Assembly (NCBI GenBank): GCA_016875225.1 | Contig: VGRW01000036.1 | Coordinates: 1 to 35,042, forward strand | Length of the DNA stretch: 35,042 nt | Reading direction: 5' to 3' | From: Deltaproteobacteria bacterium | GTDB taxonomy: Bacteria > Myxococcota_A > UBA9160 > SZUA-336 | Part shown: piece by piece, positions 1-35,042 of the stretch | How the letters are laid out: the number at the start of each line of letters is the position of its first letter | Position numbering within the stretch: the first letter of the stretch is position 1 | Program-made: the position numbers and the translations under genes | The notes under the pieces: model-generated | What the model saw: the letters and a program-made list of their open reading frames with translations, nothing else | The model's database searches: none | What the model was told of the DNA's origin: nothing

Positions 1-617
1 TCCAGAAAGATCGCCGTGTAGGTCTGGGCCACCTGCTCGGGCGACTGCGGGTACGCGTCGCGCTGGTTGAAGACCTGCCGGATGATCAGGTGGTCGACGA
101 CCATGCCCAGGAACGCGCGCGCCGCGAGGACCGGGTCGTGCCCGCGAAACGCACCCTCGCGCGCGCGCCGCGCGATGTACCGGGAAAGGAACTCGCGAAG
201 CCGGCGCATCCGCGCCTGGTAGAACGGCTGCGAGAGCTCGTGCCCCTCGAGCGCCGAGTAGAGCAGGAGCCGAAGGAACGACGGATCCGCCTCGACCGTC
301 TCCAGGATCCCGCGCGCCAGCCGCATGAAGACCTGCTCGTCGTCGCCCGCGCGCGCGAACGGCTCGAGCGCCTCGATCGCCTCGGGCAGCGCCATGCGCT
401 CGTCGAGCAGCGCCACGTAGATCGCCTCCTTGCTCGGGAAGTGGCGATAGAGCGCGGCCTCCGTGATCCCGACCGCCGCCGCGACGTCGCGAGTGGTGGT
501 GCCGCGGAAGCCGCAGTTGCTGAAGCAGCGCGCGGCCTCGCGCAGGATCTGCCCGCGGCGCTCGCCCGAGTTCGGGCGCGAGCGCGGGGCGTCGAGTTCG
601 GGGGGCAGGGCAGGCAT
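1..617 (-). CDS. TetR/AcrR family transcriptional regulator (3' end outside window)
   Basis: About 205 residues are visible, reading leftward from an ATG at 615-617, with no stop before the window edge, so the C-terminus is missing. The N-terminal part contains a TetR helix-turn-helix at about residues 38-65, with the typical pattern TTTRDVAAAVGITEAALYRH followed by FPSKEAIY. The rest is a helical ligand-binding and dimerisation region with no recognisable specificity. The gene diverges from a luciferase-like oxidoreductase, and a perfect dyad overlaps its own start codon. Autoregulation and control of the divergent enzyme are therefore likely, but inferred. The ligand is unknown. Confidence 0.9.
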   Translation of the reverse strand, partial: MPALPPELDAPRSRPNSGERRGQILREAARCFSNCGFRGTTTRDVAAAVGITEAALYRHFPSKEAIYVALLDERMALPEAIEALEPFARAGDDEQVFMRLARGILETVEADPSFLRLLLYSALEGHELSQPFYQARMRRLREFLSRYIARRAREGAFRGHDPVLAARAFLGMVVDHLIIRQVFNQRDAYPQSPEQVAQTYTAIFL

Positions 618-634
618 TAGTAAGTATTTACTAA
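617..634. promoter_or_regulatory. Probable TetR operator (perfect 7-bp inverted repeat)
   Basis: TTAGTAA and TTACTAA are perfect inverted arms separated by GTAT. The 18-bp dyad is conspicuously AT-rich in a very GC-rich region. It touches the last base of the TetR start codon and lies in the 79-bp gap to the divergent oxidoreductase. Position and symmetry are typical of TetR-family operators; binding is inferred. Confidence 0.6.
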
Positions 635-696
635 CAGAGCGGATCGCGCGGGGTCAATCGGGGCTCGTGTAGATTGGCGGCGGATCTGGAGGGACG

Positions 697-1614
697 GTGA
701 CGGAGCTGCGCATCGGCACGCTAGGCAGCCCTCGCATGCTGCGCAGCCCGGTGGACGAGCGGCGGTCGCTGCTCGCGCGCGCGGCCGACGCGGGCCTCGA
801 TCACCTCTTCGTGGCCGACCACGTGAGCTTCTTCGACGGACGCGGAATGGACGGCCTCGTGGACGCCGCCACGCTGCTCGCTTCGCACCCGTCGCTGCGC
901 GTGTACGTCGGGGTGTACCTGCTCGCGCTGCGGCATCCGCTTCCGGTCGCGCGCCAGCTCGCGAGCCTGGCCGAGTCGGCGCCCGGCCGGCTGATCCTCG
1001 GCGTGGGCGTCGGCGGCGAGGATCGCCACGAGGTCGAGATCTGCGGCGTCGATCCGAAGACGCGCGGGCGACGCACGGACGAGTCGCTCTCGGTCCTGCG
1101 TCCCTTGCTGGCCGGTGAGCTCGTGACCCACCACGGCGAGTTCTTCGACTTCGACGCGGCGCGGATCCTGCCCGCGGCTCGGCGGCCGGTGCCGATCACG
1201 ATCGGCGGGCGTTCGGACGCGGCCGTGCGCCGTGCGGGCCGCTTCGGCGACGGCTGGCTCGGGGTCTGGTGCTCGCCGAAGCGCTACGCGGAAGTCGTGC
1301 GCGAGACGGCGGCGATCGCAGCCGCTGCCGGTCGCGGCCCCGTCGACTGGCACCACGGCCTGCAGGTCTGGACCGCCTGCGATCCGGACCGCGACCTCGC
1401 GCGCGCGCGTCTGGCCGCGGCGATGGAGGACATGTACCGCACGCCCTTCGCGCGCTTCGAGCGCTACAGCCCCGCGGGAAGCGCCGCCGAGATCGCCGAC
1501 TTCCTGGCGCCGTACGTCGACGCCGGCTGCCGCGAGTTCAACGTGATGTGCATCGCCGAGAGCGACGAGCGCGCGATCGACGCGGTCGCCGAGGTGCGGC
1601 GCCGGCTGGTCTAG
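697..1614 (+). CDS. LLM class flavin-dependent oxidoreductase (luciferase-like)
   Basis: This 305-residue bacterial-luciferase-like TIM-barrel protein probably uses FMN or F420. The N-terminal half carries GLDHLFVADHVSFFDG near residues 32-47. The centre has RLILGVGVGGEDRHE, and the segment GRFGDGWLG occurs near residue 185 as in other family members. The GTG start is chosen because GGAGGG lies three bases upstream and the protein then begins directly at the first beta strand. It diverges from the TetR gene and is probably its target. The substrate cannot be told from sequence. Its stop shares the bases CTAG with the stop of the convergent gene. Confidence 0.85.
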   Translation: MTELRIGTLGSPRMLRSPVDERRSLLARAADAGLDHLFVADHVSFFDGRGMDGLVDAATLLASHPSLRVYVGVYLLALRHPLPVARQLASLAESAPGRLILGVGVGGEDRHEVEICGVDPKTRGRRTDESLSVLRPLLAGELVTHHGEFFDFDAARILPAARRPVPITIGGRSDAAVRRAGRFGDGWLGVWCSPKRYAEVVRETAAIAAAAGRGPVDWHHGLQVWTACDPDRDLARARLAAAMEDMYRTPFARFERYSPAGSAAEIADFLAPYVDAGCREFNVMCIAESDERAIDAVAEVRRRLV

Positions 1615-2057
1615 GCGAGCTCTCGTTCCGCCTTCAGAAGCGCCCAGCCGTCGGGCACGCGCCAGGGATCGCGCTGCGTCGGCAGCACCACGCCGTAGCG
1701 ATCGGGCTGCTCCTCGAGCAGGCTCCAGCCGTGCGCCACCAGCCGCCCGTCCTCGAAGACGACCGGCACGAGCTCGCCGCCGCCGGTCGGCCGGCCCTCT
1801 TCGTCATGCGTCGGGTAGCGGAGCATGATGATCCGCACGAACGGCCCCGAGCGCGCGCGGCCGCACATCCAGCCCGCGACGTCGACGGCGAGCGGCCCGC
1901 CGCCGTAGATGACCGCTTCGAGCACCGCGCTCTGCATGCTCGGGCTGACCCGCGAGCACGCGGCGGCGACCTCGGCGGACGGCGGGCCAGCAAGAGCCAG
2001 CTGCGAGCCGAGCGCCAGAAATGCGGCGACGGCGATCCCGATCGTGCGCGAGCCCAT
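1611..2057 (-). CDS. Small exported protein of unknown function
   Basis: This protein has about 148 residues and a clear signal peptide (MGSRTIGIAVAAFLALGSQL, then ALAG as a likely cleavage region). The mature part has two cysteines and a C-terminal segment, VPVVFEDGRLVAHGWSLLEE, which loosely recalls BamE/DUF3192-type small periplasmic folds; I do not assign a family. A longer frame starts 13 codons upstream, but the inner ATG at 2057 has AAGGGGAG six bases before it and opens the signal peptide, so it is preferred. The gene lies 58 bp downstream of the phospholipase D gene on the same strand. Its stop overlaps the convergent oxidoreductase stop. Confidence 0.7.
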   Translation of the reverse strand: MGSRTIGIAVAAFLALGSQLALAGPPSAEVAAACSRVSPSMQSAVLEAVIYGGGPLAVDVAGWMCGRARSGPFVRIIMLRYPTHDEEGRPTGGGELVPVVFEDGRLVAHGWSLLEEQPDRYGVVLPTQRDPWRVPDGWALLKAERELA

Positions 2058-2115
2058 CCGTGTCTCCCCTTGCAGTCGTGACTCCATCGATAGCAAACGA
2101 CGTGCCCGCTCTCAC

Positions 2116-3342
2116 TCAGACCCAGCGAAGCAGGATCGCGGCCACGCGATCGACCAGCCGCTCGAAGACGCCGCGGCGCGAGAGCGCATCAAGGTCGATG
2201 GCGCGTGCCCGCGAGATGTCGGCGTCGATCTGCTCGCGAAGGCGTTTGGCGAGGCCCGGGTCGTCCAGCACCAGGTTCACCTCGTAGCTGTGCTCGAAGC
2301 TCTGCCGATCCAGGTTCGAGCTGCCGACGATCGCCCAGCTCTGGTCGAAGCAGGCGAGCTTCGCGTGCATCATCTCGGCGTCGTACTCGTGCACGCGAAC
2401 GCCGGCTTCGAGCAGCTTCGGCAGCACCGCGCGCGAGGCGCGCCGGAGCGACGGGTGATCCGTGCGGTCGCCCGCGAGCAGCAAGGAGACCCGCACGCCC
2501 CGCGCGCTCGCCTCGGCGATCACCTCGAGCACGTTGCGGCCCGGCGCGAAGTAGGGAGAGACGAGACGAACCTCGTCGCGCGCGCCGCGAAGCGCAGAGA
2601 CGAGCAGATCGCGCGTGCGCCGCCGCCGGTGCGCGGGGCCGTCCGAGAGCACCGCGCAGCGCACGTCGCCCGCGCGCGGCCGTTCGCCCTCGAGCAGCGC
2701 GTGCCAGGCGAGCGCCGGGCCGTCGGCGCGGAACCAGCTTTCGAGGAAGACGGCCTCCAGATCGCGCACGCACGGGCCTTCGACGCGGACGTGGGCGTCT
2801 CGCCAACCGCCTGCACTGCCGACTCCCGAGAGCCCGTGGACGTACTCGTCGCCGATGTTCAGCCCGCCGGTGAACGCGACCGCGCCATCGACGACGAGGA
2901 TCTTGCGGTGATCGCGGCGGCGCGGAGCGAAGCGCGGCCAGATGCGCGCGAGCGGGTTGAACGCGACCACGTCGCCGCCCGCGGCGCGCAGAGCGTCGAG
3001 CTCGCGCTCGTCGAGGCCGAAGGAGCCGAAGCCGTCGTAGAGCACGCGGACCTCGACGCCCGCGCGGGCGCGCTCCGTGAGCTCGGCGAGGAAGCTCCGG
3101 CCGATCGCGTCGGCGCGCAGGATGTAGGTCTCGAGATGGATCCGCAGACGCGCCGTGCAGATGGCCGCGAGCATCGCGGCCAATCCAGCGCGGCCGGTCT
3201 CGTAGAGATCGACCCGGTTGCCCTCGGTGAAGCGCAGGCTGCGGTCCCGCATCAGCTCGGCGATCGCCGCCGGGCGCGGAACCAGGCCGTGGCGGCGAAG
3301 CGGGGAGCTCAGGCGATTGCGACGGCGCTTTCCCCGCGACAC
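2116..3342 (-). CDS. Phospholipase D / cardiolipin synthase family protein
   Basis: This 408-residue protein has two HKD phosphodiesterase motifs: H145-K147-D152 in DHRKILVVDG and H326-K328-D333 in HAKLACFD. Each is followed by the expected glycine/asparagine-rich strand (TGGLNIGDEY and GSSNLDRQSFE). There is no N-terminal pair of membrane helices, so it resembles the soluble ClsB/ClsC type rather than ClsA. The likely reaction is transfer of a phosphatidyl group to make cardiolipin or a related phospholipid at the inner membrane. The GTG start lies four bases after the stop of the coiled-coil gene and lacks a strong Shine-Dalgarno, suggesting translational coupling. A later ATG at residue 31 is an alternative start. 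Confidence 0.85.
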   Translation of the reverse strand: MSRGKRRRNRLSSPLRRHGLVPRPAAIAELMRDRSLRFTEGNRVDLYETGRAGLAAMLAAICTARLRIHLETYILRADAIGRSFLAELTERARAGVEVRVLYDGFGSFGLDERELDALRAAGGDVVAFNPLARIWPRFAPRRRDHRKILVVDGAVAFTGGLNIGDEYVHGLSGVGSAGGWRDAHVRVEGPCVRDLEAVFLESWFRADGPALAWHALLEGERPRAGDVRCAVLSDGPAHRRRRTRDLLVSALRGARDEVRLVSPYFAPGRNVLEVIAEASARGVRVSLLLAGDRTDHPSLRRASRAVLPKLLEAGVRVHEYDAEMMHAKLACFDQSWAIVGSSNLDRQSFEHSYEVNLVLDDPGLAKRLREQIDADISRARAIDLDALSRRGVFERLVDRVAAILLRWV

Positions 3343-3346
3343 CCGA

Positions 3347-3610
3347 TCAGAGTAGCTTGCGAATGTGGCGGTACGCCTCTTTGATCTCGTCGGCCAGGTT
3401 CCGGGCCGCCTCGCCCACGTCGCGGAGCGCGCCCTTCGATTCCCTGCCCACCTGCTCCAGCCGCCCCTCGAGCTTCTGCCAGCTCGCCTCGGCCGCGGCG
3501 AAGCGGTCGCGGGCCTCCTTGCCGGCTAGATTGAGCTGCACGCGCAGCTCGTCGCGCAGGGTCTTCAGCGTCTCGATCTCGTCCTCGAAGGCGCGTCGGT
3601 TCTCCGCCAT
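3347..3610 (-). CDS. Small coiled-coil protein of unknown function
   Basis: This is an 87-residue, highly charged, almost entirely helical protein. Heptad-like leucine, isoleucine and valine spacing runs through LKTLRDELRVQLNLAGKEA and onward to the C-terminal RHIRKLL. It has no signal peptide or cysteines and no family I recognise. The ATG at 3610 is preceded by AAGGAGA at good spacing; a much longer frame through the same region is a high-GC artefact. The gene is first in a pair with the phospholipase D gene, four bases apart, so a membrane- or lipid-related role is possible but speculative. It diverges from the site-2 protease operon. Confidence 0.65.
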   Translation of the reverse strand: MAENRRAFEDEIETLKTLRDELRVQLNLAGKEARDRFAAAEASWQKLEGRLEQVGRESKGALRDVGEAARNLADEIKEAYRHIRKLL

Positions 3611-3700
3611 CCCTGGTTCTCCTTGCCTGTTCGCTGTACTCGATAGCATCGCGCGTGCCAGCCACGGGCCGGCATCGAGCGGGAATGACTCTTGCGATCT

Positions 3701-3748
3701 GCGACGCGGTGTCGCGCGAAGGCGGGATTCGTGGCGAATCGTCCCGCC
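3701..3748 (+). promoter_or_regulatory. Leader hairpins upstream of the site-2 protease operon
   Basis: A small hairpin (GCGAC / GTCGC around a five-base loop, 3701-3715) is followed by a longer one. In the longer one, GGCGGGA at 3721-3727 pairs with TCCCGCC at 3742-3748, and inner TTCG / CGAA close on the loop TGG, with a three-base bulge. Both lie in the 171-bp divergent gap, just upstream of the AGGAGG ribosome-binding site near 3770. A role as operator or leader structure is inference. Confidence 0.35.
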
Positions 3749-3781
3749 GGGAGGAAGTCTGTGCCAGCAGGAGGTGCCTCG

Positions 3782-4954
3782 ATGCGCTCGCGCGGGATCA
3801 TGGGCGGGAGCTCGTGGCGGATCGGTCGCGTCTCGGGGATCGACATCGCGATCGACCAGAGCTGGCTGCTGATCTTCCTGCTGATCACCATGTCCGTCTC
3901 GACCCAGCTCGCGGAGTCCGCCGCGCAGCCGAGCCCGGCCGCGCGGTGGCTGGCCGCGGCCCTGGTGGCGATCGCGTTCTTCGCCTCGATCGTGCTGCAC
4001 GAGCTCGGGCACAGCCTGGTGGCGCAGGCGCTCGGCATCCGCGTCCGCTCGATCACGCTCTTCCTGTTCGGCGGGGTCGCGCAGCTCGAGAGCGAGCCGC
4101 GAAAGCCCCTGCACGAGATCGCGATCGCGCTCGCCGGACCCGCCATGAGCTTCGCGCTCGGCGGGCTGTTCTGGTGGCTCGGGGGGGCCGCCGGCGAGTC
4201 GACCCTCTCGCGCGATGGGCTGCTCTTTCTGGGACGGGTGAACCTGACGCTCGCGGTGTTCAATCTGGCGCCGGGCTTTCCGCTCGATGGCGGGCGCGTG
4301 CTCCGCGGCGTGGTCTGGGCCGCGACCGGAAGTTTCGCGCGCGCGACCCGGATCGCGTCGGGCGCGGGCGTGGCGATCGCCGGGCTGCTCATGCTCGGCG
4401 GCGTCGGCTTGGTCTTCGCGGCGCGCGATCTCTTCGGCGGGCTCTGGCTGGTCTTCCTGGGCTGGTTCCTGTTCTCCGCGTCGCGAAGCGCGGTGGGCGC
4501 GATCGAGGTCGAGCGGATCCTCGGGGCGGTTCGGGTCCGCGACGTGCTCGAGCCGGTCCGACACGCGACCGTGTCGGCCGACGACGGGGTCGCGGCGCTG
4601 CTCTCGGCGCAGATCCTGCGCTCGGGCCTGCGCACGCTCTGGGTGGTCGATCCCTCCAGCGATCGCCTGCTCGGGATCGCCACGCTTCGCGAGCTCGCGG
4701 GAGTCCCGCCGGAGCGGCGCGCGGAGACGGCGGTCGGAGCCGTGATGCTCCCGGCCGAGCGCGCGACGTCGGTCTCGCCTGGCGACACCGCGCTGGTCGG
4801 AATGCAGCGGCTGGCGGCCGCGAACGTGAACCAGCTTCCGGTGCTCGAGTCCGGGCGGCTGGTCGGCGCGCTCACGCGCGAGCGCCTGCTCGGGCTGCTG
4901 CAGGCCGGGCTCGTGCTCGGCGAGCCGCGCGCGCCCGGGGCGGCGCGCACGTGA
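3782..4954 (+). CDS. Site-2 protease family (M50) metalloprotease with two CBS domains
   Basis: This is a 390-residue integral membrane zinc protease of the Rip3-like group. The zinc motif HELGH is at residues 73-77 in a membrane helix, and the second metal-ligand motif, NLAPGFPLDGGR, is near residues 161-172. Several hydrophobic helices run to about residue 235. The cytoplasmic C-terminus from about 245 is a pair of CBS domains, with VRDVLEPVRHATV and NQLPVLESGRLVGALTRE as recognisable parts. The ATG at 3782 is chosen for the AGGAGG seven to eight bases upstream; the frame is open further upstream without a better start. Its stop overlaps the GTG of the next gene (GTGA), implying translational coupling. 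It probably cleaves a membrane-bound regulator, possibly under nucleotide control through the CBS pair. Confidence 0.9.
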   Translation: MRSRGIMGGSSWRIGRVSGIDIAIDQSWLLIFLLITMSVSTQLAESAAQPSPAARWLAAALVAIAFFASIVLHELGHSLVAQALGIRVRSITLFLFGGVAQLESEPRKPLHEIAIALAGPAMSFALGGLFWWLGGAAGESTLSRDGLLFLGRVNLTLAVFNLAPGFPLDGGRVLRGVVWAATGSFARATRIASGAGVAIAGLLMLGGVGLVFAARDLFGGLWLVFLGWFLFSASRSAVGAIEVERILGAVRVRDVLEPVRHATVSADDGVAALLSAQILRSGLRTLWVVDPSSDRLLGIATLRELAGVPPERRAETAVGAVMLPAERATSVSPGDTALVGMQRLAAANVNQLPVLESGRLVGALTRERLLGLLQAGLVLGEPRAPGAART

Positions 4955-6348
4955 TCGCGAGCCTCTCGTTCCTGGGCGCGGTCGGCACGGTCACCGGCAG
5001 CCGCTTCCTGGTGCGCGCGGGCGGAAGCTCGGTGCTGGTCGATTGCGGACTCTTCCAGGGGCTGAAGGCGCTGCGCCTGCGCAACTGGGAGCCGCTCGGC
5101 GTGGCGCTCGATTCGATCGACGCGGTCGTGGTCACGCACGCGCACATCGATCACATCGGGTATCTGCCGCGCCTGGTGCGCGGCGGCTTTCGCGGGCCGA
5201 TCTACGCCACGGCGGCGACGATCGACCTCGCCGAGATCATGCTCGCCGACGCCGCGCACCTTCAGGAAGAGGACGCCGAGTACGCCAACCGCAAGGGCTT
5301 CTCGAAGCACACCCCGGCGCTTCCGCTCTTCGACACGGAGGACGCGCGCGCGACGCAGAAGCTGTTCCGGGCGCTGCCGCTACACCAGAAGGTGGAGCTC
5401 GGGCCCGGGCTCTCGGTGCGGCTGCGCAACGCCGGCCACATCCTCGGCTCCGCCACGGTCGAGCTCGCGATCGGCGGCAAGCGGCCGCACACGGCGGTCT
5501 TCTCCGGCGATCTCGGCCGGGTCGATCCGCCGCTCCACTACCCGCCCGAGGGCTACCCCGAGGGCGCCGACACGATCGTGGTCGAGTCGACCTACGGCGA
5601 CCGCAACCATCCGCCGCGCGAGCAGGTGCTCGCGGAGTTGGCCAAGGTGCTGAAGGGCACCTTCAGGCGCGGCGGATCCGTGCTCGTGCCGTCGTTCGCG
5701 ATCGACCGCACGCCCGGCCTGCTCTTCGCGCTGCGGGGCTTGATCCGCGCCGGCGAGATCCCGAACGTGCCTGTCTTCGTCGACAGCCCGCTTGCGCTTC
5801 GCGGGCTCGAGATCTACCGCGCGCACACGGAGCTCTTCGACGCGGACGTGCGCGCGCTGATCGCGCGCGGCGAGGATCCGTTCGACCCGGGAAGCCTGCG
5901 CATCGCAGCGACGTCCGACGAGTCGCGCGCGATCAACGCCTGCCGCTTTCCGTGCGTGATCCTCTCCGCGAGCGGAATGGCGACCGGCGGTCGCGTGCTG
6001 CACCACCTGGCGCAGCGCTTGCCGGAGCCGCGCGACACCGTCTTGTTGGTGGGCTTCCAGGCCGAGGGAACGCGCGCGCGCTCGCTCGCGACCGGCGCGA
6101 ACACCGTGAAGATCCACGGCCGCTACATCGGCGTGCGCGCCGAGGTGAAGACGCTCGACGGCTTCTCCGCGCACGCCGATTCCGCCGAGATCCTCTCCTG
6201 GCTGCGCACGTTCGGGCGCGAGCCGCAGACCGTCTTCGTCGCGCACGGCGAGCCGAGCGCGTCCGAGGCACTCGCCGCTTCGATCCGGCGCGAGCTCGGC
6301 TTCACCGCGGTGGTGCCGCGCCTCTTCGAGCGGGTCTCGCTCGGATGA
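4951..6348 (+). CDS. MBL-fold beta-CASP RNA metallo-hydrolase
   Basis: This 465-residue protein of the CPSF73/RNase J-like metallo-beta-lactamase family is probably a zinc-dependent RNA endo- or exonuclease. Visible motifs in order are HAHIDH (residues 63-68), GHILGSA, SGDLGR, the beta-CASP motif VESTYGDRNH, LSASGMATGGR, the late-metal-ligand region LDGFSAHADS and VAHGEPSASE near the C-terminus. The GTG start lies inside the stop of the protease gene (GTGA), and the protein starts immediately at the first MBL strand. Its own stop overlaps the ATG of the potassium channel (ATGA). The three genes are evidently co-translated. The RNA target is unknown. Confidence 0.92.
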   Translation: MIASLSFLGAVGTVTGSRFLVRAGGSSVLVDCGLFQGLKALRLRNWEPLGVALDSIDAVVVTHAHIDHIGYLPRLVRGGFRGPIYATAATIDLAEIMLADAAHLQEEDAEYANRKGFSKHTPALPLFDTEDARATQKLFRALPLHQKVELGPGLSVRLRNAGHILGSATVELAIGGKRPHTAVFSGDLGRVDPPLHYPPEGYPEGADTIVVESTYGDRNHPPREQVLAELAKVLKGTFRRGGSVLVPSFAIDRTPGLLFALRGLIRAGEIPNVPVFVDSPLALRGLEIYRAHTELFDADVRALIARGEDPFDPGSLRIAATSDESRAINACRFPCVILSASGMATGGRVLHHLAQRLPEPRDTVLLVGFQAEGTRARSLATGANTVKIHGRYIGVRAEVKTLDGFSAHADSAEILSWLRTFGREPQTVFVAHGEPSASEALAASIRRELGFTAVVPRLFERVSLG

Positions 6349-7346
6349 GCCGCGCGCTGCACCCGATCATCCGCGCGGTGCTCGGGCTGCTCTCGCTCAC
6401 CGCGTTCGGGACGCTCGGCTACATGTGGATCGAGGGGCTCGGCCTCCTCGACGCGCTGTACATGACGGTGATCACCATCGCGACCGTCGGTTACGGAGAG
6501 GTGCAGCCGCTGCAGCCGGCGGGCCGGATCTTCACGATCGTGTTGATCGTGAGCGCGGCCAGCACGGCCGCCTATCTGTTCGCGCAGATCGCGCAGGCGC
6601 TGGTCGAGACCGGCCTGCGCGAGGTGCTTTCGAGGAGAGCCATGGACAAGAAGATCGCCGAGCTCCGCGACCACGTGATCGTCTGCGGCTACGGACGGCT
6701 CGGCCAGGTGGTCGCCGAGGAGGTGGCGCGAAACGGGGTTCCGCTCGTGATCGTCGAGAGCGATCCGGCGAAGGAGACGGCGCTTCGCGAGTCGGGCTAC
6801 GCCTACGTGCTCGGGTCCGCCGCATCCGACGACATCTTGATTCGCGTGGGAATCGCGCGCGCCCGCGCGATCGTCGTCGGCACCGGCTCCGACTCCGACA
6901 ACGTCTTCATCACGCTCTCCGCGCGCGAGCTGAACCCGAGTCTGCGCATCCACGCCCGCGGCGAGAGCGACACCGCCCTGCGTCGGCTGGAGCAGGCGGG
7001 AGCGCACCAGGCGGTCTCGGCCTACCACATGGGCGGCCGGCGGATGGCGAACGCGATCCTGCGCCCAGCGGTGGTCGACTTCCTGGAGATCGCGCGGCCG
7101 GGATACGGCGACGAGGTCGATCTGGAGGAGGTCCGCGTCGCCCCCGGCTGCGCGCTCGCGGGCGAGACCGTGCGCGAGCTCGAACGTCGCGCGCCGCGCC
7201 TGCGCATCGTCGGGCTGAAGCGCGGCGACGCGCGAATCGAGCTGGTGCCGGACGAGAACACACAGGTCCTCTCCGGCGACCTGCTGGTCGCGATCGGCGA
7301 CCGCGAGAGCCTGGCGAAGATCGCGCAGCTCGCCGCTCGTCCCTGA
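6345..7346 (+). CDS. Potassium channel with RCK (TrkA-N / TrkA-C) domains
   Basis: This is a 333-residue MthK-like channel. One transmembrane helix (about residues 10-28) is followed by a pore helix and the selectivity filter TVGYG (residues 47-51), then a second membrane helix (about 60-83). The cytoplasmic part starts with an RCK N domain whose dinucleotide-binding loop is CGYGRLGQ (114-121). It ends with a TrkA-C domain from about residue 250. The filter is canonical for K+. It is the third gene of the coupled protease/RNase/channel operon. Gating by NAD(H), Ca2+ or c-di-AMP is possible for RCK domains in general and cannot be decided here. Confidence 0.92.
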   Translation: MSRALHPIIRAVLGLLSLTAFGTLGYMWIEGLGLLDALYMTVITIATVGYGEVQPLQPAGRIFTIVLIVSAASTAAYLFAQIAQALVETGLREVLSRRAMDKKIAELRDHVIVCGYGRLGQVVAEEVARNGVPLVIVESDPAKETALRESGYAYVLGSAASDDILIRVGIARARAIVVGTGSDSDNVFITLSARELNPSLRIHARGESDTALRRLEQAGAHQAVSAYHMGGRRMANAILRPAVVDFLEIARPGYGDEVDLEEVRVAPGCALAGETVRELERRAPRLRIVGLKRGDARIELVPDENTQVLSGDLLVAIGDRESLAKIAQLAARP

Positions 7347-7384
7347 GACGAGAGTGCGCGCCGCGTCGTCATTCGCAGGGTCCG

Positions 7385-7438
7385 GTCGCGGACACCGCGA
7401 CGACGGCTTCCACGGGTGGATCGGTGTCGGGTACCCGA
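7385..7438. terminator. Possible bidirectional terminator region
   Basis: The 137-bp gap between the convergent channel and HxlR genes contains a seven-pair hairpin with a three-base loop (GTCGCGG ACA CCGCGAC, 7385-7401). A second short palindrome, TCGGGTACCCGA, lies at 7427-7438. Neither is followed by a T-tract, so factor-independent termination is uncertain. No gene is visible in the gap. Confidence 0.3.
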
Positions 7439-7483
7439 GTCTGCCCCTACCTCGTTTCGCGGGTCGAAGAGCTGCGAGCGGTA

Positions 7484-7981
7484 TCAGCGGTCCGGCATCC
7501 GGTCGCGAGAGAGCATGCGAATCGTCTCGGGCGACGCGCCTGGGCCAGGGACGGTGCGCAAGTCACGGCGCGTGAGCAGAGCCCCCTGCGCGTCGGTGAC
7601 GCGCAGCTTCGCGATGCGCCGGCCTGTCTTGCGGTCGCGCACGATCACGGGCTCGTTGCCGCGGCCGAAGACCCACTCGTCCGACCACTCGCGCAGCGCC
7701 GTAAGCACGGTCAGCAGCGCCTCGCCCTTTGCGGTCAGCCGATACTCGAAGCGCTCGCCGTCGCTGCCGACGTCGACGCGCTCGAAGATGCCGTGCTCGA
7801 CGAGGTGCGCGAGCCGTGCGGAGAGGATGTTCTTTGCGATGCCTAGGCTGCGCTGGAAGTCTCCGAAGCGGCGCGCGCCGAAGAAGGCGTCGCGCACGAT
7901 CAGCAGGGTCCACCAATCGCCAAACGCCTCCAAGGCCCGAGCGATCCCGCAGTTCATCCGGTCGAAGCGCTTGCGGCTCAT
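7484..7981 (-). CDS. HxlR family transcriptional regulator
   Basis: This is a 165-residue winged-helix protein. The N-terminus MNCGIARALEAFGDWWTLLI has the HxlR signature, including the conserved Cys11 and the WWTLLIVRD helix. The recognition part is RRFGDFQRSLGIAKNILSAR, with the wing YRLTAKGEAL. It is longer than minimal HxlR proteins, with a C-terminal extension of about 55 residues. The gene lies 59 bp downstream of the first SDR on the same strand. A half-site (GGTTGCAT) in that gap matches the palindrome in front of the SDR and the divergent molybdoenzyme, so it probably regulates both itself and the island. Confidence 0.88.
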   Translation of the reverse strand: MSRKRFDRMNCGIARALEAFGDWWTLLIVRDAFFGARRFGDFQRSLGIAKNILSARLAHLVEHGIFERVDVGSDGERFEYRLTAKGEALLTVLTALREWSDEWVFGRGNEPVIVRDRKTGRRIAKLRVTDAQGALLTRRDLRTVPGPGASPETIRMLSRDRMPDR

Positions 7982-8005
7982 CGAACACGGAATCTAGCGA
8001 TTGTT

Positions 8006-8013
8006 GGTTGCAT
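8006..8013. promoter_or_regulatory. HxlR half-site upstream of the regulator gene
   Basis: GGTTGCAT here is identical to one arm of the 17-bp palindrome at 8795-8811. It sits 25 bp upstream of the HxlR start codon. Recurrence of an eight-base word at the two promoters closest to the regulator suggests autoregulation; this is inference. Confidence 0.4.
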
Positions 8014-8040
8014 CGGGAGGCCGCGCCGTAGCGCCCGTGG

Positions 8041-8742
8041 CTACCACGGCTCGCAGAAGGGCCGGACGACCACGTCGAACGCCCAGGTCGAGCGGTCTTG
8101 GTGCGCAAGGCTGAACGCAACCTCGGCGATCGCGCTCGGCTTGGCGAAGAAGTCGTCAGGCTTGTCGGGAAATCGCTCGCGCGCCCACGGAACGTCGATC
8201 ACCGCGTCGATCGCCAGATAGGCGACGTGGACGCCTCTCGGCCCGAGGGCACGAGCCATCGACTCCGCGAGCACGCGCTGAGCCGCCTTCGTCGGCGCGA
8301 AGCCAGCGAAGGCGGCTTTGCCGCGGTAGGCGGACGTGTTGCCCGTGACGAGGATCGTGCCCGCGCCCGCGTCGATCATGGCAGGAGCAACGGCGCGGGC
8401 AAGGTGCAACAGAGCCATGACGTTGACTGAGAAATTGCCTTGGAGCACCGCGGGTTCGATCTGTTGGAAGTCGCCCCAGGCGCCGCCCACGGCGTTGTGG
8501 ATGAGGACGTTCACAGGACCGAGCTCGCGTGAGATGCGCGCCGTCGTCGCGGCGACCTGCGCCTCGTCCGCGACGTCGCAAGGGAAAGCGGTCGCGCCAG
8601 GCACCTTCTCTGCGAGGTCCTGCAGCCGGCTCTCGGTCCGCGCGAGCATCGCGACTCGATAGCCGCCCTCCGCGAAGCGCCTCACCAGCGCGCTACCGGT
8701 ACCCGGACCAACCCCGGCGACGAGACAAACTCGATCCGACAT
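8041..8742 (-). CDS. SDR-fold protein lacking the catalytic tyrosine (SDR_c10-like)
   Basis: This is a 233-residue Rossmann-fold short-chain dehydrogenase relative. The cofactor loop is GVGPGTG rather than TGxxxGIG, and NNAG is replaced by HNAVGG. At the active site YxxxK, the protein has F148-A-P-T-K152, and the usual Ser position is Asn135. A Phe-for-Tyr exchange with retained Lys matches the classical-SDR subgroup 10 pattern as I recall it. The C-terminus DRSTWAFDVVVRPFCEPW matches the ends of two other SDRs in the island. The ATG at 8742 is preferred over one five codons earlier, because AAGGAGGG lies six bases upstream. It diverges from the molybdoenzyme across a palindrome. Whether it is an oxidoreductase at all is open. 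Confidence 0.85.
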   Translation of the reverse strand: MSDRVCLVAGVGPGTGSALVRRFAEGGYRVAMLARTESRLQDLAEKVPGATAFPCDVADEAQVAATTARISRELGPVNVLIHNAVGGAWGDFQQIEPAVLQGNFSVNVMALLHLARAVAPAMIDAGAGTILVTGNTSAYRGKAAFAGFAPTKAAQRVLAESMARALGPRGVHVAYLAIDAVIDVPWARERFPDKPDDFFAKPSAIAEVAFSLAHQDRSTWAFDVVVRPFCEPW

Positions 8743-8794
8743 GGCGCCCTCCTTCAACCCGGCAGGTCAGGGTCGTGCGTACTCTACGGCTATA

Positions 8795-8811
8795 GGTTGC
8801 ATAATGCAACC
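8795..8811. promoter_or_regulatory. Perfect 17-bp palindrome, likely HxlR operator
   Basis: GGTTGCATAATGCAACC has two perfect eight-base arms around a central A. It lies in the 110-bp divergent gap between the SDR/HxlR pair and the molybdoenzyme. The core CATAAT (8800-8805) matches the TATAAT -10 element at five of six positions, so a bound regulator would occlude a promoter. One arm recurs in front of the HxlR gene. Confidence 0.6.
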
Positions 8812-8852
8812 AGATGATCTACAAGGATCCGAGGAACCCTGGGAGAGAGACG

Positions 8853-11093
<2,241 letters not shown>

Positions 11094-11097
<4 letters not shown>

Positions 11098-11927
11098 CCA
11101 CACCCGAGGCAGGAATCGGCGAGTCCGCACGCCCACCGTCCCTCCGCATCTTCTCGTATCTGCCGAGCCCGCGGCTCGCCAAGGCGACGATCGCCGCGCG
11201 GCTCTGCGGTGTCACGCTCGACGTGCGCGGCGCGGCGCCGCGCGAGCTCGCGGGCTGGCTGTGGGATTTCGATGCGCGCCCGCTGAACGAGAGCGACGCC
11301 TCCGTCGGCACCCAGCGCGACGCTCGCACCGGATTCGCAGGGACGTTGCACAAGACGGATTCGTTTCTCGCCGCGCATCCGTTCGGCACGGTGCCTGCCG
11401 CGTTCAGTCCGGACGGGTCGATCGGGGTGTTCGAGTCGAACGCCATCGCGCGCGCGGTCGTGCGCCTCGCGCCGGGGCCCACGCGCCTGTACGGCGACGA
11501 CGCGTACACGGCGTCGCGGATCGACGCGTTTCTCGACGCGAGCCTCGTGTTCGCGCGCGACGTGCAGGTCTACCTGCTGAGGCTCGCCAACGGCGGTGTG
11601 AAGCCGCCGACGCACGAGCGCACGCGCGCGGCCCGCGACGCCTATCTCTCCGGCATCGAGCAAGCGCTCGCGCCAGCGCGCGCGTTCCTTGTCGGCGACG
11701 AGCTCACCCTCGCCGACATCGGGTTCGCTGCGGAGCTCGCGCTCTCGACCGTCGAGCGCGCATCGCGGCGCGTGCTCTCCGCTGCGTCTCTCCCGCCGCT
11801 CTTCGACGCGTCGCTCCGCGCGACGTTCCCGCGCTCTCTCGCGCACTTCGCGCGGCTGTGCACGCACCCGGCGTTCGCCCCGGACCTCGCCCCCTACCTG
11901 GAGAAGCTCGATGCGCGAGATGACTGA
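11094..11927 (+). CDS. Glutathione S-transferase-like protein
   Basis: This 277-residue protein has GST architecture. The N-terminal thioredoxin-like domain carries the glutathione-site signature around HPFGTVPAAF (cis-Pro101) and GVFESNAIAR (Glu114, Ser115). The C-terminal helical domain carries FLVGDELTLADIGFAAEL, with the N-capping box expected of GSTs. The N-domain has an insertion (about residues 50-90) compared with compact GSTs, giving a layout like the EF1B-gamma/fungal GST group. The GTG start is within the stop of the molybdoenzyme (GTGA), so the two are coupled. In this cluster it may conjugate or isomerise a catabolic intermediate. Confidence 0.75.
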
Positions 11928-11945
11928 ATACGAAGGGAGTCACTC

Positions 11946-12422
11946 ATGAGTGAGAAGCAGGAGTTCGAGATGCCCGCGGCGGGAATGCCGAAGTGGATCC
12001 GCGACCATGTGGAGCTCTACCTCACCGATCCCGAGAGAGCTCGGCTGTGGGATTCGACCATCGGCGGTGGCCCGGGTCCGCTGCCGACGCTCCTCCTGAT
12101 CGCGCGGGGAGCGAGGAGCGGGAAGCTGCGGCCGCTGCCGCTCCTCTACCAGGAGATGGATGGGAAGTACTTGCTGATCGGCTCGAAAGGCGGCGCGCCG
12201 AACCATCCTGGCTGGTACGTGAACCTGAAGGCGAATCCGGAGTGCGAGATCCGGGTCGGCGCGAAGCGCATGCGCGCCCGAGCGAGAACGGCGAGCGGCG
12301 ACGAGCGAACGCGAGGCTGGAAGAAGATGGCGGCGATGTATCCGCCGTACGAGAGCTATCAGAAGCAAGCAGGTGCGCGGCAGATCCCGGTCGTGGTTCT
12401 CGACCCGATCGGCCCGGCATGA
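11946..12422 (+). CDS. Ddn-type nitroreductase family protein (deazaflavin/F420-dependent)
   Basis: This 158-residue single-domain split-barrel protein has the family signature: PTLLLIARGARSGKLRPLPL, then YLLIGSKGGAPNHPGWYVNL and NPECEIRVGAKRMRARAR. The C-terminal MYPPYESYQ and IPVVVLDP are typical. Family members such as mycobacterial Ddn use reduced F420. The ATG has AAGGGAG seven bases upstream and follows the GST-like gene by 18 bp, so it is probably in the same transcript. If F420 is used, the host must make it; no F420 biosynthesis gene is in the window. Confidence 0.87.
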   Translation: MSEKQEFEMPAAGMPKWIRDHVELYLTDPERARLWDSTIGGGPGPLPTLLLIARGARSGKLRPLPLLYQEMDGKYLLIGSKGGAPNHPGWYVNLKANPECEIRVGAKRMRARARTASGDERTRGWKKMAAMYPPYESYQKQAGARQIPVVVLDPIGPA

Positions 12423-12438
12423 GCAACGGGGTGAGGCC

Positions 12439-13053
12439 ATGGATGTGAGCGTGGAGTTCCACTTCGACTTCGGATCGCCCAACGCCTACCTCGCGCACCT
12501 GGTGATTCCGGCGCTCGAGAAGCGCAGCGGTGTGCGCTTCGCCTACGTGCCGGTGCTGTTGGGTGGCGTGTTCAAGGCCACCGGAAACGTCTCGCCGGCG
12601 GTGTCGCTGCGCGGGGTCAAGAACAAGCCGGAGTACGAAGCGCTCGAGACGCGCCGCTTCCTCACGAGGCACGGCATCACGCGCTTCACTCCCAACCCGC
12701 ATTTTCCGGTGAACACGCTCCAGATCATGCGCGGCGCGGTCGCGGCGCAGCGCCTCGGCTGCTTCGAGCGCTACGTCGACGAGGTCTACCGACACATGTG
12801 GGCGGACCCGAGGAAGATGGACGAGCCCGAGGTGATTCGCGCCGCGCTGCTCGAATCCGGGCTTCCGGCAGATCCGCTGCTCGAGCGCGCCGCCGATCCC
12901 GACGTGAAGCAGGAGCTGATCGCGAACACCGACGGCGCCGTCGCGCGCGGCGTGTTCGGCTCGCCGAGCTTCTTCGTCGCTGGCGAGCTGTTCTTCGGGA
13001 AGGACCGCTTGCGCGAGGTCGAGGAAGAGATCGAGGCGCAGAAGCGACGATGA
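12439..13053 (+). CDS. 2-hydroxychromene-2-carboxylate isomerase-like (DsbA/kappa-GST fold)
   Basis: This 204-residue protein has the thioredoxin-like kappa fold. It starts FHFDFGSPNAYLAHLVIPAL, with the active-site Ser in FGSPNAY where DsbA has cysteines. The C-terminal motif is GVFGSPSFFVAGELFFGKDRL, with the cis-Pro loop. The reference enzyme (NahD) performs a glutathione-dependent isomerisation in naphthalene degradation. The neighbouring GST-like gene supports a glutathione-linked route, but the actual substrate is unknown. The ATG at 12439 is preceded by GGGGTGAGG and follows the Ddn-like gene by 16 bp. Its stop overlaps the next ATG. Confidence 0.85.
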   Translation: MDVSVEFHFDFGSPNAYLAHLVIPALEKRSGVRFAYVPVLLGGVFKATGNVSPAVSLRGVKNKPEYEALETRRFLTRHGITRFTPNPHFPVNTLQIMRGAVAAQRLGCFERYVDEVYRHMWADPRKMDEPEVIRAALLESGLPADPLLERAADPDVKQELIANTDGAVARGVFGSPSFFVAGELFFGKDRLREVEEEIEAQKRR

Positions 13054-14054
13054 AGCTCGGGACCTCGCTTCGCTTCCTGTACCCGACCGGCGCGCACACC
13101 CACGCACTGTTCAAGCAGATGCTGGCGGCGATGCCGCCGGGCGGCTTCATCGAGCGACCGCTCGGCGCGACCGACACGGGTGAGCAGGCGCGCAACGTGC
13201 TCGGGGTCGCGGCGGCGGCGCGTGCGGCCGGCCTCGATGGCCTGCTCTACGGCGACAACCACGCGGTGCCCGCGGAGTTCGCGAACTCGTTCGCGCCGAT
13301 CCCGACACTCGCGCGGCTCATGGCCGTCACCGGCGAGATGCCCGTGGGGCTGGTGCTGCTCGCGCCGTTCTATCACCCGATCGTGCTCGCCGAGCAGATC
13401 GGGACGATCGCCGCGTTCGCGACGGCCCCGCTGATCGTGACGCTCGCGAACGGCGGCCGCGCACAGGCCTTCGAAGCGTTCGGGATCCCGATGGCGAGCC
13501 GCGCGGCCCGGCTCCAGGAGCTGGTGGCGATCGTGCGCGCGCTGCTCGCCGGAGAGCGCGTCACGTTCCACGGCAAGCACTTCCACCTCGACGGAGTGAG
13601 CGTGAGCCCGCTTCCACGCGTTCCCGTCTCTATCTGGATCGCGGGAACCGTACCGGCCGCTGCGGAGCGAGCGGGCCGCATCGGCGACGGGTGGCTGACC
13701 GGCCAGAACGCGACGCGCAGCGAGCTCGCGCAGCAGATCGACGTCTATCGCGAGGCCGCGGCGCGCGCCGGCCGTCCTGTGCTGTCGGTGCTGCGGCGCG
13801 ACATCTACGTCGGTGAGAGCGACGCCGAGGCGGAGGCGACCGTGGGGCGCGTGCTCGCCGAGGGCTATCGCGGCACCGGGATCGAAGAGCTGCTGGTGGG
13901 CGGGGCGAAGAGCGTCGCCGAGCAGCTGCGCAGCTATCGCACGCTCGGATTCGAGTACGTGATGGTGCGCCACATCGTTGGCGAGCACGACGCGATGCTT
14001 CGCTCGTTCGCACGCATCGGGAGGTCCCTGATGCCCGCGATTCGGGAGCTGTGA
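13050..14054 (+). CDS. LLM class flavin-dependent oxidoreductase
   Basis: This is a 334-residue luciferase-like TIM barrel. Landmarks are the early active-site segment GLDGLLYGDNHAVPAEF, the run VTLANGGRAQAFEAFG, the C-terminal flavin-site part IWIAGTVPAAAERAGRIGDG, and GFEYVMVRHIVGEHD near the end. ATG 13050 lies in the stop of the isomerase-like gene (ATGA), indicating coupled translation. It is distinct from the first LLM protein of the window (697-1614). It could be an FMN- or F420-dependent mono-oxygenase or dehydrogenase of the pathway encoded here. Confidence 0.87.
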   Translation: MKLGTSLRFLYPTGAHTHALFKQMLAAMPPGGFIERPLGATDTGEQARNVLGVAAAARAAGLDGLLYGDNHAVPAEFANSFAPIPTLARLMAVTGEMPVGLVLLAPFYHPIVLAEQIGTIAAFATAPLIVTLANGGRAQAFEAFGIPMASRAARLQELVAIVRALLAGERVTFHGKHFHLDGVSVSPLPRVPVSIWIAGTVPAAAERAGRIGDGWLTGQNATRSELAQQIDVYREAAARAGRPVLSVLRRDIYVGESDAEAEATVGRVLAEGYRGTGIEELLVGGAKSVAEQLRSYRTLGFEYVMVRHIVGEHDAMLRSFARIGRSLMPAIREL

Positions 14055-14093
14055 ACAGGCGCTGCGATAAGCGCGCCCAAAGGAGAGGGACCG

Positions 14094-14873
14094 ATGACCG
14101 ACTCACCGCAGATCCGCACCGAGGTCGACGGCCGAGTGTTGAAGATCGTCGTCGACAACGTTCGGAAGAAGAATGCGTTCGTGCCCGAGATGATGGTCGC
14201 ACTAAGCCACGCGCTGACCGAGTTCGATCGCGACGACGAGCTGTGGGTGGCGGTGCTGTGCGCGGCGGGCGAGCACACCACTGCGGGCCTCGACATGACC
14301 AAGTTCTTCGGGCCGACCGCGACTCCGGTCGAGTCTCCGGTCGATGCGATCGACCCGTTCGCGCTGAAGCGGCGCACGCTGAAGCCCGTCGTGGCCGTCG
14401 TCCAGGGCATCACCTACACGATCGGGATCGAGATGATGCTCGCTGCCGACGTCGTGATCGCGGCGGACAGCGCGCGCTTCTGCCAGATGGAGTCGAAGCG
14501 CGGCATCGCGCCGCTCGGCGGCGCGCACTTCCGCTTCCTCACGCGCACTGGCTGGGGCAACGCCATGTACCACCTGATGTTGTGCGACGAGTTCGACGCC
14601 CAGCGCGCGCTGCAGATCGGGCTCGTGCAGGAAGTGGTGCCCTACGGAAAACACATCGACCGCGGGATGGAGATCGCGCAGGCGATTGCGAAGAACGCGC
14701 CCCTCGGCTTGCGCGCGATGAAGGAGGCGGCGCTGCGCTACATCGCCGCGGACGAAGCGGCGGCCATTGCGGCAATTCCCGCGATCAGCGCGCAGGTCAT
14801 GGGCACCGAGGACGCGAAGGAGGGCATCCGCTCCTTCGTCGAGCGCCGCGAGGCGCGCTTCTCCGGTCGCTGA
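14094..14873 (+). CDS. Enoyl-CoA hydratase/isomerase family protein (crotonase)
   Basis: This 259-residue protein has a complete crotonase fold. The first oxyanion-hole segment is GEHTTAGLDMTKFF (about residues 59-72), and the second is VVAVVQGITYTIGIEMMLAAD (about 99-118). QMESKRGIAP (131-140) corresponds to the first catalytic glutamate region. The C-terminal FVERREARFSGR is typical. It implies that CoA thioesters are intermediates in this cluster. AGGAGAG precedes the ATG, and a 39-bp gap separates it from the LLM gene. Confidence 0.9.
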   Translation: MTDSPQIRTEVDGRVLKIVVDNVRKKNAFVPEMMVALSHALTEFDRDDELWVAVLCAAGEHTTAGLDMTKFFGPTATPVESPVDAIDPFALKRRTLKPVVAVVQGITYTIGIEMMLAADVVIAADSARFCQMESKRGIAPLGGAHFRFLTRTGWGNAMYHLMLCDEFDAQRALQIGLVQEVVPYGKHIDRGMEIAQAIAKNAPLGLRAMKEAALRYIAADEAAAIAAIPAISAQVMGTEDAKEGIRSFVERREARFSGR

Positions 14874-14936
14874 CCGGGGGGCCTCGAGTGGGCATGACGA
14901 GCGATACGGCGCGCGAAGCGCTCCAACCCGACGGAT

Positions 14937-14957
14937 TCGAGCGCCACACTCGCTCGA
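14937..14957 (+). promoter_or_regulatory. Hairpin abutting the SDR ribosome-binding site
   Basis: TCGAGCG (14937-14943) and CGCTCGA (14951-14957) are perfect arms around a seven-base loop. The right arm runs directly into the GAGGAGA ribosome-binding site of the gene starting at 14971. It could damp translation or mark processing; no more can be said. Confidence 0.3.
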
Positions 14958-14970
14958 GGAGAGATCGAAC

Positions 14971-15735
14971 ATGAAACCCGTGTGCTTGGTACTGGGAGCT
15001 GGTGCGGGCATCGGCGGAACGGTCGCCCGACGCTTCGCTCGAGAGGGCTATCACGCGTGTTTGTGTCGGCGCAGCGACTCGGCGGGACTGGATGCGTTGG
15101 TGGACGCGATCAAGAGCGACGGGGGCTCGGCCACCGGCTTTCTCCTGAACGCAATCGAGGAAGGCTCGATCGAGGAACGAATTGCCGCCATCGAGGCCGA
15201 CATCGGTCCCATCGAAGTCGTCGTCTACAACCTTGGCGCCCAGATCGGCGAGAGAGCGTTGAAGGACACGTCGGCCAAGGCCTTCGAGACGGGCTGGCGT
15301 ATGGGGACGTTCGGTCTGTTTCGGCTTGCATCGGCCGTGTGCCCGCTGATGCAAGCGCGGGGCAAGGGAACGATCCTCGTGACCTCGTCGACCGCGGCGA
15401 TGCGTGGGAACGGGGGTCAGCACTCGCACGCCGCGGCCATGGGAGGACGGCGCATGCTCTGCCAGAGCTTGAACGCGGAGTTCGCGTCGAAGGGCATCCA
15501 CGTCGTCCACATCGTGATCGACGGCGCCGTGGATGCGCCCGACACGCTGGGAAAGATGCTCGGACCGGAGAAGTTCGAACGGCTCCGGGAAACCCGAGGC
15601 AGGGAACACGACGGGCTCATGCTTCCCGCGCAGATTTTGGAGACCTACCTCCACCTCGCGAAGCAACACCGATCCACGTGGACGCACGAGCTCGACCTGA
15701 GAGCGTTCTCGGATCGTCCATGGTGGAATCATTAG
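14971..15735 (+). CDS. SDR-fold protein with catalytic Tyr and Lys replaced (HxxxM)
   Basis: This is a 254-residue short-chain dehydrogenase relative. The cofactor loop is GAGAGIG, and NNAG reads YNLGA. The active-site Ser (140) is retained. Thirteen residues later, where Tyr is expected, stands His153, followed by A-A-A-Met157 in place of Lys. The next helix, RRMLCQSLNAE, aligns well, so the assignment is firm. The C-terminus has QHRSTWTHELDLRAF, shared with the two other island SDRs. ATG 14971 is preceded by GAGGAGA. As a dehydrogenase it should be dead or mechanistically altered; it may be a hydratase, an isomerase or a non-catalytic partner. Confidence 0.85.
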   Translation: MKPVCLVLGAGAGIGGTVARRFAREGYHACLCRRSDSAGLDALVDAIKSDGGSATGFLLNAIEEGSIEERIAAIEADIGPIEVVVYNLGAQIGERALKDTSAKAFETGWRMGTFGLFRLASAVCPLMQARGKGTILVTSSTAAMRGNGGQHSHAAAMGGRRMLCQSLNAEFASKGIHVVHIVIDGAVDAPDTLGKMLGPEKFERLRETRGREHDGLMLPAQILETYLHLAKQHRSTWTHELDLRAFSDRPWWNH

Positions 15736-15748
15736 AGGGGCGCGACAC

Positions 15749-16498
15749 ATGACGAAAGACGTTGCACTCATCGTGGGAGGGGGCCCGGGCATCAGTGCGA
15801 GCTGTGCTCGGCTGTTCGCCAAGAGCGGAATGCAGGTCGCCATCGCCGCCAGGACACCCGACAAACCGGTTCTGCAGAACCTGGAGAGGACGCACGGCGT
15901 GCGCCGATACGCGTGCGATGCCAGCGAGCCCGCGGCAGTCGAGCTGCTGTTCCAGAACGTCGCGCGTGACCTCGGGACTCCCCGGCTCGTCGTGCACAAC
16001 ATCGACGGTCGGGTGGCCGGCATATTTCGCAAAGGCATCACCGAGGCCGACCCGAGCATGGCGCTCGAGACGCTTCGAAACTCGGCCTTCAGCGCATTCC
16101 TGGTCGGCCAGCAGGCCGCCCGGCTCATGCGCGAGAACGAGCCGGGCGCAAACGGCGCGAAGGGCACGATCATCTTCACGAACGCAAGCGCGGCGCTGAA
16201 GGGGTTCGCGACGAGCGGGGCGTTTGCGATGGCGTGCCAGGCCAAGTCGGGACTTGCTCAGAGCATGGCAAGAGAGCTGATGCCCCAGGGCATCCACGTC
16301 GCCAACGTGCCGATCGATGCCGCGGTCGGATGGACGCACGACGACGGTACCCGCGCGCACCGTCTGGCAGGAACGGCCGTCGACGACAACATGGCCGACC
16401 CGGACTGCATCGCGGAGACCTATCTGCAGCTGCACCGCCAGCATCGCTCGACCTGGGCGTTCGAAGTCGTGCTTCGACCGTGGGTCGAAAAGTGGTGA
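15749..16498 (+). CDS. SDR-fold protein lacking Ser, Tyr and Lys of the active site
   Basis: This is a 249-residue Rossmann protein 13 bp after the previous SDR and surely co-transcribed. The cofactor loop is GGGPGIS, without the last glycine of the classical motif. Aligning the helix AKSGLAQSMAREL with SDR helix alpha-F places Phe159 at the catalytic Tyr, Cys163 at the Lys and Ala146 at the Ser. The C-terminus is QHRSTWAFEVVLRPWVEKW, very close to the first SDR of the island (8041-8742). The start has GAGGGG nine bases upstream. Its exact role is unknown; it probably arose by duplication within one subfamily. Confidence 0.85.
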   Translation: MTKDVALIVGGGPGISASCARLFAKSGMQVAIAARTPDKPVLQNLERTHGVRRYACDASEPAAVELLFQNVARDLGTPRLVVHNIDGRVAGIFRKGITEADPSMALETLRNSAFSAFLVGQQAARLMRENEPGANGAKGTIIFTNASAALKGFATSGAFAMACQAKSGLAQSMARELMPQGIHVANVPIDAAVGWTHDDGTRAHRLAGTAVDDNMADPDCIAETYLQLHRQHRSTWAFEVVLRPWVEKW

Positions 16499-16525
16499 CG
16501 ACGGAGACTTCAGCGCTTTGCCTGA

Positions 16526-17542
<1,017 letters not shown>

Positions 17543-17683
17543 CCCCGGAAGGGCGTGCCTCTGTGGCCGTCGACGTTCGATCCGCCCTCGCTCACACAGA
17601 CTCCATGCCGCAGGACCGTCGACCGACGTAGAACTCCGAGAGGCGCGCTACCATGCGGCGATGAACCGAGACAGGGAGACCCG

Positions 17684-18727
17684 ATGAGCGAGGTGCGCCT
17701 CACCGAGCTCGCGCCTGGCGGGGGTTGAGCCCGCAAGCTCGGCGCCGAGGACCTGGTCCAGGTCCTTCGCGGGCTCGCGCCCTTCGATCACCCGTGGGTC
17801 TCCGGCGAGGTCGGACCCATGGAGGATGCCGCGCTCGTCTGCCCGGAGAAAGGCCCGGGACTCGTCGTGACCGTCGACTTCATCACGCCGATCGTCGACG
17901 AGCCGGAGGCCTACGGGGCGATCGCGGCCGCGAACTCGCTCTCCGACGTGTACGCGATGGGCGGCGAGCCGATGGTGGCGCTGGCGGTCTGCGGCTTTCC
18001 GGACGATCGGCTGGCGAAGGACGTGCTCGCGCGGATCTTCCGCGGCGGGCGCGACAAGGCGGCCGAGGCCGGCTGCGCGATCGTGGGCGGGCACACCGTG
18101 GTCGATTCGGAGCTGAAGTACGGGCTGGCCGTGATCGGCACGGTCGATCCCGAGCGCGCGCTGCTGCAGACGCGTGCGCGCGCGGGCGACAAGCTGGTGC
18201 TGACCAAGCCGATCGGCACCGGGATCGCGGCGCAGGCAATCAAGTCGGGGATGCTGGCGGCGGAAGATCTCTCGCAAGTGATTGCGCAGATGAGCCAGCT
18301 CAATCGCGCGGCCAAGGACGCGGCGCTCGCCTGCGGCGCGCACGCGGCGACCGACGTGACCGGCTTCGGGCTGCTCGGCCATCTACACAATCTGGCGTCG
18401 GCCTCGGAGCTCGCGGCGCGCGTGCGGGCGTCGGCCGTGCCGGTGCTCGAGTTCGCGCGCGGGCTCGCGCGCGCCGGGAAAGTGCCCGGCGGCACGCGGC
18501 GCAACCTCGCCTGGGTCGAGAAGGCGGCGAGCTTCGCTTCCGGGACTGCGGACTTCGAGAAGCTGATCCTCTGCGACGCGCAGACCTCGGGCGGGCTCCT
18601 GATCGCTTTGCCGCCGGAGCGCGAGGCGGAGCTGCTCGCGGATCTCGCGCGGCGCGGCACGGCCTGCGCGGCGACGATCGGCGAGCTGGTTCCGGGCGCG
18701 GCCGGGGCGCTCGAGATCGCGAGGTGA
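17684..18727 (+). CDS. selD: Selenide, water dikinase SelD, itself a selenoprotein (UGA = Sec15)
   Basis: SelD makes selenophosphate from selenide and ATP for selenocysteine and selenouridine synthesis. The ATG at 17684 has AGGGAGA six bases upstream and begins MSEVRLTELAPGGG. In-frame TGA at 17726-17728 follows, then ARKLGAEDLVQVL. The TGA sits exactly at the catalytic Cys position, and Lys18 three residues on is the conserved catalytic lysine, so it reads as selenocysteine. The rest is full-length (347 residues), with the ATP-site segments GPMEDAALVC, TVDFITPIVDEP, AAANSLSDVYAMGG and IVGGHTVVDSELKYG, and with ATDVTGFGLLGHL. A bacterial SECIS-like structure follows the TGA. Read as a normal stop, the gene would lose its catalytic N-terminus. 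Its stop overlaps the next GTG. Confidence 0.93.
17727..17776 (+). promoter_or_regulatory. Bacterial SECIS element in selD
   Basis: An outer stem pairs GAGCCCGC (17727-17734, including the last two bases of the UGA) with GCGGGCTC (17769-17776). The apical stem is AGGACCT (17748-17754) with AGGTCCT (17760-17766), closing the five-base loop GGTCC. The loop starts 26 bases after the UGA and begins with G, in line with what is known for SelB-recognised bacterial SECIS hairpins. An alternative local palindrome, CTCGGCGCCGAG, overlaps the apical stem. Confidence 0.8.
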
Positions 18728-19512
18728 CTCCGCGCGGCTGGCTCGGCGCGGTCTGCGTGCTCGCCGCGGCTTCGGGGCAGGCCGCGGCCGGCGATGCGCT
18801 GCCGCTCTCCTCGGCCGAGGTCGCCTCGCGCTGGCACGGACGGCTCGCCACGCGCCACTTCAGCGCGAAGGTTCGCATGCAGATGGACCTGGGCGGGCTG
18901 CTCGAAGAGAGGAGCATGCGCGTGTACCGCGACGACGAGGGTGGCCGCGGCGAGCGCGTGCTGATCCGCTTCGACGCGCCGCCGGACCTGCGCAACGTCG
19001 GGCTGCTCTACCTGGAGCACGCGGACCGGCCAAACGACTACTTCCTGTACCAGCCCGCGGTGAAGCGGATCCGCCGGCTTCCGCAGTCGATCGCCGACGA
19101 CGACGTGTACGGGATCGACCTCGAGTTTCTCGGCTTCGGCATCGCGCAGTCGGCGCCGACCGAGCTCTCCGGGATGACCCGCGAGACACTCGACGGGCGT
19201 CCGGTCTACCGGCTCGCCGAGACGGCCAGCCAGCCGAACCCCCGCTTCGAGACCCGGAGCACCTGGATCGACGCTTCGAGCTTCGTTCCGCTTCGCACCG
19301 AGCACCGACCCGGCGAGAGACTGGTCCTGGTCGCGGAGACGCTCGAGGTCGTGGACGTGCAGGGGGTGGTCACGCCGAAGCGCATGCGCTTCCAGAAGCC
19401 GATCGAGCGGCGCGAGGTGCTCCTGTACGTGGACGCGGTCGACTACGAAGCCCCGATCGCCGACGAGCATTTCTCCGCGCTCGCGCTGCTCAAGGCGCAG
19501 GCGCCGAAGTAG
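18724..19512 (+). CDS. Outer membrane lipoprotein-sorting protein (LolA-like)
   Basis: This 262-residue periplasmic protein has a signal peptide (hydrophobic core LGAVCVLAAAS, cleavage near AAAGDA). The LolA-like half-barrel shows in FSAKVRMQMDLGG and VLIRFDAPPDLRNVGLLYLE. DYFLYQPAVKRIRRLP is the diagnostic segment of the family that usually accompanies MMPL/RND lipid exporters. It probably carries a lipid or lipoprotein across the periplasm. The GTG overlaps the selD stop (GTGA), so it is co-translated with selD although no functional link is obvious. No MMPL transporter is in the window. Confidence 0.85.
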   Translation: MTPRGWLGAVCVLAAASGQAAAGDALPLSSAEVASRWHGRLATRHFSAKVRMQMDLGGLLEERSMRVYRDDEGGRGERVLIRFDAPPDLRNVGLLYLEHADRPNDYFLYQPAVKRIRRLPQSIADDDVYGIDLEFLGFGIAQSAPTELSGMTRETLDGRPVYRLAETASQPNPRFETRSTWIDASSFVPLRTEHRPGERLVLVAETLEVVDVQGVVTPKRMRFQKPIERREVLLYVDAVDYEAPIADEHFSALALLKAQAPK

Positions 19513-19521
19513 AATGGCCGC

Positions 19522-20550
19522 GTGGCCAGAGCCACTGCTGCGAAATCCGGTTCGAGGAAGCCGAGGGCGAAGTCGGCGGGCGCGCGCAAGCGCCTTTCGC
19601 CCGCCAAGGAGAAGCGCGGTCTCGAGGCCGCGGCGGCCCCATCCTCGGTTGATGCGCCGGAGCTGGCTGCGCTCGCCGGGCAGGTGCACGCGGCCGGGGG
19701 CGCGGCGATCGGCGCGTACCGAGATCCGCTCGGCTCGCACCCGCTTCTGCTCGCGGTGCTGCCGCTCGACGCGATCGAGCCGACCCCGTTCCAGCGCGAT
19801 CTCTCGCCCGCGCACGTGAAGCGGCTGGCGCAGAAGATCGACGAGGCGCGCGCGTTCCTCGACCCGCTGATCGTCGTGCGCGGAGCCAGCGGAGGCTTCT
19901 GGACGCCGAACGGGAGGCACCGTCTGGCCGCCGCGAAGCTGCTCGGAATGCGCGCGATCACCGCGCTGATCTCGGACGACGAGGCGCTCGCGTTCAAGAT
20001 CCTCGCGCTGAACACGGAGAAGGCGCACAACACCCGCGACCGCAGCCTCGAGGTGATCCGCATGGCGCAGGCGCTGGCCGAATCGCGGCCGCGCGCACGC
20101 GAGGCCGAGTTCGCAAGCGAGTTCGAGCTCGCGCCGTACCTGACGCTCGGCCTCTGCTACCAGAAGGAGTCGCGCTTTCCCGGCGGCACGTACCTCTCGT
20201 TCCTGCGCAAGGTCGACCGCTACTCGCCGAAGTCGCTGGCCGCCTCGCTTCGCGAGCGCGAGGGCTGGGCCTCGCGGCTGCTCGAGATCGACCGGCTCGC
20301 AACGAAGGCGGTCGCGAAGCTCGCGGCGCGCGGCTTCCGCTCGCCGTACCTGCGCGCGTTCGTGGTCGCGCGCATCAACCCGGTGCGCTTCGTCAAGCTG
20401 AAGAAGGCCGAGACGGGGCCGGCGATGGCGATCGGCGCGGCGCTCACGCGCATGACCGCGAGCGCCCGAAAGTTCGACCCGGACGCCGTGCGCGAGCGCG
20501 ACCTGCAGCTCGCGGCCGCGGCTTCGGGCTCGGCGCCCGACGCGGAATGA
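19522..20550 (+). CDS. ParB N-terminal domain protein
   Basis: This 342-residue protein starts with a lysine/arginine/alanine-rich, probably disordered tail (about 45 residues). A ParB/Srx-like domain follows at about residues 78-160: PLDAIEPTPFQRDLSP, then IVVRGASGGFWTPNGRHRLA and AAKLLGMRAITALI. The GRHR motif is in the ParB arginine-patch position, where relatives bind nucleotide. The C-terminal half is helical and not like chromosomal ParB or Spo0J; no ParA is adjacent. The GTG at 19522 lies nine bases after the LolA-like stop. It may be a DNA-binding or nuclease-like ParB relative of unknown role. Confidence 0.75.
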   Translation: MARATAAKSGSRKPRAKSAGARKRLSPAKEKRGLEAAAAPSSVDAPELAALAGQVHAAGGAAIGAYRDPLGSHPLLLAVLPLDAIEPTPFQRDLSPAHVKRLAQKIDEARAFLDPLIVVRGASGGFWTPNGRHRLAAAKLLGMRAITALISDDEALAFKILALNTEKAHNTRDRSLEVIRMAQALAESRPRAREAEFASEFELAPYLTLGLCYQKESRFPGGTYLSFLRKVDRYSPKSLAASLREREGWASRLLEIDRLATKAVAKLAARGFRSPYLRAFVVARINPVRFVKLKKAETGPAMAIGAALTRMTASARKFDPDAVRERDLQLAAAASGSAPDAE

Positions 20551-20819
20551 GGCGCGTACACGTGTTCGTGTCGGGGCGCGTGCAGGGCGTCTTCTTCCGC
20601 CGCGCGACCCACGCGCAGATGCGCTCGCTCGCGCTCGCGGGCTGGGTGCGCAACCTGCCCGACGGGCGCGTCGAGGCGGTCGTCGAGGGGAACGCGGCGC
20701 GCGTCGAGCTGGCGCTGGCATTCCTGAGGCGCGGACCGCCGCACGCGAGCGTGTCGAGCGTCGAGGTGATCGACGAGCCGTGCACCGGTCTCGAAGGCGA
20801 GTTCGAGCTGCGGCCCTAG
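20547..20819 (+). CDS. Acylphosphatase
   Basis: At 90 residues this is the normal family length. The phosphate-binding loop is VSGRVQGVFFRRAT with the catalytic Arg18, and the second signature, GWVRNLPDGRVEAVVEGN, holds the catalytic Asn36. The enzyme hydrolyses carboxyl-phosphates such as acetyl phosphate or 1,3-bisphosphoglycerate in the cytoplasm. Its ATG overlaps the stop of the ParB-domain gene (ATGA). Its TAG shares CTAG with the stop of the convergent gene. Confidence 0.95.
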   Translation: MRRVHVFVSGRVQGVFFRRATHAQMRSLALAGWVRNLPDGRVEAVVEGNAARVELALAFLRRGPPHASVSSVEVIDEPCTGLEGEFELRP

Positions 20820-22285
20820 GGCGACGCCTCGGTTCCGGCTCCGCTGAGCTCGACCGAGGCTCCGCCGCCGCCGGTCAGCATGAGCGTCCCGGTGCGCGAG
20901 CCGGTCGCGCTGGGCGTGAAGCGGACGCGGATCGTCGCCGTCTCGGCGGACTCGGGATCCAGCGAGTACTCGATCGAGGTCGCTGTGGGGAAGAAGGCGA
21001 AGTCGCTCGAGCCGCTGAGCGTGGCGGTTCCGGTTAGAGCTCCGTCGCCCGGGTTCGAGATCGTGAACTCGATCGTCTCGGAATCCCCGACCGCGACATC
21101 GGGAAATTCTCCGGCGGTCGGATCGACCGCGATCTCGGCCACGCCCCCGACACCGGTGAGCGTCACCGTCGCGCCGCCCGCGCCGCCGGCGACGCGGAAC
21201 ACGATCTCGCCCGAGTATGTCGTCGCCTCGCTCGGATCGAAGACCACCGAGAGCCCCCCTGCCGCGTCGCCCGCCTCGAGATCCGAGAAGGCCGTCGGGT
21301 CGACCAGCGAGAATGCCGCTTCGCTCCCGCTCGGGAGCGCGGCCTCGCCCGAGAGCGATCCAGTGCCGATGTTCTCGACCGAGATCACGTAGAGCCCGGT
21401 CTCGTCGAGTCGAACCGCGCCGAAGTCGATCGCGAGCGGTGTGACCGAGAGGATCGGCTCGACCGCCTCGTCGAGCTTTCCGCTCGCGCGCACCTGCCGA
21501 TCCGCCGCGAGCTCGAGATCGAGCTTCGGCGCCGTGCCCCCGGTCGGAACGCGAAGCCGGCCCTTCGCGATTCCGCTGCCGAAGTGGGTCGAGTCGTCGA
21601 GCAGGCCGTACACGCGCTGGTTCGGGCCGAGCATGAGCCGCCCCGCGATGTCGACGGCCGTCTCCTCGATCCGGTCGATCCGGGCCGGGCCGGTGCCCGT
21701 GAAGTCGTAGGCGGGCACACCGAGCCCTGTGTTCGTGCGGACCGTGAGGTCGTAGATGCGGCTGCTCACCGATTGGCCGCCGAGCTGTGCGGCGTCGCTT
21801 CGGCCGCTCAGCACCTGGAACGCCGCGGGCGCGCGCCGGCCGTCGACGATCACGCGCAGGGCCGCCACGCTGTCGCTCGCGACCGTGCCGCGAAGCGCGA
21901 GCCGCGCGCGCGAAGGGCTGGGCTTTCCCTGCAGCAGCGCGAGCACGCCGACCGGCGCGCCATCGTCCGGGTCGACGAGCTCGAGCTCGCCGACCACGTT
22001 GCCGCGCGAGTCGAGCCCGATCGTCTGTCCGGCCGCGATCTCGAAGAAGTCGCCGAGCGCGCGTGAGAAGCCGAAGCTCGGCTTGCCGGTGAGCTCGACG
22101 TCCTCGACCCGGTAGGTCGCGAAGCTCGGCTCGGAGAGCTGGATCAGGAGCGCGCCGGCGTCCTGGCCGCCGAGCGAGAACCACCAGGTGCCCGCGAGGC
22201 TCTCGTAGCTCTCCGTCTGCGCGCGCGCCGGCCCCGCGCAGAGTGCGACCCAGAGCGCGACCAGCGCGGCGGCGCGAATTCCCAA
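20816..22285 (-). CDS. Exported choice-of-anchor-D domain protein
   Basis: This 489-residue protein has a signal peptide (AAALVALWVALCAGPARAQ). The first about 280 residues are a beta-rich domain I do not recognise. Two consecutive Ig-like repeats of the ASPM/SPD-2/hydin (choice-of-anchor D) type follow. The first runs from LSVTPLAIDFGAVRLDETG to VTLTGVG, the second from IAVDPTAGEFPDVAVGDSET to VELSGAG. No sorting signal is obvious at the C-terminus, so it may be periplasmic or secreted. The first domain seems to describe sequence like GTWWFSLGGQDAGALLIQLS, a pattern of small outer-surface proteins, but this is not an assignment. Confidence 0.8.
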   Translation of the reverse strand: MGIRAAALVALWVALCAGPARAQTESYESLAGTWWFSLGGQDAGALLIQLSEPSFATYRVEDVELTGKPSFGFSRALGDFFEIAAGQTIGLDSRGNVVGELELVDPDDGAPVGVLALLQGKPSPSRARLALRGTVASDSVAALRVIVDGRRAPAAFQVLSGRSDAAQLGGQSVSSRIYDLTVRTNTGLGVPAYDFTGTGPARIDRIEETAVDIAGRLMLGPNQRVYGLLDDSTHFGSGIAKGRLRVPTGGTAPKLDLELAADRQVRASGKLDEAVEPILSVTPLAIDFGAVRLDETGLYVISVENIGTGSLSGEAALPSGSEAAFSLVDPTAFSDLEAGDAAGGLSVVFDPSEATTYSGEIVFRVAGGAGGATVTLTGVGGVAEIAVDPTAGEFPDVAVGDSETIEFTISNPGDGALTGTATLSGSSDFAFFPTATSIEYSLDPESAETATIRVRFTPSATGSRTGTLMLTGGGGASVELSGAGTEASP

Positions 22286-22321
22286 GCGCGGCTCTCCCGG
22301 ACCGACCGGGCGGTCTCGCGC

Positions 22322-23602
22322 CTAGCATGAACCGCCGGGCGTGAACCTGCACGGCATGCGCTTGATGCCGTGGATGAAGTTCGAGCGCAGCATCTCGGGC
22401 GCGCCGCTGATCTCGAGATCCGGAAGGCGGCGCAGCAGCTCGCGGAACACGACCGTGATCTCGCGCCGCGCCAGGTTCGCGCCCAGGCAGTGGTGCGCGC
22501 CCGGTCCGCCGAAGCCGACGTGCTCGTTCGGCGCGCGCGTGACGTCGAAGCGGTACGGCTCCTCGAACGCGGCCTCGTCGCGATTCGCGGAGTTGTACCA
22601 GAGCACGATCTTCTCGCCCGCGCGAAGCTTCTGGCCGCCGAGCTCCGTGTCCGCGGTGACGGTGCGGCGGAAGTGGATCACGGGCGAGGCCCAGCGCACG
22701 ATCTCCTCGACGGCGGAGGGCGCGATCGCCGCGAAGTCGCCCACCCACTTGCGCCGCTGGTCCGGGTGGTCCGAGAGCGCCTTCATGCCGTGGCTGATCG
22801 CGTTTCGCGTGGTCTCGTTCCCGGCCACGACGAGAAGCACGAAGAACGACGCGAGCTCCTGGTCGGAGAGGCTCTCGCCGTCGACCTCGGCGCTCAGCAG
22901 CTGCGAGGTCAGGTCGTCGGTCGGGTTCTTGCGGCGCTCGATCGCGAGCTCGTTCATGAGCTGCGCGAGCCCGCGCCCCGCGTCGAGCGCCGCGATCAGC
23001 GGGCTGGTTCCCGGAGTCACGTACTCGGGGTCGCCGAGGCCCAGGATGATGTTGGTCTGCTCGAAGACGAACCGAGTCTGGCTCTCGGGAATGCCCATCA
23101 TGTCGCAGATGATTCCCAGCGGAAGCGGGGCGGCGATCATACCCACGAAGTCGCACTCGCCCCGGTCGATCACGGCGTCGATCAGCGCGGTGGCCCGCCG
23201 CTCGACGTCGTGCTGCAGGCTCGCGAGCGCGCGCGGCGTGAAGCCCCGCGCGACGATCCGCCGCAGCCGCGCGTGGCGCGGGTCGTCCATCGCGATCATC
23301 GAGCCGAAGAACTCGTTGAGCTCCGCCGGCAGGTCGACGATCTGCACGCCCCTGCCCGAGCAGAACAGATCCGAGCGCCGGCTCGCGGTCAGCACGTCGG
23401 CCATCCGCGTCACCGACCAGTAGCCCGGCCCCTTCGGCAGCGGGATCTCCGGCGGCGGCGTGAACTCCTCGTGAAACGACATCGGCCGCTCGCTCCGAAG
23501 AAGGGCGAACGCGCCCTCTCGATCCTCGGCGGGCGCGTTCCAGAACTCGGGGTCGTCGAAGCGGATCTGGTCGACGCTCGCGGGAAACCTGGGCTCGAAC
23601 AT
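22322..23602 (-). CDS. Cytochrome P450, CYP125/CYP142-like
   Basis: This 426-residue soluble class I P450 has the I-helix AGNETTRN (residues 260-267), the ExxR at E300-R303 and the heme loop FGGPGAHHCLGANLAR with Cys372 as iron ligand. The stretches FRRTVTADTELGGQKLRAGE and YNSANRDEAAFEEPYRFDV are very similar to actinobacterial steroid side-chain hydroxylases (CYP125/CYP142). A sterol or terpenoid substrate is therefore plausible. The ATG at 23602 has AAGGAGTC nine bases upstream; a longer frame adds 18 residues of unlikely sequence. No ferredoxin gene is adjacent. Confidence 0.9.
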   Translation of the reverse strand: MFEPRFPASVDQIRFDDPEFWNAPAEDREGAFALLRSERPMSFHEEFTPPPEIPLPKGPGYWSVTRMADVLTASRRSDLFCSGRGVQIVDLPAELNEFFGSMIAMDDPRHARLRRIVARGFTPRALASLQHDVERRATALIDAVIDRGECDFVGMIAAPLPLGIICDMMGIPESQTRFVFEQTNIILGLGDPEYVTPGTSPLIAALDAGRGLAQLMNELAIERRKNPTDDLTSQLLSAEVDGESLSDQELASFFVLLVVAGNETTRNAISHGMKALSDHPDQRRKWVGDFAAIAPSAVEEIVRWASPVIHFRRTVTADTELGGQKLRAGEKIVLWYNSANRDEAAFEEPYRFDVTRAPNEHVGFGGPGAHHCLGANLARREITVVFRELLRRLPDLEISGAPEMLRSNFIHGIKRMPCRFTPGGSC

Positions 23603-23678
23603 GGGGGGAGACTCCTTCTTCGCGGACCCTGCGGGTCGCAGTGCTAACGTGCCCAAAGGGGAGGGCGCCCTGATCAGG

Positions 23679-24122
23679 ATGATCGTCGACGCGGACGCGT
23701 GTCCGGTGAAGGAGGAGATCTACTCCGTCGCCGCGCGCCACGGCGTGGCGGTGACCCTGGTCGCCAACTCGAGGCTGCACGTCCCGGCCCGGACGCGCGC
23801 GGAGATGGTGGTCGTCGACGGCGCTCCGGACGCGGCCGACGACTGGATCGCGGAGCACGTACGCAAGTCCGACGTGGTCGTCACCGCGGACATTCCCCTG
23901 GCCTCGCGCTGCCTGGCCGCGGGCGCGCACGTCCTTTCCGGCAACGGCCGGGTCTTCACCGAGGACTCGATCGGCGGGGCGCTCGCGACTCGGGACCTGT
24001 TGCAGAGCCTTCGCGATTCCGGCATCGCCTCGCGCGGCCCGAGCCCGATCAGCGCTCGGGACCGCTCGCGCTTCCTCTCGAAGCTCGACGAGCTGCTCTC
24101 GCGAGTACTGCGCGAGCGCTGA
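23679..24122 (+). CDS. YaiI/YqxD family protein (UPF0178, NYN-like)
   Basis: This 147-residue protein has the family N-terminus MIVDADACPVKEEIYSVAAR. The conserved DDWIAEHVRKSDVVVTADIP and VLSGNGRVFTEDSIGGALA follow. The fold resembles PIN/NYN nucleases, with the acidic residues D4 and D6 and DIPLA as possible metal ligands; the biochemical role is not established. ATG 23679 gives the usual family start, although the strong GGGGAGGG at 23658-23665 is somewhat far (13 bases), so initiation a few codons earlier is possible. It diverges from the P450. Confidence 0.88.
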   Translation: MIVDADACPVKEEIYSVAARHGVAVTLVANSRLHVPARTRAEMVVVDGAPDAADDWIAEHVRKSDVVVTADIPLASRCLAAGAHVLSGNGRVFTEDSIGGALATRDLLQSLRDSGIASRGPSPISARDRSRFLSKLDELLSRVLRER

Positions 24123-24134
24123 TCCGGTCGCGGT

Positions 24135-24701
24135 CTACGGCTTCTCGCGCGTTTCGGGCCAGCGCAGCGATGGCAGGCCGTCGAGGCTCGCGGCGTTGTG
24201 CTCGCGCTGGTACGCCACGAGTCCCGCCTCCTGCTTGCGCTCGGCCCACTCGATCATCTGGGTGCGCTCGCCCTCGAAGCGCATCAGCGGCACGCCGTAG
24301 CCGCAGGAGTCGCTGATGCGCGAGACGTCGACGCGGACGATCGCGCGGATCCCCGGCTTCGCGTCGAAGCGCTCCAGCAACTTCGCGAACCCAGCGTCGT
24401 TCGGCTCCAGGATCTCGCTTCGCCCGTGCAGCCGCAGGATCTTCGGCGGGCCCTCGAAGGCGCAGAACATGATCACGACGCGCCCGTTCTGCCGCGCGTG
24501 CGCGATCGTCTCCGCGCCGCTGCCGACGAAATCGAGGTACGCGACGCTGGTCGGGCCGAGGATCCGCAGCGTGTCGAGCCCCTTCGGCGAGCAGTTCACG
24601 TGCCCGTCGGGGCCGTTCGGGGCGCTCGCCACGAAGAAGATGTGCTGCTCGGCGATGAACGCGCGAAGCCTCTCGTCGAGCTCGGGGTAGACCTTGGCCA
24701 T
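24135..24701 (-). CDS. Pyridoxamine 5'-phosphate oxidase family protein
   Basis: This 188-residue split-barrel flavin-binding protein begins MAKVYPELDERLRAFIAEQH. It has the FMN-site features HVNCSPKGLDTLRILGPTSV and YLDFVGSGAETIAHARQNGR. The C-terminal half, RVDVSRISDSCGYGVPLM, is typical of the general-stress or PNPOx-like subgroup rather than PdxH. The substrate is unknown. It follows the second lipoprotein gene by nine bases and ends a leftward run that may start at 27181. Confidence 0.85.
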   Translation of the reverse strand: MAKVYPELDERLRAFIAEQHIFFVASAPNGPDGHVNCSPKGLDTLRILGPTSVAYLDFVGSGAETIAHARQNGRVVIMFCAFEGPPKILRLHGRSEILEPNDAGFAKLLERFDAKPGIRAIVRVDVSRISDSCGYGVPLMRFEGERTQMIEWAERKQEAGLVAYQREHNAASLDGLPSLRWPETREKP

Positions 24702-24710
24702 GGGGGCACT

Positions 24711-25088
24711 CTAGCGAAGGCGCGCGTCCGCCGCGGGGCTCGGGTCGGGGGCATCGGCGCGCCCGAACGTGGCCGCGACGACGTCCGTGCACAGGATCTC
24801 GCCGAAGACCAGGTAGGTCCAGCGCTCGCGCACGCGAACGCTGGCGACGTAGCGATCCCCGGCGCGCTCCTCGATCAGCGCCATCGCGCGCGGCAGCCGG
24901 TCGTTGGTCCACAGGGGCAGGAAGATCAGCACCTGCGCGCCGCACTCGGTCACCGCGTAGTCGATGCGGTCGTCGGGGTCGTACGCGACCGGCTCGCGCG
25001 GACCGAGCTGGGCGGGCGTCCCGGCGCACGCGCAGAGGAGCCACGCGAGCGGAAGCATCGAGAGCGTCTTCGCGAGCCGCGCGCTCAT
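24711..25088 (-). CDS. Small lipoprotein, paralogue of the adjacent one
   Basis: This protein has 125 residues. A lipoprotein signal peptide (MLPLAWLLCAC) provides the lipobox, with acylation at the Cys of LLCACAG. The mature part has the pattern ECGAQVLIFLPLW ... VRVRERWTYLVFGEILC. The pattern parallels the neighbour upstream (cysteine, hydrophobic strand, R-E-x-W-x-Y, cysteine), so the two are probably a tandem duplication. ATG 25088 overlaps the stop of that neighbour (ATGA). No function is known. Confidence 0.7.
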   Translation of the reverse strand: MSARLAKTLSMLPLAWLLCACAGTPAQLGPREPVAYDPDDRIDYAVTECGAQVLIFLPLWTNDRLPRAMALIEERAGDRYVASVRVRERWTYLVFGEILCTDVVAATFGRADAPDPSPAADARLR

Positions 25089-25423
25089 CGGATCGCGTCC
25101 CCGCGCAGGGTCGCGCAGCGGCGGCTTGCCAGACCCCAGTAGGACCAGCTCTCCCGCAGCGTGACTCCGACCAGACCGGTTGCGCCCGGAACGCTCGCGA
25201 TCGCCTCGGAGCGCGCGCGCACGAGTCGATCCTTCGCGCCGAACTCGAGGAACTGGTGCCAGGGCAGGGCCAGGAAGTAAGTCGCGCAGCCCCTGCCCTC
25301 GGCCGGTCCGAGCTTCACGTAGCCGGCGGGCGGAAGCGGCGAGAGATCGACCCAGCCCGACGAGCACGCCGGAGTCGCGGCCAACGCGGCGAGCAGGATC
25401 AGACGAAGCGCTAGAAGCCGCAC
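25085..25423 (-). CDS. Small lipoprotein of unknown function
   Basis: This 112-residue protein has the signal peptide LALRLILLAALAATPAC and a lipobox at TPACSSG. The mature region reads GRGCATYFLALPWHQFLEFG followed by GLVGVTLRESWSYWGLASRR, then a final cysteine and CATLRGDAIR. It matches the following gene in outline. The start overlaps the end of the beta-barrel gene by 13 bp, and its stop overlaps the next start, so the three are translated from one message. It is probably attached to the inner leaflet of the outer membrane; its role is unknown. Confidence 0.7.
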   Translation of the reverse strand: MRLLALRLILLAALAATPACSSGWVDLSPLPPAGYVKLGPAEGRGCATYFLALPWHQFLEFGAKDRLVRARSEAIASVPGATGLVGVTLRESWSYWGLASRRCATLRGDAIR

Positions 25424-26205
25424 TCGACCGCAGCCGTGTTGTAGTTCGAGCCGTTGTGGACGCCGCCGAAGATGTCGACCAGGCCGAAGACGCCCGACCG
25501 GTGTGAGATCACCAGCCCCAGTGTGCAGGCGCGCGCGCGCTCGTTGCGGATCACGTCGCCGATGTTGAGGTCGATGCTGATGTCCAGGTAGTTCAGCAAC
25601 TTCGAGGTTCCGTCGTCGTGGCGCTCGTCGTACTCGCGCTCGATCTCGGGCACGCGCCAGGCGTAGGAGAGCCCCTCGCCGAAGCCGATCCGCGTGCTGA
25701 CCACCCGCTCCCAGGGAAACGGCCGCCAGTACATCTTCAGGTACGCGGTCTGCACGAAGGCGCTCCGACCGCCTCTCTCGCCGGTGCCGTGGAGCTGACC
25801 GCCGAGCCGCCAGGCGAAGTCGATCGGCCAGTCGCGCCAGTCGTCGACCAGCGGGCGCCCGATGTCGATCCCGATCAGGCCGGCGTTCCCGCTGTCGACG
25901 TCGAAGTCCCCGCCGACGATCTCGCCCAGGCTGCTGTCCGTCCCGTAACCGGCGTTGATTCGCGCGGTCCAGGCGTCGCGGAACCAGACCTCGCGCTCGC
26001 GCACGGGAATCACCGGGACGTCGGGCTTCACCAGGTAGAGGCCGGGATCCGGGGCGAGGCTCACTTCGGGTGGGTCGTCCTGTGCCAGGCCGACTGCGGG
26101 CTGCAGGAGAAGCCCGGCCAGCGCGAGCGCGGTCACGACGAGCCGCTCCAGAGACGGGAGTCTTTGCACGGGCGATCCAATACCACGCATCGTGCGCGCG
26201 GTCAC
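25411..26205 (-). CDS. Putative outer-membrane beta-barrel protein
   Basis: This 264-residue protein has a signal peptide (ALALAGLLLQPAVGLAQDDP). Alternating amphipathic strands rich in aromatic residues and glycine follow (WTARINAGYGTDSS, FAWRLGGQLHGTGERGG, AYLKMYWRPFPW). The C-terminal strand ends in NYNTAAVECGF with a terminal Phe, as Bam substrates do. LGLVISHRSGVFGLV near the end is reminiscent of conserved His/Ser motifs in PagL-like barrels, but I would not assign an activity. The start is a GTG at 26205; an ATG five codons later is possible. It lies ten bases after the SDR and in front of two small lipoproteins, which may be its partners. Confidence 0.65.
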   Translation of the reverse strand: MTARTMRGIGSPVQRLPSLERLVVTALALAGLLLQPAVGLAQDDPPEVSLAPDPGLYLVKPDVPVIPVREREVWFRDAWTARINAGYGTDSSLGEIVGGDFDVDSGNAGLIGIDIGRPLVDDWRDWPIDFAWRLGGQLHGTGERGGRSAFVQTAYLKMYWRPFPWERVVSTRIGFGEGLSYAWRVPEIEREYDERHDDGTSKLLNYLDISIDLNIGDVIRNERARACTLGLVISHRSGVFGLVDIFGGVHNGSNYNTAAVECGF

Positions 26206-26215
26206 GCCTTTGCTT

Positions 26216-27181
26216 CTATTGCCCGATCGCCCAAGTGCTCTGCGACTGCAGCCGCTCCATGAAGCTCGTCTCGTAGGCTTCCTCGGGCGTCTCGCGCACC
26301 AGCCGGTCGAGCACCTCCGCGTCGGCGCCGACCAGGATGCGCCAGCGTTCCTCTCGCACGCCGTCCAGGATCACCTTCGCGGCGGCCGCGGCGGTCATCG
26401 GCGCCGCGTCGCGGAAGGCTTCGCCCAGCATCTGCAGGCCCTGGCGGATCTGCTCGTTCGAGGCCGCGCCGACCGCGAGCCCCATCCGCTCCATCCGCTC
26501 GCGCGCGTCCTCGAGCTGCGCGTCGCTCATCTCCTTGGGGTCGCGACCGAGGATGCGGCTGGAGTTGATCACGATGCCCGTGCCGATGTGCCCGGGCATC
26601 ACGAGCGAGACCTTCACGTGCGGCGCGTTGTTGCGCAGGTCGTTGATCAGCGCCTCGGTGAAGCCCTTCACGGCGAACTTCGCGGCGCTGTATGCGGTGT
26701 GCGCGGAGCGCGGGCCGAGCGACGCCCAGAAGCCGTTCACGCTGCTGGTGTTGATCAGATGGGCCTCGCGGCTGGCGAGCAGCATGGGCATGAACGCGCG
26801 CGTGCAGTAGTACACGCCGCCCCAGCACACCGCGAAGGTCTTGTCCCACTCCTCGCGCTCGTCGAGGACGAAGCTTCCGCCGCCGCCGATTCCCGCGTTG
26901 TTGAACAGCAGGTCGATGTGCTTCGCCTGGTGCTGCTCGGCGACCGCGGCGCGGAAGGCGATCACCTGCCGCTCCTCGGAGATGTCGACCTTGTGCGTGG
27001 TCACGCGCACGTCGGTCTTCGCCGCGGCTCGCGCGAGCGATCGGGTCTGCGCCATCGACTCCTCGTTCACGTCGCAGAGCGCGACGTGGCAGCCGTCGCT
27101 GGCGAGCGCGATCACGAGCTCGCGCCCCATCCCGCTTCCGCCGCCGGTCACCACCGCAAGCTTGCCGCCAAAGCTCTTCAT
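26216..27181 (-). CDS. Classical SDR family oxidoreductase
   Basis: This 321-residue protein has a complete classical active site, in contrast to the three island SDRs. It has the cofactor loop TGGGSGMG, NNAG at about residue 90, the Ser in NTSSVNGF and the catalytic YSAAK motif in HTAYSAAKFAVKGFTEAL. The extended C-terminus after about residue 250 is specific to a subgroup common in high-GC organisms. Asp after the second strand (CDVNEES) suggests NAD(H). The ATG at 27181 has GGGAGG seven bases upstream. It diverges from the TIGR01777 gene with only 49 bp between starts, so their promoters overlap. Confidence 0.9.
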   Translation of the reverse strand: MKSFGGKLAVVTGGGSGMGRELVIALASDGCHVALCDVNEESMAQTRSLARAAAKTDVRVTTHKVDISEERQVIAFRAAVAEQHQAKHIDLLFNNAGIGGGGSFVLDEREEWDKTFAVCWGGVYYCTRAFMPMLLASREAHLINTSSVNGFWASLGPRSAHTAYSAAKFAVKGFTEALINDLRNNAPHVKVSLVMPGHIGTGIVINSSRILGRDPKEMSDAQLEDARERMERMGLAVGAASNEQIRQGLQMLGEAFRDAAPMTAAAAAKVILDGVREERWRILVGADAEVLDRLVRETPEEAYETSFMERLQSQSTWAIGQ

Positions 27182-27230
27182 CAGGATTCCTCCCCGGTTT
27201 TTCGCCATGCTACCGCGTCGGGAGGATGCG

Positions 27231-28136
27231 ATGGCCGCGGGCGGGGCGAGGATCGCGATCAGCGGAGCGTCGGGCCTGGTCGGTCGCCGACTCGGCAAGG
27301 CGCTCGAAGCCGATGGGCACACGCTGCTCCGGCTCGTGCGCCGCGAGCCGGCCCGGCGCGGCGAGGTGCTCTGGGATCCCGCGAGCGGCCGGCTCGATCC
27401 CGCCGCGCTGGAGGGGATCGACGCGTTCGTGCACCTCTCGGGAGAGAGCATTGCCTCGGGGCGCTGGTCGACCGCGCGCAAGCGCGAGATCGTCGAGAGC
27501 CGGACCGTGACCACGCGCCTGGTCTCCGCGGCGCTCGCGCGGCTGGCCTCGAAGCCCGTGCTCGTCTCGGCCTCCGCGATCGGCTACTACGGCGACCGCG
27601 GCGGCGAGTGGCTGGACGAGACGAGCCCCCCCGGCCGCGGCTTCCTGCCCGAGGTCTGCGTCGAGTGGGAGCGCGCCTGCGACGCTGCTCGAGCGGCCGG
27701 CCTGCGCGTGGTGAACCCGCGCATCGGCGTGGTCCTGGACCCGTCGGGCGGTGCGCTCGCGGCGATGCTCCTGCCGTTCCGCTTCGGGCTGGGCGGCAAG
27801 CTCGGCAGCGGCTCGCAGTACGTCGCCTGGATCACGCTCGACGATCTGGTCGGCGCGATCCGACACTGCATCGTGTCGGAGACGCTCTCCGGGCCGGTGA
27901 ACGCCGTGGCGCCGGCGCCGGTCACGAACGCGGAGCTCACCACCGCGATCGCGCGGGCTCTGGGCCGGCCCGCGTTCCTGCGCGTGCCTGCTACGGCGCT
28001 ACGCCTCGCGCTCGGAGAGGCCGCCGACGAGCTCCTGCTCGGCGGCGCGCGCGTCTCGTCCCGGAAGCTCGAAGCGAGCGGCTACGAGTTCCGCGATCGC
28101 GACGTCGATCGGGCGCTCGCCCGGCTGCTCGGCTGA
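27231..28136 (+). CDS. TIGR01777 family epimerase-like protein (SDR39U1/YfcH-like)
   Basis: This 301-residue extended-SDR-like protein starts with the Rossmann motif ISGASGLVGRRLGKAL. It carries the family hallmark segments IDAFVHLSGESIASGRW, SASAIGYYGDRGGEWLDE and NPRIGVVLDPSGGALAAML. The C-terminal QYVAWITLDDLVGAI and VNAVAPAPVTNAELT are also conserved. The enzymatic activity of this family is not established. ATG 27231 is chosen because GGGAGG lies six bases upstream; an ATG at 27207 in the same frame has no such site. Confidence 0.9.
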   Translation: MAAGGARIAISGASGLVGRRLGKALEADGHTLLRLVRREPARRGEVLWDPASGRLDPAALEGIDAFVHLSGESIASGRWSTARKREIVESRTVTTRLVSAALARLASKPVLVSASAIGYYGDRGGEWLDETSPPGRGFLPEVCVEWERACDAARAAGLRVVNPRIGVVLDPSGGALAAMLLPFRFGLGGKLGSGSQYVAWITLDDLVGAIRHCIVSETLSGPVNAVAPAPVTNAELTTAIARALGRPAFLRVPATALRLALGEAADELLLGGARVSSRKLEASGYEFRDRDVDRALARLLG

Positions 28137-28149
28137 AGTCGCGCGCGCG

Positions 28150-28707
28150 TCAGTGCACGCCGACGCCGGGGACCAGCGAGCTCGGCTCGATGCCCAGCGA
28201 GCGAAGCGCCTGCTCCCACATCTTCTCGGCGGGCGTGTCGAAGATCAGCGCGGGCGTGACGTCGGCCGTGAGCCACGCGCCCTGCGCGAGCTCGCCCTCG
28301 AGCTGCTGCGCGCCCCAGCCGGCGTAGCCGGCGAAGAAGCGCAGCCTGCGCGGCGGCTTCTCGACCAGCGTCCGAAAATGCTCGGGCGCGGTCGACAGCG
28401 CGATCCCGTCGGACACGTCCACCGTGCCCTCGCCCGCGATCGCGGCGCTCGGCTCGTGCAGCAGCCAGCCGGACTCGGGTGAGACGGGGCCGCCGATCCA
28501 GAGCACGGCCTCCGGATCGCCGCGCCAGCGCAGGCCGAGCGGCGACATCACCTCGATCACCGGCGTGTCGCTGGGCCGGTTCACGACGATTCCGAACGAC
28601 CCCTGGTCGTTGTGCTGGACCATCAGCACGACCGCGCGCGCGAAGTTCGGGTCCTCGAGCTGCGGCATCGCCAACAGAAGTCCCGGCGCGATCCCGCTCG
28701 TGCGCAT
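28150..28707 (-). CDS. algH: YqgE/AlgH family protein (UPF0301)
   Basis: This 185-residue protein has the family signatures GLLLAMPQLEDPNFARAVV at the start, GIVVNRPS, then VLWIGGPVSPESGWLLHEP and LRFFAGYAGWGAQQLEGEL. The AlgH/YqgE family is widespread in Gram-negative bacteria, and its molecular function is not settled. It lies nine bases after the serine hydrolase gene and has no evident ribosome-binding site, consistent with translation from that message. It converges with the TIGR01777 gene. Confidence 0.93.
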   Translation of the reverse strand: MRTSGIAPGLLLAMPQLEDPNFARAVVLMVQHNDQGSFGIVVNRPSDTPVIEVMSPLGLRWRGDPEAVLWIGGPVSPESGWLLHEPSAAIAGEGTVDVSDGIALSTAPEHFRTLVEKPPRRLRFFAGYAGWGAQQLEGELAQGAWLTADVTPALIFDTPAEKMWEQALRSLGIEPSSLVPGVGVH

Positions 28708-28716
28708 TGGCGCAGT

Positions 28717-29826
28717 CTAGCCGCGCGCCGATCCGCTCGCCCGGTCGATCGCGGCGTGGATCGCGTCCGAGAGCGCACAGACCGCGCGCATTCCCGACAT
28801 GGATTCGGCCAGGCCGTTGGAGAGGATCGCAGCGGCGACGTCGCGGCCCGGATCGCCCCAGCCGGTGTTCACCAGGAAGTGCCCGGCGTGACCGAACGTG
28901 CCGGGCGTGGCGCGCCGTCCGCAGTCGTCCACCGATGGCAGCACGTGCTTCAGGTGCATGCCGAGCCCCCAGGGCATGTCGCGGAGCATGGTGCGGTCGC
29001 GCGTTCCCACCACGTGCGGGAACGTCGCCGTGCGCACCATCTCGGGCGAGAGGATCCGTCCGTTGCAACCGCGGCCGCCGTCGAGGAGCGCGCGGTAGAA
29101 GGCGGCGAGCGTTCGCGCGCGCGCGATCCCGCCCGCGCCGGGAATCACCGCGGCGTGCGTGCGCGGATCGCTCCAGTACGCGGCCTCGCCCGCGCTCGGC
29201 GCGCCCTTCCGGTCGCGGGTGCGCACGGTCATCGGCGGCCCGGCCAGGTCCTGCGGGCGCCCCAGGCAGAACCCGTCGCGCGGCACGCCGAGCGGCTCGA
29301 GCACGCGCGCGAAGAGAGCGTCGGCGAGCGGCCGCCCGTCGAGGCGCTGGATCAGCTCGCCGACGATGAACCAGGCCGAGAGCGGGTGGTAGCCGCGGTC
29401 GGTGCCCGGCTCCCAGAGCGCCGGCATGTCGCAGACGAAGGCGAGGCTCGCGTCCCAGTCGCGCGCGATCCGGAACAGCGCCTTGCGCGTCTCGGGCGCC
29501 GAATCTGGAAAGCCACCGCGGTGGGAGAGCAGGTGCAGGATCGTGCAGCGCTCCTTCCCGTGGGTTCCAAACTCGGGGATGTGCTTGGCGACGCGGTCTT
29601 CGAGCGCCGCGCGGCCCTCGTCGACGAGCTGAAGCAGCGCGACCGCGACCAGCGGCTTGGTCGAGCTCCACAGCACGTACGTCGAGTCGACGTGCGCCGC
29701 CTCCCCGAGCGCGCGCTCGAAGACGAGCTCGCCGCGGAAGTCGACCGCGACTTGGAGCGACGGCCGCAGGCCCGATTCGATCTGGCGCGCCATCTCGCGC
29801 TCGAGCTCCGCAAAATCCGGCTCCAT
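28717..29826 (-). CDS. Beta-lactamase family serine hydrolase (class C / EstB-like)
   Basis: This 369-residue cytoplasmic-looking protein has no signal peptide. The catalytic SxxK is S54-S-T-K57 in VLWSSTKPLVAVAL. LLSHRGGFPD lies at about residue 100, the Tyr motif is in DRGYHPLSAWFIVGEL, and the HxG-like triad element is FGHAGHF. This layout is typical of esterases and amidohydrolases of the penicillin-binding-protein fold rather than of resistance enzymes. The ATG at 29826 gives a start just before the first helix, with only a weak ribosome-binding site. It diverges from the DsbA-family gene by 26 bp and is followed by algH. Confidence 0.85.
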   Translation of the reverse strand: MEPDFAELEREMARQIESGLRPSLQVAVDFRGELVFERALGEAAHVDSTYVLWSSTKPLVAVALLQLVDEGRAALEDRVAKHIPEFGTHGKERCTILHLLSHRGGFPDSAPETRKALFRIARDWDASLAFVCDMPALWEPGTDRGYHPLSAWFIVGELIQRLDGRPLADALFARVLEPLGVPRDGFCLGRPQDLAGPPMTVRTRDRKGAPSAGEAAYWSDPRTHAAVIPGAGGIARARTLAAFYRALLDGGRGCNGRILSPEMVRTATFPHVVGTRDRTMLRDMPWGLGMHLKHVLPSVDDCGRRATPGTFGHAGHFLVNTGWGDPGRDVAAAILSNGLAESMSGMRAVCALSDAIHAAIDRASGSARG

Positions 29827-29852
29827 CGGCCGCGCATGATACTCTGCGGGCC

Positions 29853-30455
29853 ATGGAGCTTTCCCTCTACTACGACTACGCGTGTCCCTGGGCGTACCTC
29901 GGCAGCTGTCGCGCGGAGGCGTACTTCCGCGACCTGGGGGTCGAGATCGAATTCCGGCCGGTGCACCTGGCGCGGCTGAAGGAGCCCGGCGTCGGCAAGC
30001 CGCCCGAGCTCGGCCCGCGCAAGCAGGCCAACGCGGTGAACGATATCCGCCACTGGGCCGAGGCGATCGGCGCCGAGATCTCGCCCGACGCGCGCGCGCT
30101 GTACAAGTCCGACACGTCGCTCGCGCTCCGCTGCGCGCTGGTGGCGAAGGACCAGGGCCGCTTCCGCGAGTTCCACTACCCCGCGTACCGCGCCCGCTGG
30201 GCGCGCGCACGCGACCTGGCGCAGGAATCGGTGCTCGAAGAGCTGATCGCCGGCGCCGGCCTCGACCCCGACACCGTGCTCGCGCGCGCGCGCACGCCCG
30301 AGCTCGAGGCGCGCCTCGAGCGCGAGACCCAGACCGCGATCGAGCGCGGCGTCTTCGGCGTGCCGACCATCTTCGTGGGCGACGAGATGTTCTGGGGCAA
30401 CGACCGCTTCGAGCTGGTCCGCTTCTACGTCGAGAAGGCCGCCGAGCGCCTGTAG
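29853..30455 (+). CDS. DsbA family / FrnE-like or HCCA isomerase-like protein
   Basis: This 200-residue thioredoxin-fold protein starts YYDYACPWAYLGSCRAEAYF, with Cys11 in CPWAY: only the first cysteine of the FrnE CPWC motif is kept. The C-terminal ETQTAIERGVFGVPTIFVGD holds the cis-Pro loop, followed by MFWGNDRFELV. The helical insertion matches the 2-hydroxychromene-2-carboxylate isomerase/kappa-GST group. It is a second member of this fold in the window; the other is in the island at 12.4 kb. The substrate is unknown. Confidence 0.85.
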   Translation: MELSLYYDYACPWAYLGSCRAEAYFRDLGVEIEFRPVHLARLKEPGVGKPPELGPRKQANAVNDIRHWAEAIGAEISPDARALYKSDTSLALRCALVAKDQGRFREFHYPAYRARWARARDLAQESVLEELIAGAGLDPDTVLARARTPELEARLERETQTAIERGVFGVPTIFVGDEMFWGNDRFELVRFYVEKAAERL

Positions 30456-30474
30456 TGGGCGCGCCGCGCGAGTC

Positions 30475-31092
30475 GTGAGCGACCCGACCCGGAGCCACTG
30501 GGAGCGCGTCTACGAGTCGAAGCTGCCGAGCGAAGTCTCCTGGTACCAGCCGGTCCCCGAGCGCTCGCTCGAGCTGATCCGCGCGACCGGCGAGCCGCTC
30601 GACGCCCCGATCCTGGACGTCGGCGGCGGCGCGTCGACCCTGGTCGACCATCTGATCGCCGCCGGTCACTCCGATGTGAGCGTCCTCGACATCGCCGCGA
30701 ACGCGCTCGAGCACGCGCGCGAACGCCTTCGAGACGCGGCCGCGCGCGTCACCTGGATCGAGGCCGACGTCACGCGCTTCGAGCCGAAGCGCGCCTACGC
30801 GATCTGGCACGACCGCGCGGTCTTCCATTTCCTGACCGACGCCGCCGACCGCGCGCGCTATCTGGCGGTGCTCCGCGCTTCGCTCCGACCGCGCGGCCAC
30901 TTCGTGCTGGCCACGTTCGGCCCCGAGGGCCCCACGCGCTGCAGCGGCCTTCCGGTTCAGCGCTACTCGCTGGACGAGATCGTCGCGCTGCTCGGTCCCG
31001 GCTTCGCGCTTCGTGCGCACTTCCTCGAAGACCACCGGACGCCTTCGGGGGCGCTGCAGCAGTTCCTCTACGCCCGGTGGCAGGTCGAGTAG
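30475..31092 (+). CDS. Class I SAM-dependent methyltransferase
   Basis: This 205-residue protein has motif I ILDVGGGASTLVDHLIAAG (about residues 46-65), the acidic end of strand 2 in VSVLDIAANAL, and motif II TWIEADVTRF. The characteristic AIWHDRAVFHFLTDAADRA and ATFGPEGPTRCSGLPVQRYS place it in a widespread single-domain group whose substrate is not known. GTG 30475 lies 19 bases after the DsbA-family gene, so the two may share a transcript. It ends 26 bases before hsdM. Confidence 0.87.
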   Translation: MSDPTRSHWERVYESKLPSEVSWYQPVPERSLELIRATGEPLDAPILDVGGGASTLVDHLIAAGHSDVSVLDIAANALEHARERLRDAAARVTWIEADVTRFEPKRAYAIWHDRAVFHFLTDAADRARYLAVLRASLRPRGHFVLATFGPEGPTRCSGLPVQRYSLDEIVALLGPGFALRAHFLEDHRTPSGALQQFLYARWQVE

Positions 31093-31118
31093 ACTCCGAT
31101 CCCCGGAGAAAGAGATCT

Positions 31119-33197
31119 GTGAATCACAGCGAGATCGTCAGCTTCATCTGGGGTGTCGCGGACCTGATCCGGGACACCTTCAAGCGGGGCAAGTACCAGG
31201 ACGTGATCCTGCCGCTCACCGTGCTGCGACGTCTGGACTGCGTCCTGGCGCGCACGAAAGACACGGTCCTCGCCAAGCAAGCGGAGCTGCGGGGCAAGAA
31301 GCTCGAGAATCTCGACCCGCAGCTGCGAAAGATCGCGGGCTTCGCGTTCTACAACACGTCGCGATAGGACTTCGAGAAGCTGCTCGCCGACGCCCCGCAC
31401 CTGGCGGCGAACCTGCGAAACTACATCGCCGGCTTCAGCGGGAACATGCGCGAGGTGATCGAGAAGTTCGACTTCGACAACACCATCAGCAAGCTCGACG
31501 AGGCGGGGCTGCTGTTCCAGGTGCTCGAGCGCTTCAAGAACATCGACCTTCACCCGGACGCGGTCGACAACCCGACGATGGGAACCGTCTTCGAAGAGCT
31601 GATCCGTAAGTTCAACGAGGCGCTGAACGAGAACCCGGGCGAGCACTTCACGCCGCGCGACGTCGTGCACCTGATGGTCGATCTGATGCTCGCGGGCGAC
31701 GAGCCCGCGATCCGCGCCAAGAAGGCGATCCGCACCGTGTACGACCCGTGCTGCGGATCGGGCGGGATGCTGATGATCACCAAGGAGCACATCACCGTCG
31801 GCCTGCGCAAGAACGGCGACGTGCTTCGCCCCGCGATCAATCCGAACGCCGACATCCATCTGTTCGGGCAAGAGAGCGTTCCCGAGACCTGGGCGATCGC
31901 GAAGTCCGACCTGTTCATGAAGGACCCGACCGGCCGCGACGCAGACCACGTCGCGTTCGGCAGCACGCTCTCGAACGACCGCCACGCCGGCCAGAGCTTC
32001 GACTACCTGATCGCCAATCCCCCGTACGGCAAGGACTGGAAGCGCGACGAGGATTCGGTGCGCGCAGAGCACGAGCGCGGTGCGGCCGGCCGCTTCGCTG
32101 CCGGGCTGCCGCGGATCAGCGACGGCCAGCTCCTGTTCCTGCTGCACATGCTCGCGCACGTGAAGACCCCGAAGGACGGCGGCTCGCGCATCGCCATCAT
32201 CATGAACGGGTCGCCCCTGTTCACGGGCGACGCGGGCAGCGGAGAGAGCGAGATCCGCCGCTTCGTCCTCGAGAACGATCTGCTCGAGGCGCTGATCGCG
32301 CTGCCCGAGCAGCTCTTCTACAACACCGGAATCGCGACCTACGTCTGGGTGGTGACGAACCGCAAGGCGCCGGCGCGGAGGGGCAAGGTTCAGCTCGTCG
32401 ATGCCTCGTCGTTCTGGGTGTCGATGCACAAGAGCCTGGGCGACAAGCGGCGCGAGATCCCGATCGAGCGCGCGCAGGAGATCCTGAAGATCCTGGCCGC
32501 GTTCGAGGACGGCGAGACGAGCAAGGTCTTCCCGACCACGCACTTCGGCTACCGCAAGATCACCGTCGAGCGGCCGCTCCGGCTGAACTTCCAGGCGAGC
32601 CCCGAACGGATCGCGCGACTCGAAGACCAGAAGGGCTTCCAGGCGCTCGCGCAATCGAAGAAGAAGGGCGCCGCCGGCGCGAAGGAGCAGGCCGAGGGCC
32701 GCGCACTGCAGGACGCGATCCGCAAGCTCGTTCGTGCGCTGCCCGACACCTGCTTCAAGGACCGCGACGAATTCGAGCGCGCGCTCGATTCCGCCGCGAA
32801 GACCCACGGCCTGAAGCTCTCGGCGCCCGCCCGAAAGGCCATCCTCGCCGCGCTCTCCGAACGCGACGAGACCGCCGTGATCTGCCGCGACGCCGACGGC
32901 AATCCCGAGCCCGACCCCGAGCTTCGCGACACCGAGAGCGTGCCGCTCGCCGAGCCGATCGAGGTCTTCTTCGAACGCGAAGTGAGACCCCACGTGCCCG
33001 ACGCCTGGATCGACACGTCCCGGCGCGACCCAAAGGACGGCCAGGTCGGCCTCGTCGGCTACGAGATCGGCTTCAACCGCTACTTCTACCGCTACACGCC
33101 GCCCCGGCCGCTCGAAGAGATCGAGGCCGACATCCGCGCGATCGAGGGCGACATCGTGCGCATGCTGGCGGAGGTGACGGGGTCCGCTGGAAGCTGA
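31119..33197 (+). pseudogene. hsdM: Type I restriction-modification methyltransferase HsdM, amber codon at position 83
   Basis: The reading frame of 692 codons is that of an N6-adenine methyltransferase subunit. It starts with GTG 31119 (GGAGAA eight bases upstream) and the N-terminal domain FIWGVADLIRDTFKRGKYQD. At 31365-31367 an in-frame TAG interrupts FYNTSR*DFEKLL, where relatives carry Tyr or Phe. The frame then continues intact. SAM motif DPCCGSGGM is at about residues 209-217, NPPYG at 300-304, and the long C-terminal coiled region follows. A single-base change (TAC or TAT to TAG) explains it. Product might arise by readthrough or re-initiation (ATG 31446), but the gene is probably inactive unless the base is an error. 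The partner hsdS lies past the AbiE pair; hsdR is outside the window. Confidence 0.85.
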
Positions 33198-33241
33198 CGC
33201 GAAATGCCGGCACCGAGTCGCTTCGCGCCGACGATTCGAGC

Positions 33242-33289
33242 TGGACAATAGAGTTGACACTTATCCATAAGTGATGTGAATCTTGTCCA
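33242..33289. promoter_or_regulatory. Two concentric inverted repeats with a promoter in front of abiEi
   Basis: The inner arms CACTTAT (33258-33264) and ATAAGTG (33267-33273) and the outer arms TGGACAA (33242-33248) and TTGTCCA (33283-33289) are both perfect and share the same centre (33265.5). A -35-like TTGACA (33254-33259) lies within. A -10 element is weak (about 33277-33282). The start codon of abiEi is four bases after the outer arm, with no ribosome-binding site, so the message may be nearly leaderless. AbiEi proteins bind inverted repeats in their own promoters. Confidence 0.6.
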
Positions 33290-33292
33290 TCC

Positions 33293-33901
33293 ATGGCGAG
33301 CGCCCGACAAGACCGAAAGGTGATCGACGCCTTCCGTCGCAACGGCGGAGTGCTGCGAACCGCGCACGCCCTTCGCCTGGGCGTGCATCGGCGGGATCTC
33401 TACGCGATGCGCGACGCCGGCACCCTCGAGCTCATCAGTCGAGGCGTCTACCGGCTGGCGGACCTTCCGGCTCTCGCCGACCCGGATCTCGTGACCGTGG
33501 CGACGCGCGTGCCGAAGGCCGTGATCGCCCTCGTCTCTGCGCTCCACTTCCACGGGCTCACGACGGAGATCCCCCACCAGGTGAGCATCGCGCTCCCGCG
33601 CGGGACGGCGTCTCCACGGCTCGATTGGCCGCCGCTGCGGGTCTATCGAATGAGCGGAAAGATGTTCAGCTCGGGGATCGAGACCCACGAACGCGACGGC
33701 GTCGCAATCCGGGTCTACGGCTGCGCAAAGACGGTGGCGGACTGCTTCAAGTTCAGAAGCCGCATAGGAATCGACGTGGCCGTCGAAGCTCTGCGAACGG
33801 GACTCGCCGAGCGGAAGTTCACGCCGGCAGAGGTACACCGGATGGCCAAGCTCTGTCGGGTCGACGCGGTCATCCGCCCGTATCTGGAGGCGGTGCAGTG
33901 A
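33293..33901 (+). CDS. abiEi: AbiEi family antitoxin / transcriptional repressor
   Basis: This 202-residue protein has an N-terminal winged helix (DRKVIDAFRRNGGVLRTAHA, RRDLYAMRDAGTLELISRG, VYRLADLPALADPD). A C-terminal domain begins at IALVSALHFHGLTTEIPHQV and contains VYGCAKTVADCFKFRSRIG. This matches AbiEi antitoxins of type IV toxin-antitoxin systems, where the N-domain binds the promoter and the C-domain counteracts the toxin. ATG 33293 follows the concentric repeats closely. Its stop overlaps the GTG of the toxin gene (GTGA), as is normal for this pair. Confidence 0.88.
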   Translation: MASARQDRKVIDAFRRNGGVLRTAHALRLGVHRRDLYAMRDAGTLELISRGVYRLADLPALADPDLVTVATRVPKAVIALVSALHFHGLTTEIPHQVSIALPRGTASPRLDWPPLRVYRMSGKMFSSGIETHERDGVAIRVYGCAKTVADCFKFRSRIGIDVAVEALRTGLAERKFTPAEVHRMAKLCRVDAVIRPYLEAVQ

Positions 33902-34686
33902 GCGACGCCCCGCTCGCGGCGCTGGTGCAATCGATCCAAGCACGGCTCAAGAACGAGGCAGCCGAGACGGGCCGGCCGTTCGTCGAGCTACTCGAGCTCT
34001 TCGCCATCGAGCGCTTCCTGCATCGGTTGGGGCGGTCGGAGCACCGGGAGCACTTCGTCCTCAAGGGGGGTCTGCTCCTTCGTCACTGGCTCGGCGCGGC
34101 GACGCGCCCGACGCGAGACATCGACCTGCTCGGCGCGGCAGGCATGGACGAGGAGCGCCTGCGCGCTCTCCTGCGAGAGGTCCTCGAGGTCGACGTGGAA
34201 CAGGACGGCATAGCCTTCGCTCTCGATTCCATCGTCGTTCGCCGGATCCGAGTCGAGTCGCCGGTGCTAGGCCTGCGCGCGAAGTTCGACGCGCAGCTCG
34301 GCCGCACCAAGCTCCGTTACCAGGTCGACGTTGGACTCGGCGACGCCGTCTTTCCTCCGACGGAAGAGATCATCCCCGGGGGCCTGCTCGGCTTCCCCAT
34401 GGCGAGCGTCCGCGCGTACACCGCGTACACGACCATCGCCGAGAAGCTCGAGGCGACCGCCATTCCCGAGGGGACTCTCGACGGGCTGCGCGTCGCATTC
34501 GCGGAGAGCTCCGCGAACGGCCGACATTGGCGGGCCTTCCTCGAGAAGAGCGGGCTGACAGCGGCGAAGTGCGATCTGCCCGAGACCGTCGCAGAAATCC
34601 GCCGCTTCGCCGATCCGGTTCTCGACGCCGCGAGGGAGCAGCGCTCGCTCGACAAGCACTGGCCGCCCGGAGGCCCGTGGCGATGA
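33898..34686 (+). CDS. abiEii: AbiEii-type nucleotidyltransferase toxin, apparently with an internal deletion
   Basis: This 262-residue protein has the polymerase-beta-like core: VLKGGLLLRHWLGAATRPTR (residues 54-73) then D74-I-D76, and the third acidic residue in YQVDVGLGD (Asp144). After EKLEA (182-186), relatives normally continue with a block containing NSRMKDFYDL. Here the sequence jumps straight to TAIPEGTLDGLRVAFAESSA, which belongs after that block. About 40 residues seem to be missing in frame. Since the missing lysine/aspartate motif is conserved in the toxin family, activity is doubtful. The start is the GTG in the antitoxin stop, and the stop overlaps the hsdS ATG. Confidence 0.82.
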   Translation: MSDAPLAALVQSIQARLKNEAAETGRPFVELLELFAIERFLHRLGRSEHREHFVLKGGLLLRHWLGAATRPTRDIDLLGAAGMDEERLRALLREVLEVDVEQDGIAFALDSIVVRRIRVESPVLGLRAKFDAQLGRTKLRYQVDVGLGDAVFPPTEEIIPGGLLGFPMASVRAYTAYTTIAEKLEATAIPEGTLDGLRVAFAESSANGRHWRAFLEKSGLTAAKCDLPETVAEIRRFADPVLDAAREQRSLDKHWPPGGPWR

Positions 34687-35042
34687 CTGCACCTCGCTTC
34701 AAGCCGTACCCGGCTTACAAAAACTCCGGCGTCGAGTGGCTGGGGGCCATCCCCGAGCACTGGACTGTCGAACGAACGAAGTTCGTCGCGCGACTCCGCT
34801 CGGGCCACACGCCGAGCCGAAAGGAGCAGGAGTACTGGCAGAACTGCACGATCCCGTGGTTCGGTCTTGCGGATGTGTGGCAGATCCGCGACGGGCACGC
34901 CGAGCAGGTGACCGAGACGGCCGAGAAGATCAGCGAGCTCGGGCTTGCGAACTCTTCTGCGCGGCTCCTGCCCAGAGGCACGGTGATGCTCTCCCGGACG
35001 GCATCCGTCGGATTCTCCGCGATCATGGGGGTCGACATGGGG
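34683..35042 (+). CDS. hsdS: Type I restriction-modification specificity subunit HsdS (5' part only)
   Basis: The visible 120 residues start MTAPRFKPYPAYKNSGVEWL followed by GAIPEHWTVERTKFVARLRS. This is the standard opening of target-recognition domain 1, including the SGHTPS motif and IPWFGLADVW. The gene runs off the right edge, so neither the second recognition domain nor the DNA target can be read. The ATG overlaps the stop of the AbiEii gene, which ties expression of the specificity subunit to the toxin-antitoxin message. Confidence 0.9.
   Translation, partial: MTAPRFKPYPAYKNSGVEWLGAIPEHWTVERTKFVARLRSGHTPSRKEQEYWQNCTIPWFGLADVWQIRDGHAEQVTETAEKISELGLANSSARLLPRGTVMLSRTASVGFSAIMGVDMG

What the first reader, a model, noticed from the sequence alone, without database searches (positions are those of the whole stretch)
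17684..18727. SelD is a selenoprotein: in-frame UGA at the catalytic position with a SECIS structure
Seen: TGA at codon 15 in the place of the catalytic Cys, with Lys three residues later, an upstream ribosome-binding site and start, and a conserved reading frame on both sides. A nested stem-loop follows, whose five-base loop starts 26 bases after the UGA. Known: some bacteria use selenocysteine at this SelD position. Inference: the host encodes SelA, SelB and tRNA-Sec, and other selenoproteins likely exist elsewhere in its genome.
Basis: partly seen in the sequence, partly recalled or inferred. Interest (0 to 1): 0.7.

Follow-up and report, generated by a model that had tools for sequence, protein, structure and literature searches.

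The report
Ordinary selenocysteine-containing SelD (selenophosphate synthetase)
This gene makes the enzyme that activates selenium, and its own active site is built with selenocysteine through a re-read stop codon; the reading is well supported, but this is a known kind of selenoprotein in a bacterium that also has the full selenocysteine machinery.

Summary
The finding holds. Window 17684-18727 encodes a full-length SelD (NCBIfam TIGR00476, 340.6 bits against a cut-off of 125) with TGA at codon 15, the catalytic UxxK position. In 79 homologues, 50 have TGA there, 29 have TGC/TGT, and none has any other codon, so the TGA is not a sequencing error. A bacterial-type SECIS hairpin follows, with loop GGUCC (or GUC) 26-27 nt after the UGA. 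It meets the published bSECIS rules and is kept in the close Sec-SelD clade at the codons under the strongest synonymous constraint of the gene. It is not unusual on folding energy alone in this GC-rich gene.

Four AhpC/TSA-type genes have TGA at their redox-Cys position, each followed by a SECIS-like hairpin, so at least five selenoproteins are predicted. FdhA uses Cys, and no SelU scored above its cut-off.

All 36 genomes with TGA-SelD have SelA; none of the 22 lacking SelA has TGA-SelD. Sec-containing SelD is among the commonest bacterial selenoprotein families: a new member of a known kind, with low surprise value.

The parts
17684..18727 (+). selD, selenophosphate synthetase with Sec15, 347 aa; UGA is also the final stop codon
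   Evidence: TIGR00476 340.6 bits and PRK00943 303 bits, both over cut-off; PDB relatives 3u0o and 2yye; AIRS and AIRS_C domains
17726..17728 (+). UGA codon read as selenocysteine (U15 of UxxK)
   Evidence: 50 of 79 homologues TGA, 29 TGC/TGT, no other codon
17748..17768 (+). apical hairpin of the SECIS element, GAGGACCUG-GUC-CAGGUCCUU, 9 pairs; GGUCC loop region 17755-17759
   Evidence: folding; consensus fold; 95.4% of cells paired in 27 sequences; highest synonymous constraint
17671..17683 (+). ribosome-binding site region (GGGAGA) before the selD start
   Evidence: read from the sequence; start and 14 residues before U conserved in homologues

Best explanation
The locus is selD encoding a selenocysteine-containing selenophosphate synthetase. 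The ribosome meets UGA at codon 15. SelB with GTP and Sec-tRNA(Sec, anticodon UCA) binds the hairpin whose loop lies 26-27 nt downstream and delivers Sec instead of release factor 2 terminating. The Sec-x-x-Lys loop then converts selenide and ATP to selenophosphate, which SelA uses to make more Sec-tRNA(Sec). SelD is therefore both a product and a supplier of the Sec pathway. Shown by sequence: gene, UGA position, hairpin, and the presence of selA, selB and selC. Inferred from established knowledge of the pathway: recoding itself, SelB binding and enzyme activity.
For: Family assignment; TGA/TGC/TGT-only swap at the catalytic position in 79 homologues; all close homologues (60% identity or more) have TGA; hairpin present in the Sec forms, median -11.6 kcal/mol, against -0.8 in the Cys forms, and 12 GC-rich Cys forms show no excess over synonymous shuffles; codons 19-28 after the UGA are the most synonymously constrained stretch of the gene; selA, selB with GTPase and SelB-wing_3 domains, tRNA-Sec 75.6 bits with anticodon TCA; 36 of 36 genomes with TGA-selD have selA, none of 22 without selA has it; four further genes with TGA at a redox-Cys position plus a SECIS-like hairpin.
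Against: The hairpin of this one gene is not better than synonymous shuffles of itself (p = 0.28). Only one of eight pairs shows a two-sided compensatory change. No Rfam family matched in the window at gathering threshold. Nothing experimental was available.
Confidence: 0.97

Rival explanations
1. The TGA is a sequencing or assembly error for TGC/TGT, or the gene is a pseudogene.
For: The genome is a draft in 182 contigs, and another gene in the window, a molybdopterin oxidoreductase, is split by an apparent frameshift near 9500, so local errors are possible.
Against: Independent assemblies of more than 20 relatives with 60% identity or more all have TGA at the same codon; the frame is conserved on both sides; the Sec machinery is present.
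Confidence: 0.01
2. UGA is read as an ordinary stop, and a shorter SelD is made from an internal start such as ATG 17819 (302 aa).
For: That in-frame start exists.
Against: It would lack the catalytic UxxK loop; residues 1-28 are conserved across homologues; synonymous constraint and the hairpin sit exactly between the UGA and codon 28.
Confidence: 0.01
3. UGA is recoded to another residue (Trp or Cys) by a changed code or suppressor, without SECIS or Sec.
For: A frame open through TGA alone cannot tell the meaning of the codon.
Against: Only Cys alternates with TGA; tRNA-Sec, SelA and SelB are present; a codon-composition scan of the window gave only one other candidate in-frame TGA, which looks like an ordinary gene end, so there is no sign of genome-wide reassignment.
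Confidence: 0.01

Closest known systems
Sec-containing SelD / selenophosphate synthetase (TIGR00476; UxxK), listed as an experimentally verified selenoprotein family in PMC13188914
   Same: Family score, UxxK motif, UGA at the catalytic position, SECIS just downstream, Sec machinery in the genome
   Different: Nothing fundamental; the clade has GGUARK where the Escherichia coli Cys form has AGCGCK
Cys-form SelD, PDB 3u0o
   Same: Alignable along residues 3-342
   Different: Cys in place of Sec, no SECIS needed
NADH dehydrogenase-like/SelD fusion, Cys form (PMC4561486)
   Same: C-terminal SelD domain; present in members of the same family and class
   Different: Fused to an N-terminal oxidoreductase domain and carries Cys (GGCAAK) at the catalytic position
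Bacterial SECIS model (PMC13188914, Fig. 2A)
   Different: No difference from the model

Membership tests
Selenophosphate synthetase SelD (TIGR00476) | Full-length match above curated cut-off | tested here: met
   340.6 bits against a cut-off of 125, profile 1-310 of 311
Selenophosphate synthetase SelD (TIGR00476) | Catalytic Sec/Cys-x-x-Lys in the N-terminal loop | tested here: met
   U15-A-R-K18, aligned with Cys in homologues
Selenophosphate synthetase SelD (TIGR00476) | Makes selenophosphate from selenide and ATP | not testable with these tools
   Needs an enzyme assay
Bacterial selenoprotein | In-frame UGA alternating with Cys codons in homologues | tested here: met
   50 TGA, 17 TGC, 12 TGT
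Bacterial selenoprotein | bSECIS with loop 16-37 nt after the UGA, G in the first two loop positions, stem 4-16 bp, energy at most -7.5 kcal/mol (PMC13188914) | tested here: met
   26-27 nt, GGUCC or GUC, 8-9 bp, -12.9 for the apical hairpin
Bacterial selenoprotein | Structure kept by covariation in relatives | tested here: inconclusive
   95.4% of cells paired, but only one pair with two-sided changes
Bacterial selenoprotein | selA, selB and selC in the genome | tested here: met
   selA 512.6 bits, selB 290.5 bits plus SelB-wing_3, tRNA-Sec 75.6 bits, anticodon TCA
Bacterial selenoprotein | Sec in the protein | not testable with these tools
   Needs mass spectrometry or selenium-75 labelling

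The most novel reading that the evidence does not exclude
Within the SelD family the SECIS hairpin has moved: Sec-SelD lineages place its loop at about 17-21, 26-27 or 32-35 nt after the same UGA. This suggests that new SECIS elements replaced old ones under the same codon without loss of Sec, a natural series for studying SECIS turnover.
Probability: 0.3. Interest if true: 0.35.

Novelty: new member of a known kind. Interest (0 to 1): 0.18.

Why it matters
It shows that a raw-sequence reading of TGA as Sec was right, and that a gene caller that ignores recoding would truncate this gene and probably four redox genes of the same genome. It adds a predicted selenoproteome of at least five proteins to a myxococcal-type (Deltaproteobacteria) MAG lineage. 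It does not change what is known about selenium use.

Tried and rejected
Rfam scan of the window: no match. FdhA as a companion selenoprotein: the best hit is a Cys form, CHAST. UGSC family: no match, but no control genome rang either, so absence is not shown. SelU/MnmH: only a short match below cut-off, so no selenouridine trait was found. Codon-composition scan for other in-frame TGA in the window and 60 kb around selA, selB and selC: three candidates, not followed up; they look like ordinary gene ends (my judgement). A covariance model was built but not used, because it is dominated by the SelD coding sequence. Energy alone as proof of the SECIS was rejected after the synonymous shuffle. 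A first reading of the AhpC/TSA loci on the wrong strand was discarded and redone.

Full report
Observation. The sequence reads as described: ATG 17684, TGA 17726-17728 as codon 15, Lys at codon 18, open frame to TGA 18725-18727. With TGA read as a residue the product is SelD: TIGR00476 at 340.6 bits (cut-off 125) and PRK00943 at 303 bits (cut-off 299), AIRS and AIRS_C domains, and sequence relatives of solved structure 3u0o and 2yye, in which the UGA position aligns with Cys.

Is the TGA real? Sixty-two loci encoding relatives were fetched from named species genomes and more from anonymous relatives. In 79 where codon 15 could be aligned, it was TGA in 50, TGC in 17 and TGT in 12. All homologues with 60% identity or more carry TGA, in independent assemblies labelled mostly Myxococcales, Myxococcota or Deltaproteobacteria. 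The 14 residues before the TGA and those after it are conserved. An error or a pseudogene is therefore very unlikely.

The SECIS. The hairpin GAGGACCUG-GUC-CAGGUCCUU lies at 17748-17768; counted as a five-base loop, GGUCC starts 26 nt after the UGA. It meets all four rules of the published bacterial SECIS model (PMC13188914). In 27 close relatives 95.4% of cells pair, against about 20-54% when the partner is slid by 1-3 columns. One pair shows two-sided change (G-C to C-G in three sequences), so covariation support is thin. Codon choice gives better support: codons 19-28 have the highest excess synonymous identity of the gene (0.203 against a mean of 0.058, sd 0.056), with GAG, GAC and GTC nearly fixed. 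Sec forms have stronger hairpins than Cys forms (median -11.6 against -0.8 kcal/mol). Against synonymous shuffles of their own genes, Sec forms average z = -1.22 and Cys forms +0.12, including twelve GC-rich Cys forms at 0.02. These comparisons are not corrected for relatedness. For this gene alone the shuffle test is not significant (p = 0.28), so the energy of a single GC-rich hairpin should not be taken as proof.

The machinery. In the same genome (3.87 Mb, 97.8% complete, 182 contigs) there is one selA (512.6 bits); one selB over cut-off, 630 aa with the EF-Tu-type GTPase, SelB beta-barrel and SelB-wing_3 domains, starting directly after serS; and one tRNA-Sec over cut-off, with anticodon TCA. 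SelD in turn is the only match over the SelD cut-off. SelU is not found over its cut-off.

Other selenoproteins. The best FdhA has Cys (RVCHAST). Among AhpC/TSA proteins, four of thirteen matches contain one TGA, in each case at the redox-active position: FTPGU (L124), WUPFC (L125), WUGC (L126, best match the WAxxUGC ResA-like family NF041054) and GULFC (L132). Each is followed by a hairpin meeting the SECIS rules, at 20-25 nt with -8.5 to -12.1 kcal/mol; that of L126 has the loop GGUCU. This fits the literature statement that organisms without Sec-FdhA keep Sec-SelD (PMC1794560).

Distribution. In 118 related genomes (own included), TGA-SelD occurs in 36, all with selA; the 22 genomes without selA never have it (counted by hand from the tables). 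A genome of the same genus (95% complete) has neither a SelD over cut-off nor selA, so the trait is gained or lost at short range. Many others in the class carry a long open frame (mostly about 740-930 residues) with SelD at the end. In the three read here (L136-L138) it is fused behind an oxidoreductase and has Cys (GGCAAK), the fusion type described in PMC4561486.

Mechanism. The best explanation is canonical bacterial Sec insertion into SelD, and SelD then supplies selenophosphate for SelA. The anatomy is shown; recoding and catalysis are inferred from the established pathway. [quoted passage not shown] The most interesting residue is that the hairpin sits at different distances in different Sec-SelD lineages, which is suggestive but was not put on a tree.

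Noticed in passing
window 8814-11097 (+), break near 9500-9515: A molybdopterin oxidoreductase (FdhA-like superfamily) is continuous over two frames, with a switch near 9510; it looks like a one-base assembly error or a decayed gene.
   Followed up: partly
L124, L125, L126, L132 (own genome contigs C15, C13, C53, C120): Four AhpC/TSA-type genes with an in-frame TGA at the redox-Cys position and a SECIS-like hairpin: predicted further selenoproteins.
   Followed up: yes
L113 15022-18176 (own genome contig C59): selB lies directly downstream of serS; seryl-tRNA synthetase is the enzyme that first charges tRNA-Sec with serine.
   Followed up: partly
L136, L137, L138: Relatives of the same family and class carry SelD fused behind a pyridine-nucleotide oxidoreductase-like domain with Cys at the catalytic position, instead of the stand-alone Sec form.
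   Followed up: partly
L053, L054, L055, L059, L063, L064, L078, L088, L094: In distant Sec-SelD genes the SECIS-like hairpin sits at 20-21 or about 33 nt after the UGA instead of 26-27.
   Followed up: partly
window 31446-34686 (+): A type I restriction-modification hsdM-like gene is followed by two genes that look by eye like an AbiE-type toxin-antitoxin pair, before the start of a further gene at the window's end.
   Followed up: no
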